64,000 nt of DNA, taken from Bacteriovorax stolpii. Lineage in GTDB: Bacteria > Bdellovibrionota > Bacteriovoracia > Bacteriovoracales > Bacteriovoracaceae. The notes under the pieces are model-generated. The model had not been told where the DNA came from. It searched no databases and was given only the letters and a program-made list of their open reading frames with translations. Shown in pieces: positions 1 to 64,000 of this stretch. Each line of letters opens with the position of its first letter. Position 1 is the stretch's first letter. The position numbers were made by a program, and so were the translations under genes. The DNA lies in assembly GCA_945905815.1 (NCBI GenBank), contig CAMDQH010000006.1, positions 1 through 64,000 on the forward strand, written 5' to 3'.

Positions 1-2
1 TT

Positions 3-323
3 ACGGCAATGGGTTTTGAAATTGCTATTAGAGATATATTTCCTGGCGATGAAATGACTAATGATTATGGGACATTGAATATTATTGAAGCATTTGAATG
101 TGCGAATGGACCTCACCCTGAACGGGAACGGGTATGCCCTGATGACTTATGTCGTTTTCACTTTTTATGGGATAAGCAAATTCACGAAGCTTTTCATTTG
201 ATACCCAAAATTACACAGCCATTAAATGACTTTCTAACAGACCATCAGCGAGATGAAATAAACCAGATCCAAACTGACAAAAAAGCCATACCCACAGTTC
301 TCTTAAACCTTTATAAGTCATGA
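3..323 (+). CDS. SET-domain protein, C-terminal part (truncated by window edge)
   Basis: The reading frame is open to the left edge, so only the C-terminal ~107 residues are present and the true start lies outside the window. The segment GDEMTNDYG resembles the closing motif of SET domains (GEE[IL]TxDYG), which binds S-adenosylmethionine and the target lysine. It is followed by three cysteines, two of them in CPDDLC, as in post-SET regions. SET proteins methylate lysines; bacterial members have few known substrates. The domain call rests on one motif. The gene ends with no obvious hairpin terminator. Confidence 0.55.
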   Translation, partial: TAMGFEIAIRDIFPGDEMTNDYGTLNIIEAFECANGPHPERERVCPDDLCRFHFLWDKQIHEAFHLIPKITQPLNDFLTDHQRDEINQIQTDKKAIPTVLLNLYKS

Positions 324-565
324 CATTACGAAAACTTAGACCCTGTTCATTTTAATTCTTGGTCCTTTTTCTGTATATCCTGAACTAGGAAGCAAGTTCC
401 TTACGATAAATAACAGAATCTTAGAAAAAAATATGAGTGAATGTTAAAGTACCATAGGGCCTTTCTGAGTTAGCGACTTCGTTCGTCGTCGAAATGTCTA
501 ACTAATGTTGATATTCTCTTCGAGGCGACTAGGTTTCTAAAAATTCACGTGTTAACATTATTTTA

Positions 566-1252
566 ATGAAAAATTATATCTATCTAATTATTTTAATATC
601 CTCCATCCAAACAAACTTATTCGCTCAAAATATAACTATTTCAGTTGCGGAAATTGACTGCAAAATAACGGAAGAAAATTATAATAAGATTATTAATGAT
701 CTTTCTACTAATTGTTCTAACCACGATGAATGTCACGTCGATCGGATTGCCTGGAATCCCAACCTTCTAATTGGTCACAAGGAAAGCGAGGAGCAGGTAT
801 TAAAGCTTACAAACACTCGAGCTGACATGCATGAACGCTGTCATTATATTGCCCCTAAAACAGGGGCCTGCTTGCCTCGAAAAGCTATTTGTTTAAATAG
901 AAAATGCCAAAACTACGCCGATCTGCAACCCCTCTTTAATACGAATATAAAATTTAGATTTACCCACAAAGGTGAGGCTCTTAAAAATAAAACTATCTCA
1001 CTTAGTGTCGACACAGGCTTAAGGTGTTTCACCACGCCTTGTCCTGCAAGAATAGAAGTTGACTCATTATTCACAAATGAAGTGGGAGAAGTAGCAATAA
1101 CTCTTGGGAAATTTCAACTTATTCTCAATAAAAAAAATGCAACGATAGGACCGGATGGCCTCGCGTTTTCATTAGAAAATATTGGATATGACCCTGTTGA
1201 TTTCAATACGCTTTTGATTGATACAAATAAAATTAATGAAATTCAGTTTTAG
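566..1252 (+). CDS. Cys-rich secreted protein of unknown function
   Basis: A 228-residue protein with an N-terminal signal peptide (hydrophobic ILISSIQTNLFA followed by Q), so it is probably exported to the periplasm or beyond. The mature part carries nine cysteines, mostly in the first two thirds, in pairs suggestive of disulfides (ACLPRKAIC, KCQ, RCFTTPCP). The C-terminal half is predicted by eye to be beta-rich and may form an Ig- or carboxypeptidase-regulatory-like fold. I recognise no family. It stands alone, 243 bp after the SET gene, and is followed by a tRNA on the opposite strand. Upstream of the ATG there is no strong Shine-Dalgarno sequence. Confidence 0.6.
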   Translation: MKNYIYLIILISSIQTNLFAQNITISVAEIDCKITEENYNKIINDLSTNCSNHDECHVDRIAWNPNLLIGHKESEEQVLKLTNTRADMHERCHYIAPKTGACLPRKAICLNRKCQNYADLQPLFNTNIKFRFTHKGEALKNKTISLSVDTGLRCFTTPCPARIEVDSLFTNEVGEVAITLGKFQLILNKKNATIGPDGLAFSLENIGYDPVDFNTLLIDTNKINEIQF

Positions 1253-1272
1253 AAAAATACGGAATCAAAAAA

Positions 1273-1349
1273 TGGCGCAATCGGGACGATTCGAACGTCC
1301 GACCTCTTGATTCGTAGTCAAGTGCTCTATCCAACTAAGCTACGACTGC
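1273..1349 (-). tRNA. tRNA-Arg (ACG)
   Basis: The 77-nt minus-strand sequence folds as a full cloverleaf: acceptor GCAGTCG/CGATTGC with one G-U pair, D-arm GCTTAGTTGGATAGAGC, anticodon stem CTTGA/TCAAG with loop CTACGAA, T-arm GGACG-TTCGAAT-CGTCC. The anticodon is ACG, which after deamination to inosine reads CGU/CGC/CGA. The CCA end is encoded. A T-run follows directly downstream on the minus strand. Confidence 0.95.
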
Positions 1350-1715
1350 GCTAATGAGTGACTAGTTTTAGACGAAGATGAGTCAGTTATCAAGTTTCAA
1401 ATTTAATATATTTCATAGTGTTATAAGAATCAAGTATTGCATGTAAAATCAAGAACTTATCGTAATGGTCTCTTGTACCCTTCTTATGCTCTCTTCATAA
1501 TCAACACTTTAAGACACCAATATTGCAGTAAACCTCTAATATATAATTTATTTAAATAGCCTTCTCTCGGCAGATCTATATACTGTGCACAATTCAGGTT
1601 TGCTTTTTTCAGCTTAGACGTTCATTACCTCTTCCCTAAAAACTACATCCTTAAATTTACATAATAAAAAAGTTTTCGTTACAACTCACTGTAATGAATT
1701 TCATTGGAGATATTA
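1350..1715. other. Intergenic region with long RRM-gene leader
   Basis: 366 bp between tRNA-Arg and the RRM gene. It contains the tRNA promoter candidate and, further right, a TATAAT-like box near 1542 on the plus strand. A promoter there would give the RRM gene an untranslated leader of about 160 nt, which is long. I see no ORF and no strong hairpin in it. Confidence 0.4.
1405..1433 (-). promoter_or_regulatory. Candidate sigma70 promoter for tRNA-Arg
   Basis: On the minus strand TTGATT and TATATT are separated by 17 bp, about 55 bp before the tRNA-Arg 5' end. Position and spacing fit a housekeeping promoter with a short processed leader. Assigned by eye in AT-rich DNA. Confidence 0.4.
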
Positions 1716-1988
1716 ATGAGTACTAAAATTTACGTCGGCAACCTTGGTTACACTGTTGCAGACAATACATTGTCAGAGAAATTTGCACAATTCGGAACAG
1801 TTCAATCAGCAAAAGTCATCATGGACCGTGATACTAATAGAAGTAAAGGATTTGGCTTTGTTGAAATGTCTACAAGTGCAGAAGCTGCTCAAGCTATCAC
1901 TTCACTTAACGGAACAGATTTTGGTGGACGCCAAATGAATGTTACTGAAGCTAAGCCTATGGTTCCGCGTGATAACAAGCGTTACTAA
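1716..1988 (+). CDS. RRM-domain RNA-binding protein
   Basis: A 90-residue protein that is almost entirely one RNA-recognition motif. RNP2 is KIYVGNLGY near the N-terminus and RNP1 is SKGFGFVEM at about residues 45-53, with the aromatic residues that stack on RNA bases. The tail is short and basic. Such small single-RRM proteins occur in cyanobacteria and some other bacteria, where several are cold-induced. The ORF track begins at an upstream TTG, but GGAG lies 7 nt before ATG at 1716, so I use that start. The gene is monocistronic, closed by a strong terminator. A cold-shock role is inference. Confidence 0.9.
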   Translation: MSTKIYVGNLGYTVADNTLSEKFAQFGTVQSAKVIMDRDTNRSKGFGFVEMSTSAEAAQAITSLNGTDFGGRQMNVTEAKPMVPRDNKRY

Positions 1989-2006
1989 GATCTAGTTTTT
2001 TTCCGA

Positions 2007-2045
2007 GGGAGAATATTGGTTTACTAATATTCTCCCTTTTTTTTT
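2007..2045 (+). terminator. Rho-independent terminator of the RRM gene
   Basis: An 11-bp perfect stem, GGGAGAATATT/AATATTCTCCC, is followed by nine T residues. It begins about 20 nt after the RRM stop codon. Confidence 0.92.
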
Positions 2046-2090
2046 GCCAAGTTTTCTAATTTTTTCAAATACTAATTCAAATTAAATCCC

Positions 2091-2141
2091 AAAAAAAAAG
2101 AGCTATAAAATTCTTGAATGAATCAAGTCTCTATAGCTCTT
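2091..2141 (-). terminator. Rho-independent terminator of the serS-tRNA-Ser unit
   Basis: Read on the minus strand, AAGAGCTATA pairs with TATAGCTCTT and encloses a small inner CTTGA/TCAAG hairpin. A run of nine T residues follows. It lies about 20 nt after the 3' end of tRNA-Ser(GCT), facing the terminator of the RRM gene. Confidence 0.88.
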
Positions 2142-2159
2142 AAAAATAATTTCTTGGAA

Positions 2160-2249
2160 TGGCGGAGACGATGAGATTTGAACTCATGGAAGATTTTACT
2201 CTTCGCACCCTTAGCAAGGGTGTGGTTTAAGCCACTCACCCACGTCTCC
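2160..2249 (-). tRNA. tRNA-Ser (GCT)
   Basis: A 90-nt minus-strand tRNA with the long variable arm of class II tRNAs. Acceptor GGAGACG/CGTCTCC, anticodon stem CACCC/GGGTG, loop TTGCTAA, giving anticodon GCT (reads AGC and AGU). G discriminator and encoded CCA. It is the second tRNA after serS and is followed by a terminator. Confidence 0.95.
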
Positions 2250-2317
2250 GTATTTGGCTTACATCACTTACCAAGATCTGAATTTCAATTGCGGCCAACG
2301 GCTGCATCAACAAAAAG

Positions 2318-2407
2318 TGGCGGAGGACTAGGGATTCGAACCCCAGGAAGGCGTTAACCCTCGGCAGTTTTCAAAACTGCTGCCTTAAACCGCTCGGCCA
2401 GTCCTCC
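2318..2407 (-). tRNA. tRNA-Ser (TGA)
   Basis: A 90-nt class II tRNA. Acceptor GGAGGAC/GTCCTCC, anticodon stem GCAGT/ACTGC, loop TTTGAAA, giving anticodon TGA (reads UCA and wobble UCN codons). Long variable arm, G discriminator and encoded CCA. Its 5' end lies only 46 bp after the serS stop codon with no terminator between. Confidence 0.95.
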
Positions 2408-2453
2408 ACTACAGGAGGTTAAATATAAAGAAATTCAGAAAAAAAGACAATCG

Positions 2454-3728
2454 CTATTTACGGATCTCTTTCATGCCACCCAAATAGGGCCATAGAACTT
2501 CAGGAATTTGGACCGATCCATCTTTTTGCTGGTAATTCTCGAGTATTGCCACCACTGTACGTCCCACAGCTAGGCCTGAACCGTTGAGAGTGTGAGCAAA
2601 CTCGAGCTTTCCTTCCTTGTTACGGAAGCGGATGTTGGCCCTTCTGGACTGAAATTCGCCACAATTGGAAATAGAGGCAATTTCTCGGTATTTGTTCTGA
2701 CTCGGTACCCAAACTTCTAGATCAATCGTGTTTTGCGATGCGAAACCCATATCTCCGGTACATAACCGTAGCGCCCGGTAGGGAAGATTTAATTTTTCGA
2801 GTATCTCACATGAACTACTGATCATTTTTTGATGAATTTCCTGTGACTGAGAGGGAGAGCAAATAGAAACCATTTCAACTTTATTAAACTGATGAAGACG
2901 AATCAAACCTTTAACGTCTTTTCCACTTGAACCTGCTTCTGATCTAAAACATGGAGAATAGGCCGCATATAAAATAGGGAATTCTGATTCCTCAATTATC
3001 TGTTCACGTTTTATATTTGTAAGTGTCACTTCAGAAGTTGGAATAAGGTACCAGGGCTGTTCTGAGTTAAGTTTAAAGAGTTGGTCCTCGAACTTTGGCA
3101 AGTTGCCCGTTCCAATTAAAGATCTTTCATGAGCAATGAAGGGAGTTATCATTTCCATGAACCCCTTAGAACCTTGATGATCAAGCATGAAGTTTATCAA
3201 CGCTCTTTCAAGTTTTGCAATTCCAGCTTTATAAACCACAAATCTCGCACCGGTTATTCTGGCACCCGCTTCAAAATCAAGCATACCAAGCTTTTCACCA
3301 ATGTCGGCATGATCAACTGGAGTGAAATCAAAACTTCTTGGTATTCCCCATCTTTTTTCTTCAACATTTTCTTCTTCCGTTTTCCCAACAGGAACTGATG
3401 AGTCAGGAAGATTAGGAATATTTAGTAAGAGATTTGTCTGCTTTAATTGAACATCATCAAGTTCTTTTGCTTCTTTTTCCATTTCATTTTTTAAAGAAGC
3501 TACTTGGTTCATTAATGAGGCGGCGTCTTGCTTGTTCTTTTTAAGCTCACCGATTTCACGTGATAATTTATTGATCTCAGCTTTTTTTGTTTCCGAAGCT
3601 GTTGTTAACATCTTTCTTTGTTTATTAAGTTCTAGTATCTCTGTCAAAAGTGAAGTATCGAAATTTCTATTTCCAAGACTCGTTTTGATTGATTCAAAAT
3701 CACTTTCGATTTTTTTTACGTCTAACAT
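2454..3728 (-). CDS. serS: Seryl-tRNA synthetase
   Basis: A 424-residue cytoplasmic class II synthetase that charges tRNA-Ser (and tRNA-Sec where present). The N-terminal ~110 residues form the antiparallel coiled coil that grips the long variable arm (repeated ELNKQRK/ETKKAEI heptads). Motif 2 is seen at FRSEAGSSGKDVKGLIRLHQF (about residue 257 on) and motif 3 around ISNCGEFQSRRANIRFR (about 356 on). The track starts at a GTG, but ATG at 3728 is preceded by AGGTG at a good distance and gives the family start MLDVKKI. It sits 9 bp after the GYF/TPR gene. Two tRNA-Ser genes follow directly on the same strand. Confidence 0.97.
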   Translation of the reverse strand: MLDVKKIESDFESIKTSLGNRNFDTSLLTEILELNKQRKMLTTASETKKAEINKLSREIGELKKNKQDAASLMNQVASLKNEMEKEAKELDDVQLKQTNLLLNIPNLPDSSVPVGKTEEENVEEKRWGIPRSFDFTPVDHADIGEKLGMLDFEAGARITGARFVVYKAGIAKLERALINFMLDHQGSKGFMEMITPFIAHERSLIGTGNLPKFEDQLFKLNSEQPWYLIPTSEVTLTNIKREQIIEESEFPILYAAYSPCFRSEAGSSGKDVKGLIRLHQFNKVEMVSICSPSQSQEIHQKMISSSCEILEKLNLPYRALRLCTGDMGFASQNTIDLEVWVPSQNKYREIASISNCGEFQSRRANIRFRNKEGKLEFAHTLNGSGLAVGRTVVAILENYQQKDGSVQIPEVLWPYLGGMKEIRK

Positions 3729-3737
3729 TTGATGCAC

Positions 3738-6700
3738 CTATTGCATGAGATTAATATACGCCTCGATATTGCTTTTATCGGAAGCCTCTGGGTTCATTTC
3801 AAGATACAGTTTATAGGATTCCACGGCAAGAACCCCTTGACCTAGCAAGCGGTAAACATCACCAATTTTTCTGTGTATAACAGGTTCGTCGCTTTTTTCT
3901 GTCATGGCCCTTTTATATAGATCAAGCGCAAGTTCAAAGTTATTTCTCTTTGAACTAATATCAGCTAGACCAACAAGAGAATCATAAGCTTTAGGATTAA
4001 TTTTCTGCGATTTTTTAAAAAGAGTTTCGGCTTTAATTAAATCGCCTTTTTCAGTATAGATCTGGGCCATCAATGTTAAATCAGCATCATTATCACCATT
4101 TACTTTTAGATCAGCTTCAACTTCTTTTAGCGCGCCGTCATAATCCTTACTTAGGTACTTAATCTTAGCGAAATAAAAATGAACCTTGGGATAAGATTCT
4201 AGTTTTTCTTGAATTCGCTTAAACCACTTGGCCGCATCAACAAGCTTTCCATTTTCATATAAAACACGGCCAGCAGTCATCATCGCCTCGATTTCACCCG
4301 GTTCAATCGCAAGTAGATTTTCAACCAAAATAGGAATCTCATCAAAGCGTTCATCCAGGAGTGCTGCCTTGATTAAAAATTCATAGAGTGACTTATCTTT
4401 CACCGGCATTTTCTCTAGTTTTTCTTTATAAGCTAGAAAATCCTTTGTTTTACCAGCACGGTAATAGAAAATAGCAATTTCTGATAGGACTTTGGGATTT
4501 TCTCCAAACTCGTCAAGAAGTCCTAAAAGGTATCCAATGGCAGACATGTCATCTTGTTGTTCATATACAATTTTGGCATATGCAATTCTATAATCTGCAT
4601 TAATCGGATCCAGCTCCATACATTTATTAAGAAGAAGCCTAGCTGCATCGAAATTGGCCCTTTTAATAATTATCTCTGCTAACAAATAAATATCATGATC
4701 ATTTAAAGGGTTCATGTTTATAGAATTCTTCAGCCACGAAATTGCTTGTAATGAATCACCCATTCTAAGATAGAGACGACCATTGGCAGAAGCGAATTCC
4801 CAAGTTCCTTTGAGTGCTGAAGAAGACATAATACCAATGCGAGTTTTTGCGTCGTTAAATTTATACGTATCAATGTAGCCATCAACGAGGGCCATGTTTA
4901 TACTTTTGTCGTCTGGGTATTTCTTAAGTAGGTCTTCCAGAGTTTCCAATCCCTGTTTTGCCAAACCTAAACGGAGCTGAACTTTTGCGAGAAATAATTC
5001 TGAAGGTATGTGGCCAGGAAATGCATCCGTTGCTCTCGCAGCGGAACTTAAAGCAAGTTCATAATTTCGTTTCTCTAAAAAATCTTTGGCTTGTGTGAGA
5101 AGTTTTATCGCTTTAGATTCTGCTATGAGTTTATCTGTTTCGTTATTTATTTCGTCGCTACCGCCTAACTCTGCAAGCTTCATGCGCAATTTATATGAGT
5201 CTTCAAGCTCTAGTGACTTCGTAAAGTAAACGGTAGCCTTCTTAACATCACCTTTGTGAGCAATTATAAGGCCCTTGAGGAGTAAGTATTCGGCACGATT
5301 AATGTTGTTGTGTTCCAGATTTAAATCATCAGCCTTTTGAAGATATGTACCGGCGTCATCATATTTTTTTAACTTAATTAAGAAATCAGCTTTTTTGAGA
5401 TAAAATCCAACAAGTTTAGGGAAATTTTTAATAGCATCATTAATATATTCAATTGCTTTGTCATCTTCCTGATTTAGAAGTGAATAATCTATAAGGGCAT
5501 CATAGACGTATCGATTCTTTTGAGGAGATTTTTCAAGCGGAATTTTAAATTGTTTTGCTAGATCTATTTTTCCTATTTCAAGTAATGTTTTCAAGTAAAC
5601 CGCAAATAAATCTGGTGTTACATTTTTGGGGTACAGTTTCAGGTATTTGGAAACAACATCAGCAGCAGCTTCGTACTTGTTAATGCTCATATAAAATAAA
5701 TTTAGCCCAATGACTCCATCCGGATTTTTTGCCAAAAAAGGCCGCTTCGCTTGTATGAGGTTAAATATAATCTGAGCATTGCTCTGCTTGTCTTCTTTAG
5801 AATATTTGAGTTGTTCAGCATAGTCCCTGACTAAAAACGAGACAACTTCTTCGTTTTCAATGTTATTTTCATAACTGCTTTTTAAAAGTATACCGGCCTT
5901 AATTATACTAATATAATCACCGGCCGCAAAAAGTGCTCGCGCCTTATCAAATTCTATTTTTGATCTTTTAAGATCAGATTTATCAAAAGGAAGAGGGAAT
6001 TCAACTACTGGCTCTACGTGTTTAAAAGGAGGCTTTTTTGGCTTATCTTCACCAGGAAACATAATCACGTACAGTACAACCGCTATTGAGAGACCTATTA
6101 TTATTTTAAACTTTTTCTTTTTTGCAATTTCTTCGTTTTCAGAACTATTTTCTTCGTCTTTTTTCTCAGCATCTTCCTGAATTTTTTTTTGTTTTTTTAT
6201 TTCCTTAATCTCTAAATCAATTATTTTTTCTTCATGATTGGCCAAGCTTATTAATTCTAAATTAAATTTATCCAAATGGATCATTTGAGTGGATTCATCA
6301 GCGTCAATTAGTATTTGAAGTTCGTCTGCTTTTTTCTGCTCTTCTTTTATAACTAGCTGTTGGTTCTCAGATTCTTTGTTTCTCGCGTCCTCTTCTTTTT
6401 GATTTTTCCTGATTCGCTCCATGTCTTTTTGAGCAATGGGATTAATAGTTGTTTTATCGCCTGCATATTCAATTGGTTCTGGAATTGGAACTGGCCTTTT
6501 AACTTCATTTTTTGTTTGTTTATTTTCTTTTTGATTATCTAATAAAATTTCAAACTTTGTGTTGGCACCACTGGGCTTAATTTCTTTAGATGGTATTCTT
6601 ATTGTTTCAGTTAAATGATTAACCGGTTCATGCTTTATGACGTCAATTTTATCTATTTCTAATTCATTCTTTTGATTTCTAAGTTTTGTAAGATCGATGA

Positions 6701-6926
6701 CAAACGTTTCTTCTTTAGGCTCGTTTGCAATCACAGCAGTATGGTTTAGATCCATTAACTCGGCATAAAAATCAAAACTAGAAATTGGACCCCAATCTCC
6801 CGTTGGAAATATTTGTGCTTCTTCATCACCTTGAATACGTCCACTCGACTTCAACTCATAGAGTTGACTCATAATAAACGGACCTATGACCCGTGCATTT
6901 TTAAGCCGTATTCGATACTTCGTCAT
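3738..6926 (-). CDS. Large GYF-like/TPR membrane-anchored protein
   Basis: A 1062-residue protein of unknown role. Residues 1-60 (KYRIRLKNARVIGPF...GDWGPISSF) resemble the GYF_2 domain seen in bacterial peptide-binding adaptors. Residues ~150-270 are highly charged and probably coiled or disordered. One membrane helix follows at about 271-289 (IIIGLSIAVVLYVIMF). From ~310 to the end the sequence is made of tandem tetratricopeptide repeats, at least fifteen, with typical A/Y/A spacing. This predicts a cytoplasmic GYF head and a long TPR solenoid in the periplasm, with positively charged residues just inside the membrane. It is the first gene of the serS transcription unit, but no functional link to serS is implied. 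Confidence 0.8.
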   Translation of the reverse strand: MTKYRIRLKNARVIGPFIMSQLYELKSSGRIQGDEEAQIFPTGDWGPISSFDFYAELMDLNHTAVIANEPKEETFVIDLTKLRNQKNELEIDKIDVIKHEPVNHLTETIRIPSKEIKPSGANTKFEILLDNQKENKQTKNEVKRPVPIPEPIEYAGDKTTINPIAQKDMERIRKNQKEEDARNKESENQQLVIKEEQKKADELQILIDADESTQMIHLDKFNLELISLANHEEKIIDLEIKEIKKQKKIQEDAEKKDEENSSENEEIAKKKKFKIIIGLSIAVVLYVIMFPGEDKPKKPPFKHVEPVVEFPLPFDKSDLKRSKIEFDKARALFAAGDYISIIKAGILLKSSYENNIENEEVVSFLVRDYAEQLKYSKEDKQSNAQIIFNLIQAKRPFLAKNPDGVIGLNLFYMSINKYEAAADVVSKYLKLYPKNVTPDLFAVYLKTLLEIGKIDLAKQFKIPLEKSPQKNRYVYDALIDYSLLNQEDDKAIEYINDAIKNFPKLVGFYLKKADFLIKLKKYDDAGTYLQKADDLNLEHNNINRAEYLLLKGLIIAHKGDVKKATVYFTKSLELEDSYKLRMKLAELGGSDEINNETDKLIAESKAIKLLTQAKDFLEKRNYELALSSAARATDAFPGHIPSELFLAKVQLRLGLAKQGLETLEDLLKKYPDDKSINMALVDGYIDTYKFNDAKTRIGIMSSSALKGTWEFASANGRLYLRMGDSLQAISWLKNSINMNPLNDHDIYLLAEIIIKRANFDAARLLLNKCMELDPINADYRIAYAKIVYEQQDDMSAIGYLLGLLDEFGENPKVLSEIAIFYYRAGKTKDFLAYKEKLEKMPVKDKSLYEFLIKAALLDERFDEIPILVENLLAIEPGEIEAMMTAGRVLYENGKLVDAAKWFKRIQEKLESYPKVHFYFAKIKYLSKDYDGALKEVEADLKVNGDNDADLTLMAQIYTEKGDLIKAETLFKKSQKINPKAYDSLVGLADISSKRNNFELALDLYKRAMTEKSDEPVIHRKIGDVYRLLGQGVLAVESYKLYLEMNPEASDKSNIEAYINLMQ

Positions 6927-6961
6927 GGTTCTATTATAAATGATTTTGAGGATTTAGGTGG

Positions 6962-6991
6962 GGAAAACAAAAGGGAGCCTAAGCTCCCTTT
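6962..6991 (-). terminator. Rho-independent terminator of the nuo operon
   Basis: Read on the minus strand, AAAGGGAGC pairs with GCTCCCTTT around a 4-nt loop, followed by TTTTGTTTT. It starts about 10 nt after the nuoN stop codon and separates nuo from the GYF/TPR gene. Confidence 0.88.
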
Positions 6992-7000
6992 GAGGTAGTC

Positions 7001-8467
7001 TTACTTTATAAAAAGAACTGCATTTCCAGACATAATCATTACTTTTTCCCAGAATATGCCCAGAAAAAGAACCGGGATAAATAGGGCAATGATTACAGCT
7101 TGGTTCCCCGATGTGAAACCTAGAACTTTTACGTCACCATCTGCTTGACCAAAAATCATTGTTTTCGCTAGTTTAACATAATAATAAAGAGCAATAACTG
7201 AGTTGATTGCTGCAACAATAGCTATTCCATACAATTTTTTCTCAATTACAACCGAGAAAATATTGAACTTGGCCACAAAACCACTGAAAGGTGGCATGCC
7301 AGCTAATGAAAATAGAACCGCTGCCATTATTATTGCCATCGTTGGATGCTTATAAATTAATCCTTTAAATACGTCGTACGAGTCCGTTCCATACATGTCT
7401 GACAAGTGTGACGTTATATAAAACGCAATAAGTGTCATAAACATATAAACAATTCCGTAGAATAGTATTGCTCTCACACCTTGCTCGTTTAAGACAACTA
7501 CACCCAGAATCATTAAACCTACGTGGCCAATTGAAGAGAAGGCCAGAAGTCTTTTAACGGATGTCTGTCCAATTGCTGTTACGTTACCAACAGTCATTGT
7601 CATTGCCGATATAACAAGCATCAATCCTGTCCAAGAAATACTTAAGGCAGAATTATTATTGAAAAAGATAAAAGACACCCGAATTAAAGCTGCAAGACCG
7701 GCCATTTTAGGCACGATTGCAAAAAATGAAGTTACTGGAATTGGGGAGCCTTGGTATACATCCGGTGTCCACATATGGAACGGAAATACCGAAATTTTGT
7801 ATCCAATACCAACAAAAAAGAACATGAAAGAAACAAGCACGATAAGTAGATTTGTTCCTTCAAGGCCTGGTAGTTTATCAACCATGTCGACGAATTGAAT
7901 TGATCCTAAAATTCCATAAAGATGGCTAATTCCATAAAGAGCAACTCCGGCAGAAAGGCCTCCGTAAAGTGCATACTTCATACCAGCTTCAGTCGAGGTA
8001 GATTCATCTCTTTTAAATGAAGCCATTACATAAGATAGAATAGATAAAGTTTCGATGCCTAAATAAAGGGTCAGCATGTTGTTGGCAGATGCTAAAAGCA
8101 TCCCACCAAGCAGTACGCCAACGGCCATTATTGCAAATTCTGATTTTAGATTTGTATAAATATCTTTTGAGGAATAACTAAGAAAAATGGCACCCATAGT
8201 TCCAAGAACCATAATAATCTTTATCAGCGTGCTAAAAGGATCAATCGTAATAGCATTATGAAAAATAAACCTAGGGGCTTCCCCGAGATTTTGAAACAAA
8301 AATAACAAGCAAAGTGCAAGCATTGCCAGGGCATAACCAATTATCTTCCCACGACTACCATGTTCTTCTTTGACAGTAGATTCAGCTACTAACAGTGTCG
8401 TCATAAGCACAACGCAAATGATCTCAGGTATGAAGTAGCTTAAAAATCCAAAAAGCTGCTGTATCAC
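7001..8467 (-). CDS. nuoN: NADH-quinone oxidoreductase subunit N
   Basis: 488 residues, close to the family length, with about 14 membrane helices. It belongs to the Mrp-antiporter-like subunits of complex I that pump protons in the membrane arm. Recognisable core segments are the helix with KYALYGGLSAG, the VFPFHMWTPDVYQGSP loop preceded by a lysine (YKISVFPFH), and the SVKRLLAFSSIGHVG helix. The order L-M-N at the operon end is the standard one. It is 13 bp after nuoM and last before the terminator. Confidence 0.96.
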   Translation of the reverse strand: MIQQLFGFLSYFIPEIICVVLMTTLLVAESTVKEEHGSRGKIIGYALAMLALCLLFLFQNLGEAPRFIFHNAITIDPFSTLIKIIMVLGTMGAIFLSYSSKDIYTNLKSEFAIMAVGVLLGGMLLASANNMLTLYLGIETLSILSYVMASFKRDESTSTEAGMKYALYGGLSAGVALYGISHLYGILGSIQFVDMVDKLPGLEGTNLLIVLVSFMFFFVGIGYKISVFPFHMWTPDVYQGSPIPVTSFFAIVPKMAGLAALIRVSFIFFNNNSALSISWTGLMLVISAMTMTVGNVTAIGQTSVKRLLAFSSIGHVGLMILGVVVLNEQGVRAILFYGIVYMFMTLIAFYITSHLSDMYGTDSYDVFKGLIYKHPTMAIIMAAVLFSLAGMPPFSGFVAKFNIFSVVIEKKLYGIAIVAAINSVIALYYYVKLAKTMIFGQADGDVKVLGFTSGNQAVIIALFIPVLFLGIFWEKVMIMSGNAVLFIK

Positions 8468-8480
8468 AAAAGTACCTCGA

Positions 8481-9998
8481 TTAGAATTTCGCCATTAGGT
8501 CAACAAGTTGACCAACAGAAGCTTTCATTACGTTTAAAAGTGGGCTTGGAAAAATACCAAACACAACTACACAAACACAAAGGGGAAGCATATAGAACAC
8601 TTCGCGAGCATTCATATCATCATACTCTTCAGTTTCCGGGTTAACTTCTCCAAAGAACATGCGCTTAAACATCCAAAGCAAGTAAGCAGCACCAATCAAA
8701 AGACCAACAACTGCAATAACTGTGATTGTCGTGAACTTCTGATAAATTCCTAAAAAGATCAAGGCTTCAGAAATGAATCCAGATAAACCAGGAAGTCCTA
8801 AAGAAGCAAACATTCCAATAATAAATACTACTGTGTATTTAGGAAGCTTAGTTGATAAACCGCCGTAACCTTTCGAACCATCTGGCTTAACAATCCAACG
8901 GTGATGTGATCTTTCATAAAGAATTCCTACGAGTAAGAACATCATCGCTGTAGAAGTTCCGTGGTTAAACATTTGAAGAACTGCACCGTTCATACCTTGG
9001 GTTGTCATGGCCGAAAGACCGAGCATCACGAAACCCATGTGAGAGACTGAAGAGTAAGCAATTAGCTTTTTCATATCATCCTGGGCCATGGCACAGAACG
9101 CTCCGTAAATAACAGAGATCAGACCTAACCAAGCAATGATGCTTGAAAAGTGAACCGCAGCTTGAGGGAAAATCGGGAATGCAATTCTTAGAAAACCGTA
9201 TGTTCCCATTTTAAGTAGAACACCTGCGAGGATAACTGAAACCGCAGTAGGCGCTTGTACGTGTGCATGAGGTAACCATGTATGAAACGGGAAAACTGGA
9301 ACCTTAATCGCAAAACCTAAAAACATAAACCAGAAGAATAGGTGTTCGAAAGAGAAGGTGTGTCCAAATATGCTGACTGTTTCGTTAACATATTTACCGC
9401 CCTGGTGAGCAAGAATGCTGAATGAATCAACACCTTTTCCAGATGCGTAATAAAGAGCAATGATACCGACCAACATGAAGATCGAACCAAAAAAAGTATA
9501 GAGAAAGAATTTGATTGCTGCGTATTCTCTGTTTTCTCCGCCCCAAATACCGATAAGGAAAAACATCGGAAGAAGCATAACTTCCCAGTAAACATAGAAA
9601 AGGAAAAAATCGAGAGAAAAGAAAACCCCGAAAACTGATGATTGGAGCATCAAGAGTAGAGCAAAGTAAGCTTTTACGTTCTTCTCAACTGTCCAAGACG
9701 ACAGAGTACAGATGAAGAAGAGTAGAGCATTTAGGAAAGTCATTAGCATTGTTATGCCGTCAATTCCTAGATGATAGTTGATGTGGAACTGTTCAATCCA
9801 CGGCACTTTAACCACAAACTGCATTGCAGCCGTTGAAGTATCAAACTTCAAATAAAGCACTACTGTTAAAACCAGCACTATTGAAGTTGTACACAATGTA
9901 ATCCAGCGGACGACATTGTCTTTCACATTTGGAATAGCAATTGCTACTACTGCTCCAATAATCGGTAACCATAAAATCCAATTAAGTATTCCGTTCAC
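8481..9998 (-). CDS. nuoM: NADH-quinone oxidoreductase subunit M
   Basis: 505 residues and about 14 membrane helices. It is an antiporter-like proton-pumping subunit. Family features include the conserved glutamate in VYWEVMLLPMFFLIGIWGG, the KVPVFPFHTWLPHAHVQAPT signature and DDMKKLIAYSSVSHMGFV. It lies between nuoL (28 bp upstream) and nuoN. The overlapping minus-strand 92-aa ORF is a shadow. Confidence 0.97.
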   Translation of the reverse strand: MNGILNWILWLPIIGAVVAIAIPNVKDNVVRWITLCTTSIVLVLTVVLYLKFDTSTAAMQFVVKVPWIEQFHINYHLGIDGITMLMTFLNALLFFICTLSSWTVEKNVKAYFALLLMLQSSVFGVFFSLDFFLFYVYWEVMLLPMFFLIGIWGGENREYAAIKFFLYTFFGSIFMLVGIIALYYASGKGVDSFSILAHQGGKYVNETVSIFGHTFSFEHLFFWFMFLGFAIKVPVFPFHTWLPHAHVQAPTAVSVILAGVLLKMGTYGFLRIAFPIFPQAAVHFSSIIAWLGLISVIYGAFCAMAQDDMKKLIAYSSVSHMGFVMLGLSAMTTQGMNGAVLQMFNHGTSTAMMFLLVGILYERSHHRWIVKPDGSKGYGGLSTKLPKYTVVFIIGMFASLGLPGLSGFISEALIFLGIYQKFTTITVIAVVGLLIGAAYLLWMFKRMFFGEVNPETEEYDDMNAREVFYMLPLCVCVVVFGIFPSPLLNVMKASVGQLVDLMAKF

Positions 9999-10026
9999 AA
10001 CGAACCTCTCTCTATAAAAAAACTAA

Positions 10027-12234
10027 CTAAATATTTAACGTCCAAACATAACTAGCAAGAACCATAATCAACATAATGAAGTAAAACTGAATCTTCCCTG
10101 ATTGCACAATTCGCAACACCAAATTAAAAAGATTAACAGCGACTCCAGTACCATCTACACCGATTGCATCAACTACCACGTTATCAAACCACTTCGCAGA
10201 TTTATAAAGCACACGGTTTACAAACGCCATTCCGTCTACAACGTAACGGTCGTAAATACCCATATCAATCCATGCAAGTCCGCGGTTTAAACCTAGCAAG
10301 CCTTTTTTAATCAAAATATCGATATAGAATTCATCGAAGCCATATTTATTCTCAAGAGTTTTGGTAATTCCTGGGAATTTAGATGCCCATGGCTTAACAG
10401 ATCCCTTGATGTACATAAGGAAGGCCAAGAACACACCGGCAAAAGCAATAAAGATAGAAGCAATTGCGCCGATTGTGTGTGCTGAATGCAGTTTGTGCTC
10501 ATCCGGATTTGGACCAGCATAACCAGTTTGGTGATGGTAATGAGCATGCTCAAGATGAGTTTTCTCTCTTGTATCTACTCTGCTGAAATCTTCACGTTTA
10601 TGGTCTACAAATTTTTCAACAACTGGAGCTTCAACCAAAACTTTAAACCATTCCGTTTTAGCACCAAAAACTTTACCGAAACTCTGGCCAGTTAAAGTAC
10701 CGCAGAACCAAAAGCCAAGAGTGAAAACGGCAAGGATAAGTAGAGGAACGTTTTGACGAACATCTAGGTGTTCATGATGAATTTCATGTCCATGGGCCTC
10801 GTGTCCGTGCGCATCTTTATGACCATGGCCGTGACCATGATTATCATGCGTTCTATTCTCACCGTAGAAAGTTAAGAACATCATACGAAACATATAGAAA
10901 GCTGTAAGACCGGCAGCCGCAAAGCCAAGAATTGGAACAATCGCTAGAAGGGGGTTCTGACCAGACATGAAGCCGTAATAAAGAGCATCTCCAAGAATTC
11001 TGTCTTTAGATACAAATCCAGAGAAGAATGGAATACCAGCAATTGCAAGTGTACAGGCCATCATCGCAAAATGCGTGTATGGAAGATACTTACGAAGACC
11101 ACCAAGTTTAGGCATCTCCTGTTCATGCACAGAGTGGATAATTGATCCAGCTGATAAGAAAAGACACGCTTTAAAACAGGCGTGAGTAATAAGGTGCATG
11201 AAAGCAGCATTGTATGAACCAACACCAACTCCCATAATCATATAACCAAGTTGTGAAAGCGTTGAATAAGCGAGTACTGCCTTAATATCTGTTTGAACAG
11301 TTGCAACCGTTGCTGCTCCAAAGGCAGTAATGGCACCAACCACAGCAATAAACCAAGTGATGTCACCAAGAACCATTAATGGATACATACGAAGAGAAAC
11401 CCAGACGCCCGCAGTAACCATAGTAGCGGCGTGGATCAAAGCAGAACCAGGAGTTGGACCCATCATTGCATCTGGAAGCCAAACGTGAAGTGGGAACTGA
11501 GCTGATTTGCCCATAGCTCCAAGAAATATACAGAGGGCCGTGAAAGTAGCAAAAGAAATCCCAAGAACAGTTTGACCAGCAAACTTACCCTCTGCGATGG
11601 CTGCGTAAATATCCACGTAGTTAACACTTCCAAGGAACATCCATAAAGCCACGATACCCAACAAAAGGAATACGTCTCCCACTCGAGTTGTCATGAATGC
11701 TTTCAGTGAAGCGTCGCCAGCTTTCTCTTTTTGGTTATAGATACCGATAAGGGAGTACGAGCAAAAGCCCATAATTTCCCAAAAGATAAAAAGAGAGAAA
11801 AGGTTATCTGAAAGAACTAAACCAAGCATGGCCGAGGTGAATAAAGGAAGAAAAACAAAGAAGCGACCATGTTTCTCATCATGATCCATATACCAGGTAG
11901 AGAATAGGTGAATCAAAAATGCAACGCCAGACACCATAAGAAGCATAATGGCGGTCATATTATCGATATAGACACCCATGTCGACTTTGAAAATAGTTGC
12001 AGCATGGTTAAGGTCAAACCATGTGAATGTTTTATGGATAAAGAAGTCAGTCGCAAAGTTGCCAAAGACAAAATCACCAAAAATTCTGGCGGAGTAAATA
12101 AAAGAGATAAAGATACTTAAAGTTGCCAACCAATCGCCCTGACGAGGGAGTTTTCTTCCCAAAAAAGCATTAATAACAAATGCTATTACGGGAGAAAGAA
12201 AAATCGGCGCAATACTTCCAACGGTATATTCCAT
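10027..12234 (-). CDS. nuoL: NADH-quinone oxidoreductase subunit L, enlarged, His-rich insert
   Basis: 735 residues, about 120 more than the E. coli protein. It is the distal proton-pumping subunit with the long lateral helix at the C-terminus. Conserved parts are FWEIMGFCSYSLIGI, KSAQFPLHVWLPDAMMGPTP and TDIKAVLAYSTLSQLGYM. The extra length lies after the last core helices, near residues 455-585. It holds a histidine-rich stretch (HGHGHGHKDAHGHEAHGHE) and a second His cluster (LEHAHYHHQ). The insert could bind metal or be a flexible loop; this is not known. It sits between nuoK (9 bp upstream) and nuoM. Confidence 0.96.
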   Translation of the reverse strand: MEYTVGSIAPIFLSPVIAFVINAFLGRKLPRQGDWLATLSIFISFIYSARIFGDFVFGNFATDFFIHKTFTWFDLNHAATIFKVDMGVYIDNMTAIMLLMVSGVAFLIHLFSTWYMDHDEKHGRFFVFLPLFTSAMLGLVLSDNLFSLFIFWEIMGFCSYSLIGIYNQKEKAGDASLKAFMTTRVGDVFLLLGIVALWMFLGSVNYVDIYAAIAEGKFAGQTVLGISFATFTALCIFLGAMGKSAQFPLHVWLPDAMMGPTPGSALIHAATMVTAGVWVSLRMYPLMVLGDITWFIAVVGAITAFGAATVATVQTDIKAVLAYSTLSQLGYMIMGVGVGSYNAAFMHLITHACFKACLFLSAGSIIHSVHEQEMPKLGGLRKYLPYTHFAMMACTLAIAGIPFFSGFVSKDRILGDALYYGFMSGQNPLLAIVPILGFAAAGLTAFYMFRMMFLTFYGENRTHDNHGHGHGHKDAHGHEAHGHEIHHEHLDVRQNVPLLILAVFTLGFWFCGTLTGQSFGKVFGAKTEWFKVLVEAPVVEKFVDHKREDFSRVDTREKTHLEHAHYHHQTGYAGPNPDEHKLHSAHTIGAIASIFIAFAGVFLAFLMYIKGSVKPWASKFPGITKTLENKYGFDEFYIDILIKKGLLGLNRGLAWIDMGIYDRYVVDGMAFVNRVLYKSAKWFDNVVVDAIGVDGTGVAVNLFNLVLRIVQSGKIQFYFIMLIMVLASYVWTLNI

Positions 12235-12243
12235 TTTCGACCT

Positions 12244-12549
12244 TTAATTTCTTAGCTGAGTGGCTTCATCTATATGTATTGTTTCTTTAATTTGGAAGAA
12301 ACGTATAACGATAGCTAAACCAACAGCAGCTTCAGCAGCGGCTATTACAATAATAAAAAGACTGAAGATGTGGCCGTCTAAATTATTTGTCACATAACGA
12401 GAGTAAGCGACAAAATTTAAGGCAGCTGCATTAAGTATTAACTCAATACCAAGAAGAATTGCGACGATGTTTTTTCGTGCAATCATTACGACTATTCCTA
12501 CTACAAAGAGGATTAGTGAAATAATTAAATAAGAGGCAAGGCTCATCAT
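12244..12549 (-). CDS. nuoK: NADH-quinone oxidoreductase subunit K
   Basis: 101 residues with three membrane helices, the usual size. NuoK carries two buried glutamates needed for proton transfer; here they are seen in LGIELILNAAAL and AAAEAAVGLAI. It pairs with NuoJ in the membrane arm. It lies 12 bp after nuoJ and 9 bp before nuoL, tightly coupled. Confidence 0.96.
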   Translation of the reverse strand: MMSLASYLIISLILFVVGIVVMIARKNIVAILLGIELILNAAALNFVAYSRYVTNNLDGHIFSLFIIVIAAAEAAVGLAIVIRFFQIKETIHIDEATQLRN

Positions 12550-12561
12550 AGTGTTTCTCGC

Positions 12562-13098
12562 TTAATTTTGCTTACGTGGACGAGCAATTATTGCAGCTCC
12601 CACTAAGGCACCTAGTAAAAGGACTGATGACATTTCAAATGCTAAAACATGGTCTTTAACCAATAGATGTCCGATTTGCGTAACAGTAGAAGGAAATTCA
12701 TTTGTAATTGTTTTTACCGGCAAGGCTTTTGTTAAGCCTCTAATTAATTGAATGTTTGTAAGCAAAAAAACAACTCCGACTAACAGACCAATCGCATATG
12801 TCCATTTGTTACCCATGGAAGCCGGAAGGCCTAAAAGGTTTTGGGCCCGAGATACAAAATCGTTTCCGCCTGTTAACATCACTGCAAAAAGCATAAGAAT
12901 TACAACTCCACCGACATAAACCATAATTTGTGTGATCGCTACAAAGTCAGCACCGAGTGTAGCGTAGAGACCTGCTATGCCCATTAAAGATCCAAGAAGG
13001 AAAACACATGAATGCATAATGTTTTTAACCATCAATACGCCCAAGGCACATGAAACGGTTAAAACAGCCGAGCTGATAAAAAGAAATTGTAAAAACAT
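12562..13098 (-). CDS. nuoJ: NADH-quinone oxidoreductase subunit J
   Basis: 178 residues with five predicted membrane helices. The conserved third helix with the pi-bulge is recognisable in ITQIMVYVGGVVILMLFAVML, including its Tyr. The preceding ALYATLGADF-like segment (GLYATLGADFVAI) is typical. NuoJ links the quinone end to the antiporter subunits. It directly follows nuoH (13 bp) although in most operons nuoI lies between. Confidence 0.95.
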   Translation of the reverse strand: MFLQFLFISSAVLTVSCALGVLMVKNIMHSCVFLLGSLMGIAGLYATLGADFVAITQIMVYVGGVVILMLFAVMLTGGNDFVSRAQNLLGLPASMGNKWTYAIGLLVGVVFLLTNIQLIRGLTKALPVKTITNEFPSTVTQIGHLLVKDHVLAFEMSSVLLLGALVGAAIIARPRKQN

Positions 13099-13111
13099 CA
13101 GATACCTCTAG

Positions 13112-14227
13112 TTAGTGACTGCCTAAAACAAGTTCAGCAATAGATTTGCCATTAAAAACAACCATCCAAATCGCACAACCCATTAAGTTAAAAATAGCGA
13201 TAGGGGTGAGGTATTTCCAACATACTGACATTAACTGATCCACACGAAGACGTGGAAGAGTCCATCGTATCCAAATTACTACGTAATAAAGAACCAATGT
13301 TTTTGTCATAAAAATAACGAATTGGGCAGCTTGCATCGGAAGAATATCTAGTTTAATTCCTGGGACATTATATCCACCAAGGAAGAGAGAGGCAGCGACC
13401 CCGCAAACAACAAAAACTTCAATATATTCCGCAAGAGCGAAAAAACCAAATCTCATACCTGTATACTCTGTGTGATATCCAGAAACGAGTTCTGATTCAG
13501 CTTCTGGTAAATCGAAAGGAGCACGATTCGTTTCCGCTAAGGCGCCCACGCTATAAACAAAGAAAGCAATAAAAGCGAATGGGTTATGAAACATAAACCA
13601 TTCGTGAGGTAATCCACCTTGTCTACCAACAATTGTTCCAAATCCCATTCCACCTGCAAGAAGCACAATAGCAAGAATGGAAATAGTAACAGGGATTTCG
13701 TAAGAAATAATTTGAGAAGCTCCTCTCATACCACCAAGCATTGACCATTTAGAATTGGATGCATATCCGCCAAGAAACACACCTAAACCAACCAGGGAAG
13801 AAATGGCGACGAGATAAAATATTCCAACGTTAAGGTCGGCCATGATAAAGCCAGAAGAGAACGGTAGTACGGCAAGCGTTGCAAATACTCCTGTTAGACA
13901 AAGAAGAGGGGCAAGATAAAAGAGTTTTTTATCTGCAGTAAACGGCATGATGTCTTCTTTAGTCATCATTTTTACACCGTCGGCCAACATTTGAAGTAGT
14001 CCATAAGGCCCAACACGATTAGGTCCAATTCTAGCTTGTAAATCGGCTGAAATTTTTCTCTCAGCGTATGTTCCTAAACCACCAATTGTGGCGCACATTC
14101 CAACGATAATTAGTGCCAAAAGAAGATATAGTGTAAAGGCCAGAACACCTTGATTATTTCTAAAGAGAGCAAGTAAGAAGTCGTAGAATTCATACTGCGA
14201 AAGATAACTAACAACTGTTTGATTCAT
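13112..14227 (-). CDS. nuoH: NADH-quinone oxidoreductase subunit H
   Basis: 371 residues and eight core helices. NuoH forms much of the quinone-binding chamber and first proton path. Signatures are TYAERKISADLQARIGPNRVGPYGLLQ, ALAETNRAPFDLPEAESELVSGYHTEY and RWTLPRLRVDQLM. It lies 11 bp after nuoA. nuoB-C-D-E-F-G, which in many genomes sit between nuoA and nuoH, are absent here. Confidence 0.97.
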   Translation of the reverse strand: MNQTVVSYLSQYEFYDFLLALFRNNQGVLAFTLYLLLALIIVGMCATIGGLGTYAERKISADLQARIGPNRVGPYGLLQMLADGVKMMTKEDIMPFTADKKLFYLAPLLCLTGVFATLAVLPFSSGFIMADLNVGIFYLVAISSLVGLGVFLGGYASNSKWSMLGGMRGASQIISYEIPVTISILAIVLLAGGMGFGTIVGRQGGLPHEWFMFHNPFAFIAFFVYSVGALAETNRAPFDLPEAESELVSGYHTEYTGMRFGFFALAEYIEVFVVCGVAASLFLGGYNVPGIKLDILPMQAAQFVIFMTKTLVLYYVVIWIRWTLPRLRVDQLMSVCWKYLTPIAIFNLMGCAIWMVVFNGKSIAELVLGSH

Positions 14228-14238
14228 AAATGTAGACC

Positions 14239-14658
14239 TTATTTATTTTCTTTTTTATGAGAGTGTTGGAAAGATTTAACCCAATCTAAATCACCCTTTT
14301 TCCAACAGTAAGCAATTCCTTCAATCAAAACTGAAATGAAGCTCAAAAATATGATCAAGGCATAACCGCCTTGTCCCATGTCATTTAGTTCTCTAAAAAT
14401 TGAAGCGACAGGAAACATCAGAACTGATTCCACATCGAAAATAATAAAAATTAACCCAACTACATAAAAACGAACGTTAAACATAGACCAAGCAGATCCA
14501 ACTGGTAGCTCACCACATTCATAAGGTGTCGACTTTAGATGTGATGGTTTCTTGGGGGCCAATACTACTGAAAGGTAATGACCACCGAAAAATAGCAAAA
14601 TTGCTAACCCCATAAAAATAACAATAGGCATTAAAGCATCGAACTGTGCTGGTATCAT
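14239..14658 (-). CDS. nuoA: NADH-quinone oxidoreductase subunit A
   Basis: 139 residues with three membrane helices. The conserved loop YECGELPVGSAW binds near the quinone site, and the third-subunit signature FIIFDVESVLMFP is present. The ORF track begins at a GTG, but ATG at 14658 is preceded by GGAG at 6 nt, so I use it. It is the first gene of the operon and is transcribed away from mfd. The C-terminus is basic and charged (SHKKENK). Confidence 0.95.
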   Translation of the reverse strand: MIPAQFDALMPIVIFMGLAILLFFGGHYLSVVLAPKKPSHLKSTPYECGELPVGSAWSMFNVRFYVVGLIFIIFDVESVLMFPVASIFRELNDMGQGGYALIIFLSFISVLIEGIAYCWKKGDLDWVKSFQHSHKKENK

Positions 14659-14809
14659 GGAAATCTCCACTTCAATACAATCTTAAGAAAAAGTAGTTTT
14701 AAGATACAAAAGATGTTGAAAATAGGGAAGATGTTATTTCATCTGGTTGGATGTAAACTCGTAAAATAGAAGTTGGAAAAACAAACTTTTTTAATCGGAT
14801 TTTAACGAT

Positions 14810-17800
14810 ATGTTATTTAGTGGCATCTATACCAAACTCAAATATTGGAACGATCACCAGCAACTTCTTCAACTGAAGGGGATTTCTCCCAATCAGTGGT
14901 GCCTTTTAGCAGGAAGTTATTTTAGTGATCAGATTTTTTCAACCTCACATGTTCTCATTTGTTCAGATCAGGACGAAGCTGAGGAGGTTTATGAAGCATT
15001 GAAGCATTTAAAAAACGTATTTTTTTACCCAGGGCACAATCATTCTTTGTATAGCTCGATTCTAACATCCGAGAGTTCACTTTTGGCCCGCTGGTCAGTT
15101 CTTCAAAGATTAGTGCAAGGTGAAAAGATTATCGTGGTCAGTACATGGGAAGCATCTTTTATGCTTGGCCCAGATCCTATCTTTTTTAAAGAGAGGTCTT
15201 TTACCTTTAGAAAAGACGATATCATTTCACCGATAGATCTTGCGAGCCGCTTAACTGAAATGGGTTATTTTCCTGCCTCAACCATTGAGGAGCCTGGAAC
15301 ATTTTCTAAGCGAGGAGAGATTTTTGATATTTATCCCGTAGCTCATCCACCTGTAAGACTCCATTATTTTGACGATCTAATTGAAGAGATATTTGGGATT
15401 GATTTGCAAACTCAAAAAACTGATCGTGAAAAAACTTTTCAAGAGGTTTGCTTAGTACCCGGTCCAGGATTTTTATCCAAAGATCCTTTTGCTAACAATC
15501 TTCGGTCAAAACTTCCTCAACCCCAACCACGTTTCAAAAACAGATACGAAATTAGAAAACAAGTTTTCCAAAAAATGAGCGAAGGGCAACTTTTTGACAA
15601 TTATCCTTTATTTATTCCGCTTTTCTTTGAACAACCTTACACCTTACTAGATTATTTGCCTTCCGATTCAAGGCTTACTTTCTTTAATGCAGATAATGGT
15701 CAAAAGAACTTTGATCTTTTTCTAGACCAACAAATTGATGATTATTCGGCCCTCCAAAACGACATTGAAAGTTCTTCCATTATCCCTGCTCCCGATTCTT
15801 TCTACCTAAAAGAATTTAAAAAAAACACACTCAAAACATTGCATGTAGATCAACTTGATATTACCCTCGACCTGGATCAAAACCTCGATCGAGAATTACA
15901 TTTAAACCTTGAAAAATTAAAATCGCATTTACAAATAAAACTGCAGCGTGCAGGAGAAATTCCTGAAAATAAGTTTGAGTACATAAAGGGCAGCCTCAAA
16001 GTTTTAAAAAATGAACTTAAAAGCTATGGACATCTAATAGTCACTTACAAGTCTGAAAACGCTCGGCAGGAACTAAGTTACCTTTTAGAAGAAAATGGAC
16101 TTAACGCAATCGGTGAAAGATTGCATTTTGTTTTCGGTAAACTAGATGAAGGTTTTTATTATAAAAATGAGAATACCTTTGTCCTCTCAGAAAGTGATTT
16201 CTTCGCAATAAAAAAGAAAAAAACAAAACAGGTTTCTTCCAATAATAAAGACTTATTCGCTGAACAGCTCGCAACTCTTAAAATAAATGATTACGTCATT
16301 CATAGAGATTATGGTGTTGGTATTTATAAGGGACTGGAAACCATTCAGGCAATGGATCAACAGAACGATTATCTCGTTATCCTTTATGAAGATAATGATA
16401 AAGTTTATGTCCCTGTTTATAAGTTAAATCTTGTTCAGAAACATGCAGACTCATCGTCGGGCCTAAAAGTTGCCTCACTTAAATCGAAAAAATTTAGCGA
16501 CTTAAAGGCGAAGGCACGTAACTCTGTTAAAAAGCTGGCATTTGATTTGATAAGACTACAGGCCGAAAGAAAACTTGGCGGAGGATTTCCTTATTCACCA
16601 CCTGATCATATGTTTAAAGAGTTCGAGCTATCATTTGCCTTTGAAGAAACTCCAGATCAGTCAAAAGCTATAAACGACGTTTTAGAAGATATGCAACAAC
16701 AATTCCCAATGGACCGTCTAGTATGTGGCGATGTGGGATTTGGTAAAACAGAAGTCGCAATGCGAGCGGCAATGAAAGCTGTTTTAGATAAAAAGCAAGT
16801 TGTGATTTTAGTCCCTACTACAGTCTTGGCACTCCAGCATTATCATTCATTTACCAAGAGATTTGAAAATTTTCCCGTTATCGTGGATTTTATTTCACGT
16901 TTCAAAACACCTAAAGAGAAATTACAAACTGTTCAAAAACTGAAAGAAGGAAAGATTGATATCTTAATAGGAACTCATGCTGTTCTATCTGATAAATTGG
17001 AATACTACGATCTAGGACTTTTAATTATTGATGAGGAACATCGATTTGGTGTGGGCCATAAAGAAAAACTGAAAGTTCTAAAAACCGGAATTGATGTTCT
17101 CACTATGACAGCAACTCCTATACCGAGAACACTTCAGCTCTCCTTTCTTGGCATTAGGGATTTATCTTTAATTCAGACTGCTCCACCAAGAAGACAGGCC
17201 ATCAAAACCTATATTATTAAAGAAGATGATCTCACCTTGAAGGCCGCGATTGAAAAAGAATTGTCCAGAGGTGGTCAGGTTTATTATGTTCATAATAGAG
17301 TTCATGATATTGAAGAACATGAACTTTACTTAAAAAAATTAGTTCCAAAAGCTCGCGTTAGTGTGACTCATGGCCAGATGAACGAGCGTGAACTAGAAAA
17401 ACGTATTAATGATTTTTATGACCATAAATCTGATATTTTACTCGCAACCACTATTATTGAATCAGGCCTTGATATTCCTAATGCCAACACTATGATTATT
17501 GATCGTGCCGACACTTATGGATTGGCGCAACTCCATCAACTTCGAGGTCGAATTGGTCGTTCGGATCGTAAGGCCTATGCTTACTTTATGGTTCCAGAAA
17601 ATCGCGTGCTAAGTGAGTCCTCTCAAAGAAGACTTCAAGCTCTGCAAACTTATGCAGAAATGGGTGGCGGTTTTTCTTTGGCATCGTCAGATATGGAAAT
17701 TCGAGGAGCAGGCGATATTTTAGGTGCTGAGCAATCAGGCCACATCGAAGGAATTGGTCTTGAATTCTATATGGACCTGTTACAGGATGCTGTTCATGAA

Positions 17801-18283
17801 ATTCGTGGTGAAAGAAAAGTCTCTGCTAAAAATATTGAAATCCAAGCACCATTTTCGGCATACATTCCCGATGCCTATATCTCCGATCATGCACTTCGCT
17901 TAAAATACTATAAGAGACTTTCAAACTGTAACGACATGAATCGTCTGGATGACATCGTAACTGAAATGAATGATGCCTTTGGAATTACTCCCCGAGAGCT
18001 CGAAGCACTTTATTCAATTCTCCGGTCTCGGATTTATTTTCAAACTTTGGGTCTCCGATTGGTTAAAGTTTCCTCAACGCAGATCATCTTATTTTTTGAT
18101 CAAGAAGTACTTAACCATAATACTCAACTAAGAGATAAGATGCTGAGTTTTTTCATGAATAAGCCCAAATTATACAAGCTTAACCCAGACTCATCAGTTT
18201 CCTGCTTCTTTAAGGAGTCAGTGAGTCATCATATGCTGCTAGAATTTGCGAAACATATTGCAGCACAAATCGGTGCATGTTAA
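14810..18283 (+). CDS. mfd: Transcription-repair coupling factor Mfd
   Basis: 1157 residues, the usual size. Mfd removes RNA polymerase stalled at DNA lesions and recruits UvrA. The N-terminal third is the UvrB-like region (ATSTIEEPGTFSKRGEIFDIYP). The RNA polymerase-interacting CarD-like domain is near residues 485-545 (NDYVIHRDYGVGIYKGL). The helicase has Walker A GDVGFGKTE (~640), DEEH box (~741), TATPIPRTLQ and the RecG-type TRG motif (RIGRSDRKAYAYFM). It starts 152 bp from the divergent nuoA. The next gene starts within 40 bp. uvrA lies three genes downstream, so two excision-repair genes share an apparent operon. Confidence 0.98.
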   Translation: MLFSGIYTKLKYWNDHQQLLQLKGISPNQWCLLAGSYFSDQIFSTSHVLICSDQDEAEEVYEALKHLKNVFFYPGHNHSLYSSILTSESSLLARWSVLQRLVQGEKIIVVSTWEASFMLGPDPIFFKERSFTFRKDDIISPIDLASRLTEMGYFPASTIEEPGTFSKRGEIFDIYPVAHPPVRLHYFDDLIEEIFGIDLQTQKTDREKTFQEVCLVPGPGFLSKDPFANNLRSKLPQPQPRFKNRYEIRKQVFQKMSEGQLFDNYPLFIPLFFEQPYTLLDYLPSDSRLTFFNADNGQKNFDLFLDQQIDDYSALQNDIESSSIIPAPDSFYLKEFKKNTLKTLHVDQLDITLDLDQNLDRELHLNLEKLKSHLQIKLQRAGEIPENKFEYIKGSLKVLKNELKSYGHLIVTYKSENARQELSYLLEENGLNAIGERLHFVFGKLDEGFYYKNENTFVLSESDFFAIKKKKTKQVSSNNKDLFAEQLATLKINDYVIHRDYGVGIYKGLETIQAMDQQNDYLVILYEDNDKVYVPVYKLNLVQKHADSSSGLKVASLKSKKFSDLKAKARNSVKKLAFDLIRLQAERKLGGGFPYSPPDHMFKEFELSFAFEETPDQSKAINDVLEDMQQQFPMDRLVCGDVGFGKTEVAMRAAMKAVLDKKQVVILVPTTVLALQHYHSFTKRFENFPVIVDFISRFKTPKEKLQTVQKLKEGKIDILIGTHAVLSDKLEYYDLGLLIIDEEHRFGVGHKEKLKVLKTGIDVLTMTATPIPRTLQLSFLGIRDLSLIQTAPPRRQAIKTYIIKEDDLTLKAAIEKELSRGGQVYYVHNRVHDIEEHELYLKKLVPKARVSVTHGQMNERELEKRINDFYDHKSDILLATTIIESGLDIPNANTMIIDRADTYGLAQLHQLRGRIGRSDRKAYAYFMVPENRVLSESSQRRLQALQTYAEMGGGFSLASSDMEIRGAGDILGAEQSGHIEGIGLEFYMDLLQDAVHEIRGERKVSAKNIEIQAPFSAYIPDAYISDHALRLKYYKRLSNCNDMNRLDDIVTEMNDAFGITPRELEALYSILRSRIYFQTLGLRLVKVSSTQIILFFDQEVLNHNTQLRDKMLSFFMNKPKLYKLNPDSSVSCFFKESVSHHMLLEFAKHIAAQIGAC

Positions 18284-18321
18284 TGTTTTTATTAGATTCG
18301 ATTTTCAAACCAGGGATGTGT

Positions 18322-19119
18322 ATGAATAAACTTTTAATCGTAGTTTTCACGGCTTTTATTGCCCTTCCAGCAATTGCACAAAAAGAAATTGTTGCAACTG
18401 TTAATGGACGAAACATTACTAAAAAACAATTTGAAGAATATCACCTTCAAAACTTAAAATTTGTTGGTCAAAGAAAAATTACCAAAGAAATTTCACTTCA
18501 AGATTTAGTTAATCGTGAATTAGGAATTCAAAAAGCTAAGAAGACTGGCCTTGATAAAGATCCAGTAGTAGTTGCAAAACAAGAAGATATTCTTTTTCAT
18601 GCACAAATCTCAAAAGATCTTGAAAATGAATTTAAAAAAATTGTTGTTTCTGATGATGATGTAAAAGCATATTACGAAGGTAATAAAGAATACCGATCAG
18701 CACATATACTTTACCGTTTAAGAGCTGAACCTACAGCTGATGAAGTTAAGGCTTCATATGAGCAAAGTGTTGCAATTTATTCCCAACTTCAAAAAAACCC
18801 TGAAGATTTTGCTAAAATGGCGAATAAATATTCGCAAACCTCTGCCGCTCCAATTGGTGGGGACTTGGGTTTCCAACCTCCAACTCGTCTTGCTCCTGAA
18901 TACTATGAGGCGATAAAAAATCAAAAAGTTGGCTTTATTACTAAGCCAGTAAGAAGCCAAATGGGTTATCACATCATTAAGGTGCTTGGTGTTAAAACAA
19001 TCGATCAAATTGACAAAAACTTGTACAAGAAAATCATTTACGATACTAAAAGAGACGCCATTATTGCAGATTATTTCAAGAATCTTGCTAAGGGCGCGGC
19101 AATTAAGACGAACCTTTAA
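18322..19119 (+). CDS. Periplasmic parvulin-type peptidyl-prolyl isomerase
   Basis: 265 residues with a signal peptide (LLIVVFTAFIALPAIA). The parvulin (PpiC) domain spans about 120-225: RSAHILYRLRAEP, then MANKYSQTSAAPIGGDLGFQPP and GFITKPVRSQMGYHIIKV. Such proteins speed proline isomerisation and chaperone outer-membrane proteins in the periplasm. The track begins 45 nt earlier inside the mfd end, but AGGGA sits 7 nt before ATG at 18322, which gives a clean signal peptide. It is followed after 12 bp by a SurA-like gene. Confidence 0.92.
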   Translation: MNKLLIVVFTAFIALPAIAQKEIVATVNGRNITKKQFEEYHLQNLKFVGQRKITKEISLQDLVNRELGIQKAKKTGLDKDPVVVAKQEDILFHAQISKDLENEFKKIVVSDDDVKAYYEGNKEYRSAHILYRLRAEPTADEVKASYEQSVAIYSQLQKNPEDFAKMANKYSQTSAAPIGGDLGFQPPTRLAPEYYEAIKNQKVGFITKPVRSQMGYHIIKVLGVKTIDQIDKNLYKKIIYDTKRDAIIADYFKNLAKGAAIKTNL

Positions 19120-19131
19120 AATTGAAGTTTA

Positions 19132-20055
19132 GTGAAAAAATTATTCTTATATCTAATCATAGGTTCCGTTTTCATAAACGGAGCTTATGCTCAGGAAAAA
19201 CTTCTCGATAAACTCGTCGCTGTTATAAATACTCGCATTGTGTCTTTGTCTGAAATTAAACGCATGGAAGATACCCTCCCTGCAAGACAAGAAGTTTCTC
19301 CGATGGTGTACAATGAAGCTAAGTACACCCATAAAGAACTACTCAACATCATTATTAGATCATTCATTATTCGCGAGAAAATAAATGGCCAAGGTTATGT
19401 CATTAATGACGATGCTGTAGAATCACGAATTAAAATGACCGAAGAACGCTTGGGATTAAAGCGTGCAGACCTTCTAAATTTCCTTAAAAGCAAAAATCTC
19501 ACTTATGAAGAATATTTTGAAATTATTCGTGAAACAATGGAATACAACGTATTTGCGTCAAAAATTATTGCTCCTTTAATTTCTGTAACTGAACAGGAAA
19601 TTAAAAACGAATACTATAAGCGAAATACATCCAACAATGCTTTGTCTTTTAAATACAATTTAGTGGATTTTTATATAAAGGAATCTATCTTAGTTGAAAA
19701 AAATGAATTGAAATTCTTAGCAGTCTTAAAAGATTACCAACTCACAGGCAAGCTTCCAGAAGAGTATCGTGAACTTGAAACCAATAATCTTGAGAACCTA
19801 AACGAAGATGCACTTTCAAAAGAACTAGGTTCTATTTTAAAAACGACCTCTGAGGGTACATTTTCTAAAGCTTCTACGATAAATGGCTACATGCATGTTT
19901 TTTACGTACAGAAAAAGGATCTTGTAGAGTCTCAAAATTTTGTAAAATTTAAAGAACAGATTCAAAATGATATTTTCATGTCAAAGGGAAAATCAGTAAC
20001 TAACAACTGGTTTGATCGTGAATATTCAAATTACTACATCAATAATTTATTATAA
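19132..20055 (+). CDS. SurA-like periplasmic chaperone
   Basis: 307 residues starting at GTG. It has a signal peptide (YLIIGSVFINGAYAQ) and then a SurA N-terminal-type domain: LLDKLVAVINTRIVSLSEI, LLNIIIRSFIIREKI, RLGLKRADLLNFLKSKNLTYEEYFE. The region after ~160 has the length of a parvulin domain but lacks a convincing PPIase motif, so it may act only as a chaperone. surA next to pdxA is a gene order also known in enterobacteria. The downstream pdxA homologue starts 3 bp after the stop codon. Confidence 0.78.
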   Translation: MKKLFLYLIIGSVFINGAYAQEKLLDKLVAVINTRIVSLSEIKRMEDTLPARQEVSPMVYNEAKYTHKELLNIIIRSFIIREKINGQGYVINDDAVESRIKMTEERLGLKRADLLNFLKSKNLTYEEYFEIIRETMEYNVFASKIIAPLISVTEQEIKNEYYKRNTSNNALSFKYNLVDFYIKESILVEKNELKFLAVLKDYQLTGKLPEEYRELETNNLENLNEDALSKELGSILKTTSEGTFSKASTINGYMHVFYVQKKDLVESQNFVKFKEQIQNDIFMSKGKSVTNNWFDREYSNYYINNLL

Positions 20056-20058
20056 ATA

Positions 20059-21015
20059 ATGAAAATCTATGTCACACAAGGACATCAAGAAGGTATCGGT
20101 CTAGAGGTCTTCTTTAAAACTTGTTTGTTTCTTAGTGATCAAGAGCTCAATTCTATAAATCTTTTAGCATACAAAAAAAGTGTAACGGAAACTCTCATAT
20201 CTATGCGTTTACCTTTTGCCTTGTTTGCTGATTACGTTCAATTAAATCACTCAAAAATTCCAGTAACCTGGCTAGAAAATACGAATCATTCTGAAAGTTT
20301 TACTTCGTTAGAACTGGGGATGCGCTTGGCCGAAAGTGGAGGGATTCTTTATACACTGCCAACCTCCAAAGACCAGTTCCCAGGTTTTTCAGGACACACA
20401 GAGTACTTCCGTCACTTCTACAGAAAACCTGAGTTGGGAATGTTTTTTGCCGCTCCAGGAATGCAAATGCTTCTGATTACTGATCATGTTCCGATTTCTG
20501 AACTGGCCAAAGTTATAACTGAAAAAAGAATTTTAGACAGTCTCATTAATGCACATGATACTTTAGCAACTTGGAATTGGCCGACTAGAAAATTTCTTGT
20601 TTCTGGATTAAATCCACATGCTGGTGAGGCCGGACTTATTGGGTCGGAAGATGATCGAGTGAGCTCAGCAGTTAAACATATTCAAGACAAATTTAATATT
20701 GATATTGCGGGGCCTTTCCCTGGTGATACAATGTTAAACGAAAGAAAATCACCCGAGGATGTTTTAGTTTATTTATTTCACGATCAAGGCCTAAGTCTAT
20801 TTAAAGGACTTCAGGGATTTATCGGATCTAATATCACTCTTGGTTTACCATATCCGCGGTTCAGTCCAGATCATGGAACTTCATTTCAACTTTTTGGAAA
20901 AAATGAAGCAGATTATCGCGGTTGCCAGTTTTCTCTCAACCAGGCGATCTTACAACTCAAGAGGTTGATTCATGGACAAAATTCGAGTCACCAAGGCCAA
21001 AGTACACAATCTTAA
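20059..21015 (+). CDS. pdxA: 4-hydroxythreonine-4-phosphate dehydrogenase (PdxA) homologue
   Basis: 318 residues, near family length. PdxA oxidises 4-phosphohydroxy-L-threonine in pyridoxal-5'-phosphate synthesis. The three metal-ligand histidines appear in place: ITDHVP, GLNPHAGEAG and LFHDQGL. GHTEYF and NITLGLPYPRFSPDHGT are also typical. The N-terminal loop, GDPAGIGPE in most members, reads GHQEGIGLE, so substrate use may differ. The gene overlaps uvrA by 44 bp and abuts the SurA-like gene, so all are probably one operon. Confidence 0.82.
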   Translation: MKIYVTQGHQEGIGLEVFFKTCLFLSDQELNSINLLAYKKSVTETLISMRLPFALFADYVQLNHSKIPVTWLENTNHSESFTSLELGMRLAESGGILYTLPTSKDQFPGFSGHTEYFRHFYRKPELGMFFAAPGMQMLLITDHVPISELAKVITEKRILDSLINAHDTLATWNWPTRKFLVSGLNPHAGEAGLIGSEDDRVSSAVKHIQDKFNIDIAGPFPGDTMLNERKSPEDVLVYLFHDQGLSLFKGLQGFIGSNITLGLPYPRFSPDHGTSFQLFGKNEADYRGCQFSLNQAILQLKRLIHGQNSSHQGQSTQS

Positions 21016-23779
21016 AAGTATTGATGTATCAATTCCAAGGCATTCATTAACAGTAATAACTGGGCCTTCTGGATCTGGAAAATCTTCGCTCGCATTTGAT
21101 ACAATCTATGCTGAAGGTCAGAGAAGATACATGGAATCTCTCTCTAGTTACGCTAGACAATTTATAGGGCAAATTGAAGCCCCAGAAGTTGAAAGCATCA
21201 CCGGACTTTCTCCTGCAATTGCCATAGACCAAAAATCAACTACTAAAAACCCTCGATCAACAGTGGGAACAATAACTGAAATATATGATTATTTACGCTT
21301 GCTCTACGCCAGACTAGGCGATGCCCATTGCCCTGAAACAGGCGAAAAAGTTGCCAAACAATCACCACAACAAATTGTTGAGCAAATATTGAAATTTAAA
21401 ACCGGCATAAAGCTGCAGTTACTTTCACCTGTGATTCGAAACAAAAAAGGTGAACACAAAGAAGACCTCGGTAAGTTTTTAAGTATGGGTTTTTCAAAAA
21501 TTAGGCTAAATGGTGAGATTTTTAATCTTGATGACCAAGTTGTTATACAAAAAACTAAATTTAATAACATTGATATTGTTGTCGATCGTTTAGTCATGAA
21601 AGATGGAATTCAAACCAGACTCACTGATTCGGTAGAACATGCCTTGAAATTATCAGATGGGTATCTGGTGGTTCTAGCCGACGATAAAGAGCATTTTTAC
21701 AGCGAAAAAAATTATTCTTTTAAATCCGGCAAGAGTTATCCTGATCTTGAACCAAGATTATTCTCCTTCAATTCCCCACTTGGTGCCTGTCCAATTTGTA
21801 ATGGTTTAGGTATTTCTAAAACTTTCGACCTTGATAGCCTTTTACTTGATGAGACAATGAGCTTGGAAGATGGAGCAATTCCTATTCTAAAAAAGAACTC
21901 ATTTCTTATGCAAATGGTAAGGTCAGTTGCAGCTGCTGAGAAAGTTGATATTGAAAAGCCCTTTAATAAGCTCACTGAAAAATTTCTGCAACTTCTCTAT
22001 TACGGTAATGGTGAAAAAATTTATAATTATAAATTTGAATCTGAGAATTCATCTTGGAATTTCAAGAAAGAATTTCCTGGCATCATGGCATGGTTAGAAA
22101 AGAAGCATAAGGAATCTGAATCCGAAAAAACCAGGCTAGACTTAGAAGAATACATGATCATAAAGAAATGTCCTGGATGCAAAGGGAAAAAATTAAACCC
22201 GTTTGCTCTTGCAGCTACTCTTAATAATCAGTCAATTATTGATGTATGTGATCTCTCTATCAATGAAGCCGCTGAATTTTTCGAAAAACTTGAATTTTCT
22301 GGCAATCAGGCAATCATTGCTCAAAAAGTTTTAAAAGAAATTAAAGACCGGTTAAAATTTCTTTTAAACGTGGGCCTTAACTATTTAACTTTGAACAGGG
22401 ATGCAATGTCACTATCGGGGGGTGAATCTCAGAGGATTCGTCTCGCTACACAAATTGGGTCAGCTCTTTCTGGAGTATTATACGTTTTAGATGAGCCTAG
22501 TATTGGTCTTCATCAGAGAGATAATGAAAAACTGATCCAAACATTAATTAATCTAAGAGATATTGGGAATACTGTCTTGGTTGTTGAACACGATGAAGAA
22601 ACAATGCTTGCTTCAGACTATTTAATTGATATGGGTCCTCATGCTGGGCTTCATGGTGGAGAGGTTGTAGCGGCTGGAACTCCAGAAGAAGTCATGAAGA
22701 ATACAAAATCACTCACAGGAAAATATCTTTCTGGTATTAACAAAATCCATATTCCAACAGAGAGAAGAAAACTTTCTAATAAAATTATTTTAAACAAGGC
22801 ACGTGAAAATAATTTGAATGATGTTACGTTGCATCTCCCGCTAGGAGGACTCACTTGTATTACAGGTGTTTCTGGTTCTGGGAAATCTACACTGGTACAC
22901 AAAGTATTAATTCCGGCCGTGAAAAACTATCTTTCCCGTGGCAGAAGAGGAAGTTCGGCCAATTACCAATCTGTTACAGGTGTAGATAAAATTCAAGGAG
23001 TCATTGAGTTAGATCAATCTCCCATAGGAAGAACCCCGCATTCTAATCCTGCAACGTATACAGGGCTTTTTGACGACATCCGAAATATCTATTCAATGAC
23101 TAATGAATCTAAAATTCGTGGTTATAAATCTGGACGGTTTTCCTTTAACGTAAAAGGTGGGCGCTGCGAGAGCTGCGAGGGCAATGGATTATTAAAAATT
23201 GAAATGCACTTTCTGCCTGATGTTTATGTCACTTGTTCTGAGTGTCGCGGGTCCCGTTATAACAACGAAACCTTATCCATACTTTATCGAGGTAAAAATA
23301 TTGCTGATGTTTTAGCAATGAGTATTGAGGAAGCTGGCCCATTTTTCGAGAATCACCCGAAAGTTAACCGTGCCCTAAGAGTTATGAATGAGGTTGGTCT
23401 TGGTTATATAAAACTAGGTCAGCCTGCAACCACCTTGTCTGGTGGAGAAGCACAGAGATTAAAGCTTTCTCGTGAGCTTGCGAAATCAACAAAAGGTGCA
23501 ACACTTTACGTTCTTGATGAGCCTACAACTGGTCTTCACTTTGAAGATATTAACATCCTACTTAAATCACTTAATAAACTAGTTGATCAGGGACATTCGC
23601 TTTTAATTATTGAGCATAATCTTGATGTAATTAAAACTGCTGACTGGGTCATTGATCTGGGTCCAGATGGTGGTAAATTTGGCGGGCAAATTGTTGCTGA
23701 AGGCACACCGGAGACTGTGGCCAAGGTCAAAGGCTCATACACGGGTCATTACTTAGCGAAGGCATTGAAACAAAAATAA
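20972..23779 (+). CDS. uvrA: Excinuclease ABC subunit A
   Basis: 935 residues, normal for UvrA. It is the damage-sensing ATPase of nucleotide-excision repair and partner of UvrB and Mfd. First ATPase: Walker A GPSGSGKSS (~31), signature LSGGESQRIRLATQIGS (~478). Second: GVSGSGKST (~632), LSGGEAQRLKLS (~823). Zinc ligands are CPIC with CPGC, and CESC with CSEC. The start overlaps the pdxA homologue and is preceded by AGAGG. The stop codon TAA lies inside the left 9-bp direct repeat of the fold-back element that follows. Confidence 0.98.
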   Translation: MDKIRVTKAKVHNLKSIDVSIPRHSLTVITGPSGSGKSSLAFDTIYAEGQRRYMESLSSYARQFIGQIEAPEVESITGLSPAIAIDQKSTTKNPRSTVGTITEIYDYLRLLYARLGDAHCPETGEKVAKQSPQQIVEQILKFKTGIKLQLLSPVIRNKKGEHKEDLGKFLSMGFSKIRLNGEIFNLDDQVVIQKTKFNNIDIVVDRLVMKDGIQTRLTDSVEHALKLSDGYLVVLADDKEHFYSEKNYSFKSGKSYPDLEPRLFSFNSPLGACPICNGLGISKTFDLDSLLLDETMSLEDGAIPILKKNSFLMQMVRSVAAAEKVDIEKPFNKLTEKFLQLLYYGNGEKIYNYKFESENSSWNFKKEFPGIMAWLEKKHKESESEKTRLDLEEYMIIKKCPGCKGKKLNPFALAATLNNQSIIDVCDLSINEAAEFFEKLEFSGNQAIIAQKVLKEIKDRLKFLLNVGLNYLTLNRDAMSLSGGESQRIRLATQIGSALSGVLYVLDEPSIGLHQRDNEKLIQTLINLRDIGNTVLVVEHDEETMLASDYLIDMGPHAGLHGGEVVAAGTPEEVMKNTKSLTGKYLSGINKIHIPTERRKLSNKIILNKARENNLNDVTLHLPLGGLTCITGVSGSGKSTLVHKVLIPAVKNYLSRGRRGSSANYQSVTGVDKIQGVIELDQSPIGRTPHSNPATYTGLFDDIRNIYSMTNESKIRGYKSGRFSFNVKGGRCESCEGNGLLKIEMHFLPDVYVTCSECRGSRYNNETLSILYRGKNIADVLAMSIEEAGPFFENHPKVNRALRVMNEVGLGYIKLGQPATTLSGGEAQRLKLSRELAKSTKGATLYVLDEPTTGLHFEDINILLKSLNKLVDQGHSLLIIEHNLDVIKTADWVIDLGPDGGKFGGQIVAEGTPETVAKVKGSYTGHYLAKALKQK

Positions 23780-23781
23780 TT
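23773..23781 (+). repeat. Left 9-bp direct repeat (target-site duplication candidate)
   Basis: AAAATAATT, which includes the uvrA stop codon, occurs again at 24019-24027. The two copies touch the outer ends of the inverted-repeat element exactly. Confidence 0.65.
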
Positions 23782-24018
23782 AATTGTTCGCTGACAACTG
23801 AGGATAATTATTTTCAGTCATTTCAATAATTTCCAATTGCCCAAACAAGTCCGAAATACACATTTCTGTTTATCAAACAGAAATGTGTAGAGGACGCTAC
23901 AACTCTGAACCAGTTAGTGGACCTCCATGTCTTAAATGAAACAGGGGATTTCCACAAATTAGGTGGAAGACATGGATTTGGGCAATTGGAAATTATCCTC
24001 AGTTTTCTGCGAACAATT
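23782..24018. mobile_element. MITE-like fold-back element, 237 bp
   Basis: The element has no coding capacity and is built of nested inverted repeats. Ends AATTGTTCGC/GCGAACAATT are perfect 10-bp terminal repeats (12 bp if the flanking TT/AA is counted). Further in, ACTGAGGATAATT pairs with AATTATCCTCAGT. AATTTCCAATTGCCCAAA (23828-23845) pairs with 23977-23994. At the centre are two hairpins, a perfect 14-bp ACACATTTCTGTTT stem (23858-23888) and TCCATGTCTT/AAGACATGGA (23924-23976). A 9-bp direct repeat lies exactly outside both ends. This is the layout of a non-autonomous transposon (MITE). A structured RNA read through from uvrA is the alternative. No transposase or second copy is seen in the window. 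Confidence 0.65.
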
Positions 24019-24027
24019 AAAATAATT
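24019..24027 (+). repeat. Right 9-bp direct repeat (target-site duplication candidate)
   Basis: Second copy of AAAATAATT. Removing the element and one copy would place the atp terminator directly after the uvrA stop codon. Confidence 0.65.
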
Positions 24028-24030
24028 CAT

Positions 24031-24057
24031 AAAAAAAGGCCCTCTTTCGAGGGCCTT
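24031..24057 (-). terminator. Rho-independent terminator after atpE
   Basis: Read on the minus strand, a 9-bp stem AAGGCCCTC/GAGGGCCTT with a 4-nt loop is followed by seven T residues. It ends the dnaA-to-atpE strand run, about 27 bp after the atpE stop codon. On the plus strand the T-run is absent, so it would terminate uvrA transcripts only weakly. Confidence 0.9.
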
Positions 24058-24084
24058 CCATTTCTAGATTTTAAAATTCTAAAA

Positions 24085-24339
24085 TTAAGCAGCAAATTTC
24101 TGAAGGATAAGGAATGCAATACCAAATCCGAAAAGAACTAGAGACTCGATTAGTGCTAGTGCAAGAATCATTGGAGTCTGAAGTTTATCAGCAGCAGCTG
24201 GGTTACGAGCGATACCTTCAAGAGCTACAGAAGCAGCTTTACCTTGAGCCATTGTTCCACCGAATACTGCAGCAGCAAATGCGATTGAAGCAGAAAGTAC
24301 TACCCATGAGTTAACAGCCATTACACCAGAATTTTCCAT
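24085..24339 (-). CDS. atpE: ATP synthase F0 subunit c
   Basis: 84 residues forming a two-helix hairpin; copies make the rotating c-ring. The polar loop ARNP is present (GIARNPAAADK). The ion-binding carboxylate is the glutamate in LALIESLVLF. A glutamine in helix 1 (TMAQGKAA) and a serine after the glutamate match two positions of the Na+-type site, but the following Thr and the Tyr are Leu and Phe, so the coupling ion cannot be decided. It is the last gene of the F0 cluster, 32 bp after atpB. Confidence 0.96.
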   Translation of the reverse strand: MENSGVMAVNSWVVLSASIAFAAAVFGGTMAQGKAASVALEGIARNPAAADKLQTPMILALALIESLVLFGFGIAFLILQKFAA

Positions 24340-24371
24340 TTTGTTTTCCTTTGAGAAAAAATTAGATCCTG

Positions 24372-25142
24372 TTAGTGGTGCGCCTCGTGCTCATCATGAT
24401 CGTGATGTGCAGTCGCCATACCAATATAGATCATTGTTAAAAGAGTAAATACGAACGCCTGAAGAAAACCAACAAAAATTCCCATCGCGTAAAATGGAAT
24501 CGGAACGATGTAAGGAACTAGTTCCGAAAAAATACCCAAGATTAGATGATCTCCATCCATGTTCCCACGTAATCGAAGGGCAAGTGAAAGAGGTCTAACT
24601 GAGATAGAAATTATTTCAATAGGAAAGATAAGAATAGCAAGTGCCGGCATAGGCCCTGCAAAATGCTTCATGTAATTAATAAATCCAACAGCTCTGATTC
24701 CTTGGAAGTTAAAATAAATAAATGTGAAGATACCAAGAGCAAGAGTTGTATTTAAATTTTGGTTCGGAGACATTGAGCCAGGAAATACACCCATAACGTT
24801 AGTAATTAAAATGAAGCAAAAAACAAAAATAACATATGGGAAATAACGCTTAGTACTTTCTTCTCCCATAACCGATCTTGCAGTGTTCATCATCATTTGG
24901 GCCAGAGATTCTACAATATTACGAACAGATACTCCTTTATCAGGAATAACTACGTTTTTTACTGTTGATACTTTGGCACGGTAATAAACACCAACAGCTA
25001 AAAACACTAATGAACCAAAAATTAAAGCTAGTGTATGAGCTGGGATATGAAAAATATGTGAAGCGTTGGTAAAAAAGTTATACCCACCGCTTGCCCATAA
25101 AGAGCTACTGAATAATAGAACTAATAAACCCAAAAGTTTCAT
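24372..25142 (-). CDS. atpB: ATP synthase F0 subunit a
   Basis: 256 residues with about six helices. Subunit a forms the two proton half-channels against the c-ring; the essential arginine lies in LSLALRLRGNMDGDHLILG. The first ~20 residues (LLGLLVLLFSSSLWASGG) look like a cleavable signal peptide, and the C-terminus is His/Asp-rich (HHDHDEHEAHH). It follows atpI by 18 bp and precedes atpE. Confidence 0.95.
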   Translation of the reverse strand: MKLLGLLVLLFSSSLWASGGYNFFTNASHIFHIPAHTLALIFGSLVFLAVGVYYRAKVSTVKNVVIPDKGVSVRNIVESLAQMMMNTARSVMGEESTKRYFPYVIFVFCFILITNVMGVFPGSMSPNQNLNTTLALGIFTFIYFNFQGIRAVGFINYMKHFAGPMPALAILIFPIEIISISVRPLSLALRLRGNMDGDHLILGIFSELVPYIVPIPFYAMGIFVGFLQAFVFTLLTMIYIGMATAHHDHDEHEAHH

Positions 25143-25160
25143 GTTGGTCCCGGCAATATT

Positions 25161-25526
25161 TTAATAGTTGTTTTTAATACTAACGACTTGAATTATCAAT
25201 TGGAAAATCATCAAGATGAGTAGTTTTGGAATTAAATTAACGTTATAAAAATAGACTCCAAAAACAATAATTGCCAATAGCGTCATTTTTAAAAGAATAA
25301 GTAATAGCGCTTTTCTTAGAGATCGCTTCGCGTCAGAACTACTAAGAATCATAGATTGTGTAGCCGCAAAAATCATTTTAACCATGGTTGTGTGATTTAA
25401 AACCAATATGATTAAAGATCCAATCAATGCCAAACTATCCAAGGTAAGACCATTGCCAAGCCACAAAGCAGTCAATATGTTCAAGGACGAGATAAGATAG
25501 AATTTCTTAGTTATTTTTTTTTCCAT
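25161..25526 (-). CDS. AtpI-like ATP synthase assembly protein
   Basis: About 121 residues with four hydrophobic segments and no strong motif. Position directly before atpB, and size, fit AtpI (subunit I), which helps c-ring assembly. The track starts at an upstream codon. I use ATG at 25526 (MEKKITKKF), which overlaps the atpZ-like gene by 16 bp and has AGG upstream. Assignment is mainly from context. Confidence 0.65.
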   Translation of the reverse strand: MEKKITKKFYLISSLNILTALWLGNGLTLDSLALIGSLIILVLNHTTMVKMIFAATQSMILSSSDAKRSLRKALLLILLKMTLLAIIVFGVYFYNVNLIPKLLILMIFQLIIQVVSIKNNY

Positions 25527-25699
25527 GAGACCTGTATCATTTTGATTAATATTACACATACGGCCAAGATTAAAATAATCTGGGCCCAACCCTGAGAAAC
25601 GTAACCAATCTTAACTAATTGCTGGAACGCAAAAAATATTCCCAATATAGTTGATGGTAGACCAAGTGCAAGTGCCAAAGCTTTTTGCCAGCTGTTCAT
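25511..25699 (-). CDS. AtpZ-like small membrane protein
   Basis: 62 residues with two membrane helices and a basic end (SWKKK). AtpZ-family proteins (AtpZ/AtpI, once called 1 in the atp operon) have this size and sit first in F0 operons. The segment GLPSTILGIFFAFQQLVKIG followed by a second helix fits. GGGA precedes the ATG. It overlaps the AtpI-like gene. Confidence 0.6.
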   Translation of the reverse strand: MNSWQKALALALGLPSTILGIFFAFQQLVKIGYVSQGWAQIILILAVCVILIKMIQVSWKKK

Positions 25700-25736
25700 T
25701 TAGTCCCATTTCGTTATTTCAAATAAGATAAATAAA

Positions 25737-26549
25737 CTAGCGCTTTCTGGCAACTCTACGAGCATATAAAGATTTTAAACGCGCCCTTAGAACATCTGGA
25801 TTTGGATAAGTTGGCAGCAGCGAATAATAAATATTATAAGCTTCTTTAAGTTTTTCGTTAGATTCATAGGCATTTGCGATTAGGAATTTTACTTTTGTGA
25901 TCTGCTCTTTCCGACGTTCTCTTTTTAAATATTCAAGCCAATACTCCACTGCCTTGTCCCAGTTTTTATTATAAAACTCAATTAGCCCCATCTGGTTATA
26001 GGCTTCAACGTAGTAGGGGTTTGTAGGCTGACTAATAATCTGGTTAAAAATTTCACGGGCCTTATGGTATTTGGCCATTTCAAAATATGATTCTCCAACT
26101 CGAAGAAAATAATAATCGTAATTTTTGAGTCTTGGCTTCACATTCATCAATATCGTATATGCGCGTACGGCCTCGATAAAGTTTTTAGAAAAACTAAAAT
26201 TAATATCTGCAATCTTTTCGAGCGATTTAACCTGCCAAAGAGGGTCATCAACATTTTCAACAATGAATTGGTAGTACTTAAGTGCTTTTACCTGCTCATC
26301 CATATAAAGATAATAAATTTCAGCTAACTGATAGTTAATTTTTGTTTTTATTATTTTTGATGGATTCTTTTTAAGCACCCGCTCATAAAGCTCAACAGCC
26401 TTAGGGAATTTTTGCTGATCAACATATTTTTGGGCCGAGAGAATGTCTTGATTGAGTCCTGAGGTAAAGTCACATGAACTAAACCCCAGGATCACTATAA
26501 TAAAAAATAGCTTACTGAACAGGTGGTGTTTCAGAAGGTTCACCTTCAT
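25737..26549 (-). CDS. TPR lipoprotein (BamD/YfgC-like in style)
   Basis: About 270 residues. A signal peptide ends in ILGFSSC, a slightly unusual lipobox with Phe at -3, so it is likely a lipoprotein. The rest is TPR repeats (AVELYERVLKKNPS, AREIFNQIISQPTNPYYVEAYNQMG, AVEYWLEYL). The layout recalls BamD, an outer-membrane assembly lipoprotein, but the C-terminus lacks features that would prove it. The start is uncertain: ATG at 26549 has AAGAGA upstream and lies inside the end of gyrA; 26561 is the alternative. It precedes the F0 genes on the same strand. Confidence 0.7.
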   Translation of the reverse strand: MKVNLLKHHLFSKLFFIIVILGFSSCDFTSGLNQDILSAQKYVDQQKFPKAVELYERVLKKNPSKIIKTKINYQLAEIYYLYMDEQVKALKYYQFIVENVDDPLWQVKSLEKIADINFSFSKNFIEAVRAYTILMNVKPRLKNYDYYFLRVGESYFEMAKYHKAREIFNQIISQPTNPYYVEAYNQMGLIEFYNKNWDKAVEYWLEYLKRERRKEQITKVKFLIANAYESNEKLKEAYNIYYSLLPTYPNPDVLRARLKSLYARRVARKR

Positions 26550-29001
26550 TGGTCTCTTCATCTGGATCAATGATTTTCTCAATTGCGATAACTTTTTCAT
26601 CAGGCTTAACATTAATTAAACGAACACCTTGAGTGTTACGGCCCAGAAGTGAAATTCCAGAAATTTTCGTTCTGATCACTTGACCTTTATCCGTAATTAT
26701 CATGAGGTCGTCTTTATCCGTAACAGGAAGAATACACATGATCTCACCAGTTTTTTCAGTGAGTTTCATAGCAAGAATACCTTTACCACCACGTGACTGC
26801 TTACGATATTCTTCAGCAGATGAACGTTTACCGTATCCGCGAGAAGTGACTGTTAGTATTTCAGATTTATCGTCAATGACTTCCATTCCGATAACGACTT
26901 CGTCATCAGTGAGGCTCATTCCTTTTACACCCTGAGAAACACGACCTTGTGGACGACAATCATCTTCAAAGAATCTGATTGATTTACCACCAGAAGAAGC
27001 GAGGAGTACGTCTTTCTTACCATCAGTAATTCTAACAGAAAGAACAGAGTCCCCATCTACTATCTTGATGGCCTTTAATCCGTTTTGACGCATATTTTTA
27101 TATTCAGAGAGTTCAGATTTTTTCACTATTCCGTGCTTAGTAGCAAAAATCAAAAAGTGACCTTCAGCTTCTTTAGGAACAGTAATAATCTCTTGAACTT
27201 TTTCATCAGCAGGAACGTTAATAATGTTTACAACATTTCTTCCCTTGGCCGTTCTTAGACCTTCAGGAATCTGATAAACTTTGATCGAGAACACAGTTCC
27301 CTTATCAGTGAATATCATCAATGTATCGTGAGTATCGGCCGTGAAAATTGAAGTGTAGAAATCGTCATCTAGATCTGCGCCTTTAACACCTTTACCACCA
27401 CGTTTTTGTGAGCGGAAAGTGTCCATCGCCATACGCTTCAAGTAACCTTTCTGCGTAATTGTAACGATAACTTCTTCATTTTTAATCAGATCTTCCATCT
27501 GAATTTCATCGGCCTGAGCTATGATTTCAGTTCTACGCTCATCACCGTAGTTTTCGCGAATTTCTGTGAATTCACCCTGAATGATTGCCTTAATTTCTTC
27601 TTCAGAACCTAAGATGCTTTCTAAACGATGGATTTCTTTCATGATTAATTCGTAATCAGCAATAATCTTATCTCTTTCAAGACCAGTTAAACGCTGGAGA
27701 CGCATATCCAAGATCGCTTGAGCTTGAATAGTTGAAAGCGCATAAGCACTCATCAACTTTTCTTTTGCCTGAGCAGGACCTTCAGATTTCTTGATCATTT
27801 CAACAATTGCATCGATATTCTCAACGGCAACTTTTAGACCTTCTAAAATATGAGCGCGTTCTTTAGCTTTCTTTAATTCATAAGTTGTACGACGAATAAT
27901 AATTTCACGGCGGTGCTCAATAAAACACTCAAGCTGTTGCTTAAGGTCAAAAACTCTCGGCTGACCGTTATAAATCGAAAGGAAAATAATCCCGAACGAT
28001 ACTTGCATCTGAGTTTGTTTAAATAAACGATTCAGAATAACAGAACCTTGTTCACCGCGCTTAACATCAATAACAACACGAATACCTTCACGAGAAGATT
28101 CATCACGAATATCTGAAATACCTTCGATGGCTTTTTCAGTTACAAGTTCAGCGATTTTTTCAATCAAACGAGCTTTGTTAACTTGGTAAGGAAGCTCTGT
28201 AATAATAATTTTTTCACGGTCATTCTTGCCAACTTCAATGTCCGCTTTTGCACGAACTTGAATGACTCCTTTACCAGTGTGATAAGCCGACTGAATTCCA
28301 GCTGTACCTATAATCGATCCAGAAGTAGGGAAGTCAGGACCAGGAATTATTTTAATTAATTCATGAACTGTAATTAATGGGTTTGCAAGAACGGCCAACA
28401 ATGCATTCATTACTTCAGTTAAGTTATGAGGAGGAATATTGGTCGCCATACCTACAGCAATACCAGCAGATCCGTTAATTAAAAGATTTGGTATTTTAGT
28501 AGGAAGAACAGTTGGCTCTTGTAATGAACCGTCATAGTTGTCCTGCCAATCCACAGTTTCTTTATCAATATCACCCATCATATCATTGGTGAGTTTTTCC
28601 ATACGAACTTCGGTATATCGCATCGCCGCAGCGTTATCTCCGTCAATCGAACCGAAGTTCCCTTGACCGTCGATAATTGGGTATCTCATAGAAAAATCTT
28701 GAGCAAGTCGAACCATTGCTCCGTAAACAGCAGAGTCACCATGTGGGTGATACTTACCGATAACGTCACCAACAACACGTGCCGACTTTAAATATGGACG
28801 GTTGTGATAGTTGTTAAGCATGTGCATCGCAAACAACACACGTCTATGCACGGGTTTGAATCCGTCACGAACGTCCGGAAGTGCTCGGCCCACAATAACC
28901 GACATGGCATAATCCAAATAACAGCTCTTCATCTCATCTTGAATTAAAAGAGGAGTGATATTTCCGTGATTGTGATTAGCATTGTTGTTTTCATCGCTCA
29001 T
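26512..29001 (-). CDS. gyrA: DNA gyrase subunit A
   Basis: 829 residues. GyrA cuts and rejoins DNA during negative supercoiling. The catalytic tyrosine is Y129 in [10 protein letters not shown]. The C-terminal beta-pinwheel has a GyrA-box variant QKRGGKG and several blade repeats. The acidic tail ([10 protein letters not shown]) is typical. At the quinolone region [10 protein letters not shown] the serine is kept, but the position of E. coli Asp87 is Gly94. It starts 17 bp after gyrB, and its end overlaps the lipoprotein start. Confidence 0.98.
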
Positions 29002-29018
29002 AAATCTGATCCTTCAAA

Positions 29019-31466
<2,448 letters not shown>

Positions 31467-31476
31467 TCAGAATCTC

Positions 31477-32577
31477 CTATTCGTGGTTAATGAGCGTTCC
31501 ATGTTCAATTAAAAACTTCTTTGAATTAGGTATTTTTTCTAACTCTTTCCCAAAATTCTCATTGGCAGTTGTAATCAATACTTGGAAGCTTTTAGTTTCC
31601 AAATATTGGATCAAATTTTTCCATCTCTGGCTATCCAATTCACCAGAAACGTCGTCAATAAGTACAATAGGATAAGAGGTAAATTTATACCTAAAAAGCT
31701 CAATATAGGCAAATATAAGGCTCAGAAAGGCCATTTTTTGCTGACCTAAAGAACAGAACTCAAACGCATTGAGTCCATCAAAGCTAAAAATGAAGTCATC
31801 GCGGTGTATCCCAACCTGAGTAATATGTGCTTTTATATCGTTTGGTTCCTGATGACGATAGAAGTCAAATACCTTTTTTTTATCCCAATGAACAAACATA
31901 CTATCTAGATCGAGTTGTAAGCGATGTTCTTCCGAAAATATGGCCTTAAATGTTGGAGTTATGTGCTGATTTAGTTCTTGTAAAAAGTCATAGCGTTTTT
32001 GGGTTAGAAAACTTGAATATTCTGCCACTTGCTCATCAATTGCCTGCAGTTGTGTAGAAGTATTTTTTCCTCCTATACCTAAAACTGAATTTCTAAATTT
32101 TATGGCCTTTTGAAAACGTCCAAGAACTTGCTTAAATTCCTTATTTATCAAAGATAAATGAGAGTCAAACCACTGGCGTCGAAAAGTAGAACTAGTATGA
32201 AATAAGTACGAATCAAAAGGATTAATAAAAACGGAAGTTGAAACTGTTTTTGATTTTTCAAAAGTATTATTCAAATAACGTTCTTCTAGTCCATCAGTCA
32301 TCCTCAGTGAGTAGGAGACTTGTTTATCATTACTTTCAAAAACTGACTGAAGAATCATCTCAGGACTGGCGCCTTCAATGTTAATCATTTGTGAATAACT
32401 CGTGTTTTTACGGAAAGATTTTTTATTAGTCAGTAGATAAATGGCTTCTAAAAGATTTGTTTTTCCATTTCCGTTTTGACCAAAGATACAATTTATTCCA
32501 GATGAAAAATCAAAAACGTCTTTATTAAGATTTCTAAAGTTTTGGACCTGTAATTTTTTAACCTTCCAACAATCCAT
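31477..32577 (-). CDS. recF: Recombination mediator RecF
   Basis: 366 residues. RecF is an SMC-like ATPase that helps load RecA at gaps. Walker A is GQNGNGKTN (~34), the signature region is CSLGQQKMAFLSLIFA and Walker B is YPIVLIDDVSGELD. It sits 6 bp after dnaN and 10 bp before gyrB, the common dnaN-recF-gyrB order. Confidence 0.96.
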   Translation of the reverse strand: MDCWKVKKLQVQNFRNLNKDVFDFSSGINCIFGQNGNGKTNLLEAIYLLTNKKSFRKNTSYSQMINIEGASPEMILQSVFESNDKQVSYSLRMTDGLEERYLNNTFEKSKTVSTSVFINPFDSYLFHTSSTFRRQWFDSHLSLINKEFKQVLGRFQKAIKFRNSVLGIGGKNTSTQLQAIDEQVAEYSSFLTQKRYDFLQELNQHITPTFKAIFSEEHRLQLDLDSMFVHWDKKKVFDFYRHQEPNDIKAHITQVGIHRDDFIFSFDGLNAFEFCSLGQQKMAFLSLIFAYIELFRYKFTSYPIVLIDDVSGELDSQRWKNLIQYLETKSFQVLITTANENFGKELEKIPNSKKFLIEHGTLINHE

Positions 32578-32583
32578 CCACTA

Positions 32584-33696
32584 TTAGAGTTTAAGTGGCA
32601 TAATAATGCCCAAAAACTCTGGTAGATCATCTGCCTTAATAACCACTGGGCTCAATTCATTGTTAAACTCAAAAGTCACATCTGTTTCATTTAAAACTGA
32701 AAGACTCTCTATTAAATATTTTGCATTAAAGCCAATTTCTGTTGCTTTACCTTCATAGACAATAGGAAGTGTTTCATTTGCCTGACCTAGCGCTGGATGA
32801 TTTGTAGAGATAGTAAGCAGTCCAGGGGCGATATTTAACTTAATACCATTGGTCTTCTCGTTTGAGAGGATCTTCACCCGTTTAACTGCATTTAATATTG
32901 CATTACGATCAATATGGAAGCGGTTAGTGGTCTTAGATGGAATTACAGTTTGATATTTAGGGTATTCACGGGCAATCAGACGAATTGATAAATAGTACTC
33001 ATTTCGTGCATTCACAAACATAAATGAATCGTCTAATGAGATTGAAACATCATCTTCTGGATAAGTATCAGCGATTTTTTTAAGTTCATTTATTCCTTTT
33101 CTAGGAATAATGACTCCATCTACTAAAAACTTATTATCTCCGATAAATTCATGAGTATCTAAAAGAGCAAGTCTGTGTCCATCAATAGCAACAGATCTTA
33201 ATTTCGAATCATTTAACTGAAAATAGATACCATTAAGGTACAATCTTGTTTCGTCTGAAGAAATTGCATGTTGAGTTTTATTAATTATATGTGAAATTTG
33301 TTTCGTTTTTAAACGGAATTCTGAGCTTTGGTTTTGAAAATTTAACTGAGGGAACTCATCTGCGCTCGTAATTAGAAGAGAGTAGTTAATGCTTTTACAA
33401 TTTAAATTTAAAAGATTGTTGTTATCTACATTTAAAAACAATTCTTCATTCGGTAGTTCTCTTAAGATATCAGAAATATTCTTGCTGTTTATACAGAAGC
33501 TTCCTTCTTTTTCTATTTTAGCTTTTAAAATAATTTTTGCAGAAACTTCTAAATCAGTCGCAATCAATTCTAAATTTTGACCTTGTGATCTGATTAGACA
33601 GTTCGTAAGTATTGGTCGTGAGTTTTTCTTATCAACAACTGATAGAACTTTATTGATTGCATCACGTAGAACATTCGTCTGTATCGACAGTTTCAT
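32584..33696 (-). CDS. dnaN: DNA polymerase III sliding clamp (beta subunit)
   Basis: 370 residues with three repeated clamp domains. The N-terminus (NVLRDAINKVLSVVDKKNSRPILTNCL) and the C-terminus (PVVIKADDLPEFLGIIMPLKL, ending in the usual M-P-x-[RK]-L) are typical. It tethers polymerase to DNA. It follows the dnaA-dnaN spacer that carries the DnaA boxes and is coupled to recF. Confidence 0.97.
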   Translation of the reverse strand: MKLSIQTNVLRDAINKVLSVVDKKNSRPILTNCLIRSQGQNLELIATDLEVSAKIILKAKIEKEGSFCINSKNISDILRELPNEELFLNVDNNNLLNLNCKSINYSLLITSADEFPQLNFQNQSSEFRLKTKQISHIINKTQHAISSDETRLYLNGIYFQLNDSKLRSVAIDGHRLALLDTHEFIGDNKFLVDGVIIPRKGINELKKIADTYPEDDVSISLDDSFMFVNARNEYYLSIRLIAREYPKYQTVIPSKTTNRFHIDRNAILNAVKRVKILSNEKTNGIKLNIAPGLLTISTNHPALGQANETLPIVYEGKATEIGFNAKYLIESLSVLNETDVTFEFNNELSPVVIKADDLPEFLGIIMPLKL

Positions 33697-33827
33697 TTTT
33701 AATCCTTAGAAGCGGTCTCAATGTTTTAACTTCTAGAGTTCGTTTTATCAAGTCTCGGGATTGTTCCCCATTTCTCTTCTCTCTTATTATATTCTTTATA
33801 TTTCTTAATACTAATAAGCGCGGACAG

Positions 33828-33836
33828 TGTGGATCA
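33828..33836 (-). promoter_or_regulatory. DnaA box, one mismatch
   Basis: Minus strand TGATCCACA, one base from TTATCCACA. Confidence 0.45.
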
Positions 33837-33960
33837 TATTTTGAGGATGTAATAATTAAGGGTGTTTAGGGTTCTTTTTTCCTTATTTCATCCACTCACT
33901 CATAACTTTGTCATAATTTTACGTTCGTATATCTTATGTAATTTTAGGCTATCTTCTTTG

Positions 33961-33969
33961 TTATCCACA
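33961..33969 (+). promoter_or_regulatory. DnaA box, perfect
   Basis: TTATCCACA on the plus strand, the strong consensus box. Confidence 0.75.
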
Positions 33970-34066
33970 TTAAAAATAAATTCTTTTTGGACGGTGCTTT
34001 GAGTCAGCAATCTTTTTAAGAATAACCCAGCTTGTTATTCTTTTTTAACCCACATTTTCTCAACAT

Positions 34067-34075
34067 TGTTGATAA
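34067..34075 (-). promoter_or_regulatory. DnaA box, close match
   Basis: Minus strand TTATCAACA, one base from TTATCCACA. A weaker AAATCCACA lies 7 bp further at 34082-34090 on the same strand. Confidence 0.55.
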
Positions 34076-34226
34076 CTCGGATGTGGATTTGATCTTTTCA
34101 ACATTGTGTTGTGTTAATTTGTTCATTTACTTCAAATTTATTTACTTATTATAACTAGTCACCAGTACCAGAAATTCTGATATTGGTGGCAGTCTTAAAA
34201 AATGTGAAAAATTAGTGAAATAGTAT

Positions 34227-35831
34227 TTAGAACTGTTTTTCGATATCTAAAACATGCTGTGCAAGAAGTGAATCTGCTTTTATACGGTCACGAACAGTAT
34301 TGATTGCATGAAGTACTGTCGAGTGGTCGCGCCCACCGAAGTATTGCCCATTCTCTTTTAAAGTAGGCTTTATGAGTTTATTAATAAGATACATAGACAC
34401 CTGACGTGGCAGTGCTACTTCCTTGGTCTTTGCCTTACCTCGAAGATCACCAAGAGGTATTTTGAAGTGATTACAAACTGTTTTTGTAATTGTCTCAATA
34501 GTTATGAGTTTTTGGTTCTCTAGCTCTTCGTTTAAATTTAGATGCTCTTTTGCTACTTCAAGGTCGATATCTATTTTAAGTATTGATGTCACTGCACCAA
34601 GTTTTATTAAACAACCCTCTAATTCACGGATATTACTTTTCACGCATTTAGCAATCAGATTAACAACATCATCACTGAGGTAGATGTCTTTTTCCACTGC
34701 TTTTTTCTTAAGAATAGCGATACGAGTTTCAAGGTCTGGTTGTTGTACTTCAACTGGTAAAGCAGAAGAAAGCCTAGTTCTTATCCTGTCTTCAATTCCA
34801 TCAATTTCTTTAGGTGGTTTATCAGAGGTAAAAACTAATTGTTTTCCTCTTTCTATGAGCTCATTAAAAATATGAAAAAATTGGTCTTGTGTTCCAGTTC
34901 GATTTTTTAACTCATGTATATCGTCAATAATTAAGAGATCAGTCTTTTCCACATACTTTTGTCTAAATTCTGGAAATTTTTGACTCTGCATGGCCTGGAT
35001 CATCTCATTCATGAACTTATTTGCTGAAGTTATTGAAATGCGCATGGTCGGATTGGTGTTTTGAACACAATTAGCAATTGCATGGATTAAATGAGTTTTT
35101 CCGAGCCCAGAATTTCCGTAAACGTACAGAGCTGGATATGTTTTGCCTGGGTCTTTAGCAACTGCCATAGCAAGAGCATGAGCTATATTGTTAGAAGGAC
35201 CTATTATAAAATTTGCAAAGGTTTTGTGAATATCTAGTTGAGAAGAAGAGGGCGAAGACATGTGCTCTATAACTCGTGAATCAACCGCTTTTAATAAATC
35301 ATCTTTCGTATGGGCGAGATCTTGAATGATGAATGTATTATTTTTTGGTAATTCCGTTTTTTTCTCAGTTTTTAAACTATTTAATATGTTTTCTTCATTA
35401 GAACTCATGGATCTAGTGGTTCCAAGGACTTGAACGTTTAACTGATACTCTTTTCCAAGAATTTCTATCAAGGCCTGTTTGATTGTCTCAATATAGTGAG
35501 TTTCAATCATTTTCTTGATGAAGCTTGTGGTTACTACGAATTCTACAACGTCTTGGTTTACGGCCGAGACGGTAAATGTATTTAAAAAGTAGGCATGGAA
35601 CTTATTCGGGTTAATAAGAGTCTTTATATGCTCCAGCAGCGCTTCGGTGATTGTTTTTAGCTCTTCAAATAGAAACTCTGGTTCAAGCTTAGGCTGTGCG
35701 GATGCCAGCGCTTTTATGGTTTGTCCTATTACAACCGGAGAAACCGGTACTTCAGTCTTTCTTATAACTGGCTGCACGTCGTTAAGGCTGCCTAGCTTCA
35801 AAAAATGATCAAAAGGGAACTTTTGTGTCAT
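34227..35831 (-). CDS. dnaA: Chromosomal replication initiator DnaA
   Basis: 534 residues, longer than the usual ~450-470. The AAA+ domain has Walker A GNSGLGKT (~238) and Walker B LLIIDDIHEL. Domain IV ends with the box-binding signature GGRDHSTVLHAINTV. Domain I-like sequence (LFEELKTITEALLEHIKTLINPNKFHAYF) begins only near residue 57, so about 55 extra residues precede it. The start ATG is the only sensible one near the divergent rpmH. It initiates replication at the adjacent spacer. Confidence 0.97.
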   Translation of the reverse strand: MTQKFPFDHFLKLGSLNDVQPVIRKTEVPVSPVVIGQTIKALASAQPKLEPEFLFEELKTITEALLEHIKTLINPNKFHAYFLNTFTVSAVNQDVVEFVVTTSFIKKMIETHYIETIKQALIEILGKEYQLNVQVLGTTRSMSSNEENILNSLKTEKKTELPKNNTFIIQDLAHTKDDLLKAVDSRVIEHMSSPSSSQLDIHKTFANFIIGPSNNIAHALAMAVAKDPGKTYPALYVYGNSGLGKTHLIHAIANCVQNTNPTMRISITSANKFMNEMIQAMQSQKFPEFRQKYVEKTDLLIIDDIHELKNRTGTQDQFFHIFNELIERGKQLVFTSDKPPKEIDGIEDRIRTRLSSALPVEVQQPDLETRIAILKKKAVEKDIYLSDDVVNLIAKCVKSNIRELEGCLIKLGAVTSILKIDIDLEVAKEHLNLNEELENQKLITIETITKTVCNHFKIPLGDLRGKAKTKEVALPRQVSMYLINKLIKPTLKENGQYFGGRDHSTVLHAINTVRDRIKADSLLAQHVLDIEKQF

Positions 35832-35954
35832 TGGCCCTACAAATTTGGTTGAGTACTATTAAAAAAGTTTTAATGAAGTAACACTCTCAAAAATGAAATT
35901 CAATCTTTGGCCTCTTACAAGAACTTACTCTGACGCCTTGTTTTATAAAAATTA

Positions 35955-35983
35955 TTGACTCCATTACACTTTTACCGTAGATA
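35955..35983 (+). promoter_or_regulatory. Sigma70-type promoter of rpmH
   Basis: TTGACT and TAGATA separated by 17 bp, 45 bp before the rpmH start codon. Best promoter-like sequence in the divergent dnaA-rpmH spacer. Confidence 0.6.
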
Positions 35984-36027
35984 ATTATTTCCCAAATCAA
36001 GCAAAGTACCTTTTCGAGGAAGAACAT

Positions 36028-36186
36028 ATGAGTATGCAAAAAAGAACGTGGCAACCTAAGAAAACCAAGAGACTTCGTGATCATGGCTTTCTCAAAAGAA
36101 TGTCATCTGTTGGTGGTAAGAAAGTAATCGCTCGTCGTCGTGCTAAAGGACGTAAGAGTCTTACTGTTTCTACTGGTATTAAGTAA
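36028..36186 (+). CDS. rpmH: Ribosomal protein L34
   Basis: A 52-residue gene too short for the ORF track. The product is very basic and carries the L34 core: [17 protein letters not shown], then a variable centre and [11 protein letters not shown]34 sits in the large ribosomal subunit and the gene marks the origin region in most bacteria. GAGGA lies 10 nt upstream of the ATG. It is divergent from dnaA and followed by rnpA after 10 bp. Confidence 0.96.
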
Positions 36187-36196
36187 GAAGTAAGAG

Positions 36197-36556
36197 ATGA
36201 CTGGCCCTGCTACTTTTGGCTTACCTAAATCTCTTAAACTGACCCAAAAAAAAGATTTTGAATACCTCCGTGAGCAAAGTCAAAGAGGTTTTGCTCACCC
36301 GTTGGTTTGTTTCCACAAGCCTTCACATAACAATGGTGTTTGCGCCCGGTTTGCCCTCAGTGTTTCCCGGAAAATCGGCAAATCCCATGACCGTAATCGC
36401 TTAAAACGTTTATTAAAAGAAGCCTTCCGTCTGCATCCTCACATCCGTAACAAGCCATTGGACATGTTGTTTGTGATTATTAAGAAACCTGACAGTGAAG
36501 AACAGCTGCTGACGGCTTTTAATAAGGTCGTAAATTATATTTGCGGCGCGAAATGA
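36197..36556 (+). CDS. rnpA: Ribonuclease P protein component
   Basis: 119 residues, basic. RnpA helps the RNase P RNA cut the 5' leader of pre-tRNAs. The RNR motif is [28 protein letters not shown]. The N-terminal [16 protein letters not shown] is typical. It overlaps the next gene by 4 bp (ATGA) and lies between rpmH and yidD as in most bacteria. Confidence 0.95.
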
Positions 36557-36762
36557 ACCGGCTTGCGGGTATTTTAATTAGATTTTATAAATTTTTTATT
36601 TCTCCCTTACTAGGTCCCAACTGTCGCTTTTATCCATCATGCTCTCAATATTCACTCGAATGCTTTAGAAAGTTTTCTTTCCTTAAAGCTTTATGGTATT
36701 CATCCAAGCGAATTTGCAAATGTCATCCGTATCATCCGGGAGGGGTAGATCCTGTACCCTAA
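36553..36762 (+). CDS. yidD: Membrane protein insertion efficiency factor YidD
   Basis: 69 residues. Signature [21 protein letters not shown] and a later [15 protein letters not shown], both diagnostic for the family, which aids YidC-dependent insertion. The track begins at an upstream TTG; ATG at 36553 overlaps the rnpA stop as ATGA and fits coupled translation. It is 24 bp before yidC. Confidence 0.93.
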
Positions 36763-36786
36763 TCCTATGTCTTTATTGGAGAAAAA

Positions 36787-38247
36787 ATGGGTTCTGAACA
36801 AAAAAATGCCTTTCTAGCGATTTCTTTATCTGCTTTAATTTTATTTGGTTGGCAGTTCTATTTTGCCCCAAAAAAGCCGGCGAACGCCCCTACAGAGGCG
36901 CCCGTTTCAACCCCGATCCAAGTGGCTGGTAAAACGGACTCTACTTCCGTAGGTGGTCCTATAGAACCAAATGCAGCAGTTGCTTCTACTTTCTCACTCA
37001 ATAGAGGCGAAGTTTCTGTTTCTTTTGACAACAATTTAGCCATGAATGACTTCAAAAATCCTCAGGCAGCTTTCGAGTTTAAAGATACTGTTGGTGCAGC
37101 GAAACCATTAAAAATTGATTTTGATTTTGGTCAAGGTTTTCAATCGGTCAATCTTGTTCAATCCGGCGAGAATAAGTTCTATGATGCTGCTCTTGATCTA
37201 ACTGTTACGACAGGATTGGATGAAAAAGGTGTTGCAGCTTTTAATGTAACATCTTCTAAGGTTTTCCGTTCACGCATTCAATTTGCTAGCGAAACAAAGA
37301 AACTTGAGAACGGACAGCAACGTTTTTTTGATATCTACACTGATACCTTAACTCATTTAACTATTAATGATGAAGAGTCTAAAGATCAGGCCATAAAATG
37401 GGCCGGTATTGATTTTAACTACCATATGTTTGGACTTTATTTTGATAAACCTACAGACCTAATATACCAAAATACGACTAATTCTATTCTTTCTATTCAC
37501 TCAAATAAGTCTGAGAACGCGTTTAGTTTTAATGTTGTTTATGTCAAAAAAGACTACGATTACCTCGCCAGCCTAGGTCACAACCTTCAAAATGCTGTGG
37601 ATTTTGGAATCTGGGGTTTCTTTGCAGTATGGATCTTAAAAGGTCTTCAATATTTCTACACTTGGGTGCCTAACTACGGTATATCGATTATTCTTCTTAC
37701 GTTTCTTATTAGAATGATTACTTTTCCTCTTCAGTACAAATCAATTGTATCGATGAAGAAACTTCAATTGGTTCAACCAGAATTAACAAAAATCCGTGAA
37801 AAGTTTAAAGATGATCCACAAAGAATGCAGAAAGAAAGCATGGAGCTTTTTAAAAAATCTGGCGCCAATCCCATTGGAGGATGTCTTCCACTTGTACTTC
37901 AGATGCCGGTCTTTTTTGCCTTCTATAAAGTCTTGAATAACTCAGTTGAATTAGTGGGCGCTCCTTTTTATATGTGGATTCACGATCTTTCTAATAAAGA
38001 TCCATATTTTGTTCTTCCTGTACTTATGACAGGGGCCATGTTTCTTCAGCAAAAAATGACTCCGAATACAATTTCGGATCCAGTCCAGAAAAAAGTCATG
38101 ATGTTTATGCCGCTTATTTTTGGATTTATTATGAAGGATCTTCCATCTGGATTGAGCTTGTATATTTTTGTCTCAACCCTTCTTGGTATTCTTCAACAGG
38201 TTTTTGTTTTCAACGCTAAGAAGAGCCCAGATCCTGTTGTTGTATGA
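36787..38247 (+). CDS. yidC: Membrane protein insertase YidC
   Basis: 486 residues. The N-terminal helix (AISLSALILFGWQFYFAPK) anchors a reduced periplasmic domain. The conserved insertase core begins near 300 (NYGISIILLTFLIRMITFPLQYKSIVSMKKLQ) and includes the cytosolic coiled hairpin, GGCLPLVLQMPVFFAFYKVL and the last helices. The translocating arginine is in FLIRMITFP. It overlaps mnmE by 4 bp. Confidence 0.97.
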   Translation: MGSEQKNAFLAISLSALILFGWQFYFAPKKPANAPTEAPVSTPIQVAGKTDSTSVGGPIEPNAAVASTFSLNRGEVSVSFDNNLAMNDFKNPQAAFEFKDTVGAAKPLKIDFDFGQGFQSVNLVQSGENKFYDAALDLTVTTGLDEKGVAAFNVTSSKVFRSRIQFASETKKLENGQQRFFDIYTDTLTHLTINDEESKDQAIKWAGIDFNYHMFGLYFDKPTDLIYQNTTNSILSIHSNKSENAFSFNVVYVKKDYDYLASLGHNLQNAVDFGIWGFFAVWILKGLQYFYTWVPNYGISIILLTFLIRMITFPLQYKSIVSMKKLQLVQPELTKIREKFKDDPQRMQKESMELFKKSGANPIGGCLPLVLQMPVFFAFYKVLNNSVELVGAPFYMWIHDLSNKDPYFVLPVLMTGAMFLQQKMTPNTISDPVQKKVMMFMPLIFGFIMKDLPSGLSLYIFVSTLLGILQQVFVFNAKKSPDPVVV

Positions 38248-39611
38248 AGTTTCTTTATTCGGATGAACCGATTATTGCCTGCAGTACATGTAATCATGCT
38301 AACGCGGCTTTGGCGGTTCTCCGGATCTCTGGTTTTAAGCACTTAGATACTCTTTTGCCCTTTTTTAGTCATTCTGGTCCTATAGAACCAAGGCGTGTTT
38401 ATTACACGAAACTTCGCTCTGGTGATGAAGTTTTAGATGATATATGTCTTACATATTTTGAGGGTCCAAAAAGTTATAATGGCGAAAATATTCTTGAGCT
38501 CTCCATTCATGGAAACACTCTTAATACCGAAAGAATTTTAAAGTTTTTCATCGATAAAGCTAATTGTCGATTAGCAGCTCCAGGTGAATTTACCTATCGC
38601 GGTTTAAAAAATAAAAAACTCACACTATCTCAAGTTGAAGGTTTGGATTTATTTCTCAATGCAAATTCTGGTTACGCCTTAGACCAAGGACTTTCTCTTT
38701 TAAGTGGGAATCTTCAAGAAATTTATACAGAGCTTTATGATCTTTTTCTTAAGCATAAGTCCGCCCTAGAACTATCAATTGATTTTGGTGATGACGTAGG
38801 GGAGGAGACAGCTAAAGGTTATTTTAATTCTTCGCTAATTGATTTTAAGAAAAAATTTACAACACTTCATCGTCGAGTCATTACAATGGAGCATAATTTA
38901 CTTCAACCTGAAATTGTGTTGGCCGGGCTTCCTAACTCTGGAAAAAGTTCTCTGTTTAATCATTTACTCAGAGAGGAACGAGCTATCGTTTCAGCTTTGG
39001 CCGGTACTACCCGAGATTATCTTTCTGAGAGTTTGGTTATCGAGGGAGTTAAATATAAATTGATTGATACTGCTGGCATTCGTGAAGCCACAGACCTGAT
39101 TGAAGCCGAAGGAATTAAGCGTACTAAAAATAAAATGCAGCACAGTTTTTTTTCGATACTTCTCATAAACCCCCTGGAAATGAGACATGAGTTTTCTGAT
39201 TTAGCTAAACTGCATTTTGATGCCGTTTATTTCACACATAAAGATGTTAATGGATTTGCAGAAGCTCATAAAAAAGTCATAAAAGACTTTCCTCAATTTG
39301 GTCCTATGGGGGCAATTGATTTATTAAATTCCCAATCCGAGCTCGAGGTAGATCTTTTTACTTTTATAAATAAAAAATACCTAACTCTTACGAAAGATAA
39401 ACCAATTTTATTGGATAGGCACAAGATATTGATTTCTGAAGTGAATACTCATCTTGATCGTTATGTAAAATTAACCACTTACGAGACTGATGTAGCTGTT
39501 TTGTCCCATGAATTAAATATCTTGGCCACTTGTCTATCAGAACTCCTAGGTATAGTTTCCCCTGATCAAATCTTAAATTCTATTTTTTCAAACTTTTGTA
39601 TCGGAAAATAG
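38244..39611 (+). CDS. mnmE: tRNA modification GTPase MnmE
   Basis: 455 residues. With MnmG it adds the (carboxymethyl)aminomethyl group to U34 of certain tRNAs. The formyl-folate domain is N-terminal. The G domain has G1 GLPNSGKSS, G2 GTTRD and G3 DTAGI. The G4 position, NKxD in the family, reads THKD (YFTHKDVNG). The C-terminus ends in FCIGK with the usual catalytic cysteine. It overlaps yidC by ATGA and is followed by a parS site and mnmG. Confidence 0.95.
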   Translation: MKFLYSDEPIIACSTCNHANAALAVLRISGFKHLDTLLPFFSHSGPIEPRRVYYTKLRSGDEVLDDICLTYFEGPKSYNGENILELSIHGNTLNTERILKFFIDKANCRLAAPGEFTYRGLKNKKLTLSQVEGLDLFLNANSGYALDQGLSLLSGNLQEIYTELYDLFLKHKSALELSIDFGDDVGEETAKGYFNSSLIDFKKKFTTLHRRVITMEHNLLQPEIVLAGLPNSGKSSLFNHLLREERAIVSALAGTTRDYLSESLVIEGVKYKLIDTAGIREATDLIEAEGIKRTKNKMQHSFFSILLINPLEMRHEFSDLAKLHFDAVYFTHKDVNGFAEAHKKVIKDFPQFGPMGAIDLLNSQSELEVDLFTFINKKYLTLTKDKPILLDRHKILISEVNTHLDRYVKLTTYETDVAVLSHELNILATCLSELLGIVSPDQILNSIFSNFCIGK

Positions 39612-39613
39612 AT

Positions 39614-39629
39614 TGTTCCACGTGGAACA
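39614..39629. promoter_or_regulatory. parS centromere site 1
   Basis: TGTTCCACGTGGAACA, a perfect 16-bp palindrome identical to the well-known chromosomal parS sequence bound by ParB. It lies between mnmE and mnmG, about 3.4 kb from parB. Confidence 0.93.
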
Positions 39630-39644
39630 TTTGTTGGGGATTAA

Positions 39645-41495
39645 ATGCAAACTTTCGACATCACCATAGTTGGCGGCGGACATGCTGGAATTGAAGCCGC
39701 TCATATAGCCGCTCAGTTTGGAGTCAGTGTTGCTATTATTACTATGCCTGGAATTGGTCTTGGCTCTGCTCCATGTAACCCTTCTGTAGGTGGAGTTGGC
39801 AAAGGTCAAGTTGTCCGTGAACTAGATGCATTGGGCGGCTTAATGGGAATCTTGGCAGATAAAGCTGGGATCCAGTTCCGCACCTTGAATGACTCAAAAG
39901 GATTTGCTGTTCAGTCTACCAGAGTCCAAATCGACAAAGATCTCTACTCACAAAGAGCCGAAGAACTCATTGCTAATATACCTAACATTTCTGTTATTAG
40001 AGAGAAGGTTCTCGAGATTAAACCCTCCGAGGATAACTTTGAAATTACAACGAGTAAGCGGTCCTATAGGACCAAGAAAATAATTATGACAGTTGGTACT
40101 TTCCTCAATGGAAAGTTACACACAGGTTCAAGTCAAACATTAGGCGGAAGGGTTGATTGCGAGCCTTCTCGTGGTCTACAAACACTTTTTAGCGACATCA
40201 AGACACTTCCATTAAGGTTTAAGACTGGAACGCCTCCCAGGATTGATAAAAAGACAATCGACTATACAAAGCTAGATGAGCAACCATCCGATTCTACCGT
40301 TAGAAACTTTCATTGTTTGCATGATCCCTTTACGCGACTTTCTGAGCAGGTTTCATGTTTCCTTGCACGAACCAATCATGAAACAATGGGCATTATACGC
40401 GCTAATAAAGAAAAAAGTCCGATGTTTAACGGCCAAATTAAAGGTGTGGGTGCTCGTTATTGTCCATCAATTGAAGATAAGGCTTATCGATATCCTGATA
40501 AGAATGTTCACCATGTTTTCATAGAACCCGAGGGACTTAAGCTCGATACTATGTATCCTTCAGGTATTTCTTCCTCTTTGCCGGCCGATGTTCAGTTAGA
40601 ATACGTGCGGTCTATTGAAGGTTTGGAGAAAGCTGAGATTCTGGTCTATGGATACGCGGTTGAGTATGACGTTATTGATACAACAGAACTAAAAATTACC
40701 CTGGAACACAATCAAATCCCGAATTTATATTTCGCTGGGCAGGTAAATGGTACTTCTGGCTACGAGGAAGCCGCTGGTCAAGGCTTCATCGCTGGTGCCA
40801 ACGCCACCTTGGCCCTTTTAGGACTAGATCCACTAATTTTGAGTAGGCATGAAAGTTACATTGGTGTGATGATCGAAGATTTGACTTCAAATACAAGAGA
40901 TGAGCCTTACCGATTGTTCACTGCCCGTTCAGAAAATAGACTTTTCATACGTGAAGACAATTCTATTCAACGTATGTTTCCATATCGATCTCAGTTATTG
41001 CTAAATACTACGCTCGATATCTATCAAAAAATATTTTTGCATGATTTTGAAGAGCTTTTAGATTTTTGTGATGAAACAATGATTCCAGAATATTCACCAT
41101 TAATCTTAGAATTCTCTGGAGAAGGTGATCTTCAGAAATTATCGCGAAGAATGAGTGTTACCGAAATCTTAAAACAAGCATGGTTAAATCCAATTTCTAC
41201 ACTTGAGAGAGTGCTAGGGTACCATGGGGTCGTGGTTCCACTCGATTTAATCCGAACTGTGGCCATTTCTAAGAAATATGATGGATATATTAAGAATTCA
41301 CAGGTTCAGCATGAGAAATTAAAGAAAATGGATGGAATGAAGATCGATTGGCAAAATATCAGTTCATCAAAAAATATTTCTTTTGAATGCAGACAAAGAG
41401 TAACTCGAATTAAGCCTGAAACCTTCGGGCAGTTAAAACTTATTGAAGGCATTCGACCTGCTACTCTCGCAGTAGTTGCTGCCAAGGCGCTATAA
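39645..41495 (+). CDS. mnmG: tRNA uridine 5-carboxymethylaminomethyl modification enzyme MnmG
   Basis: 616 residues, FAD-dependent partner of MnmE. The FAD site is GGGHAGIEAAHIAAQFG (~11). Family signatures are NPSVGGVGKGQVVRELDALGGLMG and the C-terminal SRHESYIGVMIEDLTSNTRDEPYR. The C-terminal RVTRIKPETFGQLKLIEGIRPATL binds tRNA. The stop overlaps the rsmG start (TAATG). Confidence 0.97.
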   Translation: MQTFDITIVGGGHAGIEAAHIAAQFGVSVAIITMPGIGLGSAPCNPSVGGVGKGQVVRELDALGGLMGILADKAGIQFRTLNDSKGFAVQSTRVQIDKDLYSQRAEELIANIPNISVIREKVLEIKPSEDNFEITTSKRSYRTKKIIMTVGTFLNGKLHTGSSQTLGGRVDCEPSRGLQTLFSDIKTLPLRFKTGTPPRIDKKTIDYTKLDEQPSDSTVRNFHCLHDPFTRLSEQVSCFLARTNHETMGIIRANKEKSPMFNGQIKGVGARYCPSIEDKAYRYPDKNVHHVFIEPEGLKLDTMYPSGISSSLPADVQLEYVRSIEGLEKAEILVYGYAVEYDVIDTTELKITLEHNQIPNLYFAGQVNGTSGYEEAAGQGFIAGANATLALLGLDPLILSRHESYIGVMIEDLTSNTRDEPYRLFTARSENRLFIREDNSIQRMFPYRSQLLLNTTLDIYQKIFLHDFEELLDFCDETMIPEYSPLILEFSGEGDLQKLSRRMSVTEILKQAWLNPISTLERVLGYHGVVVPLDLIRTVAISKKYDGYIKNSQVQHEKLKKMDGMKIDWQNISSSKNISFECRQRVTRIKPETFGQLKLIEGIRPATLAVVAAKAL

Positions 41496-42130
41496 TGCTA
41501 GATTTCTCAATTAGGTACCTCAATATACTAAAAACTCAATTCGAAGGTCTTAATCTCACCAAGATTCTCGAGCAAGATGAGTTTTATCACAAGCAGATTC
41601 TTGATTCGATACTTCCTTATCAAGAGTCCAAACTCTTTCAAGACGATGTTAAAAAAACGGGTCTGGTTGTAGACGTAGGTTTCGGTGGGGGATTTCCTAT
41701 CCTTCCGCTTGCAAAACTACTTCCTCATGTCAGGTTCATAGGAGTGGAGTCACGGAAGAAGAAAGCCGAAGCTGTAACTATAATTGCACAAGAACTGGGT
41801 CTAACGAATGTGACACTTGTTCACTCTCGTCTAGAAGATTTTCTCTTTGATAAACCTGCGACGATTACTTTTAAAGCAGTTGGAACTATTGGCGATTATT
41901 TACCAGCTATTAGCAGTAAATTTCCCATAAAAGCTTTCTTTTATAAAGGACCAAGCTTCCTTGAACTAGAGGGTGAACAGATAAAGAAAATCAAAAAAGA
42001 TTGGAAACTTATAGAAAATCAGGAAATTAAAGTACCGGGAACTCAACAACGTTTCTTGGTTTCTTTTTCTTCGTGTAATGTTCCACGTGGAACAGCTAAA
42101 TCACTTGTCAAACTAACCGACTTTCTCTAA
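41495..42130 (+). CDS. rsmG: 16S rRNA (guanine527-N7)-methyltransferase
   Basis: 211 residues. It methylates G527 of 16S rRNA using S-adenosylmethionine. The SAM pocket is VVDVGFGGGFPILPLAKL, followed by VRFIGVESRKKKAEA. The N-terminal DEFYHKQILDSIL region is typical. Near the 3' end, the codons for NVPRGTA contain the second parS site, so coding and centromere function overlap. It lies 35 bp before parA. Confidence 0.94.
   Translation: MLDFSIRYLNILKTQFEGLNLTKILEQDEFYHKQILDSILPYQESKLFQDDVKKTGLVVDVGFGGGFPILPLAKLLPHVRFIGVESRKKKAEAVTIIAQELGLTNVTLVHSRLEDFLFDKPATITFKAVGTIGDYLPAISSKFPIKAFFYKGPSFLELEGEQIKKIKKDWKLIENQEIKVPGTQQRFLVSFSSCNVPRGTAKSLVKLTDFL
42079..42094. promoter_or_regulatory. parS centromere site 2, inside rsmG
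   Basis: TGTTCCACGTGGAACA again, identical to site 1, 72 bp before the parA start codon and inside the rsmG coding sequence. Confidence 0.93.
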
Positions 42131-42165
42131 AACTAGATCTCTCGAAACCAAACTGTGAGGACTAA

Positions 42166-43011
42166 ATGGCTAAAATCATAGCGATTACGAACCAGAAAGG
42201 TGGCGTCGGAAAGACGACTACTTCAGTCAACTTAAGCGCATCACTCGCTGCAGCAGAAAAAAGAACGCTTCTAATCGATCTTGATCCCCAGGGCAACGCT
42301 AGTTCTTGTTTAGGGATGGATAAAGACACCTTTATTAAGGCCAATATTTATCATGCGCTCATTAATGAAGAGAATTTTGAGAACTGTATATATAAGACAG
42401 ATCTTCCATCTTTAGATGTTTGCCCATCAAATAATGATCTTGTTGGTGCTGAACTTGAACTTGTTCACATGTTTGCTCGTGAGTCTAAATTGAAAGTTGC
42501 TCTCGAGGCAATTCAGCACAAATATGATTACATTATTATTGATTGTGCTCCTTCATTAAACCTTTTAACAGTGAATGCATTTACAGCAGCACACTCTTAC
42601 TTGGTTCCAATGCAAACTGAGTATTTAGCAATGGAAGGGCTTTCTCAGCTTTTAAATACAGTAAGACTTATTCGAGCTTCGCTAAATCCAAAACTGACTT
42701 TGGAAGGCATTCTGCTCACTATGTATGATTCAAGAAATAATCTTTGTAAGTTAGTTGCTAACGATCTAATGACCCACTTTAAAGAAGATATTTTTAAATC
42801 AATAATTCCAAGAAATGTGAAGCTTTCTGAATGCACGAGCTTTGGGAAGCCTATTATTCTTTATGATATTACTTCAAAGGGAAGTGAAGCGTATCTGTCT
42901 TTGGCGAGAGAAATAATTCTTAAGTCAGAGGTTAAATCTGGGCCTGCTCAGGTGAAATTATCTATTACAAACCAAATTCCAAAATTTGATGACTATCAAG
43001 TTAACCCTTAG
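42166..43011 (+). CDS. parA: Chromosome partitioning ATPase ParA
   Basis: 281 residues. The deviant Walker A is KGGVGKTTTSVNL (residues 11-17), DLDPQGNASS follows, and Walker B is DYIIIDCAPSLNLLTVNA. It lacks the N-terminal helix-turn-helix of plasmid type Ia ParA, as chromosomal proteins do. The C-terminal tail beyond ~255 is longer than in Soj-type ParA. It is coupled to parB 11 bp downstream. Confidence 0.96.
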   Translation: MAKIIAITNQKGGVGKTTTSVNLSASLAAAEKRTLLIDLDPQGNASSCLGMDKDTFIKANIYHALINEENFENCIYKTDLPSLDVCPSNNDLVGAELELVHMFARESKLKVALEAIQHKYDYIIIDCAPSLNLLTVNAFTAAHSYLVPMQTEYLAMEGLSQLLNTVRLIRASLNPKLTLEGILLTMYDSRNNLCKLVANDLMTHFKEDIFKSIIPRNVKLSECTSFGKPIILYDITSKGSEAYLSLAREIILKSEVKSGPAQVKLSITNQIPKFDDYQVNP

Positions 43012-43022
43012 GAGTAATCGTT

Positions 43023-43919
43023 ATGCAAAAAAAACCAATTCAACTTGGCAAAGGTATGGCAGCACTTTTAGGAAATAATCCTGGTGGCTATACTGATAGA
43101 GACGTTGCCCCTATAGAGCCAAAGAAAATTCAAATTGAAACTCAACCCATGTTAGTGGACGTTGATAAGATTGTTGCGAACAAGGCTCAGCCTAGAAAAA
43201 TCTTTAAAGAGAAAGATCTCTTAGAGCTTTCTGAATCAATAAAAGAAAATGGCGTCATCCAGCCACTGCTCGTTCATGAAAAAGACGGAGTGTTTGAAAT
43301 CATCGCAGGTGAAAGACGTTATCGCGCCTCTAAGCTTGCAGGTCTTACCAAAGTACCAGTAATTGTAAAACGCACAACGAAGAAAGAAGTTTTGGTGATG
43401 TCGATCATTGAGAACGTTCAGCGTGCAGATTTAAACTGTGTAGAAGAAGCTCTGGCCTATTTTCAATTAATGAATGAATTCGAATTAACACAGGAAGAAG
43501 TTGCTAAAAAGATCGGAAAAGAACGATCAACAATTGCAAATTATCTACGAATATTGAAACTTCCTAAAGACGTAATTATTTCTCTTCAAAAAGAGCTTCT
43601 TTCTTTTGGCCATGCGAAAGTTTTGGTCAGCTTGAATGATGATGAACTAACAAAACGTTTGGCCAATGAAGTGATCGTTAAAGGCCTTTCAGTTCGTGAT
43701 TTAGAAGAGCTTGCAAAAAGCGCTAAAAAGAAAATTAAGCCAGCCGCAACTTCCAATAAATTTATAGCTGACCAGTATACACAACTAAGAAATAAGCTCG
43801 AGCAAAAAACGGGTTATCACTTTGCTGTGAAAGGTAAGAAAAATGGAGCAGGTGAGTTAGTGATTAAATTTAGTAACGAAGCTGAATTTAATGATATATT
43901 TACTTATCTGATGAAATAG
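43023..43919 (+). CDS. parB: Chromosome partitioning protein ParB
   Basis: 298 residues. It begins with the ParA-activating LGKGMAALLG. The CTP-binding domain has GERRYRASK (~97) and the GENVQRxDLN-like IIENVQRADLNCVEEA. The helix-turn-helix TQEEVAKKIGKERSTIANYL follows at ~160. The C-terminal part dimerises. It binds the two parS sites just upstream. A bactofilin gene follows after 17 bp. Confidence 0.96.
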   Translation: MQKKPIQLGKGMAALLGNNPGGYTDRDVAPIEPKKIQIETQPMLVDVDKIVANKAQPRKIFKEKDLLELSESIKENGVIQPLLVHEKDGVFEIIAGERRYRASKLAGLTKVPVIVKRTTKKEVLVMSIIENVQRADLNCVEEALAYFQLMNEFELTQEEVAKKIGKERSTIANYLRILKLPKDVIISLQKELLSFGHAKVLVSLNDDELTKRLANEVIVKGLSVRDLEELAKSAKKKIKPAATSNKFIADQYTQLRNKLEQKTGYHFAVKGKKNGAGELVIKFSNEAEFNDIFTYLMK

Positions 43920-43936
43920 AACTGACGGAGTAGGCA

Positions 43937-44272
43937 TTGGCTAAAAAGAACGATATTTGCGCCATTATAGAAGAAGGTTGCAAGTTTGAAGGCAACCTTT
44001 CATTTAGCGGCACTGTGCGTATCGCTGGATACGTCAATGGAAGTATCTTTTCAAATGACACGCTCGTAATTTCTGAAGGTGCGGTAATTAACGCAGACAT
44101 TAACGCAAATATTGTGATTATTTCTGGATCTGTTAAAGGAACTATTAAAGCGTCCTCGCGTGTTGAAATAAGACGCCCTGCGCGATTTGAAGGAACAGTT
44201 ACTTCACCAAGTCTAATTGTTGAAGAAGGTGTAATTTTCCATGGTATTACAAAGATGAAAGACAAAAAATAA
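43937..44272 (+). CDS. Bactofilin
   Basis: 111 residues of the DUF583/bactofilin family, small cytoskeletal proteins that polymerise as a right-handed beta-helix. The body shows the repeating pattern GSIFSNDTLVISEGAVINADI. No membrane segment is present. The start is TTG at 43937, with GGAG at 8 nt. Some bactofilins act with ParABS to place chromosome ends or cell-wall enzymes, so the position after parB is suggestive. No terminator separates it from the atp genes. Confidence 0.9.
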   Translation: MAKKNDICAIIEEGCKFEGNLSFSGTVRIAGYVNGSIFSNDTLVISEGAVINADINANIVIISGSVKGTIKASSRVEIRRPARFEGTVTSPSLIVEEGVIFHGITKMKDKK

Positions 44273-44285
44273 GTCCCTAAAATCC

Positions 44286-44314
44286 TTGACTGTCTATTCC
44301 CCTGAGCTTAAAAA
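44286..44314 (+). promoter_or_regulatory. Candidate promoter of the atp operon
   Basis: TTGACT and TAAAAA with a 17-bp spacer, about 40 bp before atpF'. The -10 box is imperfect. It would let the ATP synthase genes be expressed apart from par. Confidence 0.4.
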
Positions 44315-44352
44315 ATTACTGCCAAATTAAATTAAATCTTAAGGTCCAAATA

Positions 44353-44784
44353 ATGGAAATTTTCACTCAATTGGGTGTCGACTCTTCTTTGCCATATCAG
44401 TTTGGGATTATTCTCGCAGTATTTATACTAGCGAATTTTATCTTCCTCGGTAAATTACAGAGCGTACTTGAAGTCAGAGAAGAGAAAACAATTAAACTTG
44501 AAAACGCTGCTGAAGGCACAATTGAAAAAGCTTCATCAATGCAAAATGAGTATAAACTCAAAATCGATGATGCCAACAGAACAGCTCTGAAAGTATCAAC
44601 TGAAAAAAAGCAAAAAGTTACTCAGAAATTTACTGACCAATACAAACAAACTGAAAAAGAAGTGAATTCATTAGTGGATAAATCACGAAGTGATTTCAGC
44701 AAAGAAATAGCTGATAGCAAAGAAAAGTACCTTGCTGAATCAGAAAATCTTGCTCAGTCACTTGTTCAAAAGATTCTTCAATAA
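44353..44784 (+). CDS. ATP synthase F0 subunit b'
   Basis: 143 residues. One N-terminal helix (FGIILAVFILANFIFLGKL) and then a long charged coiled coil to the C-terminus. With subunit b it forms the stator stalk. The name b' rests on the tandem arrangement with the second b-like gene. It starts 80 bp after the bactofilin. Confidence 0.85.
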   Translation: MEIFTQLGVDSSLPYQFGIILAVFILANFIFLGKLQSVLEVREEKTIKLENAAEGTIEKASSMQNEYKLKIDDANRTALKVSTEKKQKVTQKFTDQYKQTEKEVNSLVDKSRSDFSKEIADSKEKYLAESENLAQSLVQKILQ

Positions 44785-44792
44785 GGATAGAT

Positions 44793-45341
44793 ATGCGTTT
44801 TTGGACTGCTTACGCTTTCATTGCAATTGGTATCGCTACTAAGGCCTGGGGTTCTTCAGATAGTGAACACCATGCCTCAATTACAGATCTAATTGCTCCT
44901 GCCTTTAATGTTGCGGTTCTTTTCGGCGTATTAATTTATGCTACAAAAGACAAACTCAAGAGCTATTTCGTCTCTTATTCTGAAAGTATTTCAAATACTC
45001 TTCAACGCGCAGATATGAAATCTAAAGAAGCTCAACTCATGTTGGAAAATCAAAAAATCAGACTCGCAAGCTTAGATGTTGATGTTAAAAATATTCACGG
45101 CCAGTCAGAAGCAGATGTGGTGATTTTTGAGAAAAAATTATCTAAAGAAACTGAAGATAAAATTGCAAAATTCAAAATTGATGCAAATTCCAAAATCGCT
45201 GCAGATAAAAAACAAATGATTGATGGCTTAAATGCTGAACTACTAGAGCAACTAATTCAGAAAACAAAATCATCAATAAAAAACAATGCTGAAAGTCAAA
45301 ACAAGGTTTCTTCGAAACTGTTACAGGGATTACAACAATGA
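44793..45341 (+). CDS. atpF: ATP synthase F0 subunit b
   Basis: 182 residues. Hydrophobic start ending in KAWGSS resembles a signal peptide, then a membrane helix (IAPAFNVAVLFGVLIYATKDKL) and a long coiled coil. This double-hydrophobic N-terminus is also found in other b subunits of delta/epsilon-type proteobacteria. It overlaps atpH by 4 bp. Confidence 0.88.
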   Translation: MRFWTAYAFIAIGIATKAWGSSDSEHHASITDLIAPAFNVAVLFGVLIYATKDKLKSYFVSYSESISNTLQRADMKSKEAQLMLENQKIRLASLDVDVKNIHGQSEADVVIFEKKLSKETEDKIAKFKIDANSKIAADKKQMIDGLNAELLEQLIQKTKSSIKNNAESQNKVSSKLLQGLQQ

Positions 45342-45877
45342 AAGAGCTGTCTGTAGCAAAAGTATACGCGAGATCATTTCTTGAACTAGGTGATGAGAAA
45401 AAAATCAATATCGCTGATGAGATGATAAAGTTAACTGAAGTAATAAATAAATCGAATGATTTAGAAAATGTTTTATTCCTTGAAGTCTTTACACTCGAAG
45501 AGAAAAAAAACATCTTTTTAGAAGTAGCCAAAAAGATAAGTCTTTCTCAGCTTTCCGTTGAAGCGATAACCTATCTTATTGATGAAAAACGTATTGGCCT
45601 TCTTCCATTAATCATCAAAGAAATAGTCGTTATAGATGATGAAAGAAAAGGCTTTATAAAAGGTACTATCGAAGGCAACGCTGCCCAAATGGACGAAGCG
45701 CTAAAGGCTAAAATCATCAATTTTCTTAAAAAGAAAATTGGGCGCGAACCAAACCTTGAATATATTCAAAACACTAAAATTAGCGCAGGCTTCAAAGTAA
45801 CAGTTGAAGATCTACAGTTAGATGCTTCACTTGATAATCAACTTGAACAATTTAAACAATCAATTCTTAGCGAATAA
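45338..45877 (+). CDS. atpH: ATP synthase F1 subunit delta
   Basis: 179 residues. Delta connects the b stalk to the F1 head. Start AKVYARSFLELGDE and the C-terminal KTKISAGFKVTVEDLQLDASLDNQLEQFKQ (NTKISAGF in the sequence) are typical. It overlaps atpF by ATGA and precedes atpA by 27 bp. Confidence 0.93.
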   Translation: MKELSVAKVYARSFLELGDEKKINIADEMIKLTEVINKSNDLENVLFLEVFTLEEKKNIFLEVAKKISLSQLSVEAITYLIDEKRIGLLPLIIKEIVVIDDERKGFIKGTIEGNAAQMDEALKAKIINFLKKKIGREPNLEYIQNTKISAGFKVTVEDLQLDASLDNQLEQFKQSILSE

Positions 45878-45904
45878 ATAACCCAACAAGGGAAGGGACT
45901 TTAG

Positions 45905-47419
45905 ATGAGTACATCAATTAGACCTGAAGAAATTACAGGAATCATCAAAGAGCGCATTGCAAACTTTGAATCTCGTCTTCAAATGAATGAAATCGGGACA
46001 GTTCTCACTATCGGTGATGGTGTGGCACGTGTTTTTGGTCTTAAAAACGTTCTCGCAGGAGAATTAGTTGAATTTGAAAGTGGCGTAAAAGGCATGGTTC
46101 TAAACCTTGAAACCAACAACGTTGGGATCGTGGTACTAGGAAGTGACGAAGCTATTAAAGAAGGCTCAACTGTTAAACGTACTGAAAAAATCGTTTCAGT
46201 TCCAGTTGGTAACGCTCTACTTGGTCGCGTAGTAAACGCAATTGGTGAGCCTATCGATGGTGCAGGCGAAATCAATACAAAAGAATTTCGTAACGTAGAA
46301 ATTAAAGCTCCAGGGATCATTGCTCGTAAATCAGTTCACGAGCCTATGCAAACTGGTATTAAAGCTATCGATGCGATGATTCCAATTGGCCGTGGTCAGC
46401 GCGAGCTTATCATTGGTGACAGAAAGACTGGAAAAACTGCTGTTGCGATCGACACTATTATCAATCAAAAAGGTAAAGATGTTGTTTGCGTTTACGTAGC
46501 AATCGGCCAGAAACAATCTACAGTTCGTCAGGTTTATCAGAAATTGATGGAAGCCGGCGCTCTAGAGTACACAATTATCGTTTCAGCTACTGCTTCTCAC
46601 TCGGCACCACTTCAATATCTTGCGCCGTACACAGGCTGTACAATGGGTGAGTATTATCGTGACCAAGGTAAGCATGCTCTTATCGTTTACGATGATTTAA
46701 CAAAACAATCACAAGCTTATCGTCAGCTGTCTCTTCTTCTTCGTCGTCCACCAGGACGTGAAGCATTCCCGGGAGACGTATTTTATGTTCACTCAAGACT
46801 TCTTGAGCGTGCATGTAAAGTTAACGATTCATTGGGTGCTGGATCTCTTACAGCTCTTCCAATCATCGAAACTCAAGAGGGTGACGTTGCCGCCTATATT
46901 CCTACAAACGTAATTTCGATTACTGATGGTCAGATTTACCTTGAATCAGACTTATTCAACTCTGGTATCCGTCCTGCGGTAAACGTAGGTCTTTCGGTTT
47001 CTCGAGTCGGTGGATCTGCTCAAGTTAAAGCAATGAAGAAAGTTGCTGGTACTCTTCGTTTGGATCTAGCTCAGTACCGTGAACTTGCAGCGTTTGCTCA
47101 GTTCGGTTCGGATTTAGATGAAGCGACTCAGCGTCAGCTTAACCGTGGTGCGCGTTTGGTTGAACTTCTTAAGCAAGGTCAATACTCGCCAATGGATGTA
47201 ATCGATCAATCAGTTAGTATCTTTGCAGCTACTAAAGGTTACTTCGATTCAATTCCTGTAAATAAGATCGGTAATGTTGAAAAAGACATGCTTGCCTCAT
47301 TCCACTCAAGAAATGCCGATATGATGAAATCAATGAAGGCCGAGAATCAAATCTCAGCTGAAAATGAATCTAAATTGGTAGAAGCTATTAAAGCTTTTGT
47401 TGGCAGCTATAAGGTTTAA
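45905..47419 (+). CDS. atpA: ATP synthase F1 subunit alpha
   Basis: 504 residues. Non-catalytic nucleotide-binding subunit. Walker A is GDRKTGKTA, the arginine finger region is [13 protein letters not shown] and the motif [26 protein letters not shown] is canonical. Strong codon use with frequent GGT/CGT, in keeping with high expression. Confidence 0.98.
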
Positions 47420-47439
47420 TTTTTAAGGATTAAAAGACT

Positions 47440-48309
47440 ATGGCAAATATTAAAGAACTCAAGAAAAAGATCAAAAGTACCAAGGGTACTTTTAAGATCA
47501 CAAGGGCGATGAAGCTTGTATCAGCTGCAAAGCTTGCTAAGGCCCAGAGTCGAATCTTGGGACTTCGTCCGTATTCAGTTGAGCTTGAAGGAACTGTGCG
47601 AACAGTTTCTGCCCTTGCTCAGGATTACACGAATGATTATTTTTTACCTAAGAACAATAAACAAAGTGTAGTGCTAGTTGTCTCTTCTGATAAAGGCCTT
47701 TGTGGTGGATATAATTCTACTCTGGCAAAAACGATTAGAAGATTTACGGTTGAAAACAAAGATGAAGACCTTAAGTTTTTATGGGTCGGGAAAAAAGTAA
47801 GAGATTTGATTTCGAAAGAAGTTAACTCTGGAAAAACGTATGTTTTTGCTAAAGCTGATCCGACTTATGAAGAAGTAAGAAAGATGGCCGAAGAATTATC
47901 AAATATGTTCATGACTGGAGAAGTTGGAAAAGTTTACGTAGCTTACAACTCTTTTCTATCTGCTATTGCATTTGATTCTAAAGTTAAGCAGCTTCTTCCT
48001 ATGCAGGTGTCTGAGCTGGTTAAAGAAGAGATTAAAACAAAGTATCCTTACGATTTTAAATATGACCCTAGTGCAGATCAAATTTTGGATACCTTGGTTC
48101 CTGAAGTTTATCTTACGACGGTTTATACATGTATTCTTGATGCTATTGCCTCAGAACATGGAAGCCGTATGAATGCGATGGAAAACGCCTCTAAAAACAG
48201 TAAAGAAGTTATTAAAAAGTTATCTCTTAAAATGAATAAATTGAGACAGGCAAGAATCACAACTGAGTTAATCGAAGTTGTTTCTGGTGCCGAGTCTCTG
48301 AACGGTTAA
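47440..48309 (+). CDS. atpG: ATP synthase F1 subunit gamma
   Basis: 289 residues. Rotor shaft of F1. The N-terminal IKSTKGTFKITRAMKLVSAAKL and C-terminal EHGSRMNAMENASKNSKEVIKKL...QARITTELIEVVSGAESL are typical, as is SSDKGLCGGYN. It lies between atpA and atpD with short gaps. Confidence 0.97.
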   Translation: MANIKELKKKIKSTKGTFKITRAMKLVSAAKLAKAQSRILGLRPYSVELEGTVRTVSALAQDYTNDYFLPKNNKQSVVLVVSSDKGLCGGYNSTLAKTIRRFTVENKDEDLKFLWVGKKVRDLISKEVNSGKTYVFAKADPTYEEVRKMAEELSNMFMTGEVGKVYVAYNSFLSAIAFDSKVKQLLPMQVSELVKEEIKTKYPYDFKYDPSADQILDTLVPEVYLTTVYTCILDAIASEHGSRMNAMENASKNSKEVIKKLSLKMNKLRQARITTELIEVVSGAESLNG

Positions 48310-48320
48310 GGAGTTTTTAA

Positions 48321-49739
<1,419 letters not shown>

Positions 49740-49741
49740 TT

Positions 49742-50155
49742 ATGGCAGCAGGGTTTAAGCTCAATCTTTTTACGCCTAAGGGTGTTGTTATTAAAGATCT
49801 TGAGTGTAATGACATCGTTATACCTACAGTTCGGGGAGATATTAATATCCTCCCTGACCACACCCATATTCTAACCGAATTAAGTACTGGTGTAATGATT
49901 GTTAAAACTCCAATGGGTCCTCGTCATTTTTCAGTGACTGCAGGTCTATGCCGAGTTTTAAAGGATACTGTAACTATTTTATCATTCACTTCTGAGAAAG
50001 CTGAAGATGTCGATGTTGAGCGTGCTAAATCTGCTAAGGCAAAGGCGAATGATCGTTTGTCTGGTAAGGAATCTTTGAGCGACGTGGATATATTGAAATT
50101 CCGTAGAAAGCTTGAAAGAGCTGAGCTCCGAATAAGACTCGCAAATTTAAAGTAA
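49742..50155 (+). CDS. atpC: ATP synthase F1 subunit epsilon
   Basis: 137 residues. N-terminal beta sandwich (FKLNLFTPKGVVIKDLECNDIVIPTVRGDINILPDHTHILTEL) and a C-terminal helical hairpin that can inhibit rotation. Last gene of the F1 cluster, followed by a terminator. Confidence 0.95.
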   Translation: MAAGFKLNLFTPKGVVIKDLECNDIVIPTVRGDINILPDHTHILTELSTGVMIVKTPMGPRHFSVTAGLCRVLKDTVTILSFTSEKAEDVDVERAKSAKAKANDRLSGKESLSDVDILKFRRKLERAELRIRLANLK

Positions 50156-50159
50156 TTTT

Positions 50160-50187
50160 AGGGCCTGCTATGAAGCGGGCCTTTTTT
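50160..50187 (+). terminator. Rho-independent terminator of the atp operon
   Basis: Stem AGGGCCTGCT/AGCGGGCCTT with two G-U pairs and a 4-nt loop, followed by a run of T. It lies 4 nt after the atpC stop codon. Confidence 0.88.
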
Positions 50188-50494
50188 ATCTGATTCTTAA
50201 AAATCTTCCAACCAGCATATATTACTACAATTCTTGGAGTAACGAGCCTCTCATAGCTATCAAATAAATTACAGCGTGTAGAACCATTAGTCGCATGTTT
50301 AGACAGGACGGTTAAAGTATCCATGTATGAAAGTGCTTAGGAATCCTTTATTGCCCCTATAGGTCCAAATCCATTCGACTATCCATGACTACTCAATCGG
50401 GTTGAGCTAAATAATTAAAATGATTAAGCAAATAATGCAATGAAAGGTTATTGATAACTGCGAAAATTGAGTGTGTGGCGTAGAATAAACTTAT
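50188..50494. other. Intergenic region, nothing recognised
   Basis: About 307 bp after the atp terminator. The track shows a minus-strand 96-aa ORF overlapping the atpC end, but it matches no family I know and has no ribosome-binding site. I find no convincing promoter pair for the next gene. Confidence 0.4.
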
Positions 50495-52555
50495 ATGTCT
50501 CGATTGCTTACACGGATGTTTGCTTATTTTACGCTCGTTTGTTACCTCGTTGTGGGTTCAATGGCCGTTCGTTTCTATTTGCCAGAAAACGTTTCTATTG
50601 GTTTTTCAACTTCATATTTAAATCTTTTATCGGACTCTTATTTAGAAGCTTCTGGAAGCGAAGAAATCTCAGCTCCTGAAATGAAATTTGCTGAAATTAA
50701 TATTCCAGTTGAGAAAAAAGTTATTCAAATAGTTGCAAAGAAAATTGAAGAGAAATTAACAGTAGTAGTTGTCTCCGTAAATGAACTTCCATTTTATGAG
50801 CCAGTAACATTATCTAAAATTGAAATGAAAGAAGAGCTACCAACTAATATGGTGGCTTTGTATAGGGACTTTAGTTTTGAAGAAACAGTAGTAGCTAAGA
50901 CTGAAGTAGTTACTGATAAAGTTTCTACAGTTTTGGCCGCAGCAGAAGTTACGTCTGAACCAGATTTTTTTGATTATGCAGTAAAGCCAAGCACGGTTAC
51001 TGAAGATAAAAAAGTTGAAGCCGCCACTGACCAGGTTGAAAATCAAAACGTAGCTGACCTAATAGAGCCAACTGAATCTATACTTCCTACAAACGATTCT
51101 GTCGAACCAGAGTTTTTTGACTATCCAGTTAAAATGAGTAGTCAGACAGATAAAGCTTCTACGACAGTTCAAGAGACAGCCAAAGTTGTGGATCCGAAAA
51201 GCCCTGATACAATCATTAATACAAATGCAGTGGCGTTTGATTACTCACATGCCAAACAAGATATTGCAAAACAAGTTATCCCGACAGTGAGTAGTCATAA
51301 GCCTAGAGTAATGGCTGCGAAACCATCACCTCTGCCAATACCATCTGGCAATGATGATAAAAAACCTGATATAAATGCACTCATTGGACCTAAAACATAT
51401 CCGGTTAGCATATCTATACTTGCTCTTGGTAGTGATCTTAAGAAACTAGAAAACTTGAAAGGCTTTGAAGTTAGATTTCAAGACGACTTGTCTGAAATGA
51501 TTGAGGATTACGGCTCAGGGGAAGTTAAGTTTGAAGCTGAGCTAAGTCAGCCCAAAATGACAAGAACTGTAACCATTCTTAAGCGGGGCTACAGTCCTGT
51601 TACTACTGAACTAATACTTGAAGATGGTGCGCCTGGAAGCGTTTCAATTCCATTAATAGAAGAAGATACTTTGAATGATCTTATGGCTCCATATGAAAGA
51701 AAAGGCGCTGTGGGAGTTCTGTTAGTGGAACTTGATGATGATACTGAAGTTGCAAAACTAGATGTACCTTTTGGTGATGTAATTAAACTTAACGGTGATT
51801 TTAAACGTACAAAAAATGATGATTATCGCTATCAGTTGTTTGTAGGGGTTCAGGCCGGGAATGCAATGGTTTCGTATCATGGCAACAATGGGGAAGTAGT
51901 ATCAAAGATTCTTCATGTACACGAAAGCGAAATGACATATGATGCAAATTTTTATGAAGATGTTGTAAATGAAAAAATACGTCTATTTGAAGAGAATTTA
52001 CTAGCAAGAGAAAGTTCACCGTTAATTATTTCTGGTGAACAGGTAAAAATATTTTCAACTAATATAAGTGCTAAGAAAATCAATAACCATACTTATAAAA
52101 TGGCTTTTGGTTCATCTAACTTGGCGGGACGTCGTTACCTGGAATTAAATCATCAGTCAGAGCCTGTATTTGTTGGGATTCGTGATAATAATAATATTAC
52201 AGTGCCTTCAGAAAACTTTATGAACTTCATACTATCAAAGGTAGAAGGTAGAAAGCTTGGTAATAGATGTCTTATTCAAGTTAATTTGAACAAAACAGCG
52301 AATAATGTGGATGTCGCCTCCGAATCAATAGGTCAATCCCTAATGACCTCTACGCAAATGCTTGATAGTGATGGAAAGTTTTATGACTCTCTAAGTGCTA
52401 AAACCAATAAGATTATAATTGTCGGCGAAGGCCAAGCTTCTTCAGATATCTCTCTTGATTCGAAAATTAACATTAAAATTGAATATGAAGATGGAAGTGT
52501 GCAATTTCTAAATTCTTATTGTTCACCTAATACTTATCTTGTCGAACAACTCTGA
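50495..52555 (+). CDS. Large membrane-anchored protein of unknown function
   Basis: 686 residues. An N-terminal helix (MFAYFTLVCYLVVGSMAVRFYL) is a membrane anchor or uncleaved signal. Residues ~60-300 are low-complexity, rich in Val, Glu and Thr, with an imperfect repeat EPDFFDYAVKPS ... EPEFFDYPVKMS. From ~300 on, the sequence looks like folded beta-rich domains (for example YPVSISILALGSDLKKLENLKGFEVRFQDD). I recognise no family; a surface or periplasmic scaffold is likely. It ends convergently, overlapping the transglycosylase gene by 22 bp. Confidence 0.65.
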   Translation: MSRLLTRMFAYFTLVCYLVVGSMAVRFYLPENVSIGFSTSYLNLLSDSYLEASGSEEISAPEMKFAEINIPVEKKVIQIVAKKIEEKLTVVVVSVNELPFYEPVTLSKIEMKEELPTNMVALYRDFSFEETVVAKTEVVTDKVSTVLAAAEVTSEPDFFDYAVKPSTVTEDKKVEAATDQVENQNVADLIEPTESILPTNDSVEPEFFDYPVKMSSQTDKASTTVQETAKVVDPKSPDTIINTNAVAFDYSHAKQDIAKQVIPTVSSHKPRVMAAKPSPLPIPSGNDDKKPDINALIGPKTYPVSISILALGSDLKKLENLKGFEVRFQDDLSEMIEDYGSGEVKFEAELSQPKMTRTVTILKRGYSPVTTELILEDGAPGSVSIPLIEEDTLNDLMAPYERKGAVGVLLVELDDDTEVAKLDVPFGDVIKLNGDFKRTKNDDYRYQLFVGVQAGNAMVSYHGNNGEVVSKILHVHESEMTYDANFYEDVVNEKIRLFEENLLARESSPLIISGEQVKIFSTNISAKKINNHTYKMAFGSSNLAGRRYLELNHQSEPVFVGIRDNNNITVPSENFMNFILSKVEGRKLGNRCLIQVNLNKTANNVDVASESIGQSLMTSTQMLDSDGKFYDSLSAKTNKIIIVGEGQASSDISLDSKINIKIEYEDGSVQFLNSYCSPNTYLVEQL

Positions 52556-53910
52556 TTTCCTAAAAACTTAGACCATTCTTTGGGCTTCTTTTGAATAATT
52601 TGCTTTAAATTGAGCTTATAGAATCGATTGTCCGGTAACTTAACCTTACTAGTGATGATGGTGCCCCGGGGAAAGGCTGTTTTGGTCTGAGTGATATGGT
52701 GATTATAGAAGAGGACATCATCTAGTTGAGATTTATTTAAATTCTTTTCAAGCCCTATAGTGCATTTTGTAAGATAGAAGTCTAAATCATTCTCCATGTT
52801 ATATCGATCATCTCGATGTATATCTGGAAAGAGTTCCTCTTCATAGGCCAGTGCGTGGACGAGAGCTAGAAACTCACTATAAAAATTTTTGGAGGCAAAT
52901 CCAAAATGCTGAGAGTCACTATGCTTAATAATGGCTTCAAGGTTGATATTGTTTTTAGTAGAGGCAAGTTCGCGCTTAGTTTTTAAAAGATGTTTAGTGC
53001 CTGAATTATAGGCCGTTACGGCCATATCCCAAGACTTCATAAGTTTAAAGTTTTCCTTCATAAGCAAAGCCGCTGCAATTGAAATAACTCCAATATTAGA
53101 TCGATAATCGAACTGAGGAGAGATTGATTTTTTTGGCACATAATAGCTAGCAATTAAAGGCATGAACTGCCAGGTGCCCAAGGCACCAACCTTTGACTCT
53201 GCTTTAGGGTTAAAGCTAGACTCAAGAAATGGAACTGCTAGTAACTCTGGTGGTAAGTCATGTTCAGCAAAATAGTTATTTAAGAAGGTTTTATAAGGCA
53301 GGGAACGGATAATCCCATCTTTGATGAAATTCCGTTGTCCTGTCTGGGTTCTGATATTTTCATTAAGTTTTAAAAACACTGCCTGTCGATCAATTTTCTT
53401 AATAGGCAGGTTGATACCGGCTTCTTTTAAGATTTTATATATATTTTTTGAGTCCTGATCGAGACCAAAGGGATTAACGATTAATCTTTTTAGGTCATTT
53501 TTAATCTTAGAAACTCTTTCTGACGAAATTTTTTGCTGAAGAATATATAAAATATTCTTTGATAGACCTTTCTCATGCAAAGAAGAAAAATCTAAAACTT
53601 TATAGATTAGTGAAAGATTGGTTTTGTCATGAATAATGACATGACCAGAATCAAACTGTGTATATATTAAAAACCAAAAATTAACATTGGGGTAATAGTA
53701 CTTTGTAACTGGGAACATGTTAGAAATACGATCGTCTTTATCGTCCAGATAAGACCTGAAGGAGTCTTTAGACATCCAGGCCAGCTCAGTAACATCATCA
53801 TTTTTAACTTTTGGAATTTTTCTCCAAGAAAGATCAGCTCCGAAATATGGGTCAGAAGCCGTTAATAGGCATGCTCCCAAAATTGAAATTATAAGATACT
53901 TTAAAATCAT
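52534..53910 (-). CDS. MltD-like lytic transglycosylase
   Basis: 458 residues with a signal peptide (ILKYLIISILGACLLTAS). The SLT domain is at about 215-330: LPPELLAVPFLESSFNPKAESKVGALGTWQFMP, where the glutamate of LESSFNP is the catalytic acid, followed by YRSNIGVISIAAALLMKENF and WDMAVTAYNSG. It cleaves peptidoglycan to anhydro-muropeptides. The long N-terminal region is unlike E. coli MltD, and no LysM domain is seen. A possible lipobox (ILGAC) sits in the signal, so it may be a lipoprotein. It overlaps the patatin gene by 4 bp. Confidence 0.85.
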   Translation of the reverse strand: MILKYLIISILGACLLTASDPYFGADLSWRKIPKVKNDDVTELAWMSKDSFRSYLDDKDDRISNMFPVTKYYYPNVNFWFLIYTQFDSGHVIIHDKTNLSLIYKVLDFSSLHEKGLSKNILYILQQKISSERVSKIKNDLKRLIVNPFGLDQDSKNIYKILKEAGINLPIKKIDRQAVFLKLNENIRTQTGQRNFIKDGIIRSLPYKTFLNNYFAEHDLPPELLAVPFLESSFNPKAESKVGALGTWQFMPLIASYYVPKKSISPQFDYRSNIGVISIAAALLMKENFKLMKSWDMAVTAYNSGTKHLLKTKRELASTKNNINLEAIIKHSDSQHFGFASKNFYSEFLALVHALAYEEELFPDIHRDDRYNMENDLDFYLTKCTIGLEKNLNKSQLDDVLFYNHHITQTKTAFPRGTIITSKVKLPDNRFYKLNLKQIIQKKPKEWSKFLGNQSCSTR

Positions 53911-55091
53911 CGAGGACTCAGGATTTGCATAGTTCTCTTATACCCGGCCTCAACAGCATGGGCCGAGACTTTAGAATTAAGTGAGAATGAATTTGCAAAG
54001 AAGAGTTTGTAATCGTGGTGATCAGGAAAAATGTCTATTAGTTTGACCTTGGGATTAATGTTAAGTTTGCGCTCAAGAATGGCCATGAGCTCTCTGCGAT
54101 GTATGTTGGCAAATTTTTCTTTTTTCATGTAATCATTAACTGTATCCATGATATCAATCGCTTTGGCTCTTTCTGCTCGGGCAGAAATAATTTTCTTTTG
54201 TATCATTAAGTAGATTGATTGAATGGCTATTGGCTGAAGCCCATAATTAACCAAAGAACCAACTTCGTCGTGAAAGTGGTAGGGAGTGTGGGTCCATGAA
54301 CTAATGATCACATCACAACCATTATCTTCAGCAACGTGTGTTGAAAGAGTTTCCCTAATTTCACCGTCAATATAGTAATCTACACCTTTGGTCATAAGGT
54401 TTTTGATTGGGTATGGACAATAAAATGGAGGCACACTCATACTGGCTGCTGCCGCTTGAGAAACATTGGTTCCAGTGTAGTATACGGACGTTGAATCGTG
54501 GCTAGGGTTCGGATAGTTATACTTTGAAAATATCACTTTTCTAGAATGGTCTAATTGGGTAGCAACAATAAAAAGATCAGCCGCAAAATCTTCAAAGGTG
54601 TCTTTTTCAATAATATTCTCAAGCAAATAGTTTCTCACACCCTCAGTGGAAAATAGTCCAGGCAAAGAAATAATGGGTCGAACCAGATTTTTAAGAAATG
54701 GTGGAAAACCTTCCAGAGGGTGAAAGAGATCACTTTTTGGCGCCTTGAGGTCAGGCCTTTTAATAGTAAACATATCTTTGTAATTTATGCCTCGAATTTT
54801 CGAACCCTTAATACCAAGTGTCGCCTGAATTATGTCTTGAGGTGTATAGCCACTGGCAAGAAAAATACAAATCATTGCCCCTGCGCTAGAACCCACATAT
54901 GTACCAATTTCAAGACTTCTTTGATTAAGGTTCTGGGTAGAAGCTGAGTTTTTGTTATTTTTTAGATAGAAACCAAGTTCTTCCAAGGCGTGGGTTACAC
55001 CTAAGTGCCAAGCGGCTGCTTTGACCACGCCTCCGGATAGGACCAGGGCAATTTTTTTATTCTTTAGATCGTTTAAATCAACTGACTTCAT
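53907..55091 (-). CDS. Patatin-like phospholipase
   Basis: 394 residues. The nucleophile elbow is GSSAG (S69), and the catalytic aspartate is in YYIDGEIRE (~241). The oxyanion region reads SGGVVKAAAWHLGV, a variant of GGGxRG. Patatins hydrolyse ester bonds in lipids. There is no signal peptide, so the enzyme is cytoplasmic or secreted another way. In predatory bacteria, patatins are expanded, but a role here is inference. It overlaps the transglycosylase gene downstream and may be co-translated. Confidence 0.85.
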   Translation of the reverse strand: MKSVDLNDLKNKKIALVLSGGVVKAAAWHLGVTHALEELGFYLKNNKNSASTQNLNQRSLEIGTYVGSSAGAMICIFLASGYTPQDIIQATLGIKGSKIRGINYKDMFTIKRPDLKAPKSDLFHPLEGFPPFLKNLVRPIISLPGLFSTEGVRNYLLENIIEKDTFEDFAADLFIVATQLDHSRKVIFSKYNYPNPSHDSTSVYYTGTNVSQAAAASMSVPPFYCPYPIKNLMTKGVDYYIDGEIRETLSTHVAEDNGCDVIISSWTHTPYHFHDEVGSLVNYGLQPIAIQSIYLMIQKKIISARAERAKAIDIMDTVNDYMKKEKFANIHRRELMAILERKLNINPKVKLIDIFPDHHDYKLFFANSFSLNSKVSAHAVEAGYKRTMQILSPR

Positions 55092-55166
55092 TACTCAACT
55101 TTATATTAAGATTTTGCACTTATTCATCGGATTCTCTATCATAAAGATTAATGCATAGGAGGATGA

Positions 55167-55505
55167 ATGCATACCATAGATGGTGTTTGGTTATCTATAA
55201 CTGACTATTCAGTATATAAGAAGGTGTCGATTTCAACAATTCGACGTCACATAAAGACCAATGTAATTAAGCATAAAGAGGAAGACGGTAAGTATTTCAT
55301 TTATCTCGCGAATTCAGGCCGAATAAAATTAAAAGAAGAAGAAGAAATACTAAGAGTTAAACTTGAAAACGAACTATATAAATCTCAGATTAGACAGTTA
55401 CGTGAAGAAAATATGGGACTACGTATGCTTGTAGATCTTTATGAAAATAATAATTCGGATTTTTATAAATCGGCTGAACCACCAGAGTTACCAAAGTACA
55501 TATGA
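55167..55505 (+). CDS. Helix-turn-helix plus coiled-coil protein, unknown
   Basis: 112 residues. The N-terminal ~55 residues (WLSITDYSVYKKVSISTIRRHIKTNVIKHK...YFI) look like a winged helix-turn-helix of the MerR/excisionase kind. The rest is a coiled coil (LKEEEEILRVKLENELYKSQIRQLREEN). It has a strong AGGAGG before the ATG. The stop overlaps the next start (ATGA), so both genes are coupled. It may be a small regulator, perhaps of its neighbour. Confidence 0.6.
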   Translation: MHTIDGVWLSITDYSVYKKVSISTIRRHIKTNVIKHKEEDGKYFIYLANSGRIKLKEEEEILRVKLENELYKSQIRQLREENMGLRMLVDLYENNNSDFYKSAEPPELPKYI

Positions 55506-56962
55506 AATTTATTCTGCTTTTAGTTCTAATCTTTCCTATACATGTATTCGCTCAATCTTCAATGAGGCGTTGCACACTTCTGCCAATAACCGACAGTGTG
55601 GGGGGAGCGATTGCTTTTAAAGTATTTGAAAATGTAGAAAATCAATTAAAGAAAAGTAATTGGTGTACTTACGTTTCCAACTCCGGACTGATTAATATTT
55701 TTAGTCGCTACCGGGAAAATTTATCTCAATATCTAAAACAAAAAGAAGTTTTAAAAACAGTTGCAGAAAAATTGCAGGTTGGATCAATTATAAGAGTTGC
55801 CCTCGTAAACGAGATTAAAGGTGTTGAAATCCTGCTTGAAGTTTATGGCGACGATGGGGAAGATTTATATTTTAGTGAAAAAAAATTGGTTGCTACAGAT
55901 GAAATTGAAACGATATCGCAGAATGTAACAAATTGGCTGGATACTTATTCAAAAACCATTCCATATGACGCCAAAATAAATGGCATTTTAGGGGAACAAA
56001 TAACATTAGATGTGGGCAAGGGGTACCCTATTCAAATTGGTCAAAGTTTTGTTGTGAAAAGACCGATAGGAAAAAAGAAACATCCACTTCTAAAGAAAAT
56101 TGTAGACTGGGAAACAGAAGTGCTTGCCGAGGGTAAAGTCTTTAATATTTCTGATAACCAAGCATTGGGTATGGTTAAGGTCTATAAATCTAGTAGCAAA
56201 TTAGTATCCGGTGACTGGGTAAGACTTGAAACATTTAAACAAGATGCTTTTACAGAAAAAAGTTTTGAAGATAAAAAAGACGAGGAACCAGGAACTCTTG
56301 GCATTGTATCAATCGCGGTATTTGGTACTTCCTCTAGCGTTGATACAGTTACACCAACGGGATCTAAAAGGATGATTGGTAATCTTTTTGGATTTGATTT
56401 TCGGGGAGAAGGCTGGATTACTAGACAATACTTTGCTGCTCTTGAAATTGCACGTTCACTTGGCAAACTTTCAGATGTATCAGGCAATCCAGATAAAACA
56501 TCATTAAATTCTCAATTTGGAGTTTTTAAACTAACGGGTGGTTATAAATATTTACCACTTGGATTCTTTTATGGGCCTCAAATAGATATTTACGCCGGAT
56601 ATGCTAGTTATACTTTTGATTTAGATTATTCAGCTACTGATGGTTTTGGTAAAGGAACCATTTCAGGGATTCTATTAGGTGTTACCGCCAATATACCAAT
56701 AAACCGCGAATATAGATTTATGGTGCAAGCTGACTTTCTTCCATTTCCTAGTTTTGAAGACAGTGATTCTATGTATGGAGGTGCTTCTAGTGTATCTGCT
56801 ATGGATCTAGAAATTGGCGTTAAATACAATTACACGCCACGAATGACACTAGATGGCTCGATTGAAACTCTCGCAGGGAAGGCCAAATTCAGTGGTGCTT
56901 TAAAAGAAATATCATACCACGACAATATCAAATTAAAATTCGGTGCTTCCTTTAATTATTGA
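55502..56962 (+). CDS. Secreted protein with possible C-terminal beta-barrel
   Basis: 486 residues. Signal peptide FILLLVLIFPIHVFAQ. Residues ~20-170 recall FlgT/CsgG-like nucleoporin folds only weakly (LLPITDSVGGAIAFKVFENVENQL). From ~260 the alternating pattern (GDFRGEGWITRQYFAALEI-like, ending LKLKFGASFNY with a terminal aromatic) suggests an outer-membrane beta-barrel. Family unknown. It is coupled to the HTH gene upstream and lies 25 bp before ligA. Confidence 0.6.
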   Translation: MKFILLLVLIFPIHVFAQSSMRRCTLLPITDSVGGAIAFKVFENVENQLKKSNWCTYVSNSGLINIFSRYRENLSQYLKQKEVLKTVAEKLQVGSIIRVALVNEIKGVEILLEVYGDDGEDLYFSEKKLVATDEIETISQNVTNWLDTYSKTIPYDAKINGILGEQITLDVGKGYPIQIGQSFVVKRPIGKKKHPLLKKIVDWETEVLAEGKVFNISDNQALGMVKVYKSSSKLVSGDWVRLETFKQDAFTEKSFEDKKDEEPGTLGIVSIAVFGTSSSVDTVTPTGSKRMIGNLFGFDFRGEGWITRQYFAALEIARSLGKLSDVSGNPDKTSLNSQFGVFKLTGGYKYLPLGFFYGPQIDIYAGYASYTFDLDYSATDGFGKGTISGILLGVTANIPINREYRFMVQADFLPFPSFEDSDSMYGGASSVSAMDLEIGVKYNYTPRMTLDGSIETLAGKAKFSGALKEISYHDNIKLKFGASFNY

Positions 56963-56987
56963 TTAACGAAGCCTATAATTAAGCTCC

Positions 56988-58883
56988 ATGAAAAAAAATC
57001 AAATACAGGAATTAGAGAAACTCATTCTTCATCATAAAGAGCTATATTACCGTGGCAAAGCGGAAATCACGGATGAAGCTTACGACAAACTTGAAACCGA
57101 ACTAAAAAAAATCGATCCTTCTAATCCTGTCTTGAAACTAATTGGTCATATGCAGCTGGATACCAATCTTAAAGTTGCCCACCAAAAAAAAATGCTGTCA
57201 TTAGACAAAACGTATGATGAAAAAGATTTAGCTCAATGGATAGATAAGAAAGACGTTATTAGTATTTATAAAATAGATGGTTCTAGTTGTTCACTCATAT
57301 ACAAGGACGGACACCTTGCAATGGCGAAAACACGTGGTGACGGGCAGTTTGGTGAAAACATCACCAAAAAAGCCATGTTTATAACAGATATCCCAAAGTG
57401 GATTCCTATGAACGAAGAAATTGAAGTCAGGGGTGAAATATTCTGTGTCGAAGTAAACTTTTTTCATCTCTCAAAAGCAATGGAGGAAATGGGCCTAGAG
57501 AAGCCGGCCTCACAAAGAAATATAGTTGCTGGATTATTGGGTCGAAAAGAGAATATACAACTTGCCAGTTATTTAAGTTTTAAAGCTTTTGATATAATCA
57601 GTAATAAAAAACATACGAAAGAAAGACAGAAGCTTGAAGATTTAAAGATTCTTGGATTTGATGTTCCAGAAGTTGAAGTTCACACAGATTATAAAAGTGT
57701 GGAAAAAAGAATTCAGGAAGCCAAAGAGTTCATGGTTAAAGGTGAATATTTGGTGGATGGACTTGTATTTGTATATGACGATCTAAAACTTCATACAGAA
57801 CTAGGGGAAACTTCCCATCACCCGCGCTATAAAATGGCTTTTAAATTCGCTGGAGATACAAAGGTAACAGAAATCAATGATATTGAATGGGGCGTTTCAA
57901 GAAATGGCATCTTAACACCTGTTGCTTTAGTTAAACCGGTGGAATTATCCGGCGCCATGATTTCCAGAGTAACCTTGCATAACTTTGGACTTGTTCAAAA
58001 TTATGAGCTCAAGCAAGGCGACAAAATTGAAATTATTCGATCTGGTGAAGTTATTCCCAAATTTTTAGGAATTGTAGAAAAATCCAAAAGGGAATTTACA
58101 TATCCAACGAAATGCCCAAGCTGTAATAGTAAACTTGTTATTCAAGATATTTGGTTATTTTGTGAAAATGATAAATGTCACGCAAAAGTAAAAGAAGAAA
58201 TTCTTAATTATATTCAAAAAGCCGGAATAGATGATTTATCTGACAAGAGGCTAGACGAAATGATGAGCAAAGGTTTGGTTGAGACGATCCCAGATCTTTA
58301 TAAATTGGAATTGGAAAATTTTCTTCTTCTAGATAAGGTAAAAGAAAAGCTAGCCACTAAAATTTATGAGAACATACAAAAATCAAAAGAACAGTCTCTT
58401 GCCCAATTCATATCTGCTATAGGTGTGGAGGGCGTTTCAATAACAAAAAGCGAAAAAATCATCTCACAGGGCTACAATACTCTGGATAAAATTCTTTCAC
58501 TAGACCTTGAGAAAATGCAAAAAATTGAAAGTTTTGCAGAGAAATCATCACAGACGTTTCTTGATTCCATAAAGAATAAAACATCATTAATTAACGAACT
58601 TCTAAACGCAGGGATTAAAGTCAAGGCAGACGAAATCAGTTCGGGAGAAGGTCCGCTAAAAGACATGAAGTTTTGTATAACTGGTGAATTAAGCATGGGC
58701 AGAACAGAGTTTGAAAGACTGATTAAGAAAAAAGGTGGCGTGATGGTGAGTTCAGTTTCAAAAAACACCAGTTTTCTTATCACTAATGAAACAGAAAGCT
58801 CATCTAGTAAATTTGTGAAGGCCAAAGACCTTGGTATTCCGATAATAAGTGAAAAGAAGCTTTTACAAATGATCGAGGGATAA
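56988..58883 (+). CDS. ligA: NAD+-dependent DNA ligase
   Basis: 631 residues, a little short of the ~670 norm. The Ia domain (LHHKELYYRGKAEITDEAYDKLE) binds NAD+. The adenylated lysine is in YKIDGSSCSLIY, a K-x-D-G motif. OB-fold, a four-cysteine zinc finger (CPSC, CENDKC), HhH region and a BRCT domain (MKFCITGELSMGRTEFERLI) follow in order. It seals nicks in replication and repair. It is 1 bp before radA and 25 bp after the barrel gene. Confidence 0.95.
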   Translation: MKKNQIQELEKLILHHKELYYRGKAEITDEAYDKLETELKKIDPSNPVLKLIGHMQLDTNLKVAHQKKMLSLDKTYDEKDLAQWIDKKDVISIYKIDGSSCSLIYKDGHLAMAKTRGDGQFGENITKKAMFITDIPKWIPMNEEIEVRGEIFCVEVNFFHLSKAMEEMGLEKPASQRNIVAGLLGRKENIQLASYLSFKAFDIISNKKHTKERQKLEDLKILGFDVPEVEVHTDYKSVEKRIQEAKEFMVKGEYLVDGLVFVYDDLKLHTELGETSHHPRYKMAFKFAGDTKVTEINDIEWGVSRNGILTPVALVKPVELSGAMISRVTLHNFGLVQNYELKQGDKIEIIRSGEVIPKFLGIVEKSKREFTYPTKCPSCNSKLVIQDIWLFCENDKCHAKVKEEILNYIQKAGIDDLSDKRLDEMMSKGLVETIPDLYKLELENFLLLDKVKEKLATKIYENIQKSKEQSLAQFISAIGVEGVSITKSEKIISQGYNTLDKILSLDLEKMQKIESFAEKSSQTFLDSIKNKTSLINELLNAGIKVKADEISSGEGPLKDMKFCITGELSMGRTEFERLIKKKGGVMVSSVSKNTSFLITNETESSSSKFVKAKDLGIPIISEKKLLQMIEG

Positions 58884-58884
58884 C

Positions 58885-60255
58885 ATGGCCAAAATTAAAA
58901 CGACTTTCACGTGTCAGGAATGCGGATATCAATCGGCAAAGTGGCTTGGAAAATGTCCTGAATGTAATCAATGGAATTCTTTTAGTGAAGAAGCCACTTT
59001 CAAAGAAAGCAAAGCTGCTCCGAAATCTATAGCTGGCAGAGAAACTAAACCTAAGACAATAAGTCAAATTGATCATGAAAATGTTGAACGCTATCAGACA
59101 AAGATTGGGGAATTTGATCGGGTTATGGGTGGTGGTGTAACTTTAGGTTCACTTACTTTAATTGGTGGTGAACCAGGAATTGGTAAATCCACACTTTTAA
59201 TGGAAGTTTGTGGAAAACTTTTAACTGAATATGGAAAAGAGCGAATTTTATATGTAAGTGGAGAGGAATCCGAGTCTCAAATTGCTCAACGCTCAAAACG
59301 ACTTGGTGTGAATAACGAGAATTTTTACATTTACAATGAGACCAATTGGCAGAAAATCCTCGAACAGGTAAAGAAATTAAATCCAAAATTCTTGGTTATT
59401 GACTCGATTCAAACAACTCATTCTAGTAACGTAGACTCTGCTGCAGGGACACTGACTCAAATCAGAGAAGTTACTTATGAGATGATGAATTACGCTAAAT
59501 CATATGACCTAACCTGCTTTATTATCGGCCACGTAACAAAAGATGGGCAAATTGCGGGCCCTAAGGTTTTAGAACATATGGTGGATACGGTAATATATTT
59601 TGAAGGTGATCAACTCGGCCAATACCGAATGTTACGAGTTATGAAAAATCGCTTTGGGAATACTAATGAAGTTGGAATTTTTGAAATGCAAGAGAAGGGT
59701 CTATTAGAAATAAAGAATCCTTCACAATATTTCCTGGAACAATCTCTTCCTGGATCATTCGGAAGATCTATCACGTGTATTCTTGAAGGAAGTCGGTCAC
59801 TATTCGTGGAAATCCAGGCATTAGTTGTTGAAAATAAATTTGCTGTTGGACGTAGAACAACTCAGGGGTTAGATACAAATCGAGTTGCTCTTTTAGTTGC
59901 CGTTATTGATAAATATTTAGGAATTCCACTTTCTTATAATGATATTTATGTAAATGTCGTTGGTGGTATGAAGCTTACTACTCGAGAAAATGATTTATCT
60001 GTTATTGCTTCATTATTAAGCTCATATTACGCAATTCCAATCGCAAATGACACGTTGTTTTTAGGAGAAGTTGGGTTAACTGGAGAAGTAAGATCCGTAC
60101 CAATGATGGAAATGAGATTGAAAGAAGTTGCCCAAATGAATTACAAACGGGTCATTACTTCGAAAAGAGCAGCTGATGATCTTAAAGGTAAGTATAAAGT
60201 TGAACTCATTGGTATAACGAAGGCAAGCGAGCTCAAGGATTTACTGTTTAAATAA
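58885..60255 (+). CDS. radA: DNA repair protein RadA
   Basis: 456 residues. It has a C4 zinc finger (CQECGYQSAKWLGKCPEC), Walker A GEPGIGKSTL, the KNRFG motif and a Lon-protease-like C-terminal domain (GRRTTQGLDTNRVALLVAVIDK onward). It promotes branch migration in recombination. Short gap to ligA suggests co-transcription. It ends exactly where glpK ends, with no base between the stop codons. Confidence 0.97.
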   Translation: MAKIKTTFTCQECGYQSAKWLGKCPECNQWNSFSEEATFKESKAAPKSIAGRETKPKTISQIDHENVERYQTKIGEFDRVMGGGVTLGSLTLIGGEPGIGKSTLLMEVCGKLLTEYGKERILYVSGEESESQIAQRSKRLGVNNENFYIYNETNWQKILEQVKKLNPKFLVIDSIQTTHSSNVDSAAGTLTQIREVTYEMMNYAKSYDLTCFIIGHVTKDGQIAGPKVLEHMVDTVIYFEGDQLGQYRMLRVMKNRFGNTNEVGIFEMQEKGLLEIKNPSQYFLEQSLPGSFGRSITCILEGSRSLFVEIQALVVENKFAVGRRTTQGLDTNRVALLVAVIDKYLGIPLSYNDIYVNVVGGMKLTTRENDLSVIASLLSSYYAIPIANDTLFLGEVGLTGEVRSVPMMEMRLKEVAQMNYKRVITSKRAADDLKGKYKVELIGITKASELKDLLFK

Positions 60256-61734
60256 TTAAAGAAAAAGCCTTTTGATTGATGAATCCCAAAGATCTTTTTT
60301 CTTTGGGTAATAACTATTTTTTTCTGGTTTAAATTCTTTCTGCAGCTTCCAGTGACGACCCAGGTCCTGAATACCAATTTCACCTCTACTTACCATTGCT
60401 CCCATGGCAACTCCGAATGCGGTAGTATCAATAACTTCTGGTCGAAGAATAATTTTTTGTGAAAAATTGGCCTGTATTTGCATGAGAAGTTCGTTTGCTG
60501 CTGCTCCACCATCAACACGAATATCATTTAATTGTGAAAAATCTTTCTTAAAACTTGAAACAGAATCATTAACAGATAATGCAATTCCTTCAAGGCAGGC
60601 TCGGGCAATATGTGATGTTTGTGTTCCACGAGTCAGCCCTAATATAGCTGCCTTGGCTTCGGAATTCCAATACGGAGTTCCAATGCCGGTAAAAAAAGGC
60701 ATGAACAAAACGTCTTCCATTTGAGAAAGATCTTTAACATCATTTGCAAGATCTTCGACTTCACCAGATGACTTAATTGTTTTTAAATTATCTCGAAGCC
60801 ATTGTACTGCGGCACCTGCAACATAGGCAGCACCCTCAAGAGCATAAACCTTCCTACCTTTATGAAAGTAGGCTGCCGTAGTTAATAGTCCTGTTTGAGA
60901 ATGAATAATCTTCTCTCCAGTGTTTAAGAGTAAAAATGCCCCAGTGCCATAAGTACATTTTATATCACCGACGTTAACACAGGCCTGACCAAATAGTGCA
61001 GCTTGCTGATCTCCCAAAATAGAAAGTATAGGAATCCCATCAGGAAGAAATGAGCAACCTTGAGTAGTACCAAAGTCAGTAAAAGATTCTTTTATTTCAG
61101 GAAGAAACTTTTTATCAATTTCAAAAAAAGCTAAGAGATCATTGTCCCAATTAAAAGTTTCTAAATTCATAAGCATTGTCCGAGAGGCATTAGATGCTTC
61201 CGTTGCAAAACTTTTCCCATTGGTTAAGCGATAAAGCAGAAAGGTGTCGACCGTTGACATCAGGAGGTCGCCGCGATCTGCTGCGGCTTTTACTGCTGGA
61301 ACATTGTCTAGAAACCACCGCATTTTGGTTCCCGAAAAATATGGGTCAAGAGGAAGACCAGTTTTTTTCTGACAAACTTTTTTATACTCTTCACGGCGCT
61401 CATCACAGTAGTGAGCGGTTCTGCGATCCTGCCAAACAATTGCGTGATGTAGAGGCTTTCCTTGTTTATCGTAGGCGCAGGTTGTTTCTCGCTGATTAGT
61501 TATACCTATTGCCAGGATTTTTTTTCCATCGACGTTTTGACGCTTCATTAGGGTTTCGATTGATTTTGAAACGGAATTCCAAATATCATCGAGATTATGT
61601 TCAACCCAAGAAGGTTTAGGAAAAATTTGTGGGTAATCTATTTTTTCTTTATCAATTACTTTGAAGGTTTTTGCATCAATTAATAGAGAGGTAGAACCAG
61701 TTGTGCCCTGATCGATGGCCAATAAATAATTCAT
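60256..61734 (-). CDS. glpK: Glycerol kinase
   Basis: About 492 residues. It phosphorylates glycerol with ATP. The phosphate loop is DQGTTGSTSLL, and other marks are TNQRETTCAYD, WQDRRTA, GDQQAALFGQACVNVGDIKCTYGTGAF and DGGAAANELLMQ. The track begins 18 nt earlier, but ATG at 61734 gives the family start MNYLLAIDQG. No glpF or glpD is seen nearby. Confidence 0.96.
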   Translation of the reverse strand: MNYLLAIDQGTTGSTSLLIDAKTFKVIDKEKIDYPQIFPKPSWVEHNLDDIWNSVSKSIETLMKRQNVDGKKILAIGITNQRETTCAYDKQGKPLHHAIVWQDRRTAHYCDERREEYKKVCQKKTGLPLDPYFSGTKMRWFLDNVPAVKAAADRGDLLMSTVDTFLLYRLTNGKSFATEASNASRTMLMNLETFNWDNDLLAFFEIDKKFLPEIKESFTDFGTTQGCSFLPDGIPILSILGDQQAALFGQACVNVGDIKCTYGTGAFLLLNTGEKIIHSQTGLLTTAAYFHKGRKVYALEGAAYVAGAAVQWLRDNLKTIKSSGEVEDLANDVKDLSQMEDVLFMPFFTGIGTPYWNSEAKAAILGLTRGTQTSHIARACLEGIALSVNDSVSSFKKDFSQLNDIRVDGGAAANELLMQIQANFSQKIILRPEVIDTTAFGVAMGAMVSRGEIGIQDLGRHWKLQKEFKPEKNSYYPKKKDLWDSSIKRLFL

Positions 61735-61757
61735 GAAGCATCCTTGTTTCAAAAATT

Positions 61758-62006
61758 TTAATCTAAAGTGACCTGTTTAACAGGACTTGGTGGGTTGGCC
61801 CTGTTTGGGTGTCCGTCGTTAATGACTAAATTCACACAATGTGTCCAATATTTGCCAACAAATGTATTCATGGTGGAAACAAACGCATATGAAATACTGG
61901 AAACAACAGCAAGTAGCAGAACAAATTCTACTAAAGTTTGCCCTTTCTGGTTAATCCATTTGGAGCATTTCATTCTAAATAATGGCAGTCTCTTCCTTAA
62001 CTTCAT
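61758..62006 (-). CDS. Flp/TadE-like pilin or pseudopilin
   Basis: About 82 residues. A basic leader is followed by KGQTLVEFVLLLAVVSSISYAFVSTM, which matches a prepilin site (G then Q, with Glu at +5) and a single helix. This is the pattern of Flp-type pilins and TadE/F pseudopilins. The start is uncertain (62006 or 61973; no good Shine-Dalgarno sequence). No tad genes are seen nearby; it lies between glpK and a divergent thioredoxin gene. Confidence 0.6.
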   Translation of the reverse strand: MKLRKRLPLFRMKCSKWINQKGQTLVEFVLLLAVVSSISYAFVSTMNTFVGKYWTHCVNLVINDGHPNRANPPSPVKQVTLD

Positions 62007-62025
62007 AATTCGAAAAAAATAGGTT

Positions 62026-62610
62026 ATGATTGGCCCTGTTATGGGTAAAAGACCAATTAAAAAATATATTCCTATCCTCCTGTTTATTATGGCATTTAGT
62101 GGATTTCTTTCCACACAAATCCTTTGGGATACATATCATCTTAACGCGGAACAAGTGGATCAAGATAAACAAAAGTACTCTGTTTATGAATCCGTATTCC
62201 AAGGCCTTAAATTAACTACAACTAAAAGTAGGAGTATTGAACTCAAGAATTTAAAAGAGCCAATTGTCCTACTTAATTTCTGGGCATCCTGGTGCGTACC
62301 CTGCTTAAAAGAGCTTCCAAGCCTGGTCAAGTTTCAGGGCAAATTTGAGGGAAGGGTAAAAGTAATTGGAATAAATGGCGACGAAGAAAATCCAATCGAA
62401 ATGGTAAATAAAATAGAGAAAAAATATAAGCTTAATTTTGAATCAGCCACAGATATTAATAGCGAAATTTCAAGCAAATTCTTAATTGGAACCTATCCAA
62501 TTTCAATCATCTTCCATAAAGGTAAGGTGATTTATTTTAGTAAGACTATTCATGATTTCATGGATGATAAATTTATTTCTCTCATAGAGTCAGAACTTAA
62601 GGCAAACTAA
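62026..62610 (+). CDS. TlpA-like membrane-anchored thioredoxin
   Basis: 194 residues. One N-terminal helix (YIPILLFIMAFSGFLSTQIL) and then a periplasmic thioredoxin fold: VLLNFWASWCVPCLKELPSLVKF with the CVPC redox motif, and GTYPISIIFHKGKVIYF with the cis-proline. Such proteins reduce disulfides, for example in cytochrome c maturation. Start 62026 or 62041 (MGKRPIKKY); neither has a strong ribosome site. It overlaps the end of hutI by 14 bp in convergent orientation. Confidence 0.85.
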   Translation: MIGPVMGKRPIKKYIPILLFIMAFSGFLSTQILWDTYHLNAEQVDQDKQKYSVYESVFQGLKLTTTKSRSIELKNLKEPIVLLNFWASWCVPCLKELPSLVKFQGKFEGRVKVIGINGDEENPIEMVNKIEKKYKLNFESATDINSEISSKFLIGTYPISIIFHKGKVIYFSKTIHDFMDDKFISLIESELKAN

Positions 62611-63811
62611 CGGAAAAATTTCTTCCCCAGTTATACGTAATATGAGAAATGGATTCCGCTTTAAACAATGAAAAACGGGCCTTCATACCTGGAACAAGAA
62701 CACCTTGATCCATCTTTCCTAAAGAGTGTGAAGCGTTATAAGTGATAGCACACCAAAGTTCAGCTTGATTGATCTTTAGCTGAGCCGCCGAAATAGAAGC
62801 AATTAAAAGTAAATTATCACAGTGGCATGATCCAGGGTTGTAATCTGAGGCAATGGCCACTTTTACACCTGCATCTAGCATTTTCCTAGATGGGGCCAAG
62901 ATTTTACCCAGAAAAAATGCTGTGCCAGGAAGAAGAGTTGCTACTGTTGCCGAATGTGCGAGTTTAGCTATTCCATCATCTGAAATTTTAAGCAAATGAT
63001 CAGCACTTAAGGCCGAAAATGAAGCAGCGATTTCTGCGCCACCATTGGTATTTAATTCATCTGCATGAATCTTGCGTGGAATACCCAAGTCTAGCGCAAG
63101 TTGAAATAATTCCCGAGTGTCTTCTGCCGTGAAATAGTTTTTCTCATGAAAAATATCAACGGCATCAATAATGTTAAGCGGAGCAAGTTCTTTTAATAAA
63201 GGCAATACAACTTGTTTAACATAATCAGCAGAAGATGAAAATTCTTTGGGAACGTCATGTGCTGCAAGATAGGTGTTGAAAATCTGAATTTGGGGAGAAA
63301 AATGTTTTTTAAGACGGGCTATAACTAATGAGATTTCTTTTTCTTTCTCAAAATTGAGCCCATATCCAGATTTAATTTCTATTGTCCCAATTCCATAAGA
63401 ATATAATCTTTGAATTCGTTCACGGGCCAATTCAAAAAGTGCTTCATTGCCAGCATTTTGAGTTTCTTTCATTGTAAGAAGAATTCCGCCTCCTCGTTTT
63501 GCAATCTCTTCATATGGAATACCATTTAAACGATCTGCATATTCTTTGGCACGATCCCCACCAAATACGAGATGAGTATGGGAATCAACGATTTCTGGGG
63601 TTAGAACGTGGTCTTTAAGCGACATAAAAGGAAGAGATTTATATTGCTCTGGCATTTCTCCTGTGTGTCCAACCCATAAGATCATTTTATCATCAAAAAC
63701 GATAGCACCATCAGTAATGATACTTAAATCTTCCGGATTAAGTTTTCGTCCATCTTTAAGATGGGCCTTTTTTAAAGTAAGAATTTCATTTATATGAATA
63801 TAAGCTTTCAA
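62597..63811 (-). CDS. hutI: Imidazolonepropionase
   Basis: 404 residues, amidohydrolase family. It opens the imidazolone ring in the third step of histidine degradation. The metal motif is [10 protein letters not shown], and further marks are [32 protein letters not shown] and [13 protein letters not shown]. It overlaps the hutU stop by 4 bp (ATGA), which gives the operon order hutU-hutI. Confidence 0.96.
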
Positions 63812-64000
63812 AGTGATGGAAACTTTATTTTAGTTTCTGCCTTCTTCGCGATATCCAATGAAATGTCATAACCCGCATCTGCGTGGCGTACAATTCCCAT
63901 TCCTGAGTCTGAGTTAAGTACACGTGATAGGCGAATATCCATTTCAGCAGTTCCGTCACACACTATAACCATTCCAGAATGCTGAGAGAAACCCATTCCA
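63808..64000 (-). CDS. hutU: Urocanate hydratase, C-terminal part (truncated by window edge)
   Basis: Only the last ~64 residues are present; the frame is open to the right edge. [16 protein letters not shown] and [15 protein letters not shown] match the end of urocanase, the NAD+-dependent second enzyme of histidine degradation. The stop codon overlaps the hutI start. Confidence 0.92.

Follow-up and report, generated by a model that had tools for sequence, protein, structure and literature searches.

A single-copy anchored protein encoded beside atpC in Bacteriovoracia, with conserved short motifs in its linker and a putative role in the cell envelope

Introduction

TonB/TolA-type tethers consist of an N-terminal anchor, a long periplasmic linker and a folded C-terminus. 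The SPOR-type cell-wall proteins FtsN, DamX and DedD are bitopic and have a flexible periplasmic linker with short functional segments. The 686-residue protein described here has the layout of the first group, but it has no TonB_C, TolA C-terminal or other Pfam match, its linker carries conserved motifs, and its C-terminus is much larger. No ExbBD or TolQR gene was recognised among its neighbours at 41495-61752, by eye and among the families scanned, and such partners may be encoded elsewhere. With the SPOR-type proteins it has the predicted bitopic layout and the linker in common, without a SPOR domain match or sequence relation.

Other comparisons concern parts of the protein. The transthyretin-like (TTR-like) family CarboxypepD_reg (PF13620; carboxypeptidase D TTR-like domain, 5aq0) has the fold predicted for residues 301-389 (TMt 0.78). 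However, our protein has no peptidase domain, further and different beta domains follow the TTR-like one, and none of 30 orthologues had an above-cut-off Pfam match to this family; one sister-lineage homologue scores weakly (E 9e-5, below the curated cut-off). Proteins that dock through short linear motifs in the periplasm offer a functional analogy: here too a motif occurs above chance in a variable linker, and its binding is putative. Finally, in two families of the same phylum (f8 and f12), the gene after atpC codes for a protein, usually anchored, that combines a linker with beta domains. These proteins share the locus and a homologous C-terminal region with ours, but lack the FFDY motif and the invariant cysteine pair found in the class family.

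Gene, Family and Distribution

The window, that is, the whole stretch of 64,000 nucleotides of Bacteriovorax stolpii DNA that was analysed, contains the following features around the gene.

50160..50183, + strand: intrinsic terminator in the gap that separates atpC from the gene (GC-rich hairpin of 10 pairs, with a T run)
50495..52555, + strand: gene for the 686-residue anchored linker and beta-domain protein (ATG start, open frame; class orthologues stop-free)
52534..53910, - strand: MltD-like lytic transglycosylase, a convergent neighbour and separate protein (22-base overlap with the gene; Pfam SLT 1.3e-15)

A sequence-only reading had proposed an anchored protein of 686 residues at this place and knew no family for it. 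The open reading frame was confirmed, and its product aligns with orthologues over the full length without internal stops. Searches with the single protein, with 30 orthologues and with a profile gave no match in Pfam, NCBIfam or the PDB sequences, so the family is as unfamiliar as had been thought. We also found no relative among the viral contigs searched, and a literature search on this gene returned nothing.

The source genome has one copy of the gene. In a first search, an orthologue was found in 33 of 58 relatives, all from the same family. Named records among the close relatives were Bacteriovoracaceae and Halobacteriovorax, in a single-protein contig scan that gave three close relatives only. 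A profile of the C-terminal region then found the gene in 43 of 48 genera and in 117 of the 129 genomes that represent the class, which is taken to be Bacteriovoracia (Bdellovibrionota). Among good-quality class genomes the count was 70 of 73. The copy number was almost always one. The gene belongs to the single-copy core of the class, and its product represents a real, undescribed, class-wide family. A near-universal single-copy gene with no described function or family model deserves attention in a class to which predatory bacteria belong.

The gene comes after atpC in 20 loci of one set and in the majority of 40 further loci. Of 51 orthologous intergenic regions, 31 have a hairpin comparable to the strong terminator at 50160-50183. 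Because of this terminator, the gene is probably transcribed as a separate unit and its linkage to the atp genes is positional; membership of the ATP synthase operon is unlikely. An Rfam Phe_leader match near atpC (E 0.67 and 23.7 bits, where the gathering score is 55) was put down to chance. In most loci the gene converges on the MltD-like lytic transglycosylase and a patatin-like gene, beyond which lie homologues of the genes at 55167 and 55502, and then ligA. The MltD-like neighbour in the window matches the NCBIfam murein transglycosylase D model at 4.7e-17, which is below the cut-off.

Anchor, Linker and C-Terminal Domains

The protein was divided into five parts.

50519..50569, + strand: N-terminal membrane anchor, residues 9-25, FAYFTLVCYLVVGSMAV (hydrophobicity)
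50573..51394, + strand: long linker, residues 27-300 (composition; linker lengths among orthologues)
51395..51661, + strand: TTR-like beta domain, residues 301-389 (AlphaFold2 pLDDT mostly 70-83; Foldseek)
51662..52249, + strand: conserved middle region, residues 390-585, with invariant G455 (A4 invariant columns; no confident model)
52250..52552, + strand: C-terminal beta domain, residues 586-686, with the cysteine pair C592/C676 (invariant in A4; predicted strands)

The hydrophobic segment at residues 9-25 bears out the proposed anchor. A VGxxxVR string at its end is kept within the genus, and no consistent signal-peptidase site was found; the anchor is probably uncleaved in this protein. 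The mode of anchoring varies among members, and in two of them (L086, from G058, and L096) lipobox-like signal peptides (VSAC, QGC) replace the plain helix.

The long low-complexity region was likewise found. The linker is rich in V, E, S, K, A, P and T and free of Trp and Cys, and this composition suggests that it is probably disordered. Its length varies among orthologues from about 65 to 750 residues. Two members, L104 and L106, have very long linkers of about 750 and 650 residues; FFEY is kept in one and no strict motif was found in the other.

Beta-rich C-terminal domains, also part of that reading, were recovered by AlphaFold2, which placed strands with pLDDT of about 70-85 in residues 301-389 and most of 586-686, in a model built on a shallow alignment of four sequences. 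Foldseek matched the model of residues 301-389 to 5aq0_B (TMt 0.78) and 6hif_Y (TMt 0.72), both with probability 1.00, and this domain is predicted to have a TTR-like fold. The model of residues 387-600 had a pLDDT of 37. The middle region is nevertheless conserved, and it is the stretch that matches the sister-lineage proteins. Across 35 diverse sequences, three residues are invariant, namely G455, C592 and C676 (the two cysteines are C292 and C376 of A4), and the cysteine pair suggests an exported domain closed by a disulphide.

The tail YLVEQL forms the last strand of the C-terminal domain in the AlphaFold2 model. The 22 bases shared with the MltD gene are unlikely to explain by themselves why this tail is conserved, since EQL or EQY endings are also kept in loci that lack the overlap or MltD itself.

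The Foldseek matches also include S-layer and Gram-positive pilin proteins. They would fit a structural protein of the cell surface, similar to an S-layer, pilin or adhesin with stacked Ig-like domains, in which the linker is a stalk or crosses the outer membrane. However, the top-ranked matches of this kind have a TM-score of 0.2 or less and an rmsd near 18-20, as a generic beta match would. No sorting signal or outer-membrane domain was found in the protein, and a universal single copy with a slowly evolving C-terminus is unlike surface adhesins. We consider a surface role very unlikely.

Conserved Motifs in the Linker

Four motif sites were located in the linker.

50915..50941, + strand: linker motif D.V.T..AA (DKVSTVLAA, residues 141-149; 26 of 68 linkers; in shuffled linkers the mean is 1.1 and the maximum 5)
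50957..50977, + strand: FFDY site 1, EPDFFDY, residues 155-161 (genus-level copy)
51104..51124, + strand: FFDY site 2, EPEFFDY, residues 204-210 (copy in the closest relatives)
51230..51247, + strand: FFDY site 3, VAFDYS, residues 246-251 (aligns with LVFFDYS, LFFDYS and VFYDYG of other genera)

The sequence-only reading had noticed a pair of FFDY motifs. Both sites are real, but the third was missed, and the pair itself is a local duplication, since most orthologues of the genus have one EPEFF[DE]Y (about residue 157) plus the site near residue 247. The EPxFFDY copies are genus-level additions, and VAFDYS is the ancestral site of the whole class. The counterpart of the site near residue 247 in other genera has the form (N/D)(D/E)(D/E)(L/I/M)V(F/A)(F/Y)(D/E)YS, with examples such as NDELVFFEYS, DDLVFYDYS, DEIIAFDYS and EDLVFYDYG.

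We compared the 68 orthologous linkers with 200 residue shuffles of the same linkers. The pattern [FYVIALM][FY][DE]Y was found in 42 of the 68, class-wide, whereas after shuffling it was present in 1.1 linkers on average and never in more than 5; these counts treat related orthologues as independent, and the linkers around the sites have nonetheless diverged. A VTTQ-type motif, [VIM][TS]TQ, was found in 19 of 68 linkers (1.2 when shuffled), and D141 of the D.V.T..AA motif is almost invariant in the A1 alignment. Since the linker is acidic and rich in hydrophobic residues, FFDY strings might be thought functionless coincidences of low complexity. This explanation is refuted by the shuffle test and by a flanking pattern that is conserved across genera, and its probability is close to nil. 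The motif is under selection. A docking site would be expected to show this within a low-complexity linker that evolves fast, and the motifs had been taken to be docking sites.

We then asked which proteins carry the motif. In the source genome, just one further protein, a dehydrogenase E1 subunit, has an in-frame [DE]xxFF[DE]Y. At the DNA level, the motif pattern gave 33 matches in 129 class genomes, of which 17 lie by position within the linker of this gene; the other 16 are not above background (28 for the reversed control pattern). Judged from these counts, the motif is particular to this protein and is not shared among several proteins.

The same counts would suit an intramolecular latch, in which the C-terminal beta domains of the same protein take up the motif by strand addition, so that the motif controls how extended or accessible the protein is and no outside partner is involved, and the hydrophobic-acidic pattern of the motif is also suited to strand addition. 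However, the distance from motif to domain varies widely (27-193 residues), a protein may have up to three copies, and the motif is absent from many members with intact C-terminal domains. Such a latch is therefore unlikely in our opinion.

Linker length is also related to the motif. A strict motif was found in 1 of 11 linkers shorter than 150 residues and in 41 of 57 longer ones (Fisher p 1.5e-4), counts that share ancestry and are not phylogenetically independent. Most members with the short linkers start with a cleavable-looking signal peptide. The loss of the motif in most short-linker members fits a site that would work on a membrane tether.

Homologues in Sister Lineages and Peptidoglycan Enzymes

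The class profile gave weak matches to two proteins of f8 (E 3e-6 and 1e-4), and the f12 proteins match the f8 ones. When the class profile was compared with that of the sister families by hhalign, the probability was 96% (E 4.7e-9, 265 columns). The profile of the sister-family proteins finds 49 genomes. The FFDY motif is specific to the class, because a motif-like string was found in only 1 of 30 sister proteins.

An MltD-like enzyme is again the convergent neighbour in 14 of 30 sister loci, within the 1.5 kb flanks covered. The protein might therefore be a dedicated regulator or anchor of this enzyme, with FFDY as the MltD docking site, since the convergent neighbour is kept both in the class and in the sister lineage. 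However, the sister proteins beside MltD have no motif, and five of the class genomes that have no adjacent MltD (G065, G101, G114, G058 and G112) keep an FFDY-type motif although no clear MltD orthologue was found elsewhere in them; their best matches in the MltD search are weak and only at the level of the SLT domain (E 1e-10 to 1e-14). Motif and MltD orthologue are thus not lost together in at least five genomes. MltD was rejected as the sole partner of the motif, and we regard a role dedicated to this enzyme as distinctly unlikely. The docking claim is narrowed to this extent: MltD is a candidate partner that the motif can do without, and the sister lineages do without the motif.

In two f12 loci that were examined, a class A penicillin-binding protein is encoded two genes downstream. 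In the f6 family, a glycoside hydrolase family 3 (NagZ-like) gene converges on atpC (Pfam E 3e-67; L147:5837-7486 and L153:5897-7495), possibly another peptidoglycan enzyme at the spot after atpC.

Putative Role

The reading we prefer, at about even chances, makes the protein a tether or scaffold of the cell envelope, with a linker motif that would dock a partner in the periplasm or the outer membrane. In the topology that we infer, the N-terminal helix would hold the protein in the inner membrane, the flexible linker of roughly 270 residues would run into or across the periplasm, and the tandem beta domains, which a disulphide probably closes, would lie near the cell wall or outer membrane. 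The motif (D/E)(D/E)(L/I)V(F/A)(F/Y)(D/E)YS, present here in three variant copies, would be the short linear docking site for a periplasmic or outer-membrane partner, perhaps through a strand added to the sheet of that partner. Short linear motifs kept throughout a class in a periplasmic linker are rarely documented, and the short peptide is a direct handle for finding the partner.

A role in cell-wall maintenance may be suggested by the deep linkage to peptidoglycan enzymes, because an MltD-like enzyme or a class A penicillin-binding protein is repeatedly close to the gene. This link is circumstantial and weak, since the convergent neighbours are not co-transcribed and the gene order of the region is generally stable. 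If it holds, the protein would be a new scaffold in the envelope biology of bacteria that remodel their own walls and those of their prey.

A wider proposal, to which we give rather low credence, is an undescribed core envelope system of Bacteriovoracia. Here a periplasm-spanning tether with class-specific linker motifs (FFDY, D.V.T..AA and VTTQ) would organise cell-wall enzymes, having grown from an older phylum-level anchored protein kept beside atpC and near peptidoglycan enzymes.

Other Genes of the Region

A bactofilin gene at 43937-44272 on the + strand (Pfam E 1e-27) lies between parAB and the atp operon, an order that is kept in most class genomes. In some genomes, unrelated extra ORFs occupy the space that separates atpC from the gene (335 plus 493 residues, 597 residues, 304 residues and others; for example, L036:10552-13062, L053:3062-4855, L095 and L094). 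The gene at 55502-56962 on the + strand encodes an exported protein of 486 residues with no Pfam match, and adjoins the locus in nearly all class genomes. By eye, its C-terminal half resembles an outer-membrane barrel, and it is a possible candidate for the partner.
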